Assembly (NCBI RefSeq): GCF_031882575.1
Contig: NZ_CP134772.1
Coordinates: forward strand, 142,001-206,000
Direction: 5' to 3'
Length of the DNA stretch: 64,000 nucleotides
Origin: Pseudomonas sp. VD-NE ins
GTDB lineage: Bacteria > Pseudomonadota > Gammaproteobacteria > Pseudomonadales > Pseudomonadaceae
The position numbers and the translations under genes were made by a program. Numbering within the stretch: position 1 is the first letter of the stretch; every line of letters starts with the position of its first letter. The notes beneath the pieces are model-generated. The model did not search any database, was not told the origin of the DNA, and saw only the letters and a program-made list of their open reading frames with translations. Of this stretch, positions 1-64,000 are shown one piece after another.

Positions 1-3000
1 TCATCCCGTAGCGAGCAAAGACACCCACGGCCAGGCTGATGCCACGCCGGCGGCCAGCCCGGTCGCGGTGCCCGGCCAGAGTGTGGTGTTCGTCGACTCA
101 CGGGTGAAGGATGCCGACAGTCTGCTGCAAGGCATTGCTCCCGGCACGCAAGTGGTGAAACTCGACGCCAGCAAGGATGGTTTGCAACAGATCGCCGACT
201 TCCTTGATCAGCATCACGGCGTCAGCTCGGTGCAGATCATTGCCCACGGCAATGCCGGTGATTTGTGGCTGGGCAACAGTTATCTCTCGGCAGACAACGT
301 CGCCCAGCGCAGCGCGGTCCTCGCGGAAATCGGCAAGGACATGAACGCTGGCGGCGACATCCTGATTTACGGCTGCTACACCGCTGAAGGTGATCGTGGC
401 TTGATTTTTGTCGACTCGCTGGCGCAACTGACCGGGCGTGACGTGGCTGCTTCGAACAATCGCACCGGTGTCGGCGGCGACTGGGATCTGGAGATCGCCA
501 CCGGCACCATCGAAAGCGCCAACGTGCTCTCGAGCAAAGCCATGAGCGAGTACCAGTGGGGCCTCGCCACCTGGACGGCGACCAACAACCTCAACTCGGG
601 TGTCGGCTCGTTGCGCGCGGCGCTGGCTTCGGCGCAGAACGGCGATATCGTCACGTTCAGTTCGGGCATGACCGTTCAGCTCACTTCGGAGCTGCTGATC
701 AACAAGAACATCACCGTCGATGGCGACCTGAACAACGATGGCGTGGCCGACGTGACCCTCGATGGCCAGTACAAAACCCGCGTGGTGGAAGTCACCTCCG
801 GCAGCACCGTGACCCTCGACGGCTTGGTGATCACCAAAGGTCTGGTCGCCGGCAACGGTGGTAATGGCGGCTCGGCGGCGGTGGGCGCCATGGGCGGCGG
901 CATTTTCAACGCCGGCATTCTTACCCTGAACAACGTCACCGTGACCGCGAACGCCGCTTCCGGCGGTGGTGGTGGCGGGGGTGTGACCGGCGGTTATGTC
1001 GGCGGTGGCGGTGGCGGCGGTGCGGGTATCGGTGGCCAGACCGGTGGCCATGGCGGTACCTCCGGCCCGGGCACCGGCACTTATGCCGGGGGCGCAGGCA
1101 GTGCCAATGCTGGCGGTTATGGCGGCGGTTACAGCCCGACCGACATGGGCGGCCGTGGTGGCACCAGCACCGGTGGCGTGGGTGGCAACGGTGGCAGCGC
1201 CGGTGCCGGTTACAGTCATGGCGGCAATGGTGGTTCGGCGAGCAACGGCACGCTGTCGATTGGCGGCGGCGGCGGTGGTTCCGGCTGGGACAAAGTCGGC
1301 GGCGTCGGCGGTAATGCGGCCGGCGGTATCTATAACGCTGCGAGCGGCACCCTGAAAGTCATCGGCACCTCGGTCATCAGCAATAACATTGCTGCCGGCG
1401 GCGGCGGTGGTGGTGGCGGCGGGGTCGGCAGCAACGGTGCCGATGGCGGTGCCGGCGGTCGCGGCGTCGGGGCGATCTGGAACAACGGCGGTGTGGTGCT
1501 GATCACCGCGAGCAACTTCGCCGCGATCAGCGGCAACGGCGCCGCCAGCGGTGGCGGTGGTCTTTCCAACGGTGGTTCGACCGGCACGACGCCGAGCGCA
1601 CTGGTGGGGATCTACAACAACGGCGGCACCCTCAATACTGCTTACGTGGAACCGCCGACCGCCACCATCGTGGTCGCCGACACCGCGCTGAAAATCGGCG
1701 AAACCTCGCTGGTGACCATCACCTTCAGCCGCGCCGTCAACGGTTTTACCAACGCTGACCTGACCATTGCCAACGGCACGCTGAACAATGTGTCCAGCGC
1801 CGACGGCGGTATCACGTGGACGGCGACGTTTACGCCGACCAACAACATCACTGACACCACCAACCTCATCACCCTCGATAACACCGGGGTGACGGCGGTG
1901 TCCGACAGCGTGGCAGGCGTCGGCACTACCAACTCCAACAATTACGTCATCGATACTCAGCGACCGACCGCAACCATCGTGATGGCAGACACTGCCCTGA
2001 AAATCGGCGACACCTCGCTGGTGACCATCACGTTCAGCGAGGCAGTGAGCGGTTTCACCAACGCCGACCTGACCATTGCCAACGGTACGCTGACCAACGT
2101 CAGCAGCGTCGACGGCGGCATCACCTGGACGGCGACGTTCACCCCGACCGCGAGCATTACCGATGCCACCAACCTGATTACCCTGGACAACACCGGGGTG
2201 GCGGATCTGGCCGGCAACGCCGGCAGCGGCACCACCGATTCAGCCAATTACGCGATCGACACCGTGCGTCCGACCGCCACGATTGTGGTTGCCGACAACG
2301 CGCTGAATCTCGGCGAGACGTCGTTGGTGACCATCACCTTCAGCGAAGCGGTGAGCGGCTTCACCGCCGCCGACCTGACGGTGGCCAACGGCACCTTGAC
2401 CGGACTGAGCAGCAGCGACGGCATCACCTGGACGGCAACCTTTACGCCGAACAGCAGCACCACCGACGCGACCAACCTGATCACCCTGAACAACACCGGG
2501 GTTACGGATCTGGCCGGCAACACCGGTACCGGCACTACCGATTCCAACAACTATGCGATCGATACGCTACGGCCGACGGCAACCATCGTGGTCGCCGACA
2601 CTGCGCTGAAAATCGGTGAAACCTCGCTGGTGACCATCACCTTCAGCGAGGCGGTGAGCGGCTTCACCAACGCAGACCTGAGCATTGCCAACGGCACGTT
2701 GAGCGCTGTCAGCAGCGCGGATGGCGGCATCACCTGGACGGCGACGTTCACGCCGACCAGCAGCATCACTGACGCCACCAACCTGATCACCCTGAATAAC
2801 ACCGGGGTCGCCGATCTGGCGGGCAACACCGGCGTCGGTACCACTGATTCCAACAATTACGCGGTCGACACCGTGCGGCCGACCGCCACCGTGGTGTTCG
2901 CGCAAAACACTTTGAAAATTGGCGATACCTCGCTGGTGACCATCACCTTCAGTGAAGCGGTGAGCGGTTTCACCAACGCCGATCTGACCATCGCCAACGG

Positions 3001-6000
3001 CACCCTGACGGCGGTCAGCAGCGCGGATGGCGGGATTACCTGGACGGCGACGTTTACGCCGAGCGCGAACATCACCGATGCCACCAATCTGGTGACACTG
3101 GACAACACCGGCGTCGCCGACCTGGCCGGCAACGCTGGCAGCGGCACCACCGATTCGAACAATTACAGCATTGACACCCAGCGGCCGACCGCAACCATCG
3201 TCATGGCCGATCCTGCCCTGAGCGCCGGCGAAACCTCGCTGGTGACCATCACCTTCAGCGAAGCGATCAGCGGTTTCACCAACGCCGACCTGACCGTCCC
3301 CAACGGCACGCTGACGGCGGTCAGTACTGCGGACGGCGGCATTACCTGGACGGCGACGTTCACGCCGACCGTGGCGATCAACGACAGCACCAACGTCATC
3401 ACCCTGGCCAACGCCGGGATCGCTGACCTGGCCGGGAACGCCGGCACGGGCACGACCAACTCCGGCAACTTCACCATCAACACGGTGGCGCCAACCGCCA
3501 CCATCGTCGTCGCGGACAACAGCCTGACCATCGGCGAAACGTCGCTGGTGACCATCACCTTCAGCGAAGCCGTGAGCGGTTTCAACAACGCCGACCTGAC
3601 AATTGCCAACGGCACGCTCAGCGCAGTGAGCAGCAGCGACGGCGGCATTACCTGGACGGCGACCTTCACGCCGACCAGCAACATCACCGACGCCTCCAAC
3701 CTGATCAGCCTCGACAACAGCGGCGTGCAAAACGCCTCCGGCAACGCCGGTAACGGCACCACCGACTCAAACAATTACGCCATTGATACCCAACGCCCGA
3801 CCGCGACCATTGCACTCGCTGACTCGGCATTGAGCATCGGCCAGACCACCACCGTGACCATCACTTTCAGCGAGGCGGTGAGCGGTTTGACTCTGGCCGA
3901 TCTGACCGTGGCCAACGGCACGCTCTCCGGATTGAGCACGTCGGACAACATCACCTACACGGCGACGTTTACGCCGTCGGCGGGCATCACCGACACCAGC
4001 AACATCATCACCCTGGACAACACCGGCATCACTGACGTGGCGGGCAACTCCGGCAGCGGCACCACCGACTCGGGCAACTACGTGATCGACAACCAGCGCC
4101 CGACTGCAACCATCGTGATCGCCGACCCGACTCTGAGCGCCGGTGAAACCTCGTTGGTGACGATCACCTTCTCCGAGGCCGTGACGGGGTTCACCAACGC
4201 AGATCTGACCATTCCCAACGGCACAATGACCGCTGTCAGCAGCAGCGACGGCGGCATCACCTGGACAGCGACGTTCACGCCGACCGTCGGGGTCAACGAC
4301 ACCAGCAACATCATCACCCTTGCCAACACCGGTATCGCTGACCTGGCCGGGAACGCTGGCACGGGCACGACCAACTCCGGCAACTTCACCATCAACACCG
4401 TGGCGCCAACCGCGACCATCGTCGTCGCGGACAACAGCCTGACCATCGGCGAAACGTCGCTGGTGACCATCACCTTCAGCGAAGCCGTGAGCGGTTTCAA
4501 CAACGCCGACCTGACGATTGCCAACGGTACGCTGACGGCGGTGAGCAGCAGCGACGGCGGTATCACCTGGACGGCGACCTTCACGCCGACCAGCAACATC
4601 ACCGACGCCTCCAACCTGATCAGCCTCGACAACAGCGGCGTGCAAAACGCCTCCGGCAACGCCGGTAACGGCACCACCGACTCAAACAATTACGCCATTG
4701 ATACCCAACGCCCGACCGCGACCATTGCACTCGCTGACTCGGCATTGAGCATCGGCCAGACCACCACCGTGACCATCACTTTCAGCGAGGCGGTGAGCGG
4801 TTTGACTCTGGCCGATCTGACCGTGGCCAACGGCACGCTCTCCGGATTGAGCACGTCGGACAACATCACCTACACGGCGACGTTTACGCCGTCGGCGGGC
4901 ATCACCGACACCAGCAACATCATCACCCTGGACAACACCGGCATCACTGACGTGGCGGGCAACTCCGGCAGCGGCACCACCGACTCGGGCAACTACGTGA
5001 TCGATAGCCAGCGCCCGACCGCCACGATTGTCATCAGTGACACCGATCTGCGTCCCGGCGAAACCGCCCTCGTCACAATCACTTTCAGCGAGGCGGTCAC
5101 GGGCTTCGACAATTCCGACCTGAGCGTTGCCAACGGCACGCTGAGCAACGTCTCGTCGAGCGACGGCGGCATCACCTGGACCGCCACGTTTACCCCGACC
5201 ATTGGCCTCAGCGATGCCACTAACCTGATCGTGCTGAACAACTCAGGCATCAGCGATCTGGCCGGCAATGCGGGCATCGGCATCACCAACTCGGCCAACT
5301 ACGCGGTGCAGACCGAAGTGCCGACCGCGACCATTGTCGTCGCGGATACCGCGCTCAAGGCCGGCGAAACCTCGGCGGTGACCATCACCTTCAACGAGGC
5401 GGTCAGCGGTTTCACCAACGCGGATCTGACCATCGCCAACGGCACCCTGAGCAATGTGGCCTCCAGCGACGGTGGCATTACCTGGACCGCTACGCTGACG
5501 CCGACCGCCAACATCACCGACACCAGCAACCTGATCACCCTCGACAACAGTGGCGTAACCAACGCTTCTGGCAACGGTGGCGTCGGCACCACCGATTCGA
5601 ACAATTTCGCCATCGACACGGCGTTGCCGACCGCAACCATTGTGGTCGTCGACAATCGCCTGGGCATCGGTGAAACCACCACGGTCACTATCACTTTCAG
5701 TGAAGCAGTCAGCGGTTTTGACCTGTCGGACATCAGCGTTGCCAACGGCACACTGGCGAACCTGACCAGCAGCGACGGCGGCATCACCTGGACCGCCACG
5801 CTGACGCCGACGGCGAACGTCAATGACACCACCAACCTGATCATCGTCGACACCGCCGGTGTGCAGGACCTGGCCGGCAACCTTGGCGCCAGCATCGCCA
5901 TCTCTAACAACTACGCGCTGGATGCGACCCGGCCAACGGTGGACATCGTGGTCGCCAATTCGCACTTGGGCATCGGCCAGACCACCACGGTGACCTTCAC

Positions 6001-7126
6001 TTTCAGCGAGGCGGTGAGCAATTTCGACTTGTCTGATCTGAGCGTGACCAACGGTGATCTGAGCAACCTCAGCAGCAGCGATGGCGGCAAGACCTGGACG
6101 GCGACGTTCACGCCGACCGCAAATATTACCGACCCAAGCAACTTCATTGCGCTGGACACCAGCAACGTCACGGATCTGGCCGGTAACGTCGGCAGCACGG
6201 TGGCGGTGTCGAACAACTATGCGCTGGACAGCGAACGGCCAACGGCGACGGTGGTGATTGCCAATCCGAATCTCGGTCTCGGCCAGACCTCACAGGTGAT
6301 CATCACCTTCAATGAGGCGGTCAGCGGTTTTGATCTGGCGGACATCAATGTTGGCAATGGCACCTTGTCCAACCTGAGCAGCAGCGACGGCGGCAAAACC
6401 TGGACCGCGACCCTGACGCCGAATGCCAACGTCAACAGCGCCAGCAATGCCATCAGCGTCAACAGCGCCGGGGTCAGTGATCTGTCCGGCAACAGTGGCA
6501 GCGGCATCAGCAGCTCGAACAATTACGCGATCAACACTGTGCCGCCAGTCGTTCCACCAACGCCGCCCACTACGCCAACCAGTGTGGTTATTCCCGATCC
6601 ACTGATTCGCAGCAGCGACCCGGTGGTGCCTCCACCGCCACCAAGCTTGCCGCTGCAACCGATCATCTTCACCGCGCCGACCGGCGACCTCGGCTCCCCG
6701 CTGACCTTCGCGCCGCTGTTCGAGCAACGGGTGATCGGCAATGGCATCCGTCCGCTGGGCGATATTTTCATCAATCACGGTGCCCTCAGCCGCAGTTACA
6801 TCGCGCAAGTGTTCAGCAGCAGCGACAGCGGCGGTGATGGATCCGGTCACGGCTTCCTCGGTTTTGGCGGGGGTGACGGCGGCGTGTTCGGCAGCAGCAC
6901 ACTGGCGGGCCTGTTCAATCAGGACAGTGCCGCCGAGCGCGATTCATTGAACGCGTTCGGCAGTCAGTCACTCAAGGCGGGGGATGTTTCGCAAGGCCTG
7001 CGTGGCGTATTTGGCGCGCCGACGCTGGGCCAGCAACTGCAACAACTCAAAGACAACGAACAGCACCGGGTCGACAACCTGGCGGCAGCACTGCAACAGG
7101 TCGGCATCAGCGAAATATCGGCCTGA
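1..7126 (+). CDS. Giant secreted adhesin with DUF4347 and 16 Ig-like repeats (5' end outside window)
   Basis: The reading frame is open from base 2, so the true start lies upstream; a GTG at 68 is only internal. At least 2,374 codons are visible. Order: a DUF4347 domain (bases about 80-560, with IIAHGNAGDLWLG and ILIYGCYT), typical of the N-terminus of large secreted pseudomonad proteins; a right-handed beta-helix-like, extremely glycine-rich part (about 570-1640); 16 tandem Ig-like repeats of about 102 residues (1651-6540), each starting (P)TATIVVAD and carrying TFSEAVSGF and TWTATFTP; then a proline-rich linker and a C-terminal part of about 200 residues. I see no RTX nonapeptides. The following gene is a TolC-type channel, which suggests type I secretion; the ABC and membrane-fusion genes would lie upstream. 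Likely role: surface adhesion or biofilm matrix protein (inference). Confidence 0.85.
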   Translation, partial: HPVASKDTHGQADATPAASPVAVPGQSVVFVDSRVKDADSLLQGIAPGTQVVKLDASKDGLQQIADFLDQHHGVSSVQIIAHGNAGDLWLGNSYLSADNVAQRSAVLAEIGKDMNAGGDILIYGCYTAEGDRGLIFVDSLAQLTGRDVAASNNRTGVGGDWDLEIATGTIESANVLSSKAMSEYQWGLATWTATNNLNSGVGSLRAALASAQNGDIVTFSSGMTVQLTSELLINKNITVDGDLNNDGVADVTLDGQYKTRVVEVTSGSTVTLDGLVITKGLVAGNGGNGGSAAVGAMGGGIFNAGILTLNNVTVTANAASGGGGGGGVTGGYVGGGGGGGAGIGGQTGGHGGTSGPGTGTYAGGAGSANAGGYGGGYSPTDMGGRGGTSTGGVGGNGGSAGAGYSHGGNGGSASNGTLSIGGGGGGSGWDKVGGVGGNAAGGIYNAASGTLKVIGTSVISNNIAAGGGGGGGGGVGSNGADGGAGGRGVGAIWNNGGVVLITASNFAAISGNGAASGGGGLSNGGSTGTTPSALVGIYNNGGTLNTAYVEPPTATIVVADTALKIGETSLVTITFSRAVNGFTNADLTIANGTLNNVSSADGGITWTATFTPTNNITDTTNLITLDNTGVTAVSDSVAGVGTTNSNNYVIDTQRPTATIVMADTALKIGDTSLVTITFSEAVSGFTNADLTIANGTLTNVSSVDGGITWTATFTPTASITDATNLITLDNTGVADLAGNAGSGTTDSANYAIDTVRPTATIVVADNALNLGETSLVTITFSEAVSGFTAADLTVANGTLTGLSSSDGITWTATFTPNSSTTDATNLITLNNTGVTDLAGNTGTGTTDSNNYAIDTLRPTATIVVADTALKIGETSLVTITFSEAVSGFTNADLSIANGTLSAVSSADGGITWTATFTPTSSITDATNLITLNNTGVADLAGNTGVGTTDSNNYAVDTVRPTATVVFAQNTLKIGDTSLVTITFSEAVSGFTNADLTIANGTLTAVSSADGGITWTATFTPSANITDATNLVTLDNTGVADLAGNAGSGTTDSNNYSIDTQRPTATIVMADPALSAGETSLVTITFSEAISGFTNADLTVPNGTLTAVSTADGGITWTATFTPTVAINDSTNVITLANAGIADLAGNAGTGTTNSGNFTINTVAPTATIVVADNSLTIGETSLVTITFSEAVSGFNNADLTIANGTLSAVSSSDGGITWTATFTPTSNITDASNLISLDNSGVQNASGNAGNGTTDSNNYAIDTQRPTATIALADSALSIGQTTTVTITFSEAVSGLTLADLTVANGTLSGLSTSDNITYTATFTPSAGITDTSNIITLDNTGITDVAGNSGSGTTDSGNYVIDNQRPTATIVIADPTLSAGETSLVTITFSEAVTGFTNADLTIPNGTMTAVSSSDGGITWTATFTPTVGVNDTSNIITLANTGIADLAGNAGTGTTNSGNFTINTVAPTATIVVADNSLTIGETSLVTITFSEAVSGFNNADLTIANGTLTAVSSSDGGITWTATFTPTSNITDASNLISLDNSGVQNASGNAGNGTTDSNNYAIDTQRPTATIALADSALSIGQTTTVTITFSEAVSGLTLADLTVANGTLSGLSTSDNITYTATFTPSAGITDTSNIITLDNTGITDVAGNSGSGTTDSGNYVIDSQRPTATIVISDTDLRPGETALVTITFSEAVTGFDNSDLSVANGTLSNVSSSDGGITWTATFTPTIGLSDATNLIVLNNSGISDLAGNAGIGITNSANYAVQTEVPTATIVVADTALKAGETSAVTITFNEAVSGFTNADLTIANGTLSNVASSDGGITWTATLTPTANITDTSNLITLDNSGVTNASGNGGVGTTDSNNFAIDTALPTATIVVVDNRLGIGETTTVTITFSEAVSGFDLSDISVANGTLANLTSSDGGITWTATLTPTANVNDTTNLIIVDTAGVQDLAGNLGASIAISNNYALDATRPTVDIVVANSHLGIGQTTTVTFTFSEAVSNFDLSDLSVTNGDLSNLSSSDGGKTWTATFTPTANITDPSNFIALDTSNVTDLAGNVGSTVAVSNNYALDSERPTATVVIANPNLGLGQTSQVIITFNEAVSGFDLADINVGNGTLSNLSSSDGGKTWTATLTPNANVNSASNAISVNSAGVSDLSGNSGSGISSSNNYAINTVPPVVPPTPPTTPTSVVIPDPLIRSSDPVVPPPPPSLPLQPIIFTAPTGDLGSPLTFAPLFEQRVIGNGIRPLGDIFINHGALSRSYIAQVFSSSDSGGDGSGHGFLGFGGGDGGVFGSSTLAGLFNQDSAAERDSLNAFGSQSLKAGDVSQGLRGVFGAPTLGQQLQQLKDNEQHRVDNLAAALQQVGISEISA
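1651..6540 (+). repeat. 16 tandem Ig-like repeat units inside the adhesin gene
   Basis: Sixteen coding repeats of about 303-306 bp. Each opens with a PTATIVVAD-like strand and ends near SNNYAIDT. Two three-unit stretches are almost identical at DNA level: bases 3421-4089 recur at 4336-5004, an offset of exactly 915 bp with only scattered differences. The other units are more diverged. This suggests a recent duplication or gene conversion within an old array. Confidence 0.9.
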
Positions 7127-7172
7127 ACCAACCATTACTCAACACTGTGCGGGACCTAGGGGCGATCCAGGG

Positions 7173-8690
7173 ATGAAGAGAAGTCAGAAGTTGTTCGGCG
7201 CCAGCCTGCTGGCGCTGGCGATCAGCGGATGTGCAGTGACCAGTGAACCGATTGAGCGCAGCGTCAGTGAACAGCGTGCCAAAAGCGATCTGCAAGGCAT
7301 GTACAAGGATCAGGAACCGCTGCGCGGCCCGTTGACCCTGCACCAGGCCATGGCCCGCGCCGTGAAGTACAACCTCGAAGGCCGCTTGAAGATCATGGAG
7401 GAAGCGCTGGCCAAGCGGCAGCTCGACCTCGCCAGTTTCGACATGCTGCCGCGCATGGCGCTGGACGCCGGCTACGTCGGGCGCAACAACGTCAACGCCT
7501 CCAGCAGCCAGAGCGTACGCACCGGCACCCAGTCTCTGGAACCGTCGACTTCGCAGGATCGTGACCGCGAAGTCGCCGACCTGACCATGGTCTGGAACGT
7601 CCTCGACTTCGGCGTCAGCTATATCAGCGCCAAACAGCAGGGTGACCAACGCCTGATCGTCCAGGAACGGCGCCGCAAGGTGATCAACACCATCGTTCAG
7701 GACGTGCGCTCGGCCTATTGGCGGGCGATGGCCGCCGAACGTCTGCTCAAGCAGATCGACAGCCTGATGGCGCGAGTGCAGACCGCCCGCGACAACAGCC
7801 AGACCCTGAGCGACCAACGCATTGGCGATCCGGTGCAATCGCTCGGTTACCAGCGCTCGTTGATCGAAGCCACCCGGCAACTGGAAGAACAGCGCCGTGC
7901 CTTGTCGCTGGCGAAAACCGAACTGGCGACGCTGATCAACTTGCCGCTGGGCACCCCTTTAACCTTGGCCACCGATGACGGTTATCAGATTCCTGAGCTC
8001 AAGGTCGATCTGGCCAAACTCGAACAGGAAGCCCTGACCAGTCGCCCGGAACTGCGTGAACAGGATTACCAGACGCGCATCAGCGCCGCCGAAACCCGCA
8101 AGGCCATGTTGCGCTTGCTGCCAGGCCTTGAGTTTTCTGCTGGCGGCCACTACGACAGCAACTCCTTCCTTGTCGAGCAGGGCTGGGCCGACTATGGCGT
8201 GAAAGTCACCTGGAACCTGTTCAACGTGATCTCCGCTCCGGCGGCGATCAACGTCGCCAAGGCCGGCGAAGAAGTGGCCACTGCGCGGCGACAAGCAATG
8301 TCGATCGCGGTGCTCGCGCAGCTCTATGTGGCCAACGCCAACTATCAAGAAGCCATGCGTCAGTTCAAGACCAATCAACAACTGTCGGACATCGACGGGC
8401 AAATCGTCGGTCAATTGCGCAACCGTCATCAGGCGGCCGGGATCGGTGAGCTGGAACTGATTCAAGGCGAGCTGAACAACCTGCAAGCGGACCTGCGCCG
8501 CGATCTGTCGTACGCCGATCTGCGCAATGCCTACGGCCAGATCTTCGCCAGTGCCGGCCTCGATCCGCTGCCGGATCAGGTGCAGTCGACCGAAGTGCAG
8601 TCGATCGCCACCGCGCTGGCCAACCGCGAGTCGGCGTGGGCGTCGGGGGATATTTCGGTGCCGGTGGTGGCGCATGCCCCAGCGCAGTGA
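7173..8690 (+). CDS. TolC-family outer-membrane lipoprotein of a type I secretion system
   Basis: The protein has 505 residues. It starts with a lipoprotein signal (MKRSQKLFGASLLALAISGC, lipobox ISGC, acylated Cys at position 20) and then shows the alternating coiled-coil and strand pattern of the OEP/TolC family, with two repeats (a motif such as LTLHQAMARAVKYN early, SRPELREQ at mid-length). It would form the outer-membrane exit duct. The gene begins 46 bp after the adhesin stop, and the next gene starts inside its last codons, so all look co-transcribed. The natural cargo is the adhesin (inference from position). The start at 7173 was chosen because it gives the complete lipoprotein signal; the open frame upstream only overlaps adhesin coding sequence. 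Confidence 0.88.
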   Translation: MKRSQKLFGASLLALAISGCAVTSEPIERSVSEQRAKSDLQGMYKDQEPLRGPLTLHQAMARAVKYNLEGRLKIMEEALAKRQLDLASFDMLPRMALDAGYVGRNNVNASSSQSVRTGTQSLEPSTSQDRDREVADLTMVWNVLDFGVSYISAKQQGDQRLIVQERRRKVINTIVQDVRSAYWRAMAAERLLKQIDSLMARVQTARDNSQTLSDQRIGDPVQSLGYQRSLIEATRQLEEQRRALSLAKTELATLINLPLGTPLTLATDDGYQIPELKVDLAKLEQEALTSRPELREQDYQTRISAAETRKAMLRLLPGLEFSAGGHYDSNSFLVEQGWADYGVKVTWNLFNVISAPAAINVAKAGEEVATARRQAMSIAVLAQLYVANANYQEAMRQFKTNQQLSDIDGQIVGQLRNRHQAAGIGELELIQGELNNLQADLRRDLSYADLRNAYGQIFASAGLDPLPDQVQSTEVQSIATALANRESAWASGDISVPVVAHAPAQ

Positions 8691-9279
8691 TGTGCTGGCG
8701 CCCAGCGCCAGCATCAGCCGCACGCAACGCGAGGCCCGCAATGGTCATCGGGGTGCGGCGATCCTCCTGACCGGTTTGCCGGCGGCAGGCAAATCGACAT
8801 TGGCGCAAGCGCTGCAGGCCACGCTGTTCGGGGATGGTTGGCAAAGTGTGGTGCTCGATGGCGACAGTTTGCGTACCGGACTCAACCGGGATTTGGGCTT
8901 CAGCGATGCCGATCGCCAGGAAAACATTCGCCGCGCCAGCGAACTCGCGGCGCTGCTGGTGGACAACGGGCAAATCGTGATTCTGGCGATGATTGCGCCG
9001 TTGGCCGAGCTGCGTGAGGTGTTTGCGCAACGCTTGCGGGACGACTATCGCGAAGTCTGGTGCAACGCGTCACTGGCGGTGTGCGAGCAGCGTGATCCGA
9101 AAGGGCATTACGCCCGCGCCCGACGCGGCGACTTGCCCGGGTTTACCGGCGTTTCCGCGCCCTACGAGCCGCCGGCGCAACCGTCATTGGTGCTCGACAC
9201 CGGCGCGCAAACGGTGGAAGCCTGCCTTGATCGATTGCTGACTTGGCTCGGCGAGTGCGCGGTGTTGCCCAGGACATGA
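8674..9279 (+). CDS. Adenylylsulfate (APS) kinase, CysC type
   Basis: The 201-residue protein makes PAPS from APS and ATP. Visible features are the P-loop GLPAAGKST, the APS-binding stretch LDGDSLRTGLNRDLGFS, QENIRR, and the C-terminal CEQRDPKGHYARARRGDLPGFTG region, all diagnostic of CysC. The family's phosphorylatable Ser in the F-I-S-P motif reads M-I-A-P here, that is, Ala. The ATG overlaps the end of the TolC-like gene by 17 bases, and the stop overlaps the next start (ATGA). Pseudomonads usually reduce APS directly and already carry a CysNC fusion, so a separate kinase inside a secretion operon points to PAPS supply for sulfation by the sulfotransferase two genes downstream (inference). 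Confidence 0.9.
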   Translation: MPQRSDVLAPSASISRTQREARNGHRGAAILLTGLPAAGKSTLAQALQATLFGDGWQSVVLDGDSLRTGLNRDLGFSDADRQENIRRASELAALLVDNGQIVILAMIAPLAELREVFAQRLRDDYREVWCNASLAVCEQRDPKGHYARARRGDLPGFTGVSAPYEPPAQPSLVLDTGAQTVEACLDRLLTWLGECAVLPRT

Positions 9280-10061
9280 GCCGGCCGGCGTTCTCGCGTT
9301 TGCCGGTGACGGTGGATTTGCCGCTGTTGCTGCAAGCGCTGGCGGCGATTGCCGACGACGCCTGGCGCAGTCACTTCAACACCGAGTATTTCTCGGGTGA
9401 CTGGAGTGGCGTCGCGCTGATTTCGGCAGCCGATGCGTTGACCGAACTGTCGCCCGGTCGCGGTGAGCCGTTGCTACGCGAACCGTGGTTGCGTGATGAG
9501 CGCTGGCGCCACGGCTTGCGCAATCTGTCGCTGAATATCGTCAGCGCTCGACTGCTGCGCCTGGGTCCTGGCGCGCGCGTTCACGAACATCGCGATTACG
9601 ATCTGAATGGCCCGGACGCCGATCGCCGTTTGCACATTCCGTTGCTCAGTCCGCCCAATGTCGACTTCTGGCTCGACGGCCAACGCGTGCCGATGGCCGC
9701 AGGGGAATGCTGGTTTCTCGATCTCGCCCGTCCGCACCGAGTGGATAACCGCGATACTTCTGCGCGTATTCATCTGGTTATCGATTGCAAACCCGATGCC
9801 TGGCTTGAGCAGATGATCGTCGAAGGATTGCCCGACACACCAGCGCCGGGTTTGGCCGATACCGACTTGCAGCGCTTTCAAAGGCTGGTGACTGAGGATG
9901 ACTCGCTGTCACTGGCCTTGCGCACGCTGCATGACCCTGAGGTGTTTATCGCCCGAACGCTGGAACTCGCGGCGGAACGCGGCTTGGTATTTTCTCGCGA
10001 AGAACTGCGTACCGCGATGCGCAATGGTCGGCGGCAATGGAACGAACAATGGTGCGGTTGA
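9276..10061 (+). CDS. Aspartyl/asparaginyl beta-hydroxylase-like Fe(II)/2-oxoglutarate oxygenase
   Basis: The protein has 261 residues. The central domain matches the aspartyl/asparaginyl beta-hydroxylase family: LRLGPGARVHEHRDYDL supplies the HxD-type metal ligands, and a distal His lies in the LARPHRVDN motif, followed by RIHLVIDCK. Such enzymes hydroxylate Asp or Asn side chains; some bacterial relatives act on other substrates. It starts at the ATGA overlap with the APS kinase, and its stop lies 25 bases inside the sulfotransferase gene, so the three are almost certainly translationally coupled. The C-terminal 80 residues are not recognised. Substrate unknown; the adhesin or another product of the operon is a guess from context. 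Confidence 0.78.
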   Translation: MSRPAFSRLPVTVDLPLLLQALAAIADDAWRSHFNTEYFSGDWSGVALISAADALTELSPGRGEPLLREPWLRDERWRHGLRNLSLNIVSARLLRLGPGARVHEHRDYDLNGPDADRRLHIPLLSPPNVDFWLDGQRVPMAAGECWFLDLARPHRVDNRDTSARIHLVIDCKPDAWLEQMIVEGLPDTPAPGLADTDLQRFQRLVTEDDSLSLALRTLHDPEVFIARTLELAAERGLVFSREELRTAMRNGRRQWNEQWCG

Positions 10062-11032
10062 GTTTCGACGGTTGGCTGCCCATTCGTGTCTGGCCGGTCG
10101 ACGGGCAGTGGCGGGTGGATTGGTGCTGGTTCGGTGAGGCACCGCTGCATCAGCCGTTTTTCCGTGAGGCGGTGGACGATGCACTGCGGCTGCCCTTCAA
10201 TCAGGCGTTTCGACGGCAGACGCCGCTGTCGGCGCTGACCGAATGGCAAGCGCAAAGCCCCGGCCTCGCACCAAGCGCTTTTATTCTGCACGCCTCGCGC
10301 TGTGGCTCGACGTTGATCAGTCAGATGCTCGCGCAGCTTGACGATCACATCGTGGTGTCGGAACCGCCACCGCTGGACGCACTGTTGCGCAACGAATTGC
10401 CTGCCATCGAACGCCGGGCGGTGATCACTGGATTGCTCTCGGCTTATGGTCAGCGCCGGCGCGGTATTGAACAGCGTTTAGTGGTCAAACTCGATGCCTG
10501 GAACATCGGTGAATGGCCGCTGTTGCAGACCTGTTTCCCGGACACGCCGTGGCTGTTTCTCTATCGTGACCCGCTGGAAATTGCTGTTTCCCATCTGCGC
10601 CGTCCGGGTATGCACATGGTGCCGGGAATGCTCGGTGATTGCGTGTTGGAGGATGGTTTGCCGTTTGAAGGGCGTGAAGATTTTATCGCGCGGCGTTTGG
10701 GGCGGTTGTTGGAGGCGGGGTTGCTGCATTGTCGGGATTCGGCCGGTTTGGCGGTGAATTACAGCGAGTTGCCCGATGCGATGGCTGGGCGCTTGGCGCG
10801 ATTCTTTCGATTGAATGATGTGCAGACTCAGCAGGTGTTTGCCGCTGCCGCGCAGCATGCGAAACAGCCTTCGCAAGTGTTTTTTGCCGATGGTGAAGAC
10901 AAACGCCGCGAGGCTTCGGCGCTGTTGCAGGAACGTGTGCGCACTTTTGCGCTAGCACCATTTGAAGCCCTGGAAGAATTGCGCGGCATTCAAAAGATCG
11001 CAGCCTGCGGCAGGTCCTACATTGAAATGTGA
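10037..11032 (+). CDS. PAPS-dependent sulfotransferase family protein
   Basis: The protein has 331 residues. After an N-terminal region of about 80 residues it shows the 5'-phosphosulfate-binding loop ILHASRCGSTLISQML and the 3'-phosphate-binding stretch LFLYRDPLEIAVSHLRRPG, the two signatures of PAPS sulfotransferases. It is cytoplasmic by appearance, with no signal peptide. It probably transfers sulfate from the PAPS made by the upstream kinase to a protein, sugar or small-molecule acceptor. It is the last gene of the adhesin operon. Its final 13 residues are encoded by the left arm and loop of a REP palindrome, so the tail may be variable between strains. An ATG at 10049 is an alternative start. 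Confidence 0.82.
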   Translation: MERTMVRLSFDGWLPIRVWPVDGQWRVDWCWFGEAPLHQPFFREAVDDALRLPFNQAFRRQTPLSALTEWQAQSPGLAPSAFILHASRCGSTLISQMLAQLDDHIVVSEPPPLDALLRNELPAIERRAVITGLLSAYGQRRRGIEQRLVVKLDAWNIGEWPLLQTCFPDTPWLFLYRDPLEIAVSHLRRPGMHMVPGMLGDCVLEDGLPFEGREDFIARRLGRLLEAGLLHCRDSAGLAVNYSELPDAMAGRLARFFRLNDVQTQQVFAAAAQHAKQPSQVFFADGEDKRREASALLQERVRTFALAPFEALEELRGIQKIAACGRSYIEM

Positions 11033-11064
11033 TCCCCTGTAGGAGCTGCAGGCTGCGATCTTTT
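10992..11064. repeat. REP palindrome (GTAGGAGCTGC type), overlaps gene end
   Basis: Inverted repeat with arms near 10992-11020 and 11039-11064 (core AGATCGCAGCCTGC and its complement). The left arm lies inside the 3' end of the sulfotransferase gene. It sits between two converging operons and may serve as a transcription barrier. Confidence 0.85.
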
Positions 11065-11069
11065 GCTCT

Positions 11070-11828
11070 TCATGACTTGCCGGACAAATCCGCCATGCCC
11101 TTGAGCAACTCAATCGGCAACGGAAAGACAATCGTCGAACTCTTGTCGCCGGCAATCGAACTCAAGGTCTGCATATAACGCAACTGCATCGCCCCGGGCT
11201 GACGACCGAGCATCTCGGCAGCCTGCATCAGTTTCTCCGAGGCCTGCAATTCGCCTTCGGCGTGGATGACTTTTGCCCGCCGTTCGCGCTCGGCTTCCGC
11301 CTGTTTGGCGATGGCGCGGACCATCGATTCGTTGAGATCGACATGCTTGATCTCGACGTTGGCGACCTTGATCCCCCAGGCGTCGGTCTGCGCATCGAGC
11401 ACCTGCTGAATGTCGATATTCAACTGTTCGCGTTCGGCCAGCAGTTCATCCAGTTCGTGCTTGCCGAGCACCGCGCGCAAGGTGGTCTGGGCCAGTTGGC
11501 TGGTGGCCGAGAGAAAATCCTCGACCTGAATGATCGCTTTCTGTGGGTCGAGCACGCGGAAATACAGCACGGCGTTGACCTTCACCGACACGTTGTCGCG
11601 GGTGATCACGTCCTGCGGCGGCACATCGAGGACGACCGTGCGCAGGTCGACCCGGACCATTTGCTGAACCACCGGAATCAGCAGAATCAAGCCGGGACCT
11701 TTGACTTGCCAGAAGCGGCCAAGCTGAAACACCACGCCGCGCTCGTACTCCCGCAGGATGCGAAACGTCGAACCGGCCAAGGCAATGACCAGCAACAGCA
11801 GCGCAACAAAACCGATTTGCAGACCCAT
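11070..11828 (-). CDS. SPFH/band-7 family protein (slipin/stomatin-like)
   Basis: The 252-residue protein has one N-terminal membrane segment (residues 2-20), the band-7 domain starting at [18 protein letters not shown], and a charged helical C-terminal part ([20 protein letters not shown]) typical of oligomerising stomatins. Such proteins form membrane scaffolds, and bacterial slipins are nearly always paired with an NfeD protein, as here. The ATG at 11828 was preferred to the GTG at 11834 because it has GGAGAG at good distance. It directly follows the NfeD gene, so the two form an operon. Function in this organism is not known. Confidence 0.88.
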
Positions 11829-11830
11829 GA

Positions 11831-12361
11831 TCACTCTCCGAGCGGCGCCGCGTCAGTCGCGGCCACTTGCAGCAACAATCCCTTGCGCCCCACCACGCGC
11901 ACCGATTGCCCGGTTTGCAGCGGGGTGGCGCTGAGCACTTGCCAGCGTTCACCTTGCAGTTGCACCCAGCCGTTGCGGGCATCGCCCGGTTGCACCGCGG
12001 TGATCGCGGTCACGCTGCCGAGCAGGCCGGCGTCGCCACTGACGGCGTGGCGCGGCCGGGTTTTCAGGGCGCGGATCAGCAGTCCGAGCAACAGTAGCGC
12101 GCTGATCAAACCGAGGCCGATCATCAACGGCACCGGCAGTTCGGCGTTGCTGAGGATCAGCGCGCCGATGACGAACATGATGATCCCGCCCAACCCGATT
12201 ACGCCGTAATTGGGCAGCGCGGCTTCGGCGATCAAAAAGACGATACCCAACGTAATCAGCCACAAACCGGCCGGACTCATCGGCGGCAACGGGGTGTCAG
12301 CGGCGAGGGCTGAGCCGCTGATCAGCAGGAGCAAGGCAAGCGCACAACATCGGCTGTTCAC
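11831..12361 (-). CDS. NfeD-family membrane protein
   Basis: The 176-residue protein has a signal-like hydrophobic N-terminus, then three to four membrane segments ([56 protein letters not shown]), and a C-terminal soluble OB-fold domain ([20 protein letters not shown]). This is the short NfeD layout without the protease domain. NfeD proteins act with slipins at the membrane; the slipin gene follows immediately. A GTG start at 12361 is chosen because GGAGGG precedes it; an ATG at 12382 would add seven residues. Confidence 0.82.
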
Positions 12362-12536
12362 GTGACCCTCCGCGAGCGTCATGGGCTGGTTCTTTCAGTC
12401 TAGTTGAGGGTTGTCCTGTATGAATTTTGATCAATGTGCAGATATGTCCGGTGAGCGGATTTCCCTGCGCCAGACACCCGCCGAACTAGACTCAAAGACA
12501 CGGCAACCACCGTTCAGCGCAACACCGAGGTGCATC

Positions 12537-12998
12537 ATGCGTATGGCAAAAAAAGTCCAGAGCAGCCTGAACCGCGCGCACTGCGCATACGACATCGTCG
12601 CTCACCGGCATTCATCGAGCAGCCTGGAAACCGCACGAGTCGCCGGCGTGCCCGCCGAGCGCGTGGCCAAATCGATCATCCTCGACGACCACCACGGCCA
12701 TTACCTGATGGCCGTGCTGCCGGCCAGTCGTCATCTGGACCTGAGCAAGGTACGCACCAGCGGCGAATGGCAACTGACCCGCGAAAGCAATCTGGCGCAC
12801 ATCTTCGACGACTGCGAACGCGGCGCGGTGCCGCCGCTGGGCGACTCCTACGGGCTGGACATGGTTATCGACCCGTTGCTGACGCGGCAGAAGGATATTT
12901 ACCTGGAGGCGGGCAACCACAACTATCTGCTGCACATGAGCATGCCCGAGTTTCTGAAAATGGTGCCGCATGCCGAGGTGCGGGAGTTGAGTGATTAG
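12537..12998 (+). CDS. YbaK/EbsC-type aminoacyl-tRNA deacylase
   Basis: The 153-residue protein matches the YbaK/ProX editing domain: ETARVAGVPAERVAKSIILDD, the central LMAVLPASRHLDLSKV, and the C-terminal YLEAGNHNYLLHMSMPEFLKMV. These free-standing domains hydrolyse mischarged aminoacyl-tRNAs. The ATG at 12537 follows GAGG at six bases; an ATG at 12543 is possible. It is a single gene, divergent from nfeD, with a REP element downstream. The precise tRNA substrate cannot be told. Confidence 0.85.
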   Translation: MRMAKKVQSSLNRAHCAYDIVAHRHSSSSLETARVAGVPAERVAKSIILDDHHGHYLMAVLPASRHLDLSKVRTSGEWQLTRESNLAHIFDDCERGAVPPLGDSYGLDMVIDPLLTRQKDIYLEAGNHNYLLHMSMPEFLKMVPHAEVRELSD

Positions 12999-13023
12999 GT
13001 TTTGTGGTGCCGGCACTGACGCC

Positions 13024-13088
13024 TTCGCGAGCAGGCTCGCTCCCACAGATTGATTGCATTCATCTGTGGGAGCGAGCCTGCTCGCGAA
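13024..13088. repeat. REP palindrome (GTGGGAGCGAGCCTGCTCGCG type)
   Basis: Two 25-base arms (13024-13048 and 13064-13088) are exact reverse complements around a 15-base loop. Likely forms a strong hairpin downstream of the YbaK gene. Confidence 0.92.
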
Positions 13089-13126
13089 TAATCTTCCAAA
13101 CAGCCCATTTTTGAAGGAGTTGATCA

Positions 13127-13372
13127 ATGGAAAGCCCAACGCACAACCTCCCATCACTATTCAAACAACTCGGCCTTCCCGACGAACCGGTCGACATCGA
13201 AAAATTCATCGCCACCCATTCCCCGCTCAAACCCGACCTGCATTTGGCTGATGCGTTTTTCTGGACGAAGAGCCAAGCGGATTTTTTGCGTGACGAGATT
13301 CTGGATGACGCCGATTGGGCGGAGGTGGTGGATCAGTTGGATGTGTTGTTGCGTAAGGGCAGAAGTGTGTAA
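13127..13372 (+). CDS. DUF2789 family small protein
   Basis: The 81-residue protein starts MESPTHNLPSLFKQLGLPD and contains FIATHSPLKPDLHLADAFFW and a C-terminal EILDDADWAEVVDQLD, the pattern of the DUF2789 family that is common in pseudomonads. GAAGGAG precedes the ATG. No function is known. Its stop codon lies at the edge of the first of three A-tracts upstream of the Fic gene. Confidence 0.85.
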   Translation: MESPTHNLPSLFKQLGLPDEPVDIEKFIATHSPLKPDLHLADAFFWTKSQADFLRDEILDDADWAEVVDQLDVLLRKGRSV

Positions 13373-13430
13373 AAAAAATTGTAGGAAAAGGCTGTAATGT
13401 AAAAAAAACATGCGCGATGTAAAAAAAACT
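13366..13430 (+). promoter_or_regulatory. Three phased A8-tracts upstream of the Fic gene
   Basis: TGTAAAAAAAA occurs three times, with the A8 runs at 13371-13378, 13401-13408 and 13421-13428. The spacings of 30 and 20 bases are whole helical turns, the arrangement that bends DNA. The last two copies share ATGTAAAAAAAAC. It lies directly before the Fic gene and probably contributes to promoter control or H-NS/MvaT binding (inference). Confidence 0.5.
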
Positions 13431-13458
13431 GGGCTTTAATCGTCGCAGTGAATTTTTT

Positions 13459-14949
13459 ATGTGGACGATGACGATGCCAACTGTTGGATATGCCCACCTG
13501 CGTGATGCGCTGAAGCTTAATGCATTTGCCCCCAAGCGCATTGCGATGATCAAACCGGTTACCCGGATTACCTTGATCGGTGAGTGTCTAGCGGTTCCAA
13601 ACGGCGTCGCGCCGGCACAGGGTTCGACACTTGAGCACATCTTGTTTGCTCTGAAGCATGAGGGAATAAACCTGTGCATTCTTGCTCAGGCGCTTGAAAC
13701 CGTTGAAGCGGACGAGTTGCTATGTGAGTTGAGCCGATCACCTAACGGGGTATTTATCCGCAAGGCCTGTTTTCTTTGGGAAAGTTTCACGGGCAAACAG
13801 CTGGAATATTCCGTACCGGTTCGGGGCAACGTTGTCGCTTTGTTTGATCCCAAGCGTTATGTCACCGGGCCTGCAATTCGAAATAGTCGTTGGCGGGTAG
13901 ATTTTAACGGGTTGGGGTCAATGCGTTACTGCGCCACAGTCGAGCGTACGACTGAGCTGCAGGCGCTGCTTGATCTGGACATCCTTGGTCGAGCCCAGGC
14001 TTTTATGGCGACGTTGCCGCCGGAAATGATGGATCGGGCAATCAATTGGGCCTATCTGCATGAGACCCGCGATTCTTTCGCCATTGAGAAAGAAGAGCCC
14101 AACGAAGAAAAGTCGCGCCGTTTTGTTCGGCTTCTCCGCCAAGCCCATGAGCGAACAGAGTTGAGCGAAGACTATTTGGTCGAGTTGCAGAACAGTACGG
14201 TTTCCAATCCTTTCGATAAAGCTGTGCTTTTCCGTCAAGAACAGAACCATTTACACAACGGCTTGAGAGGCGCAGCTGGCGTCAGCTATGTCCCGCCTCC
14301 ACCGCAATTGTGCAGGGAGTTGATGGACGAGTTGATGAGTTTTGCCAATCACTCAGCCAAGCAGGTTGATCCGTTGATAGCCGCAGCGGTTGTGGCTTTC
14401 GGGTTTGTCTTTCTTCACCCGTTCATGGATGGCAATGGTCGACTTTCACGTTTCCTGATTCACCAGACGCTTTGCCACTCTGGCGCTCTAAAAAATGGTT
14501 TGTTGTTACCGGTTTCCGTAGCGATGAAACACGAAGAGTCTGGCTATCTCGAAGCGTTAAAGGAGTTCTCGAAACCAGCAAGAGAGTTCTGGAATGTCAC
14601 TTGGCTGGACGCTGATCAGATGGCTTTCGATTTTATTGGGCACGACTCGATCTATCGATTCTGGGACGGGACTCAATGTGCAGAATTTACCTTGCAGATG
14701 GCCTTGCGAGCATTGGAAGTGGAGCTGCGCGAGGAGACCGAGTTTCTTGAAAAATACGACTACGTCATCAAAGAGGTGAATGGGCGTTTTGACGTACGGG
14801 GGAGCGACCTCTCGAAACTGGTAATGATGTGTCTGGACAACGGTGACAAAGTTTCAAAGCATCGACGTAAGCAGTTCCAGTTCAGCGTGCCGGAGGAGGT
14901 TTTCGATTTCATTGAGCAGAGAGCGGGTGATTTCGATTCGGTAGGCTAA
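13459..14949 (+). CDS. Fic domain protein (probable AMP transferase)
   Basis: The 496-residue protein has a Fic core with motif HPFMDGNGRLSR at residues 320-331, where His320 would be catalytic. About 115 residues before it, SFAIEKE (206-212) fits the (S/T)xxxE inhibitory helix of class II Fic proteins, so activity is probably self-inhibited. These enzymes usually transfer AMP from ATP to protein hydroxyl groups. The C-terminal part (about 390-496) is not recognised. Base composition is visibly lower in GC than neighbouring genes and the gene stands alone, which suggests acquisition. Several in-frame ATGs (13459, 13465, 13468) exist and no good ribosome site distinguishes them. No antitoxin gene is adjacent. 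Confidence 0.85.
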   Translation: MWTMTMPTVGYAHLRDALKLNAFAPKRIAMIKPVTRITLIGECLAVPNGVAPAQGSTLEHILFALKHEGINLCILAQALETVEADELLCELSRSPNGVFIRKACFLWESFTGKQLEYSVPVRGNVVALFDPKRYVTGPAIRNSRWRVDFNGLGSMRYCATVERTTELQALLDLDILGRAQAFMATLPPEMMDRAINWAYLHETRDSFAIEKEEPNEEKSRRFVRLLRQAHERTELSEDYLVELQNSTVSNPFDKAVLFRQEQNHLHNGLRGAAGVSYVPPPPQLCRELMDELMSFANHSAKQVDPLIAAAVVAFGFVFLHPFMDGNGRLSRFLIHQTLCHSGALKNGLLLPVSVAMKHEESGYLEALKEFSKPAREFWNVTWLDADQMAFDFIGHDSIYRFWDGTQCAEFTLQMALRALEVELREETEFLEKYDYVIKEVNGRFDVRGSDLSKLVMMCLDNGDKVSKHRRKQFQFSVPEEVFDFIEQRAGDFDSVG

Positions 14950-14977
14950 CCCCTGAACAGGCAATTTGTTTCAAAAC

Positions 14978-15025
14978 TTGACTGAAATTCCCCACCAATG
15001 CGATATTGATAGTTAGCAAACTAAC
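14978..15025 (+). promoter_or_regulatory. Putative promoter and MarR operator of the efflux operon
   Basis: TTGACT (14978-14983) and GATATT (15002-15007), 18 bases apart, resemble a sigma-70 promoter. Immediately downstream, GTTAG-CAAA-CTAAC (15012-15025) is a perfect inverted repeat placed where a bound repressor would block transcription. It directly precedes the marR-like gene, so autoregulation is likely. Confidence 0.5.
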
Positions 15026-15028
15026 AGT

Positions 15029-15496
15029 GTGCATTCCCCCGTGCCGAACGAACTCGACGCTCTCCAGATGAACATCAGCAGTGCCATGGTGGTGGCCGCC
15101 AGGCATTGGCGGAAGATCTGCCAGACCACGCTGGTCAACTATGGAATCTCCGAAGCCTGCGCCGTGCCGCTGTTGATGATCGGGCGGCTGGGCGAAGGCG
15201 TGCGCCAGGTTCAGGTGGCGCAGGCGGCCGGGATGGAGAGTCCGTCGCTGGTGCGTCTGCTTGATCAGTTGTGCCATTCCGGCTACGTCTGCCGCACTGA
15301 AGATGCCCAGGATCGCCGCGCCAAATGCCTGAGCCTGACCGACACCGGGCGTGAACTGGTGCAGGCGGTCGAGATCGAACTGGTGCGCTTGCGTCATGAG
15401 GTGCTTGAAGGCATCGAGCAAAGCGATCTGGAAGCTACGCTTCGGGTACTCAGAGCTTTTGAGGCGGCCAGTCCGCCTGTGGTGGTCAATTCTTGA
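15029..15496 (+). CDS. MarR-family transcriptional regulator
   Basis: The 155-residue protein has the winged-helix pattern of MarR: VQVAQAAGMESPSLVRLLDQL (recognition helix) and RTEDAQDRRAKCLSLTDTGREL (wing). It is the first gene of an efflux operon and its last bases overlap the next start (TTGA). It probably represses the operon and responds to an aromatic acid or similar ligand carried by the pump (inference). The GTG at 15029 lies only four bases after the operator palindrome; a GTG at 15041 is an alternative start. Confidence 0.85.
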   Translation: MHSPVPNELDALQMNISSAMVVAARHWRKICQTTLVNYGISEACAVPLLMIGRLGEGVRQVQVAQAAGMESPSLVRLLDQLCHSGYVCRTEDAQDRRAKCLSLTDTGRELVQAVEIELVRLRHEVLEGIEQSDLEATLRVLRAFEAASPPVVVNS

Positions 15497-17556
15497 ACGG
15501 TTTTTTCTCCGGCATTCCGCCGGCCCGCGACTGGTTCTACGGGATCCGGACTTTTGCAGCGTCGATGATCGCGCTGTACATCGCCTTGCTCATGCAAATG
15601 CCGCGTCCGTATTGGGCGATGGCCACGGTGTACATCGTTTCCAGCCCGTTTCTCGGGCCGACCAGCTCCAAGGCGTTGTACCGCGCCATCGGGACTTTTC
15701 TCGGTGCGGCAGCGGCGGTTTTTTTCGTGCCGATGTTCGTCCAGAGCCCGTATGTGCTGGTGGTGGTCATCGCGCTGTGGACGGGGATTCTGTTGTTCAT
15801 GTCCCTGCATTTGCGCACGGCCAACAGCTACGCGCTGATGCTCGCCGGTTACACCTTGCCGCTGATTGCCTTGCCGGTGGTGGATAACCCGCTGGCGGTG
15901 TGGGACGTGGCGGAAGCGCGTACGGAAGAGATTTTCCTCGGCATCGCCGTTGCTGCGGTGGTCGGTGCGATGTTCTGGCCGCGTCGTCTGGCGCCGGTGT
16001 TCAACGATGCTGTGAGCAAGTGGTTCGCCGACGCGACGACCTACAGCCTGAAATTCCTCAGCCGCGATGTGCAGCCAGAAGAAGTCACTGCGTTGCGCAT
16101 GGCCATGGTCGCCAACTTCAACAGCCTTGAGCTGATGATCGGCCAGTTGCCTCACGAAGGCTCGCGACCGCAAACCGTGCGCAACACCAAAGAATTGCGC
16201 GGGCGGATGATTCATCTATTACCGGTGATCGATGCGCTGGAAGATTCGCTCTATGCTCTCGAACGGCGCACGCCAGAGCTGGTGGAAAAATTCGAACCGC
16301 TGCTCGCCGCGACCCGAGAGTGGCTCGCGCACCAAGACGCCGATCTCGACCGCAGGCAAGCCCTGAAAAATCAGCTCGAAGCCCTGCAACCGAGCGCCGA
16401 AGCGCTGGAGGATCGCAGGCAACTGCTGTTCTCCAACTCGATTTATCGCCTCGGTGAATTCATCGATTTGTGGCAAGACTGCCGCAGCCTGCAGGACGCG
16501 ATTCTTTGCGAACGCCAGGACAGTTGGCGCGCGGTGTATCGCCACTGGCGACTGGGTCGGCTGACACCGTTTATCGACCGTGGGCTGATGCTCTATTCGG
16601 TGGCTTCGACGATTCTGGCAATCATCACCGCCTCGGTGCTGTGGATTTTGCTCGGCTGGCCGGACGGTGGCAGTGCGGTGATTCTGGCGGCGGTGGCGTG
16701 CAGCTTCTTCGCTTCGATGGACGACCCGGCGCCGCAGATTTACCGGTTCTTTTTCTGGACCGGGATGTCGGTGTTGTTCGCCAGCCTTTATCTGTTTTTG
16801 ATTCTGCCCAACCTGCACGATTTCCCGATGCTGGTGCTGGCGTTCTCGATTCCGTTCATCTGCGTCGGCACCCTGACCGTGCAGCCGCGGTTCTACCTCG
16901 GCATGCTGTTGACGCTGGTCAACACCTCGTCGTTCATCAGCATTCAGGGGGCTTACGATGCGGACTTTTTCGCCTTTGTAAACTCCAACCTGGCGGGGCC
17001 GATCGGCTTGTTGTTCGCTTTCATCTGGACGCTGGTGGCGCGTCCGTTCGGCGCCGAACTGGCGGCCAAGCGGCTGACCCGTTTCAGCTGGAAAGACATT
17101 GTGCACATGACCGAACCGGCCAACCTTGCCGAACACCGCAAATTGGGCGTGCAGTTGCTCGATCGGCTGATGCAGCACTTGCCGCGTCTGGCCCTCACTG
17201 GCCAGGACACTGGCATCGCCATGCGCGAAGTGCGCGTCGGCCTGAACCTGCTCGACTTGCTCGCCTACACCCCACGGGTGACGGGCGCGCCGAATGCTTT
17301 GTTGCAGCAAGTGGTCAGTGAAGTCGGCGAGTATTTCCGTGCTTGCCTCAAGGCTGGCGAACGCTTGCCGGCCCCGGCCCCGTTGCTGATGACCCTGGAT
17401 CGCACCCGTCGTGCGCTCAATGGCCACGGCGACGATGAAACCCGGCTAAACCTGTTGCACGCCTTGAGCGGTTTGCGTCTGGCGTTGCTGCCCGGCGTTG
17501 AATTCGTTTCCAGTGCCGAGCCCGAAGAACCGCTGCCCGATGGAGCGCCCCTATGA
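15493..17556 (+). CDS. FUSC-family inner-membrane efflux protein (AaeB-like)
   Basis: The 687-residue protein has two membrane blocks of about five to six helices each (residues about 20-165 and 365-510), separated by a long cytoplasmic helical region and followed by a soluble C-terminal domain. This is the layout of the fusaric-acid-resistance/AaeB family, which exports aromatic carboxylic acids. It starts at a TTG overlapping the marR stop, and its own stop overlaps the DUF1656 gene (ATGA), giving a fully coupled operon with a membrane-fusion protein and an outer-membrane factor. Confidence 0.9.
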   Translation: MNGFFSGIPPARDWFYGIRTFAASMIALYIALLMQMPRPYWAMATVYIVSSPFLGPTSSKALYRAIGTFLGAAAAVFFVPMFVQSPYVLVVVIALWTGILLFMSLHLRTANSYALMLAGYTLPLIALPVVDNPLAVWDVAEARTEEIFLGIAVAAVVGAMFWPRRLAPVFNDAVSKWFADATTYSLKFLSRDVQPEEVTALRMAMVANFNSLELMIGQLPHEGSRPQTVRNTKELRGRMIHLLPVIDALEDSLYALERRTPELVEKFEPLLAATREWLAHQDADLDRRQALKNQLEALQPSAEALEDRRQLLFSNSIYRLGEFIDLWQDCRSLQDAILCERQDSWRAVYRHWRLGRLTPFIDRGLMLYSVASTILAIITASVLWILLGWPDGGSAVILAAVACSFFASMDDPAPQIYRFFFWTGMSVLFASLYLFLILPNLHDFPMLVLAFSIPFICVGTLTVQPRFYLGMLLTLVNTSSFISIQGAYDADFFAFVNSNLAGPIGLLFAFIWTLVARPFGAELAAKRLTRFSWKDIVHMTEPANLAEHRKLGVQLLDRLMQHLPRLALTGQDTGIAMREVRVGLNLLDLLAYTPRVTGAPNALLQQVVSEVGEYFRACLKAGERLPAPAPLLMTLDRTRRALNGHGDDETRLNLLHALSGLRLALLPGVEFVSSAEPEEPLPDGAPL

Positions 17557-17762
17557 TCGGTGATCTGGACATCAGCGGTATTTTCCTGCCGACCCTGCTG
17601 GTGCTGATGGGCATCACTTATGTGCTGTTTTTGTTGGTGCATGGCGTGCTTCAGCGCGTGCACTTTTACCGTCTGGTCTGGCACCGGGCATTGTTCAACG
17701 TGGCCCTCTACGCGGTACTGCTGTACGGCGTGGACTCACTCAGTCGATACCTGATGACATGA
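17553..17762 (+). CDS. DUF1656 small membrane protein (AaeX-like)
   Basis: The 69-residue protein has two membrane segments (IFLPTLLVLMGITYVLFLLV and ALFNVALYAVLLYGV) and starts MIGDLDISGIFLP, typical of the DUF1656/AaeX family always found between AaeB-like and AaeA-like pump genes. It overlaps both neighbours by four bases (ATGA). Its role within the pump is not known. Confidence 0.9.
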   Translation: MIGDLDISGIFLPTLLVLMGITYVLFLLVHGVLQRVHFYRLVWHRALFNVALYAVLLYGVDSLSRYLMT

Positions 17763-18661
17763 AAAAACCGTTTTTGACCATCGGTCGCGTGGTACTGACC
17801 CTGCTGATCGTGACTTTTGCCGTTGTCCTCGTCTGGCGCATGGTGATGTATTACATGTTCGCGCCATGGACCCGTGACGGCCACATTCGTGCCGACATCA
17901 TCCAGATCGCCCCGGACGTGTCCGGACTGATCCAGCAGGTGGAAGTGAAAGACAACCAGTTGATCAAGCGTGGCCAGGTGCTGTTCAGCATCGACCAGGA
18001 TCGCTTCAAACTGGCCCTGCGTCAGGCCAAAGCGGCTGTGGCTGATCGCGAAGAAACCTTGGCTCAAGCCCAGCGTGAAGCCAAGCGTAACCGTGGCCTC
18101 GGTAACCTGGTGCCGGCCGAGCAGCTGGAAGAAAGCCAGTCGAAGGTCGCTCGCGCGCAATCGGCACTGGCCGAAGCCATGGTCACCGTGGACAGCGCTC
18201 AGCTCAACCTCGATCGCTCGGTGATCCGCAGCCCGGTGGACGGTTACGTCAACGACCGCGCGCCGCGTCCGCAGGAATTCGTCACGGCCGGGCGTCCGGT
18301 GTTGTCGGTGGTCGACAGCAATTCGTTTCACATCGACGGCTATTTCGAGGAGACCAAACTCGACGGCATTCATGTCGGCCAGTCGGTGGATATCCGTGTC
18401 ATCGGCGACCGCGCGAAATTGCGCGGGCATGTCGAAAGCATCGTTGCCGGTATCGAGGACCGCGACCGCACCAGCGGCAGCAACCTGTTGCCGAACGTCA
18501 ACCCGGCGTTCAGCTGGGTGCGGCTGGCGCAGCGGATTCCGGTGCGGATTGCCTTTGACGACGTGCCGGAAGACTTCCGCATGATCGCCGGGCGTACCGC
18601 CACGGTGTCGATCATCGAAGATTCAAAAGTCGACGATAAGAAGCAGGAGCCCGCGCAATGA
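17759..18661 (+). CDS. HlyD-family periplasmic membrane-fusion protein (AaeA-like)
   Basis: The 300-residue protein has one N-terminal membrane anchor (residues about 8-32), a lipoyl-like half-motif (APDVSGLIQQVEVKDNQLI), a coiled-coil hairpin (about 85-150) and the second half-motif (VIRSPVDGYVNDRAPRPQEF). It links the FUSC pump to the outer-membrane channel encoded next. Start overlaps the DUF1656 stop; stop overlaps the next ATG. Confidence 0.9.
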   Translation: MKKPFLTIGRVVLTLLIVTFAVVLVWRMVMYYMFAPWTRDGHIRADIIQIAPDVSGLIQQVEVKDNQLIKRGQVLFSIDQDRFKLALRQAKAAVADREETLAQAQREAKRNRGLGNLVPAEQLEESQSKVARAQSALAEAMVTVDSAQLNLDRSVIRSPVDGYVNDRAPRPQEFVTAGRPVLSVVDSNSFHIDGYFEETKLDGIHVGQSVDIRVIGDRAKLRGHVESIVAGIEDRDRTSGSNLLPNVNPAFSWVRLAQRIPVRIAFDDVPEDFRMIAGRTATVSIIEDSKVDDKKQEPAQ

Positions 18662-20100
18662 GCAGGGCGCTGATGATCGCCGGGTTGGGCGTGATGCTGT
18701 CGGCCTGTCAGATGGTCGGGCCGGACTATCACGTGCCTGAGGAGGCAGCGGTTCAGCGCAAGGATTTTCAGGGTGAGCTGGCGGTGGCGGGTAAGCCGGT
18801 GGTCTCGGCGCCTGTGCCCGCGGATTGGTGGCGTCTTTATAAGGATGCGCGGCTGGATCAACTGGTGCAGCAGGCCATGGCCTCCAACACCGATTTGCGC
18901 GTAGCGGCGGCGAACCTGCAACGGGCTCGCGCTCAGGTCGATGAGGCCGAAGCAGCGGGCGGCTGGAGCGCGGGTGTGAAGATGGGGGCGCAGCGTTTGC
19001 AAGAGTCTGGTCAGGCATTCTTGCTGCCGGAAAAAGTCCCGGTCGATAACGTCGGCGACATCGGCATCAGCGCTTCTTATCAGTTCGATCTGTGGGGCAC
19101 CTTGCAGCGTGGCATCGAAGGTGCAAAGGCCAATGCCGACGCGACCCAGGCCGCAGCAGACACGGCGCGAATCACCTTGGTAGCAGACGTCGTGCGTGCT
19201 TACACCCAAGTCTGCGCGGCCAACGAAGAACGGGAGATCGCCCAGCACTCTCTCGACCTGCAATCGCAAGGCACCACGCTGATTCAGCGTCTGCGCGATG
19301 CCGGCCGCGGCGATGAAACTCAGGTGACTCGCTCGCAAACCCAATTCAAATCCCTGCGCGCCGAACTGCCGCGCTATGAAGCGGCCCGTCAAGCTGGGTT
19401 GTACCGTCTGTCGATGCTGCTGGCCAAACCGGTCGATCAATTGCCGGCCGGCACCGCCACCTGCGCCGAATTGCCGAAAATCGCCCAATTGGTGCCGGTC
19501 GGCGATGGTGCTGCGCTGCTCAAACGTCGCCCGGACATTCGCCAGGCCGAACGTCGTCTGGCCGCTTCGACCGCCGGGATCGGCGTCGCCACTGGCGAGT
19601 TGTATCCGGACATCAGTTTCGGCGCGACCATCGGCACTGTTGGTCTTATCGATGACTTGGGTGATCCGTCGACCAACCGCTGGGGCTTCGGCCCATCGCT
19701 GAGCTGGAAAGTGCCGACCAACGGCGCCCGTGCACGCATCCGTGAGGCCGAAGCCACCACCCAAGGCGCCTTGGCGCACTTCGACGGCGTGGTGCTCAAC
19801 GCCATTCGCGAAACCCAGACCGGTCTGGCCCAGTACAGCGCCTTGCTGCAACGCCGCGACGCACTGGCCGATGCCGAGCAGTCAGCGAAACTGGCCGCCG
19901 ACCAGATCCACCGCTTCTTCCAGGCCGGCCGCGAGTCATTCCTCGCTGACCTGCAAGCAACGCGCACCTACACGGACGTCACCGCGCAATTGGCCGCCGC
20001 CAACACCCAGGTTGCGATGAGCCAGATCGATTTGTTCCTTGCCTTGGGCGGCGGTTGGGAAAGCGGACGAACGAACGCTGCAAGCGCCAGCAAACCCTGA
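18658..20100 (+). CDS. NodT-type outer-membrane efflux lipoprotein
   Basis: The 480-residue protein has a lipoprotein signal (MSRALMIAGLGVMLSAC, Cys17) followed by QMVGPDYHVPE, the standard start of NodT/OprM-type channels, and two OEP repeats (LVQQAMASNTDLRVAAANLQ; LLKRRPDIRQAERRLAA). It completes the tripartite pump. Downstream, a GC-rich hairpin (GGAAGGG / CCCTTCC near 20127-20156) without a strong T-run may weakly terminate. Confidence 0.92.
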   Translation: MSRALMIAGLGVMLSACQMVGPDYHVPEEAAVQRKDFQGELAVAGKPVVSAPVPADWWRLYKDARLDQLVQQAMASNTDLRVAAANLQRARAQVDEAEAAGGWSAGVKMGAQRLQESGQAFLLPEKVPVDNVGDIGISASYQFDLWGTLQRGIEGAKANADATQAAADTARITLVADVVRAYTQVCAANEEREIAQHSLDLQSQGTTLIQRLRDAGRGDETQVTRSQTQFKSLRAELPRYEAARQAGLYRLSMLLAKPVDQLPAGTATCAELPKIAQLVPVGDGAALLKRRPDIRQAERRLAASTAGIGVATGELYPDISFGATIGTVGLIDDLGDPSTNRWGFGPSLSWKVPTNGARARIREAEATTQGALAHFDGVVLNAIRETQTGLAQYSALLQRRDALADAEQSAKLAADQIHRFFQAGRESFLADLQATRTYTDVTAQLAAANTQVAMSQIDLFLALGGGWESGRTNAASASKP

Positions 20101-20193
20101 GGCCGTTGCTATGCTTTGAAGTGTTGGAAGGGCGCCCCGTGCAAAGCCCCCTTCCAGCGCACATTGCTAGCGCTGGTCTAGGGGAAACCAATA

Positions 20194-20829
20194 ATGAAAA
20201 ACCCTTACGCTCTCGGCTTCTGGTGCGCCCTTGCAGCGCTGGTGCTGCTGTCGGCCACCTATTTCTACGGCATCATGCTGGCCCACCAGATCGACAAGGC
20301 CATGATCTTTCTCGACAGCGTGACGGCGCTGATCGCGGTCATGGCAATCGTCGTCGTAGCATGGGCGTCAATCCAGGTGCAGCGGGTCAAAAAACGGCAG
20401 CTTGAACAGGGCAAGACCCTGGTGCTGATCTGGGACACCAAAGTCGCCCTGCGCCGGGTCGAAACCGTATTCGACCGTTATTTCTGGGGCAGTTACTGGC
20501 AGCCGGGGCGGACCTTCGCCGAAGTCATGGGCGAACTCACCGGCACGCCGCTGGAAAAAAGCCTCGAAGCGCTGAAAAAACAATGCCTGGAACTCGACAA
20601 GCAGATCGCCGACGAGGGCTGGCACTGGCTCAACAATGCCCGGGAACTGTCCGATGTCGCGACGGCCATGGCCCGTGAGCGTTATCAACTGGATTTCTGC
20701 GACCCGCGCGCTGACGGGCCCGGCGGGGCGGTGATTGATCGGGACTTTGAAGTGCTGGTGTATACCTGGACCGCGCGGCTGAAAAGCTTTGATCATCAGC
20801 TGGATGAGATTGAGGTTCAGTATTCCTGA
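20194..20829 (+). CDS. Unknown membrane protein with two N-terminal helices
   Basis: The 211-residue protein is not recognised. It has two hydrophobic segments (about residues 8-27 and 40-65) joined by a short loop, then a soluble, helix-rich domain containing WDTKVALRRVETVFDRYFWG, LEKSLEALKKQCLELDKQ and a Tyr/Trp-rich end. Such a layout would place the soluble domain in the cytoplasm. GGGGAAA precedes the ATG. It lies after the efflux operon but 93 bp away, so it is probably separately transcribed. Confidence 0.75.
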   Translation: MKNPYALGFWCALAALVLLSATYFYGIMLAHQIDKAMIFLDSVTALIAVMAIVVVAWASIQVQRVKKRQLEQGKTLVLIWDTKVALRRVETVFDRYFWGSYWQPGRTFAEVMGELTGTPLEKSLEALKKQCLELDKQIADEGWHWLNNARELSDVATAMARERYQLDFCDPRADGPGGAVIDRDFEVLVYTWTARLKSFDHQLDEIEVQYS

Positions 20830-20851
20830 TTCTCTGCTGAATCATCTGGCC

Positions 20852-20946
20852 CCATCGCTGGCAAGCCAGCTCCCACAAGGTTTTCCGGTGTTCACAGAAT
20901 TTGTGTTCACCCAAGATCCCTGTGGGAGCTGGCTTGCCAGCGATGG
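20852..20946. repeat. REP palindrome (TGGGAGCTGGCTTGCCAGCGAT type)
   Basis: Arms of 26 bases at 20852-20877 and 20921-20946 are exact reverse complements. The rest of the 320-base gap up to 21150 holds AT-richer sequence that probably carries the promoter of the next gene; I see no clear gene there. Confidence 0.9.
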
Positions 20947-21149
20947 CGACTTTTAAAAACACCGAAACTCTTCCCGCCTGTCAACTGTCCACAATTCCCA
21001 TAGACACTCTTTAACCTTTAAACATTGGGCCGTCTTGCGCGCCCGGTGCTAATCTCCACCGCTGAATTCAGCGCAGTCGAGCCGCGACCCGGTCACGGGT
21101 TCAGGGAAGACGACCACACTCACAGCCACGGAAATCGATCAGGTCATTC

Positions 21150-22655
21150 ATGAATAAATCAGCAGGCGTGCTTCTCGGAATTGTTGTTGCCATCGGTGCG
21201 ATCAGCGCGGGCGGGGCCTGGTACACCGGGACCAAGATCGAAGGCGTGTTGAACAACGCCGTCAGCAATGCCAACCAGGAGCTGCAAACCGCCATGGCCG
21301 GTTCCAATGGCACCGCGTCGCTGGAACTGGTGTCGCTGGAACGCCACACCTTCACCAGCACCGCGCACTATCGCCTCAAAGGTGAAGGCGAGATGTTCGG
21401 TGATGCGCCGGTCGAACTGCTGTTCGTTGATCACATCGAACATGGCCCGCTGCCGTTCTCGCGTCTGGTTTCGCTGAAATGGCTGCCGGTCATGGCCACC
21501 AGCAACTACGAGCTGGAAAAGAATCCGGCCACCGAGAAATGGTTCGCCGCCACCAAGGGCGCCGCGCCGCTGAAAGGCGTGACCAGCATCGGCTACGACG
21601 AATCCACCACCAGCACCCTCGATCTGCTGCCGTTCGAAACCGCACTGGATGAGCAGTCGAGCCTGAAGTTTTCCGGCCTGACCATGAACATTTCCGCCAA
21701 CGCCAAAGCGCAGAAGGTCAAGGCGGACGGCTACATGGACAATCTGAAACTGGTGACCGTCGCTGAAGACCAGGCGCCGGTGCAGGTCGAACTCAACGGT
21801 CTGACCCTGGCCAGCAACCTCGCCAAGAGCAGCTACGGCTACTACACCGGGGAAAACACCCTGGTGCTGACCAACAGCAAAACCACCTTCGGCACCAAGC
21901 AATCGGTGCTCGGTGTGAAGAACTTCGAAATGAAGAACCTCACCGAAGAAACCGGCAGCAATGCTTCGGGTCGTGCTGATTACAAGATTGGCGAAGTCAG
22001 CCTCAACGAAAAGAAAATCGGCTCGGCCAATATGGCCATGAGCCTGAAAAACCTCGACATCCCGTCGACCATGTCGCTGATGCAGATCTACCAGACCAAA
22101 TTGCAGCCGTACGAAAAAGCCGCCGCCGAGGCTGCAGCCCAGGGCTTGCCTGCGCCAGAGCTGAACCTGACCGAAGCGGAAAATGCGCAAGTCAAAGCCG
22201 ACCTGCAAAAACTGCTGGCTGCCGGCCCACAGTTTGCGTTGGAAAACCTCTCGTTCAACACCGCCAACGGCGAGAGCAAGGCCAATCTGGTGATCGACCT
22301 GACCAAGCCGCAATCGTTGGACTTGCCGACAGATCAACTGGGCAAACAACTGATCGCACTGCTGGACCTGAATATTCAGGTGTCCAAGCCGATGCTGGTC
22401 GATCTGCTCAGCGTGCAGGCACAGTTGGATGGTCAGACTGACGCCAAAGCCATTGTCGATCAGTCCAAGGAAGCCGCCGACATGTTCGCGGGCATGGCGG
22501 TCGGTTCGCAGCTGGCGGTCGTCGACGGCAGCAACGTCGTGACCAAGTTGCATTACGCCGCCAATCAGGTCGAATTCAACGGCCAGAAGATGACCGTCGA
22601 GCAGTTCGTCGGCTTCCTGATGAACAAGTTCGCCGGCGTCACGCAAGTGCAGTAA
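21150..22655 (+). CDS. YdgA-like DUF945 family protein
   Basis: The 501-residue protein begins with a signal-anchor (SAGVLLGIVVAIGAISAGGAWYTG in two parts) and continues with the long beta-rich, repetitive structure of the DUF945/YdgA family, including EFNGQKMTVEQFVG near the end. It is probably an inner-membrane-anchored periplasmic protein of unknown function. The gene stands alone with its own terminator downstream. Confidence 0.85.
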   Translation: MNKSAGVLLGIVVAIGAISAGGAWYTGTKIEGVLNNAVSNANQELQTAMAGSNGTASLELVSLERHTFTSTAHYRLKGEGEMFGDAPVELLFVDHIEHGPLPFSRLVSLKWLPVMATSNYELEKNPATEKWFAATKGAAPLKGVTSIGYDESTTSTLDLLPFETALDEQSSLKFSGLTMNISANAKAQKVKADGYMDNLKLVTVAEDQAPVQVELNGLTLASNLAKSSYGYYTGENTLVLTNSKTTFGTKQSVLGVKNFEMKNLTEETGSNASGRADYKIGEVSLNEKKIGSANMAMSLKNLDIPSTMSLMQIYQTKLQPYEKAAAEAAAQGLPAPELNLTEAENAQVKADLQKLLAAGPQFALENLSFNTANGESKANLVIDLTKPQSLDLPTDQLGKQLIALLDLNIQVSKPMLVDLLSVQAQLDGQTDAKAIVDQSKEAADMFAGMAVGSQLAVVDGSNVVTKLHYAANQVEFNGQKMTVEQFVGFLMNKFAGVTQVQ

Positions 22656-22673
22656 TCCTGCGCTCTTAATAGC

Positions 22674-22714
22674 AACGCCCGGCCTCCGTATCGCACGGAC
22701 GCCGGGCGTTTTGC
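22674..22714 (+). terminator. Rho-independent terminator after the DUF945 gene
   Basis: Stem AACGCCCGGC (22674-22683) pairs with GCCGGGCGTT (22701-22710), extended by inner pairing, followed by a short T-run. Confidence 0.8.
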
Positions 22715-22905
22715 TGTCTGGCGTTCGGGTTTTCGGCTGAACCGCCAGCACGATTCTGAACAATTATTGTGTTCCAGAGATCGGTCTGCGCTTGCGTGCA
22801 AAACTGCCTGACTAAGCTTGGCCGTTGCATGTGCATTGGCGGCCACCGTTACGAATGGGCAAGGAGGGCATTGCGACCCGGCTGGCCATGTAAGGATGCT
22901 GACGC

Positions 22906-25386
22906 ATGCCGCGTATTGATGTTCCTGTATTACATCGTGGTTTACGCCCTTTGTTCCGAGTCGCGCTGTGCAGCCAATTGCTCTGGCCGGCGCTGGCGTT
23001 TGCCGACACACCCTACGATCAAATGGTGCGCGACGCCCGTGCCGGGCAAACCACGCCTGCGCTGACGGTTTTGCGCCAGGTGCCCCCCGGCCAGTCGACC
23101 TCCGGGCAGATCAGCGATCACTTGCAGATCGCCAGTTGGGCCGGCCTCGACGCCGAAGTGCTGCAAGTCTATGAAGCCCAGGGCCGCGATCGCGTCCTGC
23201 CGGTGCAGGCACTGACCGCCACCGCCCGTGCCTATCGCAACCTCAAGCGTTGGGATCAAGCCACGCAGGTCTACAACAAGGCCTTGGCGCGGGAGCCGGA
23301 TAATGCTGACCTGCAGCTCGGGCTGGCCCTGACTCAGGCTGACGCCGGCAAGCCCGACCAAGCGGTAAGCCGCGCCAAAGCGCTGGTGGCGGCCAAACCT
23401 GATGATCCGTCGCGCCGTCTCGCCTTGGGCTACGCCCTGACCCGTGCCAACAAACCTTACGACGCCCTGTTCGAATACGATCAGGCCTTCAAGCGCGCCG
23501 GCAGCAAGCCGGAAGTCGCTCGCGAATACGTGGTTGCTCTGCAAAAGGCGCGTTTGCCGGAACCGGCGCTGCGTCTGGCCAATCAGCGTCCGGGGTTGAT
23601 CGATCCGGTCACGTTGCGTCGCCTCGAAGGTGATCTGGCCGCCGAGCGCGTGCGGCTCGCCGAACTCGCCACCCGCAGTGAAAAAGAACGCTACGTCATC
23701 GCCGACCGCGCACTGGCCGATTACGACAAGCTGCTCGCCACCTGGACACCGGACGCCACGGCTCACGACGACGTGATTCGCTGGCGCATCGACCGCATGG
23801 GCGCGCTCAAGGCCCGGGCGCGTACCGCCGACGTCATCAGCGAATACCAGAAGCTGCAAGCCGAAGGCGTGAGGATTCCGACCTACGCCCTGCGCTGGGT
23901 AGCGGCGTCGTATCTGGATCAACGTCAGCCGGAAATCGCCACCGACCTTTATCGCCAAGTGCTGGCGGCGCCGGACGCCGATGTCGGTGACCGACTCGTA
24001 GACACCACTGCGCTGTACTACTCGCTGCTGGAAAGCGACCGCGCTGATGAGGCGCGCAAAGTCGCCGAGGACGCCGCCAAGTCCCAGCGTCCGCGTGTCG
24101 AACTCAAGGGTTTGCCGATCGGCAACCCCAACGATGAATGGATGGACGCCCAGCAACTCGCCGCTCAGGCCGGCACTTACAGCGCTGACTTGCCCCATGG
24201 CGAGGAGCGCTTGCAGACGCTGGTCGATCAGGCGCCGGGTAACGTCGGTTTGCGTCTGGCTCAGGCCGATTTATACTTGGCCCGTAACTGGCCGCGCCGC
24301 GCAGAAATGCAGCTCAAGGAAACCGAGAGCATGGTGCCACGCGCCATGGGCCTGGAAATTGGCCAGGCCCACACCGCGATGGAATTACAGGAATGGCGGC
24401 AAATGGATGCGCTGACCGACGACGTCGTCGCACGCTATCCGGATAACCGCCAGGTACAGCGTCTGGCCCGTGAGCGCGAAGTGCATGACATGTCCGAGCT
24501 GCGCGTCGAAGCCTACGGCGGCAAGGCTAGCGGTGGTGGCAGTGGCGATGCCGGTGCTGTCAGCGGCAGCCGCGATTTTGGTATCCAGACCACCCTGTAC
24601 AGCCCGCCCATCAATGAAGACTGGCGCGTGTTCGCCGGGGCCGGGTATGCCACCGGCGACTTCGCCGAAGGCACCGGGCACCACCGCTTTCAGCGTGTTG
24701 GCCTGGAACGCCGCACTCGTGACATGACCCTTGAAGCCGAAGTGTCCAGTCACGATTACGGTTTCGGCGACAAGCAGGGCGCACGGCTGGCGATCGCCCG
24801 TGACATCAACGATCACTGGCAGTACGGCGGCAGCCTCGAATACCTCTCGGCCGAGACGCCGCTGCGCGCGCTCAACAGTGACATCAAGGCCAATGGCGGC
24901 AGCGGTTTCATTCGCTGGCGCGCCAACGAAAGCCGCGAGTGGAAACTGTCGGTAAGCCCCTCGCACTTCAGCGACGGCAACAACCGCGTCGAAGCCTTGC
25001 TCACCGGTCGCGAGGGCGTCTACAGCGCACCGAACGTGCAGGTCGATGCGGGACTGGAAGTCGGCACCAGCCACAACTCCAAGTCCGATGACGTGCCGTA
25101 CTTCAACCCGAAATCCGACTTCAGCGTGATGCCGCTGGTCAACGTCAATCACGTGCTCTACCACCGCTACGAAACGGCCTGGAGCCAACAATTCCAGGCC
25201 GGTGCGGGCACGTACAGCCAGCGTGAGCACGGCACCAGCGGCATGGCCCTGCTCGGTTACGGCCAGCGTTATGCCTGGAACGACGTGTTCGAGGTGGGCG
25301 GTTTGTTCAGTGTGATCAACCGGCCTTACGACGGTGATCGGGAGACCGATCTGCGTCTGCTCGTCGACCTCACTTTCCGCTTCTAG
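22906..25386 (+). CDS. pgaA: PgaA outer-membrane porin for poly-N-acetylglucosamine export
   Basis: The 826-residue protein has an N-terminal signal (hydrophobic part about residues 18-33, ending ALAFA), a TPR superhelix domain (about 35-500, for example RAYRNLKRWDQATQVYNKAL) and a C-terminal beta-barrel of about 300 residues ending in LVDLTFRF, the terminal Phe being the BAM signal. It is close in size to E. coli PgaA (about 807). It exports partly deacetylated PNAG made by PgaCD. The four pga genes follow each other with gaps of 12 bases or less. The 250-base gap upstream carries no recognisable gene and presumably the promoter. Confidence 0.92.
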   Translation: MPRIDVPVLHRGLRPLFRVALCSQLLWPALAFADTPYDQMVRDARAGQTTPALTVLRQVPPGQSTSGQISDHLQIASWAGLDAEVLQVYEAQGRDRVLPVQALTATARAYRNLKRWDQATQVYNKALAREPDNADLQLGLALTQADAGKPDQAVSRAKALVAAKPDDPSRRLALGYALTRANKPYDALFEYDQAFKRAGSKPEVAREYVVALQKARLPEPALRLANQRPGLIDPVTLRRLEGDLAAERVRLAELATRSEKERYVIADRALADYDKLLATWTPDATAHDDVIRWRIDRMGALKARARTADVISEYQKLQAEGVRIPTYALRWVAASYLDQRQPEIATDLYRQVLAAPDADVGDRLVDTTALYYSLLESDRADEARKVAEDAAKSQRPRVELKGLPIGNPNDEWMDAQQLAAQAGTYSADLPHGEERLQTLVDQAPGNVGLRLAQADLYLARNWPRRAEMQLKETESMVPRAMGLEIGQAHTAMELQEWRQMDALTDDVVARYPDNRQVQRLAREREVHDMSELRVEAYGGKASGGGSGDAGAVSGSRDFGIQTTLYSPPINEDWRVFAGAGYATGDFAEGTGHHRFQRVGLERRTRDMTLEAEVSSHDYGFGDKQGARLAIARDINDHWQYGGSLEYLSAETPLRALNSDIKANGGSGFIRWRANESREWKLSVSPSHFSDGNNRVEALLTGREGVYSAPNVQVDAGLEVGTSHNSKSDDVPYFNPKSDFSVMPLVNVNHVLYHRYETAWSQQFQAGAGTYSQREHGTSGMALLGYGQRYAWNDVFEVGGLFSVINRPYDGDRETDLRLLVDLTFRF

Positions 25387-25398
25387 AAGAGTTTGAAG

Positions 25399-27396
25399 AT
25401 GCCTTTGATTTCGCGTTTCATCCTTCTGCTGGGAGTGCTGCTGATCAGCGCCTGCGCCCAGCAAGCCCCGGCCTTCGCGCCGCCGTCCGAGCGTCCGCTG
25501 GCGGCCAGCGAAAAACCATGGCCGAAAAATCACGTGCTCGGCATTGCCTATCACGACGTCGAAGACCGCGATCCTGATCAGGCCGTGGTGGCGGTGCGCA
25601 CCGAGCGCATGATCGAGCAACTCGCGTGGCTACGCGAGAACGGCTACAAACCGGTCACCGTCGACCAGATCATGGCCGCGCGCAAGGGTGGTCCGGAGCT
25701 ACCGGCGAAAGCGATCCTGCTCAGCTTCGACGACGGTTATTCGAGTTTCTACACCCGCGTACTGCCGGTGCTGCGCGCCTATAACTGGCATGCCTTGCTG
25801 GCGCCGGTCGGCAGCTGGATCGACACGCCGCTCAATCAACCGGTGGATTTCGCCGGTGCTCCGCGTGCGCGTTCCGACTTTCTGACCTGGGATCAGATCC
25901 GCGAAATCTCACGCTCCGGGCTGGTGGAAATCGCTGCTCACACCGACGCCAATCACAAAGGTATTTTGGCCAACCCGCAGGGCAATCTGCAGCCTGCGGC
26001 GGCCACCCGGCGTTATGACCCAGTGACCAAGCGTTATGAATCCGAGGCAGATTTCCAGGCACGGATCCGCACCGACGTGAACAACATCTCGGAAAAAATC
26101 CGCAAGGTCACCGGCAACAAACCACGCGTCTGGGTCTGGCCGTATGGCGCGGCGGACGGCACATCGCTGACGGTAGTCGGCGAGGCGGGCTACGAAATGG
26201 CCCTGACCCTCGAAGACGGTCTCGACGCCCTCGACAACCTGATGAGCAGCCCGCGCTTTCTCGTCGCTTCGGATCCTGACGGCGAGCGTTTCGCCAACAG
26301 TATCGTCGACGTGCAGTCGGATTTCGTCATGCGCGTTGTGCATGTTGATCTGGACAACGTTTACGACCCGGATCCGGCGCAGCAGGACATCAACCTCGGA
26401 AAACTGGTGCAGCGCATCGCTGACTTGGGCGCCAACACGGTGTTCCTGCAAGCCTTCGCCGATCCCAAGGGCGATGGCCTGGTGCATTCGCTGTACTTCC
26501 CCAACCGTCACTTGCCGGTGCGTGCGGATATTTTCAACCGCGTCGCCTGGCAACTGCGTACCCGCGCTAACGTGAAGGTCTTCGCGTGGATGCCGGTGCT
26601 GAGTTTTGGTCTCGACTCGAAACTGCCGCGTGTGACCCGTTGGGACCCGAAAACCGGCATCACCTCGGTGGATCCGGATCAGTACCAACGCTTGTCGCCG
26701 TTCGATCCTGAAGTGCGACGGATCATCGGTGAAATCTACGAAGACGTGGCGCGCCTGACCTCGGTCAACGGCATTCTCTATCACGACGACGCGGTACTGT
26801 CGGATTTCGAAGATGCCGGTCCTGAAGCCTTGAAAGCCTACGCTGCCCACGGTTTGCCAGGTTCGATCGCCGCATTGCGCGACGATCCTGCAGCGATGCA
26901 GCGCTGGACGCGCTTCAAGAGCCAATACCTCATCGACTTCACCAACGAGCTGACCGCCAAAGTCCGTGCGATTCGCGGTCCGCAAGTGCAGACCGCGCGC
27001 AACATCTTCGCCGAGCCGATGCTCAACCCCGAGAGCGAAGCATGGTACGCACAGAACCTCGATGACTTCCTCGTGACCTACGACTGGACGGCACCGATGG
27101 CCATGCCGCTGATGGAAAAACAGACCCGGGCAGAGTCCGGCCCGTGGCTGGAAGCGCTGGTGGCCACGGTCAAAAAGCGCCCCGGCGCGCTGGATCGCAC
27201 GGTGTTCGAATTGCAGGCACGCGACTGGACGAAAAAGGATCAGGCCGACATTGACGCTGCGGTGATTGCGGACTGGATGGGTCGCCTCAAGCGTCAGGGC
27301 GCGACCAGTTTCGGTTACTACCCGGACAACTTCCTCGACAACCTGCCGGACCTGAAAACCGTAAGGCCTGCACTCTCCAACAAATGGAATCCATAA
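25399..27396 (+). CDS. pgaB: PgaB poly-beta-1,6-N-acetylglucosamine N-deacetylase
   Basis: The 665-residue protein is a lipoprotein ([12 protein letters not shown], Cys acylated). The N-terminal polysaccharide deacetylase domain shows LSFDDGY (around residue 110) with the metal/catalytic Asp pair and HTDANH (about 181-186) with the two metal His residues. The C-terminal half (from about 310) is the glycoside-hydrolase-like PNAG-binding domain ([15 protein letters not shown]). It deacetylates a fraction of residues in the periplasm so that export can occur. The ATG at 25399 has GAAGAG in front; a TTG at 25393 is less likely. Confidence 0.93.
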
Positions 27397-27397
27397 C

Positions 27398-28753
27398 ATG
27401 CTGGATAGACTGTTAGCCCTGCTTGTTCTGGCGATCGTCCTCGGCGTACCGCTGGGGCTGATCTTCCTGGTGACCGGACAGTTCCTGATGGACTTCGTGT
27501 TCTTCTACCCGTTGTTCATGTCCGGGTTGTGGATTGCCGGTGGCTTGTATTTCTGGCTGCACTGGGAGCGCCACTGGCCGTGGCAGGACGACACCTTGCC
27601 GCCGCCGCTGGAAGGCGAGCCGCTGATCTCGATCCTGATCCCTTGCTACAACGAAGGTGACAACGCCGCCGACACCATCCACGCGGCGCTGGCTCAGCAC
27701 TACCCGAACATCGAAGTCATCGCGATCAACGACGGCTCCAAGGACAACACCGCCGAAGTGCTCGATGCGCTGGCCAAGGAAGACCCGCGTCTGCGCGTGC
27801 TGCATCTGGCGGAAAACCAGGGCAAGGCTGTCGCTCTGCGCATGGGCGCGATTGCCGCGCGCAGTGAGTATCTGGTGTGCATCGACGGTGATGCGCTGCT
27901 GGCGCCGAACACCGCAGCCTATCTGGTTGCACCGATGCTGGATAACGCACGCCTCGGCGCGGTGACCGGTAACCCACGGATTCGTACGCGTTCGACGCTG
28001 GTTGGGCGGGTTCAGGTCGGTGAGTTCTCGTCGATCATCGGGCTCATTAAGCGTACGCAACGGGTGTTCGGGCGGATTTTCACCGTCTCCGGGGTGATCG
28101 TCGCGTTCCGTCGTACCGCGCTGAACCGCGTCGGTTACTGGAGCCCGGACATGATCACCGAAGACATCGATATCAGCTGGAAGCTGCAACTCGATCACTG
28201 GAGCATCTTCTACGAGCCGCGCGCGCTGTGCTGGATTCTGATGCCGGAAACCCTCGGCGGGCTATGGAAGCAACGACTGCGCTGGGCGCAGGGCGGTGCC
28301 GAAGTGCTGTTCAAAAACATCCGTGGCATCTGGCAGTACCGCCATCGTTACCTGTGGCCGCTGCTCTTCGAATACTGCCTGTCGACCGGTTGGGCGTTTA
28401 CCTTCCTGCTGTCGGTGATTTTCTGGGGCGTCGGCAAGTTTGTGGTCATGCCGGAAGCCATCGCGGTGGATCACCTGATGCCGCCGGCATTTACCGGGTT
28501 GCTGCTGGCCTTTGTCTGCCTCGTGCAGTTCGCGGTCAGCATCGTCATCGACCGGCGCTATGAGCCGGGATTGGGCCGCACGATGTTCTGGGTGGTCTGG
28601 TATCCGTTGGTGTTCTGGCTTATCAGCCTGCTGACCACGCTGGTCAGCTTCCCCAAAGTGCTGTTCGGCCAACATCAGAAACGTGCGCGTTGGGTCAGTC
28701 CTGATCGGGGCATCAAACCGATCGGCGACGACGAAGAGGAGGTCATAAAATGA
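27398..28753 (+). CDS. pgaC: PgaC family-2 glycosyltransferase, PNAG synthase subunit
   Basis: The 451-residue membrane enzyme has N-terminal membrane helices, then a GT2 catalytic domain with [23 protein letters not shown], the D-x-D region [17 protein letters not shown] and QRLRW (processivity motif), and further membrane helices at the C-terminus. It polymerises UDP-GlcNAc to beta-1,6-GlcNAc and needs PgaD; in E. coli the pair is activated by cyclic di-GMP. It begins one base after the pgaB stop. Confidence 0.95.
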
Positions 28754-29277
28754 AAATCATCCGGACTCGCCAGCGGCCCTTTCTGGTAGTGATCGATGTG
28801 ATCCTCACCGTGCTGGCCTGGATTGGCCTGCTGTTTCTACTGATCCGTGGCTTGTGGCCGCTGGTCGAAACCCATGCGGGCGGGCCGCTGATCGATAAAT
28901 CGGCGTTCGACGCGCTGGGTACCCTGCAGATTTATCTGTGGATTGCCTTGGTCAACGCGGTGATTCTGATTTCCTGGGCGCGTTATCAGCAGCGCAAGAG
29001 TCGCAGTTTTGCCCAGCGCAGGCTGCCGTCGCCGGTGATTGACGATGAAGGGCTGAGCAAGAGTTTCAAACTCTGCGATGACCGCTTTCAAAAGCTGCGC
29101 ACGCCCGGGGTGATGACCATTCATAACGATCAGGAAGGCGACATCAGCCATGTGGTGACGCATTTCTGGCCGGTGCAAAAGGAAGAGTTGCCTCCACCAT
29201 TGGCACCGCTCGAGCATCCGCGTGTGATCTTTCTGCATGCTGAAGATGATGACAATCGGGAGCCCTTGCTTCGTTAA
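28750..29277 (+). CDS. pgaD: PgaD, PNAG synthase accessory subunit
   Basis: The 175-residue protein starts [20 protein letters not shown] and has two membrane segments (about 14-38 and 55-75) followed by a cytoplasmic tail that is longer than in E. coli PgaD (about 137 residues). With PgaC it forms the cyclic-di-GMP-responsive synthase. Its ATG overlaps the pgaC stop (ATGA). A REP palindrome follows the operon. Confidence 0.88.
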
Positions 29278-29279
29278 TT

Positions 29280-29382
29280 GATCGTTCCCACGCTCTGCGT
29301 GGGAATGCCTCTTGGGACGCTCCGCGTCCAGTGACGCGGAGCGTCACGGGCTGCATTCCCACGCAGGAGCGTGGGAACGATC
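29280..29382. repeat. REP-like double palindrome (GATCGTTCCCACGC type)
   Basis: Outer arms 29280-29308 and 29353-29382 (GATCGTTCCCACGC and its complement) enclose a second palindrome around GACGCTCCGCGTC. It separates the convergent pgaD and reductase genes and reaches the reductase stop codon. Confidence 0.85.
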
Positions 29383-30910
29383 AAGCGTAATCGCGGACCA
29401 GTGTCCAGGCCTCTTCCATTGCCAGCGGTTGCTTCATTCGCTCGGCCAGCAGCGCCATCGTCCGTTCCTTCTCGCAAGCGACTGCAGCAACCAGCACACC
29501 GTTTCTACCGAACAGACCAATGAACGGCGGTTGCTCGGGTTCGCCAAGAAACTCCACCTCATCCCAATGTTCGGCATGCCCAAGATAGTCGTAATTCTTG
29601 CCGAAGTGCCAGGTCCAGAAGAACGGTACGTCGAGGTAATGTTCATCGCCACCGAGCATGTTGGCAGCAGCGATGCGTGCGTGCTGCTGAGCCAGGCGCC
29701 AGTGCTCGATACGTTGCAACTGGCCGTTCAACGGGAACGTGGCGATATCGCCGATGGCCCATACGCCTTCGGTGACGCGCATGCCGTCATCGACGCGCAA
29801 TGACTGATCTTTTTCTTTCGGCAGTGATGCGAATGCCTCGGTGGCCGGGTGCACGCCGACCCCGGCCAGCACCAGATCCGCCGAAAGACGCAGGCCATTG
29901 TCCAGCAGCACCGCCTCGACCTTGCCGTCGCCGATGATCTCGGTGGCTGCGTGCTCGGTGATGAATTTCACCCCGTTCTGTTCGTGCAGGGCGCGGATCG
30001 CCTTGCCCACGGCCTCGCCGAACTGAGCCGCGAACGGTATGGCGTGGCGCGCGAGTACCGTGACGTCGAGGCCGTATTGGCGCAGAGCCGAGGCGCATTC
30101 GAGGGCGATGAAGCTGTCACCGATGATCACGGCGCGTTGCTCCGGTTTGGCGGCGTTCATGATGCGTTCTGCCTGGGCTTTGGCGCGCAGCATGAATACC
30201 TGCGGCAAGTCGGCGCCGGGCAACTTCAACGGATTGGGCTCGCCGCCGGTCGCGAGCACCGCCGCGTCGTAGCGCAGAGACTGACCGTCGCTAAGGTGCA
30301 GGGTTTTGTTCGGCGCATCGATTGATCTGATCTCGCCTGGTTGGCGTTCAATGCGCTGCGCTTTATAGAAGTCATCCTCCCGCAGCGGCGGTGTTTCTTG
30401 TGAGGGCATCTCCCCGGCGAGGACAAACTTGCTCAGCACTGTACGGTCGTAACCGGCCTGCGCCTCGCGATCGATCATCACGATCCGGCCACCAAAGCCC
30501 TTCTCCCGCAACGCCGCCGCGCACGCCGTACCTGCTGCGCCGGCACCGACGATCACAAAAGTGCGCGAATCATCCGCTGGAGGTGTATGCGGATGCGGCA
30601 TCGGCTGATCATCGACCCAAACCTCATCGCCACGCAGCTCTAGCGGGTAGCGCTTGAGGCTGTCGAGGGCCGGTGGCTCGCACAGCGCGCCATCCTCCGC
30701 CCGAAACGCAGCCTTGTGCCACGGGCAGATCAGGCGTCCGTGACACAACGCACCGTCAGCCAGCGGCGCCCCGGCATGTGGGCATTCGCCCTGAAAGGCA
30801 CGTATCTGGCCATTGGTGCGCAACAGCACAATCTTGCAGTCGCCGATTTCAACTTGCAGGCCACGCTCTTCAGGGACATCGGCAATAAGGGCGACACGGT
30901 GCAGGGACAT
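29381..30910 (-). CDS. Rieske-FAD/NAD(P)H oxidoreductase (AIFM3/ferredoxin-reductase-like)
   Basis: The 509-residue protein fuses an N-terminal Rieske [2Fe-2S] domain (CPHAGAPL and CPWHKAAF supply two Cys and two His, about residues 43-65) to a pyridine-nucleotide-disulfide-type reductase: FAD site IVGAGAAGTACAAALRE, NAD site region VIIGDSFIALECASALR, and WAIGDIATFP. The C-terminal reductase domain follows. It probably shuttles electrons from NAD(P)H to an unknown acceptor; the partner is not encoded nearby. Start at 30910 is chosen because GAGGAAG precedes it; an ATG at 30931 would add seven residues. Confidence 0.87.
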   Translation of the reverse strand: MSLHRVALIADVPEERGLQVEIGDCKIVLLRTNGQIRAFQGECPHAGAPLADGALCHGRLICPWHKAAFRAEDGALCEPPALDSLKRYPLELRGDEVWVDDQPMPHPHTPPADDSRTFVIVGAGAAGTACAAALREKGFGGRIVMIDREAQAGYDRTVLSKFVLAGEMPSQETPPLREDDFYKAQRIERQPGEIRSIDAPNKTLHLSDGQSLRYDAAVLATGGEPNPLKLPGADLPQVFMLRAKAQAERIMNAAKPEQRAVIIGDSFIALECASALRQYGLDVTVLARHAIPFAAQFGEAVGKAIRALHEQNGVKFITEHAATEIIGDGKVEAVLLDNGLRLSADLVLAGVGVHPATEAFASLPKEKDQSLRVDDGMRVTEGVWAIGDIATFPLNGQLQRIEHWRLAQQHARIAAANMLGGDEHYLDVPFFWTWHFGKNYDYLGHAEHWDEVEFLGEPEQPPFIGLFGRNGVLVAAVACEKERTMALLAERMKQPLAMEEAWTLVRDYA

Positions 30911-31049
30911 GTTCGGCTTCCTCGCGGGCATTTCTCTTGTGAGTTTGCGCAGTAATCCGAGGTTCAGCCATTTGCTACTGCCACGGCACGAACGGTACAG
31001 CTATAGTTTGCAAGCCGACGACGGCCCAACTGCACAAGGTGCTCCCGGA

Positions 31050-31610
31050 ATGACCCGATTGACCTCTCTCAACCCATGGCTGGCGGCCCTCGCCGTCACC
31101 CTTTGCGTGCAGTTTCCGGCGCAGGCCCAAGAGCGTTTCACCCTGAACATCCCGGGTGTTTCCGATAACCGCCTGTTCACCTCGGCAGCCGCCAGCGATG
31201 CCCCCGGTTGCGGCGGCAAGAACCAGTCGCCGGCCCTGAGCTGGAATGCCGGCCCCGCCGCGACCCAGAGTTACGCGATCGTCATGCACGATCCTGACGG
31301 CCAGAAAGGCCTGGGAGTCGATCACTGGATTCACTACGGCATCAAAGCCACCACACACCAGATTGCGGCGGGCGTCGGGGCGAAATCCGCCTTCGAGGGT
31401 GTTGGCGGCACCAACAGCAAGGGCAACACCCATTACATGGGGCCGTGCCCGCCAGTGGGCGACAGTGCGCACCACTACATCATCCAGATCTACGCACTGG
31501 ATCTGGCACCAGACGCCTTGCCCGCCGGTCTGACCCGCGCCGAGCTGATGGAAAAAATCAAAGGCCATGTGCTGCGTAACAGCAGTGCGGTGCGGCGTTA
31601 TCACCGCTGA
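31050..31610 (+). CDS. YbhB/YbcL family (Raf kinase inhibitor-like) periplasmic protein
   Basis: The 186-residue protein has a signal peptide (MTRLTSLNPWLAALAVTLC, cleavage after AQA) and the PEBP fold signatures GKNQSPALSWNAGPAATQSY, IVMHDPDG, DHWIHYGI and GPCPPVGDSAHHYIIQIYAL. Family members bind small ligands, and their bacterial role is unclear. It is divergent from the Rieske reductase across about 140 bases. Confidence 0.88.
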   Translation: MTRLTSLNPWLAALAVTLCVQFPAQAQERFTLNIPGVSDNRLFTSAAASDAPGCGGKNQSPALSWNAGPAATQSYAIVMHDPDGQKGLGVDHWIHYGIKATTHQIAAGVGAKSAFEGVGGTNSKGNTHYMGPCPPVGDSAHHYIIQIYALDLAPDALPAGLTRAELMEKIKGHVLRNSSAVRRYHR

Positions 31611-31628
31611 AAATATTTTTAGCGGCGT

Positions 31629-31658
31629 TTAACCCGAACTGAAAGGGCTGCCCGTCTC
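31629..31658 (+). promoter_or_regulatory. Possible ECF-type promoter of the VWA-sigma operon
   Basis: TTAACCCGAACT (31629-31640) and CGTCTC (31653-31658) resemble -35 and -10 elements of ECF sigma promoters (AAC and CGTC cores). Transcription would begin near 31665, which favours the ATG at 31698 over 31668. Since the operon encodes an ECF sigma factor, autoregulation is plausible. Confidence 0.35.
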
Positions 31659-31697
31659 AGTGGATGAATGATCAATTTCATCCTGAGGTCAGCCCCC

Positions 31698-33377
31698 ATG
31701 TCACTTGCTCTTTTGCGTCCTGTTGCGGTTGCTGTGCTGCTGGCGCTCACCGGTTGCGGTGCTTCGTCCACACCCGATTCCGCTGCTGTGCCAGCGCCGG
31801 CGCAGCCTGAGGTGCTGGTTCAGCAGGAAGCCGTGATGGCTGACAGCTCAATGGCCAAACGCGCGCTGTACAAGATGCCTAATGCGGGCAGTGCGCCGAT
31901 GCCGTTGAGTGAAAGTTATCCACAAGGCTATCGCGACGAGCAGCGCGAGCAGTATCAGACGTTGGCCGATAACCCGATCCACAGCGTCGCCGAGACGCCG
32001 GTTTCTACGTTCAGTGCCGACGTCGACACGGGCGCTTATGCCAACGTCCGTCGCCTGCTCAATCAGGGACGTTTGCCACCGGAAGGCGCGGTAAGGCTGG
32101 AGGAAATGGTCAATTACTTCCCTTATGACTACGCGTTGCCGAGCGACGGCTCGCCGTTTGGCGTGACCACAGAACTGGCCGCTTCGCCATGGAACCCGCG
32201 CACCCGCTTGCTGCGCATCGGTATCAAGGCATCCGAGCGCGCGGTGACAGAACTGGCCCCGGCCAATCTGGTATTTCTGGTCGACGTGTCCGGCTCGATG
32301 GACCGCCGCGAAGGCCTGCCGATGGTCAAAAGCACGCTGAAATTACTGGTCGATCAATTGCGCGATCAGGATCGCGTTTCGCTGGTGGTGTATGCCGGTG
32401 AATCGAGAGTGGTGCTGGAGCCGACTTCCGGACGCGAGAAAGCGAAAATTCGTACAGCTATCGAACAATTGACTGCCGGCGGTTCGACTGCTGGCGCGTC
32501 AGGCATCGAGTTAGCCTATCAAATGGCACAACAAGCTTTTATTCCCAAAGGCATCAACCGCATCCTCTTGGCCACCGATGGCGACTTCAATGTCGGCGTC
32601 AGCGACTTCGACAGCCTCAAGCAAATGGCTGTGGATAAACGCAAAACCGGGATTTCGCTGACGACCCTGGGTTTTGGTGTGGATAACTACAATGAACACC
32701 TGATGGAACAACTGGCCGACGCTGGCGACGGTAACTACGCCTACATCGACAACCTGCGCGAGGCACGCAAAGTATTGGTGGATCAGTTGAGTTCGACCCT
32801 CGCCGTGGTGGCAAAAAACGTCAAACTGCAGGTGGAATTCAACCCGGCGCAGGTCAGCGAATATCGCCTGCTCGGCTACGAAAACCGTGCGTTGCAGCGT
32901 GAGGATTTCAGCAATGACAAAGTCGATGCCGGCGAAATCGGCGCAGGGCACACGGTGACCGCACTGTATGAAATTGTTCCGGCAGGCGAGAAGGGCTGGC
33001 TGGAGCCGCTGCGTTACGGCAAGTCGGAGCCGGTTGTTTCCGGGAAGAACGGAGAATTGGCGATGCTGCGTGTGCGTTATCAACAGCCTGAAGGTGGGAA
33101 AAGTCTGCTGATCGAGCGGCCCATCGCCAATCAGGTCGCGCCTGCCAGCGAAGACCTGCGCTTTGCCGCTGCCGTTGCTGCGTTTTCCCAACAGCTTAAG
33201 GACGGTCGCTATACCGGCGACTTCAGCCTGAAAGATACGGAGACACTGGCCCGTGGCGCTCGTGGCGATGATCGCTTTGGCCTGCGCAACGAGTTCGTGC
33301 AACTGGTCGAGCTGGCGCAGAGCCTGCGCAGCTCAACCGCAGCGAACGTACAGCCCACTGAGCAACGGATTGAATAA
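31698..33377 (+). CDS. VWA-domain lipoprotein (YfbK-like, with DUF3520 end)
   Basis: The 559-residue protein has a lipoprotein signal (PVAVAVLLALTGC), a conserved N-terminal region (NPIHSVAETPVSTFSADVDT, GAYANVRRLLNQGRLP), a von Willebrand A domain with MIDAS motif DVSGSMDRR, T at GGSTAGASGI and D at ATDGDFNVG, and a C-terminal region like that of YfbK-type proteins. It is likely a periplasmic, metal-dependent protein-binding module. The sigma-factor gene begins right after its stop codon, so VWA protein and sigma factor are co-expressed. Function unknown. Confidence 0.88.
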   Translation: MSLALLRPVAVAVLLALTGCGASSTPDSAAVPAPAQPEVLVQQEAVMADSSMAKRALYKMPNAGSAPMPLSESYPQGYRDEQREQYQTLADNPIHSVAETPVSTFSADVDTGAYANVRRLLNQGRLPPEGAVRLEEMVNYFPYDYALPSDGSPFGVTTELAASPWNPRTRLLRIGIKASERAVTELAPANLVFLVDVSGSMDRREGLPMVKSTLKLLVDQLRDQDRVSLVVYAGESRVVLEPTSGREKAKIRTAIEQLTAGGSTAGASGIELAYQMAQQAFIPKGINRILLATDGDFNVGVSDFDSLKQMAVDKRKTGISLTTLGFGVDNYNEHLMEQLADAGDGNYAYIDNLREARKVLVDQLSSTLAVVAKNVKLQVEFNPAQVSEYRLLGYENRALQREDFSNDKVDAGEIGAGHTVTALYEIVPAGEKGWLEPLRYGKSEPVVSGKNGELAMLRVRYQQPEGGKSLLIERPIANQVAPASEDLRFAAAVAAFSQQLKDGRYTGDFSLKDTETLARGARGDDRFGLRNEFVQLVELAQSLRSSTAANVQPTEQRIE

Positions 33378-33989
33378 GTGAGTCGTCTGAAAGGCTTCAT
33401 CAGTCAGCTGTTTGCCTCGGCAGACAGCTCAACCGCCAGCAGCGATGAGTCGCTGCTGGCGCGTTATCGCGAGGGCGACGGCGCCGCGTTCGAGATCTTG
33501 TATGCCCGCCATCGCCAAGGCTTATACCGGTTTCTACTCGGATTGAGCGGCAAACCGGAACTGGCCGACGAAGTATTTCAGGAGACCTGGCTGAGCCTGA
33601 TTCGCAGCGCCAGTCAGCCGCAAGGACGGGCGACATTTCGTACATGGCTATTCCAGATTGCGCGTAATCGCCTGATCGATCACTGGCGTAAACACGGCGC
33701 CCGGCAACCGCTGCACGACAGCTACGACGAGCAAAATCACGCGGTCAGCGATGAGATGCACGATCCCGAACAATTGCTCACTCTCAGCCGTGACAGCCAG
33801 CGCCTGGAAAGTGCCCTGCAAACCCTGCCCGCCGACCAGCGCGAAGTGTTCCTGCTGCGCGCCCACGGCGACCTCGACCTGGCACAAATCGCCAGCCTCA
33901 CCGAAGCACCGCTGGAAACCGTCAAAAGCCGCTTGCGCTACGCCCAGCAAAAACTGCGTCGGCTGCTGGCCGAGGAGGTACTGACATGA
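33378..33989 (+). CDS. ECF-type RNA polymerase sigma factor
   Basis: The 203-residue protein has region 2 (FEILYARHRQGLYRFLLGL, ADEVFQETWLSLIR, FRTWLFQIARNRLIDHWRK) and region 4 (LQTLPADQREVFLLRAHGDL, LETVKSRLRYAQQKLRRLL). It starts with a GTG directly after the VWA gene stop and overlaps the next gene by four bases. It probably directs transcription of its own operon and a small regulon; the inducing signal is unknown. Confidence 0.92.
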   Translation: MSRLKGFISQLFASADSSTASSDESLLARYREGDGAAFEILYARHRQGLYRFLLGLSGKPELADEVFQETWLSLIRSASQPQGRATFRTWLFQIARNRLIDHWRKHGARQPLHDSYDEQNHAVSDEMHDPEQLLTLSRDSQRLESALQTLPADQREVFLLRAHGDLDLAQIASLTEAPLETVKSRLRYAQQKLRRLLAEEVLT

Positions 33990-34582
33990 CTGACGCCCGC
34001 CAGACACCCGAAGATCCGCTGATCAAGCATGTGCGCGAACAGCACAACGCCGAACCGCCAGCGCACATGGATGCGTTGATCCTCAACGCTGCGCATCGTC
34101 AAACTCCTGCGCCGAAATCAACCCTTTGGCAACGCTGGCTGGATCTATGCCGCAAACCACGCTGGCAAGTCGTGTTCGCCAGCCTCGTCGGCGTGGCACT
34201 GATGTTGTCGCTGGTACAGCGCGCCCCTGAACCGCTGCGCCAGTACGACTACGCCCCAGCCCCCGAACTTGCCGTACCTATGACCGACACGGACTCAGCG
34301 CAACTGCACCGATTGTCCGCTCCGGCCGGCGCCATGCCGGCACCTGCGCCGATGATGGAAATGGCTGCGCCGATGCAAGATCAAGTCATCAGCGCCGATG
34401 AAGCCAAATTCAGCAAACGCGCCGCCGCCCCGGCCAACGGCCTCGACGCGCAACTGCACGAAGTCCTGCGCCTGCGCGAATCCGGCCAATCGCAAGCCGC
34501 CGACAGCCTCTTCAACAACCTGCACAAACGCTACCCGAACGCCGATCTCGACGCCCGACTCGAGCAGTTGCGAAAAAAATGA
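33986..34582 (+). CDS. Putative anti-sigma factor, single-pass membrane protein
   Basis: The 198-residue protein has a cytoplasmic N-terminus of about 60 residues, one membrane segment (QVVFASLVGVALMLSLV) and a periplasmic tail rich in Pro, Ala and Met, ending in a helical ESGQSQAADSLFNNLHKRYP segment. It overlaps the sigma gene (ATGA), the usual place and topology of an ECF anti-sigma factor, but I see no zinc-binding HxxxCxxC motif. Function is therefore inferred from context. Confidence 0.7.
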   Translation: MTDARQTPEDPLIKHVREQHNAEPPAHMDALILNAAHRQTPAPKSTLWQRWLDLCRKPRWQVVFASLVGVALMLSLVQRAPEPLRQYDYAPAPELAVPMTDTDSAQLHRLSAPAGAMPAPAPMMEMAAPMQDQVISADEAKFSKRAAAPANGLDAQLHEVLRLRESGQSQAADSLFNNLHKRYPNADLDARLEQLRKK

Positions 34583-34662
34583 CTGCCTGATCCCCCAGCC
34601 ATTTGGCATTGCCCCGCAAAAACGCGCACTATCGGGGCATTGCCGATGCGCTGGAGGACAAC

Positions 34663-34869
34663 GTGGCAGCAAAAATTGACCGCATCGCCCAACTGCTCAA
34701 CTGCCCGGAGAAGGGCGAAGAGATGCGCCGAGCGATTACCGAGACGCGTAAGGAATTTCTGCTTAACCAGTCGGAAGAGGATGTCGTTGATGAAGACGAC
34801 GTTTTTGAGGAGGTTGAGGAGGAAGAGGATGACGATGATTACGACGAGTTCGACTGGACGACGGAGTGA
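34663..34869 (+). CDS. Small acidic protein of unknown function
   Basis: The 68-residue protein has a helical N-terminal half ([20 protein letters not shown]) and a C-terminal half made almost wholly of Asp and Glu (for example [17 protein letters not shown]). The GTG start at 34663 follows a perfect GGAGG at five bases. Calculated charge is very negative, recalling DNA mimics or metal/polycation binders, but no function is known. A terminator follows. Confidence 0.7.
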
Positions 34870-34900
34870 CGTCGTTCCAGTCCCTTTGCATCGCCCACAA

Positions 34901-34935
34901 AAAAGCCCCGGACCATCACAGTCCGGGGCTTTCTC
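34901..34935 (-). terminator. Terminator between the small acidic gene and tRNA-Arg
   Basis: GCCCCGGAC pairs with GTCCGGGGC. On the minus strand the hairpin is followed by a run of T, so it fits the tRNA transcript best; on the plus strand the T-run is weaker, so it may work in both directions. Confidence 0.8.
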
Positions 34936-34946
34936 GTTTAAATCAA

Positions 34947-35023
34947 TGGTGCACCAGGCGGGATTCGAACCCACGACCCCTGCCTTCGGAGGGCAGTACT
35001 CTATCCAGCTGAGCTACTGGTGC
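34947..35023 (-). tRNA. tRNA-Arg (anticodon CCG)
   Basis: Seventy-seven bases with CCA encoded. On the minus strand: acceptor GCACCAG with CTGGTGC, D-arm AGCTCAGCTGGATAGAG, anticodon loop CTCCGAA giving anticodon CCG, and T-arm GTGGGTTCGAATCCCGC. No integrase gene or duplicated tRNA end is visible, so it is not an evident island insertion point. The following 440 bases up to gabD hold no convincing gene and must carry the gabD promoter. Confidence 0.95.
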
Positions 35024-35465
35024 AGCGGGCGACATCATACCTAGGTCGGCTCGGGGCGTCCATGCTGGGTTTGAGCGGGTATTGTCAGTGCGCGTGTCGG
35101 CTGAAATCGCTGCATTCCATAAAGCGGTAACGTCCTGCAAAACCCTCGCTTGGCGCTTTCTCGGGACTGTTCTAAGGTTTTGTTGCGGCTGAGGCTTTAG
35201 GCTCGTTGATCTGAAAAATTCCACAAACACGCCGTTTTTGTTCTTTTTTTCGAACGACCTATTGTCCTTTACCCCCTTTGATCCTACGATCCGTTTGAGA
35301 TTTCAAACGCTCGTTGACCGGGCGTTGAAGCGCCGGTGTTTCGAATCGTGCACTGTCGATGCGCCACGCCCGGTCACTGATTTCCCTGACGGCAGCCTTG
35401 CGAGGCGCCTTTCTACAATCATAATTTGCTCCGCGCAGGCCGCGGTGCTGTTAAGGAAAGCCGAC

Positions 35466-36908
35466 ATGCAGCTTAAAGACACCCTGTTGTTCCGCCAGCA
35501 AGCCTTCATTGATGGCGCTTGGGTCGATGCGGACAACGGTCAGACGATCAAGGTCAACAACCCGGCCACCGGCGAAATTCTCGGTACCGTGCCAAAAATG
35601 GGCGCCGCCGAAACCCGCCGTGCCATTGAAGCTGCTGACAAAGCGCTGCCGGCCTGGCGTGCCCTGACCGCCAAAGAGCGCGCCGGCAAGCTGCGTCGCT
35701 GGTTCGAACTGATGATCGAGAACCAGGACGACCTCGCGCGCCTGATGACCCTCGAGCAAGGCAAGCCGCTGGCCGAAGCCAAGGGCGAAATCGTTTACGC
35801 CGCTTCGTTCATCGAGTGGTTCGCCGAAGAAGCCAAGCGTATCTACGGTGACGTGATTCCGGGCCACCAGCCAGACAAGCGCCTGATCGTGATCAAGCAG
35901 CCAATCGGCGTGACCGCAGCTATCACTCCGTGGAACTTCCCGGCGGCAATGATCACCCGTAAAGCCGGCCCGGCATTGGCCGCCGGTTGCACCATGGTGC
36001 TCAAGCCTGCTTCGCAAACTCCGTTCTCCGCATTCGCACTGGCCGAACTGGCTCAGCGCGCGGGCATTCCTGCGGGCGTGTTCAGCGTGGTCTCCGGCAG
36101 CGCCGGCGACATCGGCAGCGAGCTGACCAGCAACCCGATCGTGCGCAAACTATCCTTCACCGGTTCGACCGAAATCGGTCGTCAGCTGATGTCGGAATGC
36201 GCCAAGGACATCAAGAAAGTCTCGCTGGAACTGGGCGGCAACGCGCCGTTCATCGTGTTCGACGACGCGGACCTGGATAAGGCCGTCGAAGGCGCGATCA
36301 TTTCCAAGTACCGCAACAACGGCCAGACCTGCGTCTGCGCCAACCGTCTGTACATTCAGGATTCGGTCTACGACGCGTTCGCCGAGAAGCTGAAAGTGGC
36401 TGTGGCCAAACTGAAGATCGGCAACGGTCTGGAAGACGGCACCACCACTGGCCCGCTGATCGACGAAAAAGCCGTGGCCAAGGTGCAAGAGCACATTGCT
36501 GACGCCGTCTCCAAAGGCGCCACCGTGCTGGCTGGCGGCAAGGCGATGGAAGGCAACTTCTTCGAGCCGACCATCCTCACCAACGTGCCGAAAAATGCCG
36601 CCGTGGCCAAGGAAGAAACCTTCGGTCCTCTGGCGCCGCTGTTCCGCTTCAAAGACGAAGCCGAAGTGATCGCGATGTCCAACGACACCGAGTTCGGTCT
36701 GGCTTCGTACTTCTATGCTCGCGACCTCGGTCGTGTGTTCCGTGTCGCTGAAGCGCTGGAATACGGCATGGTCGGCGTCAACACCGGGCTGATCTCCAAC
36801 GAAGTCGCGCCGTTCGGCGGCATCAAGGCCTCGGGCCTGGGCCGTGAAGGCTCCAAGTACGGCATCGAAGATTACCTGGAAATCAAATACCTCTGCCTGG
36901 GCATCTAA
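35466..36908 (+). CDS. gabD: Succinate-semialdehyde dehydrogenase (NADP-type)
   Basis: The 480-residue aldehyde dehydrogenase matches GabD: ITPWNFPAAMITRKAGPALA, FTGSTEIGRQLM (nucleotide site), catalytic Glu in LELGGNAPF and catalytic Cys in NNGQTCVCANR, and the end FGGIKASGLGREGSKYGIEDY. It oxidises succinate semialdehyde, made by GabT, to succinate. GGAAAG precedes the ATG. gabT follows after 185 bases containing a hairpin (36931-36964). Confidence 0.95.
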   Translation: MQLKDTLLFRQQAFIDGAWVDADNGQTIKVNNPATGEILGTVPKMGAAETRRAIEAADKALPAWRALTAKERAGKLRRWFELMIENQDDLARLMTLEQGKPLAEAKGEIVYAASFIEWFAEEAKRIYGDVIPGHQPDKRLIVIKQPIGVTAAITPWNFPAAMITRKAGPALAAGCTMVLKPASQTPFSAFALAELAQRAGIPAGVFSVVSGSAGDIGSELTSNPIVRKLSFTGSTEIGRQLMSECAKDIKKVSLELGGNAPFIVFDDADLDKAVEGAIISKYRNNGQTCVCANRLYIQDSVYDAFAEKLKVAVAKLKIGNGLEDGTTTGPLIDEKAVAKVQEHIADAVSKGATVLAGGKAMEGNFFEPTILTNVPKNAAVAKEETFGPLAPLFRFKDEAEVIAMSNDTEFGLASYFYARDLGRVFRVAEALEYGMVGVNTGLISNEVAPFGGIKASGLGREGSKYGIEDYLEIKYLCLGI

Positions 36909-36930
36909 GCCGGGAAAGGGATCGCTGCAA

Positions 36931-36964
36931 ACGCAAAGGGCACGAGAGCGCTGTCCCTTTGCGT
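36931..36964. other. Hairpin between gabD and gabT
   Basis: ACGCAAAGGG (36931-36940) and CCCTTTGCGT (36955-36964) form a perfect 10-bp stem with a 14-base loop. No T-run of terminator length follows. It may modulate readthrough or mRNA stability between the two gab genes. Confidence 0.55.
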
Positions 36965-37093
36965 CGTTTCAAACCGGAATTTTCTCTGCGGCCAGGAGCG
37001 CCGTGGCAGTCGATCATCGCATGCTGCCACCGTCGATTTCTCCCGCTTAATCCTTGAACCACGCCGCCCGATGAGCGGCGAATGAGGACTGTA

Positions 37094-38371
37094 ATGAGCA
37101 AGACTAACGCTGAACTGATGGCCCGTCGTACCGCAGCTGTTCCACGTGGTGTTGGCCAGATTCACCCGATCTTCGCTGAATCGGCGAAGAACGCTACCGT
37201 GACTGACGTTGAAGGTCGTGAGTTCATCGACTTCGCTGGCGGCATCGCGGTACTGAACACCGGCCACGTGCACCCGAAAATCATCGCCGCCGTGACCGAA
37301 CAGCTGAACAAGCTGACCCACACTTGCTTCCAGGTATTGGCTTACGAGCCGTACGTTGAGCTGTGCGAAAAAATCAACGCCAAGGTGCCAGGTGATTTCG
37401 CCAAGAAAACCTTGCTGGTCACCACCGGTTCCGAAGCCGTCGAAAACGCCGTGAAAATCGCTCGCGCCGCCACTGGCCGCGCTGGCGTGATCGCCTTCAC
37501 CGGCGCCTACCACGGTCGCACCATGATGACTTTGGGTCTGACCGGTAAAGTCGTGCCGTACTCGGCCGGCATGGGCCTGATGCCAGGCGGCATCTTCCGC
37601 GCGCTGTACCCGAACGAACTGCACGGCGTGAGCATCGACGATTCGATCGCTTCCATCGAACGCATCTTCAAGAACGACGCCGAGCCGAAAGACATCGCCG
37701 CGATCATCATCGAGCCGGTACAGGGCGAAGGTGGTTTCTACGTTGCGCCGAAGGAATTCATGAAACGTCTGCGTGCCCTGTGCGACCAGCACGGCATCCT
37801 GCTGATCGCTGACGAAGTACAGACTGGCGCTGGCCGTACCGGTACGTTCTTCGCCATGGAGCAGATGGGCGTTGCTGCCGACCTGACCACCTTCGCCAAA
37901 TCCATCGCTGGCGGCTTCCCGCTGGCCGGTGTTTGCGGCAAGGCTGAATACATGGACGCCATCGCACCAGGCGGCCTGGGCGGCACCTACGCCGGTAGCC
38001 CGATCGCTTGCGCCGCTGCTTTGGCCGTAATGGAAGTGTTCGAAGAAGAGCAACTGCTGGACCGCTGCAAGGCTGTTGGCGAGCGTCTGGTCACTGGCCT
38101 GAAAGCTATCCAGGCCAAGTACCCGGTCATCGGCGAAGTCCGTGCCCTGGGCGCGATGATCGCGGTCGAGCTGTTCGAAAACGGCGACAGCCACAAGCCA
38201 AACGCTGCTGCAGTAGCGTCGGTTGTGGCCAAGGCGCGCGACAAGGGGCTGATCCTGCTGTCCTGCGGCACCTACGGCAACGTTCTGCGCGTCCTGGTAC
38301 CGCTGACCTCGCCGGACGAGCAACTGGACAAAGGTCTGGCAATCATCGAAGAGTGCTTCTCCGAGCTCTGA
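37094..38371 (+). CDS. gabT: 4-aminobutyrate aminotransferase
   Basis: The 425-residue class-III PLP aminotransferase has TGSEAVENAVKIARAATGR, AFTGAYHGRTMMTLGLTGK, IIIEPVQGEGGFYVAP, LLIADEVQTGAGRTG, and the PLP lysine in TTFAKSIAGGFPLAG. It converts GABA and 2-oxoglutarate to succinate semialdehyde and glutamate. Length equals E. coli GabT (426). The ATG at 37094 is preferred over 37082 because GAGG lies at the right distance. Confidence 0.96.
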   Translation: MSKTNAELMARRTAAVPRGVGQIHPIFAESAKNATVTDVEGREFIDFAGGIAVLNTGHVHPKIIAAVTEQLNKLTHTCFQVLAYEPYVELCEKINAKVPGDFAKKTLLVTTGSEAVENAVKIARAATGRAGVIAFTGAYHGRTMMTLGLTGKVVPYSAGMGLMPGGIFRALYPNELHGVSIDDSIASIERIFKNDAEPKDIAAIIIEPVQGEGGFYVAPKEFMKRLRALCDQHGILLIADEVQTGAGRTGTFFAMEQMGVAADLTTFAKSIAGGFPLAGVCGKAEYMDAIAPGGLGGTYAGSPIACAAALAVMEVFEEEQLLDRCKAVGERLVTGLKAIQAKYPVIGEVRALGAMIAVELFENGDSHKPNAAAVASVVAKARDKGLILLSCGTYGNVLRVLVPLTSPDEQLDKGLAIIEECFSEL

Positions 38372-38394
38372 TCTGCCCGTGTGACCTGATCGAC

Positions 38395-38420
38395 AAAAAA
38401 CCCGCTTCGGCGGGTTTTTT
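38395..38420 (+). terminator. Rho-independent terminator after gabT
   Basis: AAAAAACCCGC-TTCG-GCGGGTTTTTT: perfect stem with a UUCG tetraloop and T-run. Confidence 0.95.
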
Positions 38421-38507
38421 ACGCCCCTTGAAACACATCGAGCGCTTTAGCACTGTATCGAATGGCCAGCATTGGCTAAGGTTCAGGCATTGCAAGGGAG
38501 CGCGCGC

Positions 38508-39719
38508 ATGACTGCCGTTGATTTACCCGCCGTACCGCGAGTGCTGATTGCCGAGGCTGATCCGTGGTCTCGCGATCTGCTCAAACAAGTGTTGCTGAAC
38601 GTGCGTTGCGATGCGCGGCTGGACCTGTGTGCCGATGGCCAGCAAGCCATGTCGATGCTCAGCGAAATTCCTTATGACCTGGCCATCGTCGATTGGGAGC
38701 TACCCGGCGTCGATGGCTTGAGCGTGTTGCGCAGCGTGCGGCAGCGCAAACGCAATCCGCCGCTGCCGTTCATTCTGATGAGCAGCCGCAACGACAGTGC
38801 CAGTGTGCGCGAAGCGGTTCCACTGGCACCGACGGCGTATCTGACCAAACCACTGAACATGGAAAACCTGACCGAGCGTTTGCAGGGCTTGTTGCTGAAT
38901 GCCGGTGAAGAGGTGTTCTGTGAGGTGCCGGCATTGGCGCCGGGCATGACCTTGTCGGTGTTTCTTGAACGACGCCGCGAGCAAGCCGACGGCGCGCCAT
39001 TGATGACTGATGTGCAGGTTGCCGTCAAACGCAGTCTCAATCCCAATGGCCTCGATCTGAAGCTGCTGGAAGATGAAATCAAAACCGATCCACAGATCAC
39101 GGCTGTGCTGATCGCTGCGGCTAACAGCGCGGCGCAGCACCATGGCGCGCCGGTGCAAACACTGGCTCAAGCCCTGCATCGCCTGGGCACCGGGCAGAGC
39201 ATGAATTTGATTCTGGGGCTGGCGCTCAAGCGCAGCGCCAGGCTCAGTGATCCGTGTCTGGCTGATTACGCCGAGCGTTATTGGGGATTGTCGCTACACA
39301 CTGCGGAATATGCGCGTACGTTGGCGCGGCTTCTCGATCTCGATCAGGAGCGCTGTTACTGCGCGGGCATGCTGCATCGCTTGGGTGATCTGGCGTTGCT
39401 GCGTTGTCTGCAGGAATGGCAGCAGGCCGGCGGTGCGCTGGATGAACTGGAGGAAGTCGGCGAGGCGCTGGCCGAGTTTGGCGCGGCGTATGGTTCGGCG
39501 TTGCGTACTCGCTGGCGATTGCCGCTGGAGCTGCGTGAGCTGATTGCGTCGGTTTACCAGCTCGGTGGCGGCGTGTATTCCCGTGAGGCGCTGGTGATGA
39601 ACATGGCGGCGCAGATGGCGCATCTGACCGAGCATGAAGGCGTTGAGGAACTGGCAAAGAGTCGCACGGCAAGGTTGCTTAAAATCGGCTTGCCGGAGTT
39701 GATGCGGATGCGCAAATAA
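38508..39719 (+). CDS. Response regulator with HDOD output domain
   Basis: The 403-residue protein has an N-terminal receiver domain (RVLIAEADPWSRDLL, phosphoacceptor D62 in LAIVDWELPG, and K in AYLTKPLN) followed by an HDOD domain (LLEDEIKTDPQITAVLIAAA, QALHRLGTGQSMNLILGLAL, CAGMLHRLGDLALLRCL). HDOD proteins act in signalling, often linked to motility and biofilm. No cognate kinase gene is adjacent. GGGAG precedes the ATG. Confidence 0.87.
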   Translation: MTAVDLPAVPRVLIAEADPWSRDLLKQVLLNVRCDARLDLCADGQQAMSMLSEIPYDLAIVDWELPGVDGLSVLRSVRQRKRNPPLPFILMSSRNDSASVREAVPLAPTAYLTKPLNMENLTERLQGLLLNAGEEVFCEVPALAPGMTLSVFLERRREQADGAPLMTDVQVAVKRSLNPNGLDLKLLEDEIKTDPQITAVLIAAANSAAQHHGAPVQTLAQALHRLGTGQSMNLILGLALKRSARLSDPCLADYAERYWGLSLHTAEYARTLARLLDLDQERCYCAGMLHRLGDLALLRCLQEWQQAGGALDELEEVGEALAEFGAAYGSALRTRWRLPLELRELIASVYQLGGGVYSREALVMNMAAQMAHLTEHEGVEELAKSRTARLLKIGLPELMRMRK

Positions 39720-39742
39720 CCCTGACTCACCCATATTCCAAA

Positions 39743-39831
39743 TGTGGGAGCGAGCCTGCTCGCGAAGGCGCAGTGTCATTTAGTACATCATTGTCTGATA
39801 CGACGCTTTCGCGAGCAGGCTCGCTCCCACA
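39743..39831. repeat. REP palindrome (GTGGGAGCGAGCCTGCTCGCG type)
   Basis: Arms 39743-39767 and 39806-39831 are reverse complements. Lies between two convergent genes. Confidence 0.92.
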
Positions 39832-39861
39832 GTTGGTTTGTGTTGAGGAGGGAGGACGGGC

Positions 39862-40851
39862 TCAGGCAGAAATAATCCGGTTCTTGCCCTGCCGTTTGGC
39901 CTCATACATCGCCGCATCCGCGCGGGCGAACAGGTTGTCGAGGCTTTCGTCTGCCTCGGTCAGACTGGTCAATCCCTGGCTGACAGTGATGCCGTATGTC
40001 TGGCCGTCATGGCTGAAGCTCAACCGCTGAATCTCCTGCTGCAGCCGTTCAGCCACCTGCATGGCCATGTCCGGTGCGCAACCCGGAAACACCGCCGCAA
40101 ACTCTTCCCCGCCAATCCGCCCGAACAGATCACCGCGACGTAACGAACCGCGCCCGCACTCGGCGACCCGCTGCAACACGTTGTCGCCTTCGGGGTGGCC
40201 GTAACTGTCGTTGATCACTTTAAAGTCATCGATATCGAGCAGCAAAAACGCCATGGGTGAACCCTGCACACGCGCCTCTTCGAACTCGCGGTTGGCGCAT
40301 TCGAAAAAGTGGCGGCGGTTGCTGCTTTGCGTCAGCACGTCGGTGGTCGCCAAGCGATGCAGTTCGGTTTCCATCTGCTTCTTGTCAGTAATGTCCTCGG
40401 CGATGCCGACGATGATCACCGGTTGCCCAGGCTCGTCCTGACGGTTGATGAAGCACTTATCGCTGAGCCAGCGCACCTGACCGTCGGCGGCAATGATTCG
40501 GTATTCGCGATCTTCCACCGCGCCTTTGTGCAGGACTTCAGCGAGGCTGCGTTCGGCGTATTCCAGGTCGTCGGGGTAGATGCTGTCGCGCCATTGGTTG
40601 TAGTCGGCGAGCAGCAGGCCGGCGGAGCGACCGAAAATCCGTTCGTAGGCGGGGCTGACGTACAGCACCTGACGGGTTTCCCAGTTGAAAGCCCAAAGTA
40701 CGGCGTTGACGCTGACCAGCAAGGAGCTGAACAGCTGCTCGCGTTCGCTTAGCCGAGCGACTTCGCCTTGGGCGTGCATCAACGCCATGAGGGTTTGCGC
40801 GGCCTCGGGCCACTGCGGGAGGGATGAGTCTTTTTGATTGTTGTTGACCAT
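39862..40851 (-). CDS. PAS-GGDEF diguanylate cyclase
   Basis: The 329-residue protein has a PAS/PAC sensor domain (ETRQVLYVSPAYERIFGRS; EYRIIAADGQVRWLSDKCF) and a C-terminal GGDEF domain with active-site GGEEF and the substrate motif RGDLFGRIGGEEFAAVFPG. It should make cyclic di-GMP. No RxxD inhibitory site is evident before the GGEEF. The ATG at 40851 is chosen; a TTG at 40866 is possible and neither has a strong ribosome site. It may feed the PgaCD synthase elsewhere in the window (inference). Confidence 0.9.
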   Translation of the reverse strand: MVNNNQKDSSLPQWPEAAQTLMALMHAQGEVARLSEREQLFSSLLVSVNAVLWAFNWETRQVLYVSPAYERIFGRSAGLLLADYNQWRDSIYPDDLEYAERSLAEVLHKGAVEDREYRIIAADGQVRWLSDKCFINRQDEPGQPVIIVGIAEDITDKKQMETELHRLATTDVLTQSSNRRHFFECANREFEEARVQGSPMAFLLLDIDDFKVINDSYGHPEGDNVLQRVAECGRGSLRRGDLFGRIGGEEFAAVFPGCAPDMAMQVAERLQQEIQRLSFSHDGQTYGITVSQGLTSLTEADESLDNLFARADAAMYEAKRQGKNRIISA

Positions 40852-40994
40852 CGGCACAGATCTCAAAGGACGTGCCGCAATTCGACAACGGCCACAGTAC
40901 AGCCCGCCGGGATGGCGAAGTGTCTTTGAGATAGGCGATTTTTAGCGAAGTTCCGAAGGGTGCACCCGGGACCCGGGTGCACCGATCAACGGTC

Positions 40995-42179
40995 TCAGAC
41001 CGCTGCAGGGCGCAGCGAGTAGGTTTTCAGCTGGTCAGCGAATTCACGCAGGGACTGGATACCACTGGCTTCTGCCTCGTGAATCCACTCTTTGATGGCG
41101 GCGAGCATGTCGTGGCCATTTGCGCTGGTCTTGACCCAGATCTGCTGCAGGGCCAGGCGTTTTTCGTAAATTACCTTCAGTGCCTGGCTGTGCTCGAGCA
41201 TGGTCTGGATGCGCAAGTGATGGCGATCTTCCAGCAGGCTGGTTTCCCGCGACAACAAACGCTTGGCGCGGTGGAATTGGTGACGCACCGAATGATCGAC
41301 CTTCGCCAGCTCTTGCTTGACCAGCGGGCCGATCACCAATTTGCGGTACTGGGCCATGATCTGGAAGCGGTTGTTGAGGATCGCCATGGCAGTGTCCATG
41401 TCCAGACTGCCCTTGCCTTCGACGCGGTGGGCAATTGGCGCTACACGCTGAACCTTGGCCAGACGCAGGAAGCTGAAGACTTTGATCCACGCCCAACCGA
41501 GGTCGAACTCCCACTTCTTCACCGACAGCTTGGCCGAGTTAGGGTAGGTGTGATGGTTGTTGTGCAGTTCTTCGCCGCCGATCAGGATGCCCCAAGGCAC
41601 CAGATTGGTCGCTGCGTCGCGGCATTCGAAGTTGCGATAGCCGACGGCATGGCCCAGACCGTTGATCACGCCAGCGGCCCACACCGGGATCCACATCATC
41701 TGGATCGCCCAGATGGTGATGCCGATGGTGCCGAACAGCAGCAGGTCGATGACGCCCATGATTGCCACGCCCAGCAGCGGGTAGCGGCTGTAGACGTTGC
41801 GTTCGATCCAGTCTTCGGGGCAGTTCTTGCCGTAGATGCGCAGGGTTTCCGGATTCTGCGCTTCGGCGCGATACAGCTCGGCGCCGGTGCGCAGTACCGT
41901 CGACAAACCCTTGATGACCGGGCTGTGCGGGTCATCTTCGGTTTCGCATTTGGCGTGGTGTTTACGGTGGATGGCGGTCCACTCGCGGGTGTTCTGCGCC
42001 GTGGTCAGCCACAGCCAGAAACGGAAAAAGTGCTTCAGGCCAGCATTCAGCTCCAGCGAGCGATGGGCCGAGTAGCGGTGCAGATAGACCGTGACGGCGA
42101 CAATTGTCACGTGGGTCATCAGCAGGGTGACTGCGACCAGAGACCAGGCCGACAAGCCAAGAAAACCTTCGTACCACAT
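40995..42179 (-). CDS. desA: Delta-9 fatty acid desaturase DesA
   Basis: The 394-residue integral membrane protein has the three His boxes of acyl desaturases: HRYSAH (34-39), HRKHH (71-75) and HNNHH (about 207-211), and membrane segments at about 8-32 and 145-190. DesA of P. aeruginosa introduces a double bond into acyl chains of membrane phospholipids; the name is supported by recalled synteny with PA0286 next to the GGDEF/EAL gene, oscA and sbp-cysTWA. Divergent from the GGDEF/EAL gene across 134 bases. Confidence 0.85.
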   Translation of the reverse strand: MWYEGFLGLSAWSLVAVTLLMTHVTIVAVTVYLHRYSAHRSLELNAGLKHFFRFWLWLTTAQNTREWTAIHRKHHAKCETEDDPHSPVIKGLSTVLRTGAELYRAEAQNPETLRIYGKNCPEDWIERNVYSRYPLLGVAIMGVIDLLLFGTIGITIWAIQMMWIPVWAAGVINGLGHAVGYRNFECRDAATNLVPWGILIGGEELHNNHHTYPNSAKLSVKKWEFDLGWAWIKVFSFLRLAKVQRVAPIAHRVEGKGSLDMDTAMAILNNRFQIMAQYRKLVIGPLVKQELAKVDHSVRHQFHRAKRLLSRETSLLEDRHHLRIQTMLEHSQALKVIYEKRLALQQIWVKTSANGHDMLAAIKEWIHEAEASGIQSLREFADQLKTYSLRPAAV

Positions 42180-42313
42180 AGGCTATAGGGCCCTCGATAA
42201 AGATAAAAACAGCCGTTGCATTATCACCAAGCACACAGATAAAACCAGTCGCCCTTTCAGATAAGAGTCGCTGGATGTTTCTTGACCTATAATTCCAACC
42301 TTTTTGTAGGGAC

Positions 42314-44245
42314 ATGGACAGCCGAATGCCTGCCACTTACCGCGATGCTTTGCGTGCAGCGCTGCTCTATCTCGTGCTTGCCGCTGTCTGGCTGCAAGGT
42401 ACTGATCATTTATTAAACAATTTCTTCGATAACTCCGTCGATCTTGCCCGATGGCAACTGATCAACGGTTACGTGTTTGCGGCGTTCAGCGCCGGGCTGA
42501 TTTTCCTGGCGCGGGCGCGATTGTGTGAGTTCCTCGGGATTGGCGCGCGTTTGCGCGAGCGCCACGCCGATCGCGAACGCCTGCGTCAGGCCGCGGCGGT
42601 CTTCGATTGCACCCGCGAAGGGGTGTTGGTCACCAACCACCAAGGGCTGATCGTGCACGTCAATCGCGCGTTCATCGAGATCACCGGTTATCAGCGCGAA
42701 GAAGTTCTCGGGCAGCAGCCGAGCCTGTTCAAATCCGGCCACCATCCGCCAGGGTTCTATCAGGCGATGTTCGCCACCCTGGAATCTCAGGGCGAATGGA
42801 GCGGCGAGATCTGGAACCGGCGTAAAAGCGGCGAGATTTATCCACAGTGGCAAACCATCCGGATCATTCACGATGATCAGGGCCGGCTCAGCCATTACGT
42901 CGCGGTGTTTTCCGACATCAGCGCGATCAAGGATTCCGAGCATGAGTTGAAACATCTCGCGCACCATGATCCGCTGACGGATCTGCCCAATCGTCTGCTG
43001 TTCAGCGATCGCGCCGAGCAGGCGCTGGCCTCGGCGCAGAACCATAAGCGCGGCTGTGCACTGCTGATGCTTGATCTTGATCACTTCAAAATGATCAACG
43101 ACAGCCTCGGCCATAACGTCGGTGATCGCTTGCTCAAGTCTGTGGCGGCGCGCTTGCAGGCGCTGTTTGGTCCCGGCATTACCCTGGCACGCCTGGGCGG
43201 CGACGAGTTCGCGGTGTTGGCAGAGAGTTGTCCACAGCCGGTGCAGGCAGCGGCGCTGGCGCAACGGATTCTCGATGCACTGAAGGAGCCGTTCAGCATT
43301 GATGGCAATCAGTTGTTCATCAACGGCAGCCTCGGCATCAGCCTGTTCCCCAGTGACGCGTTGAGCGCCGAGCAGCTGTTGCGCAACGCCGACGCGGCGC
43401 TGTTCAAAGCCAAGAGCAGCGGCCGCAACGGTTACGCCTTGTACACCGAAGAACTCACCGCCCACGCCCAACAACGGGTCGAAATCGCTTTCGAGCTGCG
43501 CCGCGCGCTTGAGCAGCAGGAACTGCGGGTTTATTACCAACCCGTGCATGACTTGAAAACCAGTTGCCTGATTGGCGTCGAAGCCTTGGTGCGTTGGCAG
43601 CATCCACAGCGCGGTCTGGTGTCGCCAGCAGAATTCATCCCGATTGCCGAGCGCACCGGGCTGATTGCCGAAATCGACGCGTGGGTGATGCAGCATGCGT
43701 GTTGGCAGATGTGCCAGTGGCAGCAGGCCGGGATCGTGCTGTCGTTCGTCGCGGTGAATGTGTCTTCGCGTCTGTTCGCCCGGCGTGAGTTGTATCAGCA
43801 GGTGGCGCAGGTGCTGCACGACACTGGGCTGGATCCGGCGTTTCTGGAGCTGGAGGTCACTGAAAGCGCGGTGATGGATGATCCGGAAGTGGCGCTGGAG
43901 CAGATGCACCGTTTGCGCGAGTTGGGCATTCGCCTGGCCATCGATGATTTCGGTACCGGCTATTCGTCGCTGTTGCGGCTCAAGCGCTTGCCGGTGCAGA
44001 AGCTGAAGATCGATCAGGGCTTCGTCGCCGGGCTGCCGTGGGATGAAGATGATGCGGCAATTGTTCGGGTGATTATCGCGTTGGCCCGGAGCATGGGCAT
44101 GCAGGTGCATGCCGAGGGCATCGAGCAGGTTGAGCAGGCGGCGTTTCTGTTGGGACAGGAATGTGATCTGGGGCAGGGGTACTGGTTTGGGCGGCCGAGT
44201 CCGGCAAAAGAGATTGATTGGGCAAGGGCACCGTTGATTGGCTAA
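42314..44245 (+). CDS. Membrane PAS-GGDEF-EAL cyclic-di-GMP protein
   Basis: The 643-residue protein has two N-terminal membrane segments (about 12-32 and 50-72), a PAS domain (FDCTREGVLVTNHQGLIVHV, GYQREEVLGQQPSLFKSG), a GGDEF domain with intact GGDEF (LARLGGDEFAVLAE) and a full EAL domain (GVEALVRWQHP, LELEVTESAVM, AIDDFGTGYSSLLRL, KIDQGFV, AEGIEQVEQ). Both catalytic signatures are kept, so it could make or break cyclic di-GMP. It corresponds in position to PAO1 PA0285. Confidence 0.9.
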   Translation: MDSRMPATYRDALRAALLYLVLAAVWLQGTDHLLNNFFDNSVDLARWQLINGYVFAAFSAGLIFLARARLCEFLGIGARLRERHADRERLRQAAAVFDCTREGVLVTNHQGLIVHVNRAFIEITGYQREEVLGQQPSLFKSGHHPPGFYQAMFATLESQGEWSGEIWNRRKSGEIYPQWQTIRIIHDDQGRLSHYVAVFSDISAIKDSEHELKHLAHHDPLTDLPNRLLFSDRAEQALASAQNHKRGCALLMLDLDHFKMINDSLGHNVGDRLLKSVAARLQALFGPGITLARLGGDEFAVLAESCPQPVQAAALAQRILDALKEPFSIDGNQLFINGSLGISLFPSDALSAEQLLRNADAALFKAKSSGRNGYALYTEELTAHAQQRVEIAFELRRALEQQELRVYYQPVHDLKTSCLIGVEALVRWQHPQRGLVSPAEFIPIAERTGLIAEIDAWVMQHACWQMCQWQQAGIVLSFVAVNVSSRLFARRELYQQVAQVLHDTGLDPAFLELEVTESAVMDDPEVALEQMHRLRELGIRLAIDDFGTGYSSLLRLKRLPVQKLKIDQGFVAGLPWDEDDAAIVRVIIALARSMGMQVHAEGIEQVEQAAFLLGQECDLGQGYWFGRPSPAKEIDWARAPLIG

Positions 44246-44280
44246 GACAGGTGCAAACTTGTTCCTGCGCTCAGCAAAGG

Positions 44281-44355
44281 GATGCTCTGCGTCGGCCCAA
44301 AATCGCGGCGCAGAGCGCCGCCGGCTGCATTCCCACGCGGAGCGTGGGAACGATC
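44281..44355. repeat. Degenerate REP-like palindromes upstream of oscA
   Basis: GATGCTCTGCGTCGG, a palindrome around GCGGCGCAGAGCGCCG, and the arm GCATTCCCACGCGGAGCGTGGGAACGATC in two parts. Likely a damaged copy of the element seen at 29280-29382. Confidence 0.7.
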
Positions 44356-44375
44356 AGTCTTTCAGTTATATAAAC

Positions 44376-44400
44376 ATTCTTAAATAGTCTTTTTAAGAAT
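44376..44400. promoter_or_regulatory. Inverted repeat in the oscA/sbp promoter region
   Basis: ATTCTTAAA (44376-44384) and TTTAAGAAT (44392-44400) form a perfect 9-bp inverted repeat with a 7-base spacer. TATATT at 44415-44420 could be a -10 element just downstream. The position fits an activator site; CysB, which controls sulfur-starvation genes in pseudomonads, is the obvious candidate (inference). Confidence 0.5.
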
Positions 44401-44482
44401 ATCCGTGCCTCTCTTATATTGCTCCTACGCCGAACGCAGTGCCGCCCACTGCCAGGCAAATCCCATTCAAAGGAGCAGCACC

Positions 44483-44665
44483 ATGAGCGCATCCCTTCGC
44501 AGCGTTGACGGTCAGGACGAAAGCACCATCTTGCGTGAAATCCAGAGCGCCCTGCGCGATCTGCGTTTCGGCGCGGTGGAAATCACTGTGCATAACGCGC
44601 AAGTCGTGCAGATCGAACGCAAAGAGAAATTCCGTTTGCAGCAACCGGGCAAGCAACCGGGCTGA
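44483..44665 (+). CDS. oscA: OscA-like small protein (DUF2292)
   Basis: The 60-residue protein contains EIQSALRDLRFGAVEITVHN and VVQIERKEKFRL, the DUF2292 signature. Its place directly upstream of sbp matches OscA of pseudomonads (PA0284 in PAO1), reported as needed for use of organosulfur compounds under sulfur stress such as chromate. AAGGAG precedes the ATG. The molecular role is unknown. Confidence 0.85.
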   Translation: MSASLRSVDGQDESTILREIQSALRDLRFGAVEITVHNAQVVQIERKEKFRLQQPGKQPG

Positions 44666-44735
44666 AAGATCGCAGCCTGCGGCAGCTCGTACGGGGGGCT
44701 GTGTGTAGGAGCTGCCGAAGGTTCGGGCCGCGATC
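44666..44735. repeat. REP palindrome between oscA and sbp
   Basis: AGATCGCAGCCTGCGGCAGC (from about 44667) pairs imperfectly with the complement ending at 44735. It follows the oscA stop directly and may set the ratio of oscA to sbp message. Confidence 0.75.
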
Positions 44736-44814
44736 GGACGATCTTTGAACCGGCAACACGATTTCCGAAACACATAAGAAAAAGCCACCACCAAGAATTC
44801 CAGGAGCTTTCACC

Positions 44815-45828
44815 ATGTCGTCGATTCGCCGTTACGCTTTGGCCGCGCTGGCCAGTGCTGTGTTTGCCGGTTCCGCGGTTGCCAAGGATTACGAACTGCT
44901 CAATGTGTCGTATGACCCGACGCGCGAGCTGTATCAGGACTACAACGCTGAATTCATCAAGTTCTGGCAGAAAGATCACGCCGGCGACACTGTGAAAATC
45001 CAGCAATCCCACGGTGGTTCGGGCAAGCAAGGCCGTGCGGTGATCGACGGTCTGCGCGCTGACGTCGTGACCCTCGCCTTGGCTGGCGACATCGACGAAA
45101 TCGCCAAACTCGGCAAGACCCTGCCGGCCGACTGGCAGAAGCGTCTGCCGGAAGCGAGCACGCCGTACACCTCGACCATCGTCTTCCTGGTGCGCAAGGG
45201 CAACCCGAAAGGCATCAAGGACTGGGGCGATCTGGTCAAGAACGACGTCTCGGTGATCACCCCGAACCCGAAAACCTCCGGCGGCGCACGCTGGAACTTC
45301 CTCGCCGCGTGGGCTTACGGCCTGAAAGCCAACGGCGGTGACGAAGCCAAAGCCAAAGAATACGTACAAACCCTGTTCAAGCACGTGCCGATCCTCGATA
45401 CCGGTGCACGCGGTTCGACCATTACCTTCGTCAACAACGGTCAGGGTGACGTGTTGCTGGCCTGGGAAAACGAGGCGTTCCTGGCGCTGAAGGAAGATGG
45501 CGGCGCCGACAAGTTCGACATCGTCGTGCCTTCGCTGTCGATCCTTGCCGAGCCGCCAGTGGCGGTGGTCGACAAGAACGCCGAGAAGAAGGGCAACGAG
45601 CAGATCGCCGAAGCCTACCTGAAGCACCTGTACAGCCCGGCCGGTCAGGAGATCGCCGCGAAGAACTTCTACCGTCCGCGTGACAAGGACGTGGCAGCGA
45701 AGTATGCCCAGCAGTTCCCGAAACTCGATCTGGTGACCATCGACAAGGACTTCGGCGGCTGGAAAACCGCGCAGCCAAAATTCTTCAACGACGGTGGCGT
45801 GTTCGACCAGATTTATCAGGCGCAGTAA
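44815..45828 (+). CDS. sbp: Periplasmic sulfate-binding protein
   Basis: The 337-residue protein has a signal peptide ([20 protein letters not shown], cleaved after AVA) and the sulfate-binding protein features [53 protein letters not shown] and [10 protein letters not shown]. It captures sulfate for the CysTWA permease encoded downstream. AGGAG precedes the ATG. A long perfect hairpin separates it from cysT. Confidence 0.95.
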
Positions 45829-45865
45829 TCTGACCCACAACGAGCCTACTGTTTAGGCACACCAC

Positions 45866-45987
45866 ATGTGGGAGCGACGGTGCGACGATTCGACCTGCTC
45901 GCGAAGGCGGTATTTCAGGCGACAGGGATGTTGACTGATACTCCCTCTTCGCGAGCAGGTCGAATCGTCGCACCGTCGCTCCCACAT
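45866..45987. repeat. Perfect 41-bp inverted repeat between sbp and cysT
   Basis: Arms 45866-45906 and 45947-45987 are exact reverse complements (starting ATGTGGGAGCGACGGTGCG), a long variant of the local REP family. A hairpin here would protect the sbp message from 3' decay, allowing more binding protein than permease, as known for malE-malF REP sequences in E. coli. Confidence 0.92.
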
Positions 45988-46013
45988 TGATGCGTTTTTA
46001 ACCAAGGACTTTT

Positions 46014-46832
46014 ATGTCGCGTCGTATCTCCCCCGTCATACCCGGCTTCGGGCTGACGCTGGGCTACACCTTGGTGTACCTCAGCCTGATTGTGCTTATC
46101 CCGCTGGCGGCGATGTTCGTCCACGCCGCCCAACTCACCTGGGATCAGTTCTGGGCGATCATCTCCGCACCACGGGTGCTGGCCGCGTTGAAGCTGAGTT
46201 TCGGCACCGCACTGTGTGCCGCGATCATCAACGGCATCATCGGAACGCTGCTGGCCTGGGTGCTGGTGCGCTACACCTTCCCGGGGCGCAAGGTAATCGA
46301 CGCGATGATCGATCTGCCGTTCGCCCTGCCGACAGCGGTGGCCGGTATTGCGCTGACTGCGTTGTACGCGCCGGCTGGACTGGTCGGCCAGTTCGCAGCC
46401 GACCTCGGTTTCAAAATCGCCTACACCCCGCTCGGTATCACTCTGGCGCTGACCTTCGTCACCCTGCCGTTCGTGGTGCGCACGGTGCAGCCGGTGCTGG
46501 CCGACATTCCCCGTGAAGTCGAAGAAGCTGCCGCGTGCCTCGGTGCGAAACCGTTGCAGGTGTTTCGCCACATCCTCGTCCCCGCGCTGCTGCCCGCCTG
46601 GCTGACCGGTTTTGCCCTGGCGTTCGCGCGTGGCGTCGGCGAGTACGGTTCGGTGATTTTCATCGCCGGCAACATGCCGATGAAAACCGAGATCCTGCCG
46701 CTGCTGATCATGGTCAAACTCGACCAATACGATTACACCGGCGCTACCGCCATCGGCGTGCTGATGCTGGTGGTTTCCTTCGTCCTGTTGCTGCTGATCA
46801 ACTTGCTGCAGCGGCGCATCGAAACCCCATAA
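46014..46832 (+). CDS. cysT: Sulfate ABC transporter permease CysT
   Basis: The 272-residue protein has six membrane segments and the ABC-permease EAA loop ([20 protein letters not shown]). It begins [19 protein letters not shown] and contains [20 protein letters not shown], as in CysT/CysU. It pairs with CysW to form the channel. AAGGA precedes the ATG. Confidence 0.95.
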
Positions 46833-46845
46833 GGAGGCGCGAACA

Positions 46846-47718
46846 ATGTCCCAATCGTCTATTGCAGCCGCCTCTTCGGCCAACGCTGCACGCCGTGGCA
46901 GTGCCACTTCGCGCAGAGTCCTGATCGGTCTTGGCTGGCTGGTTTTTTTCCTGTTTCTGCTGCTGCCGTTGTTCATCGTCGTATCACAGGGTTTGAAGAA
47001 TGGTCTCGGTGCGTTCTTCACCGCGATCTTTGAACCGGATGCACTGTCGGCGCTGAAGCTCACTGTGTTCGCCGTGCTGATTTCGGTGCCGTTGAACCTG
47101 GTGTTCGGCGTCAGCGCCGCGTGGTGCGTGAGCAAATATTCGTTCCGCGGCAAGAGCATGCTGGTGACCCTGATCGACCTGCCGTTCTCGGTATCGCCGG
47201 TAATCGCCGGTCTGGTTTACGTGTTGATGTTCGGCGCCCAGGGCTTGTTCGGGCCATGGCTGCAGGATCACGACATCCAGATCGTCTTCGCCCTGCCGGG
47301 CATCGTGCTGGCGACGATCTTCGTCACCGTGCCGTTCGTGGCCCGTGAGCTGATCCCGCTGATGCAGGAACAAGGCACGCAGGAAGAGGAGGCCGCGCGT
47401 CTGCTCGGCGCTAACGGCTGGCAGATGTTCTGGCACGTGACCGTCCCCAACATCAAATGGGGCCTGATCTATGGCGTGGTGTTGTGTACCGCGCGGGCCA
47501 TGGGTGAATTCGGTGCGGTGTCGGTGGTCTCCGGGCACATTCGCGGGGTGACCAACACCTTGCCGCTGCACGTCGAGATCCTCTACAACGAATACAACCA
47601 CGTGGCCGCGTTCGCTGTGGCGAGCCTGTTGCTGATCCTGGCGCTCTTCATCCTGCTGCTCAAGCAGTGGAGCGAAAACCGTATCAACCGCCTGCGCGCC
47701 AGCGCCGCGGAGGAATAA
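46846..47718 (+). CDS. cysW: Sulfate ABC transporter permease CysW
   Basis: The 290-residue protein has six membrane segments after a hydrophilic N-terminus of about 30 residues. It shows [20 protein letters not shown] and the EAA loop [20 protein letters not shown]. It starts 13 bases after cysT with GGAGG in front, and cysA follows after three bases. Confidence 0.95.
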
Positions 47719-47721
47719 GTC

Positions 47722-48711
47722 ATGTCGATCGAAGTGCGTAACGTCAGCAAGAATTTCAATGCCTTCAAGGCGCTGGACAACATCAGCCTGGACATCCACA
47801 GCGGTGAGCTGGTCGCGCTGCTCGGCCCGTCGGGCTGCGGCAAAACCACGTTGCTGCGCATTATTGCCGGCCTGGAAACCCCGGATAACGGCAACATCGT
47901 CTTCCACGGCGAAGACGTCTCCGGCCACGATGTACGTGATCGCAACGTCGGTTTCGTATTCCAGCACTACGCCTTGTTCCGCCACATGACCGTGTTCGAC
48001 AACGTCGCCTTCGGCCTGCGCATGAAACCGAAAAACCAGCGCCCGAGCGAAAGCCAGATTGCGGTCAAGGTTCACGAATTGCTGAACATGGTGCAGCTGG
48101 ACTGGCTGTCGGATCGTTATCCGGAGCAATTGTCCGGTGGTCAGCGTCAGCGTATCGCTCTGGCCCGTGCCTTGGCGGTCGAGCCGAAAGTGCTGCTGCT
48201 GGATGAGCCGTTCGGCGCCCTCGATGCCAAGGTGCGTAAAGAGCTGCGTCGCTGGTTGGCGCGGCTGCACGAAGACATCAACCTGACATCGGTGTTCGTG
48301 ACCCACGACCAGGAAGAGGCGATGGAAGTCGCTGACCGTATCGTGGTGATGAACAAGGGTGTGATCGAACAGATCGGCTCACCGGGCGACGTCTACGAAA
48401 ACCCGGCCAGCGATTTCGTTTATCACTTCCTCGGCGACTCGAACCGCTTGCTGTTGAGCGACGACAATCACGTGCTGTTCCGCCCGCATGAGGTGTCGTT
48501 GTCCAAGCATGAGCTGGAAGACCACCATGCGGCTGAGGTGCGTGATATTCGGCCATTGGGCGCGACCACGCGGGTGACGCTCAAGGTGGAAGGGCAGACT
48601 GATCTGATCGAGGCCGAAGTGGTCAAGGATCACGACAGCCTGATCGGCTTGGCCAAGGGAGAGACCCTGTTCTTCAAACCGAAGGTCTGGCAGAAAGTCG
48701 CCAGCCTCTAA
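47722..48711 (+). CDS. cysA: Sulfate/thiosulfate ABC transporter ATPase CysA
   Basis: The 329-residue ATPase has Walker [10 protein letters not shown], signature [15 protein letters not shown], Walker [13 protein letters not shown] and the H-loop [18 protein letters not shown], followed by a C-terminal regulatory domain (about 235-329). It powers CysTW. Confidence 0.96.
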
Positions 48712-48720
48712 AGTCAACAG

Positions 48721-48815
48721 CTTCGCGAGCAGGCTCGCTCCCACAGGGATTTTGGTTGTTCACAAATTTTGTGTTCAACACCCATCCACTGTGGGAGCGA
48801 GCCTGCTCGCGAAAG
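48721..48815. repeat. REP palindrome (GTGGGAGCGAGCCTGCTCGCG type)
   Basis: Arms 48721-48746 and 48789-48815 are reverse complements. Lies between the convergent cysA and Mpo1-like genes and may terminate both. Confidence 0.92.
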
Positions 48816-48819
48816 CGGT

Positions 48820-49344
48820 CTAAACAGCTGCACGATTCGGATTGACCCGCACCACGCCCGCCCGCACCTCGATCTGCTCTTTCAACTCATGCCGCATCCC
48901 CAGCATGAACGCCAGTTCAGCCACGACAAATAACGGCCCGACAATCAGCCCCGACACATCATCGACAAACGCCGGTTTGCGCCCTTCATAGTGATGCCCG
49001 ACAAACTGGATCACCCAGCCGATCACAAACATCGCCAGGCCGCTGCTCAGCCAGACCATCGTGCTCTGCTGCGCCAATACATGCCCGGCCCAGACAGACA
49101 GGCCCATCAGCACCGTCATCAATACCCCGAGCTTCAATTCCAGACGCAGATAAAACCACGCAGAGGCCAGCGCCACGATCACGGCTGGAGATATCCACAA
49201 CCCGCCCAGCGACCATTCCGGCCGCGACAACAACACCGCGACGGCCACCACGATCAGCGGAATGCCGATAAAGTGGCTGGCGATATTGCGCGGATCACGG
49301 TGGTAGGCGGCGTATTGACTGAGATGGTCGACGAGGTTTTTCAT
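48820..49344 (-). CDS. Mpo1/YGL010w-like membrane protein (DUF962)
   Basis: The 174-residue protein has about four membrane segments and the family's His-containing motifs YAAYHRDPRNIASHFIGIP and IQFVGHHYEGRKPAF. The yeast homologue Mpo1 is an Fe(II) dioxygenase that alpha-oxidises 2-hydroxy fatty acids; whether this one does so is unknown. The ATG at 49344 has GGAGGAA in front; an earlier in-frame ATG at 49434 would overlap the promoter of the divergent Crp-type gene. Confidence 0.85.
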   Translation of the reverse strand: MKNLVDHLSQYAAYHRDPRNIASHFIGIPLIVVAVAVLLSRPEWSLGGLWISPAVIVALASAWFYLRLELKLGVLMTVLMGLSVWAGHVLAQQSTMVWLSSGLAMFVIGWVIQFVGHHYEGRKPAFVDDVSGLIVGPLFVVAELAFMLGMRHELKEQIEVRAGVVRVNPNRAAV

Positions 49345-49428
49345 TGTTGTTCCTCCGGTAGGGTTGATCGCATCATCCCTCGGGATCAGGGTTCGCTCTG
49401 TCAGGCAGGCGACAATCCAGGAGTGTTT

Positions 49429-50106
49429 ATGCAAATTCGTTCACGGCTGATGAGCGGGCAGTGGTTCAGTCATCTGCCGTCGTCTTTTCAGGATAGCTTG
49501 CTGGCGGCGGCCCGGGAGCGGCGGCTGACGGCGGGGCAGCGCTTGTTTCAGCGCGGCGATGCGCCGTGCGGTTTGTACGCGGTGCTTGATGGCGCCGTGC
49601 GCATCAGTGCGGTGAGCGAGCAAGGCAAGGAGGCGCTGTTGAGTCTGGTCGAGGCGCCGCACTGGTTTGGCGAAATCTGCCTGTTCGATGGCCAGCCGCG
49701 CACCCATGACGCTTATGCGGTCGGGCCGTGCACGTTGCTGAATATCCCGCAGGCGGTGCTGCTGAAACTGCTCGATGAGCAGCCGGTGTATTGGCGGCAT
49801 CTGGCGCTACTGATGAGCCACAAACTGCGCCTGACGTTTATCAATCTTGAACAACTGAGCCTGCTTCCAGCCCCGGCGCGTTTGGCCCATCGCTTGCTGA
49901 TGATTGCCGAAGGCTACGGCGAACTCGACGCGCCACGCCGGGTACTGCAACTGCCGCAGGAGCAGTTGGCATCGATGCTGTCGCTGTCGCGGCAGACCAC
50001 CAACCAGATTCTCAAGGATTTGCAGGGGCAAGGGATTATCGGACTCGGGTATGGCGAGATTGAAATCCTCGATGCCACGCGGTTGCGAGCTCTGGCCACG
50101 ATCTGA
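49429..50106 (+). CDS. Crp/Fnr-family transcriptional regulator
   Basis: The 225-residue protein has a cyclic-nucleotide-binding-type domain (QRLFQRGDAPCGLYAVLDGA, SLVEAPHWFGEICLFDGQPR) and a C-terminal winged helix (LPQEQLASMLSLSRQTTNQI, LKDLQGQGIIGLGYGEIEI). It lacks the Cys cluster of Fnr, so oxygen sensing by an iron-sulfur centre is unlikely. The ligand is unknown. Divergent from the Mpo1-like gene, which is a candidate target. Confidence 0.88.
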   Translation: MQIRSRLMSGQWFSHLPSSFQDSLLAAARERRLTAGQRLFQRGDAPCGLYAVLDGAVRISAVSEQGKEALLSLVEAPHWFGEICLFDGQPRTHDAYAVGPCTLLNIPQAVLLKLLDEQPVYWRHLALLMSHKLRLTFINLEQLSLLPAPARLAHRLLMIAEGYGELDAPRRVLQLPQEQLASMLSLSRQTTNQILKDLQGQGIIGLGYGEIEILDATRLRALATI

Positions 50107-50121
50107 CAATGCACCCCGGCC

Positions 50122-50215
50122 CCTGTGGGAGCTGGCTTGCCAGCGATAGCGGTGCATCAGCCGACATCGATGTCTGCTGAACGGCCGCCATCGCTGGCAA
50201 GCCAGCTCCCACAGG
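50122..50215. repeat. REP palindrome (TGGGAGCTGGCTTGCCAGCGAT type)
   Basis: Arms near 50122-50147 and 50190-50215 are reverse complements. Same family as 20852-20946. Confidence 0.9.
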
Positions 50216-50270
50216 GTTTTCCGCCCTCCATGATATGTCAGGCAAACCACAGAACCTTTGGGAATGGGGC

Positions 50271-50681
50271 TTAGGAACCGCGATAGGTCGAGAAGCCGTA
50301 CGGGCTGAGCAGCAGCGGGATGTGGTAGTGCTGATCGGTCTGCTTCACTTCAAAAATCACTGGAATCTCCGGGAAGAACGTGTCGTGCTTGATCTTCTTG
50401 AAGTACTCGCCGGTCTTGAACACCACGCGGTATTCACCCGCCTCAAAAGGCTGTTTGGCCGGGAACAGTTCGGCAATCCGCCCTTGTTCATTGGTGGTGC
50501 CCTGAGCCAGTGGCTGCCAGTTCTGGCCAACGTGTTTTTCCAGCGTCACGTTGATGCCTGGCGAAGGCAGGCCGTTTTCCAGATTGAGCACGTGCACGCT
50601 CAAGGGGTTGCCAGCAGCCAGCGCCAGGCTTGAAAAAGCACTCAGGCCGAGCGCGGCGAAGGTCATGCGCAAAGTATTCAT
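50271..50681 (-). CDS. Exported hydroxyisourate hydrolase/transthyretin-like protein
   Basis: The 136-residue protein has a clear signal peptide (RMTFAALGLSAFSSLALA) before a transthyretin-fold domain: LSVHVLNLENGLPSPGINVT near the start and the C-terminal SPYGFSTYRGS, which is the HIUase tetrapeptide YRGS. HIUases open the ring of 5-hydroxyisourate in urate breakdown, usually in the cytoplasm; this one is exported. It is translated 12 bases after the GlcG-like gene and follows a divergent two-component system, like E. coli hiuH beside hprRS. Confidence 0.88.
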   Translation of the reverse strand: MNTLRMTFAALGLSAFSSLALAAGNPLSVHVLNLENGLPSPGINVTLEKHVGQNWQPLAQGTTNEQGRIAELFPAKQPFEAGEYRVVFKTGEYFKKIKHDTFFPEIPVIFEVKQTDQHYHIPLLLSPYGFSTYRGS

Positions 50682-50693
50682 GGATGCATCTCC

Positions 50694-51179
50694 TTATTGG
50701 GAACGGGTGATGGCCAGACCGGTTTTCTCGGCAGCCTTGATTGCACAGTTTTCGTCTTGCTCGCCGCCGCCGGAGCCGGCCACGCCCATGGCGCCCACCA
50801 GTTCAGTGCCGAGGAACAGCGGGATCCCGCCGCCAAGCAGCAGCAATTCATCGAGGGTGTTGAGGTTGGCGGTTTCCGGGTTGCTGCGAGCGCGTTCGGC
50901 GAACAATCGGGTCGCGGTTTTGGTCGACAGCGCGGTGTAAGCCTTGCGCTGGCTGGCAACAGTGTTGTGCGGGCCTACGCCATCGCCACGCAGGGTCACT
51001 AGCAGATTGCCGCCCCGATCAAGCACCGACACCGTGCCGGTGCAATTGGCCAATGCTGTGTCGGCGAGCAGGCGTGCGGTTTTCAGGTCGAGGTCGGCGT
51101 GACGTGGCAGTTCAGGACTGGCGACAGCGCCGCCACTGAGGCCGATCATCAGGCTTGCAACGAGGAATTTGACGGTCAT
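50694..51179 (-). CDS. Exported GlcG/HbpS-family (DUF336) protein
   Basis: The 161-residue protein has a signal peptide (VKFLVASLMIGLSGGAVA) and the DUF336 fold: LLADTALANCTGTVSVLDRGG, GPHNTVASQRKAYTALSTKT, LLLLGGGIPLF and GAMGVAGSGG. Relatives bind haem or cofactors. It is the first gene of an operon with the HIUase-like gene, and its promoter region contains the HprR/CusR-like palindrome shared with the two-component system. Confidence 0.85.
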   Translation of the reverse strand: MTVKFLVASLMIGLSGGAVASPELPRHADLDLKTARLLADTALANCTGTVSVLDRGGNLLVTLRGDGVGPHNTVASQRKAYTALSTKTATRLFAERARSNPETANLNTLDELLLLGGGIPLFLGTELVGAMGVAGSGGGEQDENCAIKAAEKTGLAITRSQ

Positions 51180-51245
51180 GGACAGGCTCCAGAATCTGAG
51201 GTCGTCACCTTAATCGCCGGTCTTGGTCAGAACCTCGTCAGTCTG

Positions 51246-51261
51246 ATTACAAGTTTGTAAT
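51246..51261. promoter_or_regulatory. HprR/CusR-like operator palindrome
   Basis: ATTACAA-GT-TTGTAAT is a perfect palindrome with 7-bp arms. Its half sites ATTACA and TGTAAT with four bases between equal the recalled box of E. coli HprR/CusR. It lies 53 bases before the regulator start and 66 before the GlcG-like start, so it can serve both directions. Confidence 0.7.
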
Positions 51262-51314
51262 GGGCAACGCCGCCGAAGGCGCCTAGCCTGTGTGCCTGTC
51301 AATCGAGGTGTGCC

Positions 51315-51995
51315 ATGCGTTTGCTGGTCGTAGAAGATGAAGCCAAAACCGCGAATTTCCTCGCCAAAGGCCTGGGCGAGTCGGGTTTTGCCGTGGACGT
51401 GGCGCTCAATGGCCTCGATGGTCGCTACTTTATCGAGCAGCAGGAATACGACCTGATCATCCTCGATGTAATGCTCCCCGGGCTCAACGGCTGGCAATTG
51501 CTGCAACTGATCCGCCAGCGCGGCGCCACGCCGGTGCTGTTTCTCACCGCCAAGGACGCCATCGAAGACCGCGTGCGCGGCCTCGAACTGGGCGCCGACG
51601 ATTACTTGCTCAAACCCTTCGCCTTCGCTGAACTGCTCGCGCGGGTGCGCACGTTGTTGCGACGCGGGCCGATGCGCGAAGCCGAGTCGTACAGCATCGC
51701 CGACCTGGAAATCGACGTGCTGCGCCGCCGCGTCAGTCGTGGTGGTCAGCGCATCGCCCTGACCAATAAGGAGTTCGCCCTGCTGCAATTGCTCGCCAGT
51801 CGCCAGGGTGAAGTGCTGTCGCGCACCTTGATTGCCTCGCAGGTGTGGAACCTGAATTTCGACAGCGACACCAACATGGTCGAAGTCGCGGTGCGCCGTT
51901 TGCGCTCCAAAGTCGATGATCCCTACATGCCGAAACTGATCCACACCGTGCGCGGTGTCGGTTATCAACTGGAAGCCCCCGACGATGCGCTCTAG
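51315..51995 (+). CDS. OmpR-family response regulator (HprR/CusR/CopR-like)
   Basis: The 226-residue protein has a receiver domain ([18 protein letters not shown], phospho-Asp in [15 protein letters not shown] in LLKPFAF) and a winged-helix DNA-binding domain ([48 protein letters not shown]). It belongs to the heavy-metal/HprR group. The HIUase-like neighbour favours an HprR-type role (oxidative or hypochlorite stress), but copper response cannot be excluded. Confidence 0.88.
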
Positions 51996-53373
51996 GTCGA
52001 TCGCCTGGCGCCTGGCGCTGGCGTTCGCATTGGTCTGCGCTTTGGTGTTGAGTGCTATCGGCGTATTTCTTTACCGCTCGCTGGCCTCGGAAATCGCCTA
52101 CCGCGACGACCTCGCATTGCTTGGACGACTGGAGCAAGTGCGCGCCTTGCTCGCCGACAGCGACAGCCTCGACGCCTTGCAGGCACGGCCGCGGCTGTAT
52201 CAGAACATGCTCGGTAATCTCGACAGCCTGTTGCTGGTGCGCCGCGCCGATGGCTCCAGTGTGATCGCCATCAACCCACGTCAACGCGAGTTGCCCGCGC
52301 TGAACGCGATCCCCCGCGAGCAAACACCGCAGCGCCCCGATGTGCTCACCTGGCAAGCACCGGACGGTGTCGAATTGGCGTTGTTGTCCGGCGAAGCGCA
52401 AGGGCCGAATGGCGAGCCGCTGACGGTCCTCGCCGGTAAAGTGCTGAGTGAGCGCGAGCAGATGCTCGGCAGCTATCGCATGCGCTTGTACCTGTCGATT
52501 GGCCTCGGTGCGTTGCTCGCCTTTGCCCTGGGCTTGCTGTTGCTGCGCCGGGGCCTGCGACCGTTGCACCAGTTGAGCGAAGCGGTACGCGGTATCGACC
52601 TGCGCAGCCTCGATCAACGCCTTCCCGCCAATGGCACGCCTGCCGAACTGCTCGAACCGGTGCAGGCGCTCAACGGCATGCTCGTGCGGCTGGACGACAG
52701 CGTGCAGCGTCTCTCGCAGTTCTCCGCCGACCTCGCCCACGAGATTCGTACGCCGTTGCACACCTTGTTGGCGAGCAATGGTCAGGCGCTGAATCATCCG
52801 CGCAGCACGGCGGAATATCAGGAGGTGCTTGCCTCGAACATGGAAGAGTTCGAACGGCTCAAGCGCATGGCGGAAAACCTGATGTTCCTCGCCCGGGCAG
52901 AACAGGCCGAACGCGCGCTGAATGTGCAAACGCTGGATTTGCACAGCGTTGGCAGTGAACTGTGCGATTACTTTGAAGCCTTGGCGGATGACCGCGATCT
53001 GCGGCTGGACAATCAACTGCATGGCGAACTGCGCGCTGATCAGCAATTGCTGCAACGTTCGCTGGGCAACTTGCTGGCCAATGCCGTGCGTCATGCTGAT
53101 CCCGGAACCATGATCAGTCTGCGCAGGCGTGACGAGTCGGGCTGGTGCTGGTTACAAGTGCACAACCATGGCCCGACCATTGCGTCGGAGCATCTGGGCA
53201 AACTGTTTGACCGTTTCTATCGCGTAGACCCTTCACGGGCAGAGCCGGGGGATTCGGGTGGGTTGGGATTGGCGATCGTGCAGTCGATCATGCAGTTGCA
53301 TGGGGGGCGAGTGCGGGTGAGCAGTGATGCGGCGGGCACCGTGTTTGAGTTGGGGTTTCTGGCAAGCAAGTGA
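51985..53373 (+). CDS. Heavy-metal-type sensor histidine kinase (HprS/CusS-like)
   Basis: The 462-residue protein has two membrane segments (about 7-30 and 163-185) around a periplasmic sensor domain, a HAMP domain ([19 protein letters not shown]), the phospho-His box [19 protein letters not shown] and an ATPase domain ([31 protein letters not shown]). The ATG at 51985 overlaps the regulator stop. Four in-frame ATGs further up lie in the regulator gene and are not needed. Confidence 0.9.
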
Positions 53374-53417
53374 GTACTTCTTGATCACTCGTAATTAGGC
53401 TAAGCTTGCTCAACGAG

Positions 53418-53474
53418 TGCATCAAATGCGATGCAAATTAAGCAAATATCTAAATTTGCACCGTATTTGATGCA
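53418..53474. promoter_or_regulatory. Nested palindromic operator of the hipBA genes
   Basis: TGCATCAAAT (53418-53427) with TGCAAATT (53432-53439) is mirrored by AATTTGCA (53453-53460) with ATTTGATGCA (53465-53474); 18 of 22 positions pair, and only the four bases between the blocks differ. It lies just upstream of the ribosome site AGGAAA of hipB, as expected for an autoregulated toxin-antitoxin operator. Confidence 0.8.
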
Positions 53475-53484
53475 GGAAAATCAC

Positions 53485-53733
53485 ATGGAACAGCTTGGTG
53501 AATTGATCAAAACCCTGCGCAAGGCGAACAAAATGACCCAGCAGGCGCTGGCTCAGCAATACGGAATGAGCCGCGCGACGATTTCCGGGATCGAAAACAA
53601 CACCATTGCCGAAATCGGCTTGCGCAAAGTCGAAGCGATCCTCAACGGGTTTGGCTATGAGCTGGCTGCGGTTCCACGCCAGTCTCGCCGACCGACACTC
53701 GATACGCTGCAAAAGGTTAACTTCCATGACTGA
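53485..53733 (+). CDS. HipB-like antitoxin (XRE helix-turn-helix)
   Basis: The 82-residue protein has a Cro/CI-type HTH (LIKTLRKANKMTQQALAQQY, GMSRATISGIENN) followed by a short C-terminal tail. It should neutralise the HipA-like kinase and repress the operon through the palindromes upstream. The ATG at 53485 follows AGGAAA; an ATG at 53431 lies inside the operator and would add 18 residues with no ribosome site. Its stop overlaps hipA by eight bases. Confidence 0.88.
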   Translation: MEQLGELIKTLRKANKMTQQALAQQYGMSRATISGIENNTIAEIGLRKVEAILNGFGYELAAVPRQSRRPTLDTLQKVNFHD

Positions 53734-54949
53734 GTCGTCGGATCGGTTAAACGTCTGTGTCGGCGGGCAAGCGGTGGGAGCGTTGGCGCGAGGGCAAGAT
53801 CGAGTCGACAGCGTCTTCAATTACCGCGAAGAAACCAGTGCTGAAAATGCCGTGTCACTGACAATGCCATCCCGGCTGGAAAGTTATGGTTGGGAAAGTG
53901 GCATACATCCGGTTTTCGAAATGAATTTGCCGGAAGGTGCGCTTCGTGATGAGCTGGTTCGTCGTTTCAGCAAGGCGGTTCGTGGTTTCGATGACTTCGC
54001 ACTGCTGGCCATTGTGGGCCCCTTTCAGCTGGGTCGGTTGTCAATTACCGAAGCATCGATAGTGGATCGACCACCCGAAACGTCATTGGCCGATTTGCTC
54101 GTGCACGATGGTGCGCAAGGCCTGTTCGAGGATTTATTAAAAACCTACGGCCAGTATTCCGGAGTGTCTGGGGTGCAGCCAAAAGTGCTGGTACGTGACA
54201 GCGCTGCCGCGATTGATCGCCTGACTCATCGGGGATCGACCCATCTGGTCAAAGCGTTTCGTGCCAATGAGTATCCGCAGTTGGCGACCAACGAATACTT
54301 CTGCATGCGCGCCGCGCAACACAGCGGGCTTGAGGTGCCGCAGTTTGAGCTGAGCGAGCAGGGCAAGTTTCTGGTTATCGAGCGATTTGACTTGAGTGGC
54401 ACAGGCTACTTGGGTTTCGAGGACTTCTGCGTGCTCAACGGCTGGCCGTCGAAAGCCAAATACGACGGTTCTTACGAAGGTGCGGCTCGGCAGATCAAAG
54501 CATTTGTTTCACCCGCGCTGCTCAATCATGCGCTCGAAGCATTTTTCAAAATTTTGGCTTTGTCCGCAGGTCTGAAAAACGGCGACGCTCATCTTAAAAA
54601 CTTCGGTGTGCTGTACGAAGACTGTGGCGAGGAATCGACAATCAGACTCGCACCCGCATACGACATCATCACCACATCGGTCTACATAAAGAACGACAGT
54701 ATGGCGTTGCTGTTGGGGGGGTCGAAGGCCTGGCCAAAGCACAAAATGCTGGTACGCTTTGGTCGAACTGCCTGCAATCTGACCGAGGCGCGTTGCAATG
54801 AATTACTGCATCAAGTGGCTAACGGTATGCAGGTGGCAATGGGCGAAATGGCGGAGTACAGCGCAAGTCATCCAGCGTTCGCCGAGATGGGATCTGCCAT
54901 GATCGAGCAATGGTCATCCGGTATGGAACGCAGTCTGGCCAAAGCCTGA
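53726..54949 (+). CDS. HipA-like Ser/Thr kinase toxin
   Basis: The 407-residue protein has the HipA layout: an N-terminal domain of about 100 residues, a Gly-rich loop (YSGVSGVQPKVLV, about 150-162), HLVKAF with the ATP-binding Lys, catalytic NGDAHLKNFGVLY (catalytic Asp about 287) and the metal-binding APAYDIITT. Known HipA kinases phosphorylate glutamyl-tRNA synthetase (other family members other targets) and stop growth. Translationally coupled to hipB. Complete by eye. Confidence 0.87.
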   Translation: MTESSDRLNVCVGGQAVGALARGQDRVDSVFNYREETSAENAVSLTMPSRLESYGWESGIHPVFEMNLPEGALRDELVRRFSKAVRGFDDFALLAIVGPFQLGRLSITEASIVDRPPETSLADLLVHDGAQGLFEDLLKTYGQYSGVSGVQPKVLVRDSAAAIDRLTHRGSTHLVKAFRANEYPQLATNEYFCMRAAQHSGLEVPQFELSEQGKFLVIERFDLSGTGYLGFEDFCVLNGWPSKAKYDGSYEGAARQIKAFVSPALLNHALEAFFKILALSAGLKNGDAHLKNFGVLYEDCGEESTIRLAPAYDIITTSVYIKNDSMALLLGGSKAWPKHKMLVRFGRTACNLTEARCNELLHQVANGMQVAMGEMAEYSASHPAFAEMGSAMIEQWSSGMERSLAKA

Positions 54950-54953
54950 TCAA

Positions 54954-55958
54954 TCAGCGCAAGCCATCGCGAAACTGCCCCGGCGTCATCCCCGTCCAGC
55001 GCTTGAACGCGCGGCTGAAGCTGCTGGTGTCGGCAAAACCCAGCAAATAACTCACCTCACTCAACGAACACTGCGGATCGCGCAGGTGCAGCAACGCCAG
55101 ATTCTCGCGGCTCTCGTTGAGCAACGTATCAAAGCGACAACCTTCATCCGCCAGATGCCTTTGCAGGCTGCGCAAACTCAGGTGCAAGGCTTGGGCAATG
55201 CGTTCGGCGCTGGGCTCACCTTCCGGCAGTTGTTCTTCAATGGCGTCGCGCACCTTGCGCTCCCAGGTCAACGGCTGGAGCTGAGCCATGGTGCGTTTGA
55301 GCACGGCCTCGTTGTGTTCGGCGAGTTCCGGGTTGGCGTCGTCGAGGTGGCTGTCGAAGTCGGCGAGAGCGAACTCCAGACGATCCTCGGTACAGCCGAA
55401 ATGCACCGGTGCGCGGAAGACTTTGTGCCATTGATGCGCATCGCTCGGTTCCGGGCGTCGCAGGTAAACCGCCAGTGGCGCGTAATCACGGCCGAGGCGA
55501 TTGCGGCAGGTGCGCACGTAGATCGCGGTGAATGCGTCGATGGCTTCGAAGGCTGGCGCCGGATTGCCTGACGGAATTTTCAGACGAAATTGATAGCGGT
55601 CGTCGCCACGATTCAGCTCCAGTTCCAGCGCATCACTGACCACCGGGTGATAGCGCACGATACGTTCGAACACCTCGCGCAAACTGCCGCTGGCCACCAG
55701 CGCATACCCGAGGGCATGGAACGTGGTCGGGCTGACGAACCGCGATACGCGCAGACCAATCGCCGGGTCGCCGCTGACCTGCACGGCGATTTCCCACAGG
55801 CGCGTGGTGCCTGACAGCGGATAGCGCGCGTTGGGGTCGTCCATCAAATTCGGGTCGAGCCCGGCCTGTTGGCACAAGGCAATGCTGTCCAGCCCCAGCG
55901 CATCGAGTTGTTTGCGCAAGGCACGGGTCCAGCTGGCGAGGGAGGTCGGTTCCTTCAT
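54954..55958 (-). CDS. AraC-family regulator (OruR/ArgR-like architecture)
   Basis: The 334-residue protein has the N-terminal AraC-binding-2-type domain (RYPLSGTTRLWEIAVQVSGD, RVSRFVSPTTFHALGYAL) and a C-terminal double HTH (IAQALHLSLRSLQRHLADEG; SEVSYLLGFADTSSFSRAFK RWTG). Divergent from the membrane desaturase gene over 100 bases, which it probably controls. The inducer could be a fatty acid or hydrocarbon (inference). Confidence 0.88.
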   Translation of the reverse strand: MKEPTSLASWTRALRKQLDALGLDSIALCQQAGLDPNLMDDPNARYPLSGTTRLWEIAVQVSGDPAIGLRVSRFVSPTTFHALGYALVASGSLREVFERIVRYHPVVSDALELELNRGDDRYQFRLKIPSGNPAPAFEAIDAFTAIYVRTCRNRLGRDYAPLAVYLRRPEPSDAHQWHKVFRAPVHFGCTEDRLEFALADFDSHLDDANPELAEHNEAVLKRTMAQLQPLTWERKVRDAIEEQLPEGEPSAERIAQALHLSLRSLQRHLADEGCRFDTLLNESRENLALLHLRDPQCSLSEVSYLLGFADTSSFSRAFKRWTGMTPGQFRDGLR

Positions 55959-56058
55959 GCTGATTGGCGCTTCCGGTCAACAAGTTGGCGTTCTCGGCTA
56001 CCGCGATTGAAGCTCTGGCGAGGCACGATGCGAACATCATAAACCCGAGGATGGAAGC

Positions 56059-57129
56059 ATGGACGGTACTTCTGCAAGTCGCCAGCGACACAATGCGGCC
56101 CAGCGATCAGCGCATATTCGCGAAGTGGTACTGGCCAAGGGCGTCGAACTGCGCGAGCGCTACCCGATTCTCAAGCATCAGGACGCGCTGGGCGCGGGGA
56201 TCCTGGCTTTTGCCCTGATCGGGATGATTGGCTCGGCGGCGCTATACATCAGCGGCCACATGGCGTGGTGGGTGTGCCTGTTGCTCAACGCGTTTTTTGC
56301 TTCGCTGACCCATGAGCTGGAACATGACCTGATCCACAGCATGTATTTTCGCAAGCAGCGTGTGCCGCACAATTTGATGATGGGCCTGGTGTGGCTGGCG
56401 CGGCCGAGCACGATCAATCCGTGGATTCGTCGGCATCTGCACCTCAATCACCACAAGGTCTCCGGCACTGAAACCGACATGGAAGAACGCGCGATCACCA
56501 ACGGCGAGCCGTGGGGTTTTGCGCGCTTGCTGATGGTCGGCGACAACATGATGTCGGCCTTCATCCGCTTGCTGCGGGCGCCGACCTGGGCGCACAAGTG
56601 GAGCATTCTGAAACGGGTTTTCAAAGTCTATGCACCGCTGGCGCTGGTGCATTGGGGCGCGTGGTATGTGTTTCTCGGTTTTCACGCGGCCAACGGCATC
56701 GCCTATCTGCTGGGCTCGCCGATTGAATGGTCAGCGACCACATTGTCGGTGATGCAGGTCATCGATATCGCCGCCGTGGTGATCATCGGCCCGAATGTGT
56801 TGCGCACGTTTTGCCTGCACTTCATTAGCTCGAACATGCATTACTACGGCGATGTCGAACCGGGCAATGTGCTGCAGCAGTGTCAGGTGCTGAACCCTTG
56901 GTGGTTTTGGCCGTTGCAGGCGTTCTGCTTCAACTTTGGCAGCAGTCACGGGATTCATCATTTTGTCGTGAAGGAGCCGTTTTACATTCGTCAGCTGACG
57001 GTGCCGGTGGCGCATAAGGTGATGCGAGAGATGGGGGTTCGGTTTAATGATTTCGGCACGTTCGGGCGGGCGAACCGGTTTGTTCGTCGGGATGAGGTTG
57101 TGGTGGCTGGGGAGGCGGTGGAGGCCTGA
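56059..57129 (+). CDS. Membrane fatty acid desaturase/alkane hydroxylase-like protein
   Basis: The 356-residue protein has membrane segments at about 45-85 and 200-255 and three His clusters, HELEHDLIH, HLHLNHHKVSG and GSSHGIHHFV, of the di-iron desaturase/AlkB superfamily. It differs from DesA elsewhere in the window in spacing and sequence. The reaction (desaturation, hydroxylation or another) cannot be decided. GGA precedes the ATG. Confidence 0.82.
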   Translation: MDGTSASRQRHNAAQRSAHIREVVLAKGVELRERYPILKHQDALGAGILAFALIGMIGSAALYISGHMAWWVCLLLNAFFASLTHELEHDLIHSMYFRKQRVPHNLMMGLVWLARPSTINPWIRRHLHLNHHKVSGTETDMEERAITNGEPWGFARLLMVGDNMMSAFIRLLRAPTWAHKWSILKRVFKVYAPLALVHWGAWYVFLGFHAANGIAYLLGSPIEWSATTLSVMQVIDIAAVVIIGPNVLRTFCLHFISSNMHYYGDVEPGNVLQQCQVLNPWWFWPLQAFCFNFGSSHGIHHFVVKEPFYIRQLTVPVAHKVMREMGVRFNDFGTFGRANRFVRRDEVVVAGEAVEA

Positions 57130-57135
57130 CGAGCT

Positions 57136-57313
57136 GCCCTCACCCTAGCCCTCTCCCGGAGGGAGAGGGGACTGACCGAGGCATATTGGGGAAGTACGCC
57201 GACGTGAAAAATTTGTGTCGAATCCATAATCGACTCGTTTTCACAGGTCGATGTATAGCGAAAGACACCTCGGTCAGCTCCCTCTCCCTCGGGGAGAGGG
57301 CTGGGGTGAGGGG
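57136..57313. repeat. MITE-like 178-bp element with 46-bp terminal inverted repeats
   Basis: The left end (57136-57181, CCCTCACCCTAGCCCTCTCC region) is the near-exact complement of the right end (57268-57313). The ends themselves contain GGAGGGAGAGGGG-type pairing, and an inner GTGAAAA/TTTTCAC stem lies between them. No reading frame. A MITE-like, non-autonomous element is the likeliest explanation. Confidence 0.75.
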
Positions 57314-57326
57314 CTTTTGCTCTTGG

Positions 57327-59763
<2,437 letters not shown>

Positions 59764-59767
<4 letters not shown>

Positions 59768-61362
59768 GCGTGTCTCCAGCGGGTCGCGCGAATTTCCAGG
59801 CGTTGGCCAATGAGGTTGAGCAGGGCGCCGGTGAGACCGACGAAAAGCATGCCGGCCATGATCAGGTCCATGCGCAGCAGTTGTTGTGCGCCGATCATCT
59901 GGCTGCCGATACCGCCATTGGACGGCATGAAATATTCGGCGCCAATGGTGCCGAGCCAGGCGTAGATCAGGCTCAGTCTGAGGCCTGCGAAAATCCCCGG
60001 CGCGGCGCCCGGCAGCACCAGTCGACGCAGGCGTTGAGCAAGGCTCAGGCGCAGGACTTGTGCGGCTTCGTTGAGTTGCGGTGAGAGATTGGCGACGCTG
60101 CGTTGCGTGGCGATAAACAGCGGGAAGAAGGCGGCGAGGGCGACGAATACCCACTTGGCCAGTTCGCCGAGACCGAACCACGCGGTGAGCAGCGGCACCC
60201 AGGCGAAGATGGCGATCTGACGGAGGGCGGCGAGGGTCGGGCCGAGCAGGCGTTCGCTGGTGCGCGACAAGCCCAGCAGCAAGCCGAGGGCGAAACCGAT
60301 TCCGCCGCCCAACAGCAAACCGCCGAGGGTGCGGCCGAGACTGAGGGCCATACCGCTGATCAACGTACCGTCGAGCAGGCCATCCCATGCCGTGCTCAAT
60401 ACGGCCAGCGGGCTGACCAGAATGTTGCTATCGACCCACTGCAGTTCGTTCGCCAGTTGCCACAGCGCCAGCAAGCTCAGCGGCAACAGCCATGGCTGCA
60501 GACGCTGCCAGCCTGCATAACGCGGGCCGCGACGAATTTCGGCGGTGGCCGGATGCGGCCAGTGCACGAGTTTCTTGTCCAGCAGGCCGATGCCGCGATC
60601 CATCGCCACACCGATCACACCGATGACCACGATGCACACGAAAACAATGTCGAGCATGAACAATTGCCGCGCCCAGACCATCAGGTAACCGATGCCTTCA
60701 CTGGAGGCCAGCAGTTCGACTGCTAGCAATGAGGTCCACCCGGCGGCCAATGCCAGACGTACGCCAGCCATGAACGCGGGAAGGGCGGCGGGCAACACCA
60801 GGCGACGGATCAGCAGGTGTGGCGGCAAACGTAAAACAGCGGCGGCTTCGCGCAGTTTTGGTTGTGCATCTCTTACGCCGACCAGTGTGTGCAAGGTCAC
60901 CGGCACCACGATCGCTTTGATCAGCACCACCAGTTTCAGCAATTCGCCGATGCCGAAAAACACCATGAACAGCGGGATCCACGCCAGCGTCGGTATTTGC
61001 GAAAGTCCGGCGAAGGTGGGGAAGATCAAGCGTTCAAGACGACGACTGAATCCCAGCGCTGCACCGAGCAATGCCCCCGCAGAAACCCCCGCGAGCAGGC
61101 CCCAGAACAAACGTTGCAGACTGATCCACAAATGGCTCCACAACTCGCCCTGCGACAACTCGACAGCACTGTTCCACACCAGCGACGGCGCGGGCAGGAT
61201 CTGTTCGCTCATCCACTCATTGCGTGCGGCCAGCCACCACAGGGCGAACAGGCTGAGGGGCAACAGCCATGGCAACAGACGTTGGTTCAGGCTGGGCCAG
61301 GTACGGCGGCTTTTCAGCGGCGGCGCGGGTAGGGGGAGACTGAGCAAGGATTGGCGGGCCAT
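59764..61362 (-). CDS. atsB: Fused double-permease AtsB
   Basis: The 532-residue protein contains two complete permease halves, each with its EAA loop: LREAAAVLRLPPHLLIRRLV and LNEAAQVLRLSLAQRLRRLV, and the repeated start LPWLLPLSLFALW / QPWLLPLSLLALW. One chain therefore supplies both membrane domains of the ABC importer. The gene precedes atsC and atsA on the minus strand and is divergent from atsR. Confidence 0.92.
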
Positions 61363-61398
61363 GGGTGACCTCCGTTGTCGGGTTGGCTCAAGATCAAA

Positions 61399-61478
61399 AG
61401 ATCGCAGCCTTCGGCAGCTCCTACGGGGGGAATGCGTCCTTGAATTGACCCTGTAGGAGCTGCCGAAGGCTGCGATCT
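61399..61478. repeat. REP palindrome (GTAGGAGCTGCCGAAGGC type)
   Basis: Arms of 26 bases at 61399-61424 and 61453-61478 are exact reverse complements. Unusually, it sits in a region between divergent genes, between the atsB and atsR promoters. Confidence 0.92.
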
Positions 61479-61752
61479 GTAGCGGTATTAATTAAGAGCT
61501 AATGGTTATAAATAATCTTTGATAAGTTATTTTTAGAGATAAGCAGCGCCATTTAAGGCTTACAGCCCACACGCATCCAATGCATTCGAAGAATATTTTC
61601 GATGCTGTTAATGCATACGCCGCTGCAAGCCCCGTTATTGCTTGCTTAGCGTTAAAAGCTATAAAAATGTGCATTTATAGTATTTAAGTGCAGATAGTCA
61701 TTCGGCCTACTTTCGGCTCCTCAACGCCCGTCGCGATCAAGGAGCTGCACCC
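61479..61752. promoter_or_regulatory. AT-rich control region upstream of atsR
   Basis: This 274-base stretch has no gene and is strikingly AT-rich for this genome (TTATAAATAATC near 61505; TATAAAAATG near 61660). An imperfect palindrome GCATTCGAA/TTCGATGC lies near 61580-61604. Promoters for atsR and binding sites for CysB and the LysR-type regulator are expected here; exact sites cannot be fixed by eye. Confidence 0.5.
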
Positions 61753-62766
61753 ATGAACCTCCCCTTCAAACGTGTTTTCAGTCTGTTTGCCGTTCCTGCT
61801 CTGGCGGGCCTGCTGGCGTTTACCGCGCATGCCGACGAACTCAAGGAAATCAGAATCGCCGTGCCCGACCTGAGCGCCGGCACCCAGCACAGCGGCGGCG
61901 GTGTGGTCGACGTGTTGCGCGATCAGCAGATTTTTGAAAAAGCCTTCGCCGATCAGGGCATCAAGATTCAGTGGAGTTTTTTCAAAGGCGCCGGGCCGGT
62001 GATCAATGAGGCGTTTGCCAACGGCCAGGTTGATCTGGCGTACCTGGGCGATCTGGCGGCAATCATCGGTAAGTCCAATGGGCTGGATACGCGGTTGCTC
62101 AGCGCCAGTGCGCGTGGCGTGAAGCAGTATCTGGGCGTGGTGCCGGGGTCAGGGATCAAGACCTTGCAGGATCTGAAAGGGAAACGCGTGGCGATCTTCC
62201 GCGGTACCGCGACACAGCTCTCGTTTGACGCGGCGCTGGCCAGTCAGGGCTTGAGCGAGAAGGATCTGAAGGTCATCAATCTGGACTTCACTGGCGCGAC
62301 CGCTGCGCTGGCAGCGAAGCAGATCGATGCGTCGTGGGGCAGTTCCGGATTGGCGGCGCTACAGACCAAGGGCCTGGCCGAGTTACCGCTGAACACCAAG
62401 GATCTCGGTGGCGCGGGCAGCGTCCAATCGGTTCTGGTCGGCACCGGCAAGTTTGTCGACGCGCACCCGGAGGCGGTGGCGAAATTGCTCAAGGCGCAGC
62501 AGCAGGCGGTCGAGTGGCTGACCCAGGACAGCAACAAGGCTGCCTACGTGCAATTGGTCTCGGGGCTGGCGAGTTATCCGCCGGTGATTCTCACCGAGGA
62601 TCTGAAGGATCAGAAATTGAGCGAAGTGTTCCCGTCGACGCTGGATCCGGTGTTCCTTGGCAGCTTGCAGGACAAAGTTGATCTGGCGGCGCAGCAGAAG
62701 CTGATTCGCAAGCCGTTCAAGGTGAATGATTGGGTGGCGCCTGAGTTGGCAGCGGCCAAGCTCTAA
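61753..62766 (+). CDS. atsR: Periplasmic sulfate-ester-binding protein AtsR
   Basis: The 337-residue protein has a signal peptide (RVFSLFAVPALAGLLAFTAH, cleaved after AHA) and the SsuA/TauA-type binding fold (QVDLAYLGDLAAIIGKSNGL, TLQDLKGKRVAIFRGTATQL). It delivers aryl or alkyl sulfate esters to AtsB. It is encoded divergently from atsBCA, so one regulator could control both. A hairpin follows the stop. Confidence 0.9.
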   Translation: MNLPFKRVFSLFAVPALAGLLAFTAHADELKEIRIAVPDLSAGTQHSGGGVVDVLRDQQIFEKAFADQGIKIQWSFFKGAGPVINEAFANGQVDLAYLGDLAAIIGKSNGLDTRLLSASARGVKQYLGVVPGSGIKTLQDLKGKRVAIFRGTATQLSFDAALASQGLSEKDLKVINLDFTGATAALAAKQIDASWGSSGLAALQTKGLAELPLNTKDLGGAGSVQSVLVGTGKFVDAHPEAVAKLLKAQQQAVEWLTQDSNKAAYVQLVSGLASYPPVILTEDLKDQKLSEVFPSTLDPVFLGSLQDKVDLAAQQKLIRKPFKVNDWVAPELAAAKL

Positions 62767-62774
62767 CGTACACC

Positions 62775-62805
62775 GATCGTTCCCACGCAGAGCGTGGGAA
62801 CGATC
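62775..62805. terminator. Hairpin between the convergent atsR and LysR genes
   Basis: GATCGTTCCCACG (62775-62787) and CGTGGGAACGATC (62793-62805) form a perfect 13-bp stem with a 5-base loop. It lacks a long T-run but separates two converging genes and probably stops transcription from either side. Confidence 0.65.
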
Positions 62806-62808
62806 CCC

Positions 62809-63729
62809 TTAAACAGCGACGCTGATTTCCTGCCGATCCACCGCCACCAACGTCTCGATCAGCGCCCGTGCCGCCGGCGACAGGCGAAACCCGGTGCGAC
62901 TGACGATCCCGCAACGCGCATTCATGCTCTCCAGGTTCTGCGGCAGATTGCGCCAGTGCAGCAACACCAGCGAACCCTTGGCAATGTCCTCGACAAACGC
63001 CTCTTCCGTACCGACGCCAATCGCATTCGATTGCAGCACCACTTTGACCAGTGCCGGAAAGTGCTCGGTCTCGATGGTCGGAGAAAAATCGATGCGTCCA
63101 CTCAGGTTCGCCAGCAATTTACGAATGCCCGGCGGGATCAGCGTGGTCGCCAGCGGGTAGTCGAACATGTCGTTGGTCGACAGGCTTTCCTTGGCCAGCA
63201 ACGGATGCCCCGGCCGGCAGAAAAATACTCCGCGTTTAGGCGTGAGTGCCTGGGTCTGGAAGTTTGGATCGGACTCGAAATGGCGGATGTCGGCGATGAA
63301 GAATTCGATCTCTTCACGGCTCAACGCGCGGCTGAGTTTTTCCCAGTTATCCACCTGAAAACAGGTGCGTACTTTCGGGTGCGCGTTGATGAATTGCGCC
63401 ACGGCGTCCGGTACCAGTTTCACCGCCGGCGCCGGGCCGCAACCGAAGTGCACTTCACCGGCATCGAGCTTGGTCATCTGCGTCACCTCGGCACTGAGCA
63501 GCGCGGCACCTTGGACCAGGCTCAAGGCGTGTTGCAGCACCACCTGGCCCTCAGGCGTGGGGCGCAAATCTTTGTTGCCGCGATCCACCAGCACGCAGCC
63601 GAACTCCTGCTCGAGCCCCTGAATACTGCGGCTGAACGCCGGTTGAGTGATGCCCATCGCATCCGCCGCGCGGACAAAACTGCGGTGTTCGTTGAGGGCG
63701 ATGAAGTAACGCAACTGGCGAAGATCCAT
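62809..63729 (-). CDS. sftR: LysR-type regulator of sulfate ester use (SftR-like)
   Basis: The 306-residue protein has a LysR HTH (LRQLRYFIALNEHRSFVRAA, GITQPAFSRSIQGLEQEFG) and a LysR substrate-binding domain. Its position between atsR and atsK matches SftR of P. putida, which controls ats/sft genes (recalled, so the symbol is tentative). The ATG at 63729 is chosen since GGAAAAG lies before it; an ATG at 63744 would add five residues. Divergent from atsK. Confidence 0.75.
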   Translation of the reverse strand: MDLRQLRYFIALNEHRSFVRAADAMGITQPAFSRSIQGLEQEFGCVLVDRGNKDLRPTPEGQVVLQHALSLVQGAALLSAEVTQMTKLDAGEVHFGCGPAPAVKLVPDAVAQFINAHPKVRTCFQVDNWEKLSRALSREEIEFFIADIRHFESDPNFQTQALTPKRGVFFCRPGHPLLAKESLSTNDMFDYPLATTLIPPGIRKLLANLSGRIDFSPTIETEHFPALVKVVLQSNAIGVGTEEAFVEDIAKGSLVLLHWRNLPQNLESMNARCGIVSRTGFRLSPAARALIETLVAVDRQEISVAV

Positions 63730-63828
63730 ATGCTTTTCCGGCATCCTAAAAATAGCTCGAAGGCATTTGCGACGAGGGTTGCTAGAGGTTTTAAATGCAA
63801 GCTCTTATTCCGTCAACGAAGCATGTGA

Positions 63829-63860
63829 ATATCTATTAGATGCAAATAGAATATAGATAG
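63829..63860. promoter_or_regulatory. Inverted repeat between the LysR gene and atsK
   Basis: TATCTAT (63830-63836) and ATAGATA (63853-63859) form an inverted repeat with 16 bases between, in an AT-rich 180-base divergent region. A LysR-type binding site is plausible. Confidence 0.4.
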
Positions 63861-63910
63861 AGCGTTGTTTCGCTGCCGTCCAACCGTAAGCAGTTGATGA
63901 GGGGCTACCC

Positions 63911-64000
63911 ATGAGCAATGCCGCACTCGCAGTAAAACCCGCTGTCCACGCGCTGGAAATTCATCCGGTGGCCGGTCGTATCGGTGCCGAGATCCGTGGT
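63911..64000 (+). CDS. atsK: AtsK alkylsulfatase, 2-oxoglutarate dioxygenase (3' end outside window)
   Basis: Only the first 30 codons are visible (MSNAALAVKP...VHALEIHPVAGRIGAEIRG), matching the start of P. putida AtsK by recall. AtsK is an Fe(II)/2-oxoglutarate-dependent enzyme of the TauD family that oxidatively releases sulfate from alkyl sulfate esters. It lies divergent from the SftR-like regulator, which fits joint control. The catalytic motifs lie beyond the window. Confidence 0.8.
   Translation, partial: MSNAALAVKPAVHALEIHPVAGRIGAEIRG

Follow-up and report, generated by a model that had tools for sequence, protein, structure and literature searches.

The giant-adhesin gene cluster of Pseudomonas sp. 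VD-NE ins, a soil bacterium, is best explained as a composite locus for surface-protein export and modification, in which two modules would have been added to an exporter/adhesin set. Module A would belong to the adhesin and consists of a sulfotransferase (ST2) with or without a PMT-like glycosyltransferase and an APS kinase. Module B would belong to a tail-collar cassette (MDPB, GNAT and DUF6916) and consists of an oxygenase (HYD) and a different sulfotransferase (ST1), predicted to hydroxylate and sulfate the Arg-Asn end of MDPB. That the two modules are separable is shown by the nesting of gene presence; for the composite reading as a whole we estimate a probability of about 0.5, on the strength of sequence comparisons. 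To our knowledge, few cases of protein sulfation have been documented in bacteria. The open PubMed Central literature searched showed no hydroxylate-then-sulfate step acting on a C-terminal residue, and the MDPB end provides a one-residue handle through which the substrate question is directly testable.

The window, i.e. the whole stretch of 64,000 nucleotides analysed, opens inside the adhesin gene (1..7126, + strand; DUF4347, 16 Big_12 stretches and a LEPRMLFDGA motif), whose frame is open at the left edge and whose first 203 bp, starting from the ATG at L002:17798, lie outside. It is followed on the same strand by the genes of a TolC-family outer-membrane lipoprotein (7173..8690; PF02321 127 bits, lipobox-like start), an APS kinase that makes PAPS (8674..9279), the predicted Fe(II)/2-oxoglutarate oxygenase HYD with its C-terminal Nif11-like domain (9276..10061) and the predicted PAPS sulfotransferase ST1 (10037..11032). 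The initial annotation had described these five genes as a one-directional array, and they are indeed real and intact, with overlaps of 17, 4 and 25 bases among the last four; all start with ATG and stop with TGA. Gene calls were mechanical open reading frames ranked by codon-position GC. Eight more genes of the locus, the second sulfotransferase among them, lie upstream of the window and were out of view of that annotation (window coordinate = L002 coordinate - 18000). They encode HlyD1 (L002 9233-10012, +) and HlyD2 (L002 10009-11328, +), with HlyD_3 matches of 73 and 51 bits for the two genes, an M50-HlyD fusion (L002 11329-13425, +; Peptidase_M50), GNAT (L002 13380-13931, +; Acetyltransf_1 35 bits), DUF6916 (L002 13974-14285, -; 25.6 bits, just below the cut-off of 27), the phage-tail-collar protein MDPB (L002 14339-14926, -; Collar 91 bits), the PMT-like glycosyltransferase (L002 15144-16745, +; PMT_2 43 bits) and the TPST-like ST2 (L002 16896-17741, +; Sulfotransfer_3 60.5 bits). 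The grouping of the five genes is not due to chance, because 37 of the 39 genus genomes that carry HYD have it within an M50/adhesin locus; the 37 include three (G082, G034 and G078) with the locus divided between two contigs, both ending in the adhesin gene, so that linkage is inferred there.

The distribution of HYD and ST1 follows the tail-collar cassette. Among 59 related loci, 39 have both genes and 20 have neither (the latter include G075 and G129, where the pair lies elsewhere and which were ranked as having it in the MDPB counts), and all 39 loci with the pair contain MDPB and GNAT. In the phylum sample, DUF6916, found in 44 of 398 genomes (10 of the 44 were not fetched at length), occurs in 9/10 genomes with ST1 versus 35/388 without (p=1e-8), and outside Pseudomonadaceae in 5/6 versus 34/375 (p=5e-5). 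DUF4347 shows no such association (4/10 with ST1, 91/388 without, p=0.20; 0/6 outside Pseudomonadaceae). In G866 and G750 the HYD-ST1 pair stands alone, and DUF6916 and a collar protein are encoded elsewhere in the genome. HYD status was read from searches of whole genomes with HYD (E 1e-10) for the genus sample, from matches to the ST1 profile (E 1e-15) for the phylum sample, from the locus sequence itself for the Chromatiales record L068 and from the 20-kb region for the unseen genus set; G724 was counted by ST1, its HYD match being partial and distant. Fisher tests used 56 of the 59 loci, leaving out G113, G020 and G075, which are cut inside the adhesin.

Within MDPB, whose name follows that of microcystin-dependent protein (MdpB), the association converges on the last residue. 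This residue is Asn in 67 of 69 proteins from genomes with HYD-ST1 versus 15 of 66 without, and it is the best of 174 columns for the presence of the pair (p=8e-21; next column 2e-10). When one copy per genome is used, the MDPB signal is 2e-15, while the other locus proteins peak at 1e-4 to 2e-6, in smaller samples of 36-72 genomes. A tree-based test of dependence gives a likelihood ratio of 47.5 for the last residue (48.8 in another run), 15.0 for Arg at -2 and no more than 6.5 for any of eight further sites of the protein; these tests rest on one quick tree. Other collar residues, considered as a signature of HYD-ST1, were thus discarded as far weaker in both the column scan and the tree-based test. 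A prediction fixed in advance was borne out on unseen loci, where terminal Asn occurs in 12/12 with the pair versus 3/13 without (p=1e-4), and outside Pseudomonadaceae the counts are 11/11 versus 11/50 MDPBs. The MDPBs of G075, G129, G750 and G866, in which the pair does not adjoin the cassette, also end in Asn. Six pseudomonads have ST2 and MDPB but lack HYD; in four of them MDPB ends otherwise (PHD in G004, SRS in G100, SRG in G020, SRD in G941) and in two it ends in SRN (G113 and G945). In G148, two of three MDPBs lack the terminal Asn, and the third copy, which has it, was used in the one-copy-per-genome tests. G951, which carries HYD-ST1, was dropped from the MDPB counts since both of its copies apparently have broken reading frames, and G929 (which has ST1), G925 and G904 enter no count, having no MDPB in the region. 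A link between HYD-ST1 and the Arg-Asn end of MDPB is thereby established statistically among the sequences compared.

Both members of the pair have conserved predicted catalytic residues, and hydroxylation and sulfation are plausible as chemistry. HYD matches PF05118 with 50.2 bits against a gathering cut-off of 22.6 (67.6 for its L076 relative), and its nearest solved relative is the L-proline cis-4-hydroxylase 4p7w (E 5e-17). Residues H105, D107, H154 and R164, invariant in 11 sequences and aligned with those of 4p7w, are presumably the HxD...H iron ligands and the downstream Arg that binds 2-oxoglutarate. What sets the Pseudomonas HYDs apart from other PF05118 oxygenases is their fusion to a C-terminal Nif11-like domain and the pairing of HYD with ST1. 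The proline hydroxylases nearest to HYD act on the free amino acid, and a substrate whose carboxylate is free would be in keeping with this. Because of this resemblance, Pro at -4 of MDPB was considered as the HYD-linked site and rejected, being present in 68/69 proteins with and 63/66 without HYD; the indifference of this proline to HYD, when the nearest solved relatives hydroxylate proline, counts against the Arg-Asn reading.

For ST1, the profile score of 23.8 lies under the Pfam gathering cut-off of 27; the L076 relative scores above it (29.9) and the L068 relative has no match. Many relatives carry a precomputed PF13469 assignment among the best 120 of 1353 matches (the protein searches, over 8000 candidates, considered these and the best 120 of 608 matches, and furnish examples only). 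Sequence searches with 11 ST1 sequences retrieved no solved relative at E up to 1, and with 21 sequences three marginal short matches to solved structures (E 0.37-0.45). In PMC6637879, sulfotransferases are described as having an Arg in one PAPS motif, a Ser in the other and a His or Glu base between them. R88, E109 and S185 of ST1, which do not vary in sets of 11 and of 21 sequences, would correspond to this Arg, base and Ser, judging from their spacing and context.

From these data we infer the reaction, its order, the sulfation site and the surface location of MDPB. The residue that HYD would hydroxylate lies in the Arg-Asn-COOH end of MDPB and is most likely the Asn; ST1 would then sulfate the new hydroxyl before MDPB reaches the surface; no evident signal peptide was seen by eye in MDPB. 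MDPB resembles phage-tail-collar proteins (PF07484) in carrying the collar domain, here within a 195-aa protein, and differs from them in its place in a conserved GNAT-DUF6916 cassette. A more specific proposal goes further: a novel tandem would read the free -Arg-Asn-COOH, hydroxylate the terminal Asn and sulfate its hydroxyl, leaving a surface fibre or adhesin tip capped with sulfated hydroxyasparagine. It is put forward tentatively, with the odds leaning against it. In the open PubMed Central literature, nothing was found joining microcystin dependent protein with tail collar, or naming the tail collar together with the three enzymes.

The alternative that fares best, although doubtful, is that HYD-ST1 modifies a glycan, a lipid, a small molecule or an unlinked protein, and that the Arg-Asn collar subtype merely works with the product. 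It is favoured by G517, which has the pair and in which no DUF6916 or collar-domain match was found (98% complete, 110 contigs), by the 15 of 66 MDPBs that end in Asn without the pair, and by the breadth of PF05118, which includes hydroxylases of proline and also of lipid A. Against it, the signal falls on the final residue of MDPB, or its final two, for which a direct match of enzyme and substrate is the simpler account, and terminal Asn is kept in the four genomes where the pair is not beside the cassette.

Module A has a different distribution. APS kinase is present in 21 of the 59 loci, all of which also have ST2, and PMT occurs only in loci with ST2 (24/24), while ST2 lies directly upstream of the adhesin gene in 39/39. 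The kinase does not track HYD (17/39 HYD loci, 4/17 without HYD, p=0.23), and a local copy is missing from 16 of 37 uncut ST2 loci. The kinase scores 204 bits for TIGR00455 (apsK) against an equivalog cut-off of 138.7 and 177 bits for PF01583. ST2 would use locally made PAPS to sulfate the adhesin or its glycan. The initial annotation had reasoned that an extra PAPS-making kinase has no evident use except sulfate transfer; this holds only in part, as the host genome has two other APS kinase genes, one of them inside a 635-aa frame of the length expected of a CysN-CysC fusion. The nearest solved chains to ST2 are human TPSTs (best TPST1, a weak match at E 2e-5). A Tyr-sulfation signature was sought in the adhesins of ST2 loci and none was found, acid-flanked Tyr not being enriched; this and the ST2 loci that lack a local kinase weigh against module A.

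The closest known parallel to module A is RaxX-RaxSTAB of Xanthomonas, for which PMC6637879 reports that RaxST acts at Tyr-41 on a peptide of 60 residues, which RaxAB exports, with PAPS supplied by core genes. The two systems would have in common a tyrosylprotein sulfotransferase whose gene lies with secretion genes, the use of PAPS as sulfate donor and modification of the substrate before export, with ST2 as the nearer analogue here through its weak TPST match. The Pseudomonas locus differs in its local APS kinase, its giant adhesin, its separate oxygenase-sulfotransferase pair and the absence of an ABC gene, since a profile search of the locus proteins detected no ABC family, and hence no component like the peptide-processing transporter RaxB.

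The exporter would consist of HlyD1, HlyD2, the M50-HlyD fusion and TolC, and would carry the giant DUF4347/LEPR-XLL protein, to which its domains suggest an adhesin role. This protein, 2442 aa in all, opens with MWWSIFGG...LEPRMLFDGA and matches DUF4347 with 177-178 bits and Big_12 over 16 stretches. The minimal set of exporter and adhesin stands alone in some pseudomonads. An HlyD-type adaptor and a TolC-type channel are both encoded in the locus, as in type I secretion. LapA-like adhesins are exported by type I secretion, and HlyD adaptors, TolC and a giant adhesin with Ig-like repeats are common to both systems; here, however, the inner-membrane part is apparently the M50-HlyD fusion and the locus has no ABC ATPase gene. 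An M50 peptidase exporter is not described in the available part of PMC8277102, and open PubMed Central searches found nothing joining DUF4347 with adhesin, sulfotransferase with adhesin, or beta-hydroxylase with type I secretion.

The initial annotation had proposed a single unit of kinase, oxygenase and ST1 that would add sulfate, and perhaps hydroxyl groups, to the giant adhesin as it is exported. Its broader idea, a conserved locus for surface export that has its own PAPS production and sulfotransferase genes and is linked to the adhesin, holds in Pseudomonas: the modification genes do not occur mostly without the adhesin within the genus, 37 of 39 HYD loci having adhesin and exporter. The tight operon with overlapping genes and the co-occurrence of HYD with the M50 orthologue (37/39 versus 18/110, p=5e-19) also speak for a single unit. 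As the main account it is nevertheless rejected as unlikely, because the kinase follows ST2 (21/21) rather than HYD and because HYD-ST1 follows the collar cassette. Furthermore, no adhesin was found in seven stretches of 12-20 kb examined outside Pseudomonadaceae, DUF4347 is not associated with ST1, the last residue of the adhesin shows no association with HYD (p=0.23; 28 and 14 genomes), and 18 of 55 genus genomes with the exporter orthologue lack HYD.

That the terminal Asn tracks HYD-ST1 through shared ancestry alone is highly improbable. In its favour, pseudomonads make up the majority of the sampled genomes that carry the pair, the tree tests use one quick tree and the stricter independent-pairs test is borderline (9-10 pairs, 5-6 the same way, ~4 without difference and none the opposite way in nearly all pairings; median p 0.06 and 0.03). 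Against it, the likelihood ratio sets the last column apart (47.5, with no other site above 15), the link holds outside Pseudomonadaceae and, in four of the six HYD-less pseudomonads described above, MDPB has another terminal residue.

If the composite reading is correct, it suggests a possible function for the cassette of tail-collar protein, GNAT and DUF6916. In other Proteobacteria this cassette often lies beside very long open reading frames, and four of the five scanned contain Ig-like, cadherin-like, propeller or similar surface domains.

The window opens within a larger locus of its host genome, a single contig of 6.70 Mb. Re-reading of the sequence confirmed the five genes named in the initial annotation (giant DUF4347 adhesin, TolC, APS kinase, the PF05118 oxygenase HYD and the sulfotransferase ST1) and their overlaps. 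Upstream, outside the window and on the adhesin's strand, lie genes for HlyD1, HlyD2, an M50-HlyD fusion, a GNAT acetyltransferase, a PMT-like glycosyltransferase (PMT) and a second, TPST-like sulfotransferase (ST2); interspersed among them on the opposite strand are those for a DUF6916 protein and the tail-collar protein MDPB. The end of ST2 is separated by 57 bp from the start of the adhesin, which carries an LEPRMLFDGA motif near its N-terminal opening. The exporter genes, two HlyD adaptors and the M50-HlyD fusion, occupy L002:9233-13425 in the stretch holding the upstream genes, and no ABC transporter gene is found among the genes of the exporter locus.

The kinase, the oxygenase and ST1 had been proposed to form one unit modifying the adhesin. 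Comparison of 59 loci, 57 from genus genomes and two from a sister genus, reveals co-occurrence patterns that instead separate this unit into two modules overlapping in the window's genome. HYD and ST1 occur together in 39/59 loci and are jointly missing in 20/59. MDPB and GNAT are present in all 39 loci with the pair; both are missing from 7 of 56 uncut loci, and HYD is missing from all seven. The APS kinase (21/59 loci) and PMT (24/59) are invariably accompanied by ST2 (21/21 and 24/24), while the kinase shows no association with HYD (17/39 with HYD versus 4/17 without, p=0.23). The kinase thus belongs with ST2, in a separate module for sulfation next to the adhesin; ST2 lies immediately upstream of the adhesin, on the same strand, in 39/39 ST2-bearing loci. 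A local kinase is unnecessary for ST2, since 16 of 37 uncut ST2 loci lack one, and the window's genome holds two APS kinase genes besides the locus copy (G000:C1:4736095-4736541 and 1062597-1063037). Because the likeness of ST2 to TPST is weak and a search of the adhesin revealed no Tyr signature, ST2 may act on the glycan of the adhesin or on another substrate. In L139 (genome G128), the adhesin frame is apparently divided into two ORFs, next to ST2 and TolC.

Gene linkage and co-variation point to the tail-collar protein as the most likely target of the HYD-ST1 pair, rather than the adhesin, as first suggested; the adhesin was found in none of seven ST1 loci examined outside Pseudomonadaceae (L068 and L101-L106; stretches of 12-20 kb, some reaching a contig end). 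In the first set, MDPB ends in Asn in 55/57 proteins from genomes with HYD-ST1 versus 12/53 from genomes without. A prediction of this pattern, set before new loci were inspected, gave 12/12 versus 3/13 on them, a count that leaves out G951; in this HYD-ST1 locus both collar genes (L256:10275-11485) are apparently frame-broken in the present assembly. Pooled values are 67/69 versus 15/66, with 56/58 versus 4/16 inside Pseudomonadaceae and 11/11 versus 11/50 outside. Among 174 well-filled MDPB columns, the last has the strongest association with HYD-ST1 (p=8e-21; runner-up 2e-10); when each genome contributes a single copy (90 genomes), the scan reaches p=2e-15. Control scans of GNAT, DUF6916, TolC, M50 and HlyD1 (36 to 72 genomes per protein; TolC and M50 covered over their last 300 residues) yield best p-values between 1e-4 and 2e-6, and the final residue of these proteins and of the adhesin reaches p=0.001 (TolC) or weaker. 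In the two genus genomes G075 (L084) and G129 (L069), the pair lies off the collar cassette (MDPB, GNAT and DUF6916) and also away from the adhesin locus, and MDPB still ends in Asn.

A model in which terminal Asn depends on HYD-ST1 is favoured over independence on a tree made without the last six residues (LRT 47.5; finer fit, 48.8), versus 15.0 for Arg at -2 and at most 6.5 for eight more MDPB sites. The best-scoring copy per genome was used, a choice that omits two G148 copies not ending in Asn. Independent pairs, restricted to supported branches, behave as expected in 5-6 of 9-10 cases, with about 4 showing no difference and zero opposing pairs in nearly all pairings (median p 0.06 and 0.03). 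These p-values are rough, because quick trees were used throughout, with midpoint rooting for the LRT. Some pseudomonads carry ST2 and MDPB without HYD, and their placement among pair-bearing loci suggests losses of HYD-ST1: MDPB ends in PHD in G004, SRS in G100, SRG in G020 and SRD in the sister-genus G941, and in SRN in G113 and G945, that of G113 being 96% identical to the MDPB of an HYD-ST1-bearing genome.

Linkage and co-variation are observed in the sequences, while the chemistry of the pair is a prediction, open to simple test. In sequence alignment, HYD keeps the residues typical of its family for iron and 2-oxoglutarate, and its closest solved relatives are proline hydroxylases. This family handles a free amino acid, which would be compatible with a target residue whose carboxylate is free. 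ST1 retains the Arg, Ser and Glu expected in a PAPS sulfotransferase. The constant pairing suggests an order in which HYD would make a hydroxyl that ST1 would then sulfate. Speculatively, the Nif11-like domain at the C-terminal end of HYD, present in the window's genome and many Pseudomonas relatives, may bind a partner.

HYD is present in 39/149 genus genomes and the M50 orthologue in 55/149, including 37 of the 39 with HYD; the remaining two (G065, G148) have a divergent version in the neighbourhood. The 36 named HYD loci comprise 35 from Pseudomonas, many of the fluorescens group, and one from a Chromatiales MAG. All 36 contain ST1 and 33 contain adhesin and TolC (exceptions L065, L066, L068). 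A minimal HlyD1-HlyD2-M50-adhesin-TolC locus, without the rest of the set, occurs in G091, G013 and G026.

Outside Pseudomonadaceae, HYD adjoins ST1 in 6/7 loci, L104 having a weak partial match at a distance, and MDPB, GNAT and DUF6916 are close by in four (L068, L103, L104, L105). For two of the three isolated pairs, the collar cassette is elsewhere in the genome (G866, G750); the genome of the third, G517, gave no cassette match. Across 398 genomes sampled from the phylum, ST1 goes together with DUF6916 (9/10 versus 35/388) and shows no association with DUF4347 (4/10 versus 91/388); the sole ST1 genome in a class sample of 369 is the window's own.

Very long ORFs adjoin the cassette in other Proteobacteria (L229-L231, L237-L241, L245, L247). 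Four of five scanned (L230, L237, L238, L241) contain Ig-like, cadherin-like, propeller or autotransporter domains; the fifth, in L229, had no domain match. A lasso-peptide-like set (AsnB-like cyclase, PqqD-like, HprK-like) adjoins the cassette in L105, by profile matches all under curated cut-offs, and, by eye only, in L103, L235 and L244; an additional sulfotransferase-like ORF was seen by eye in L103, L105 and L235. A collagen-repeat protein (PF01391; L068:1-690) adjoins the Chromatiales collar cassette with HYD-ST1.
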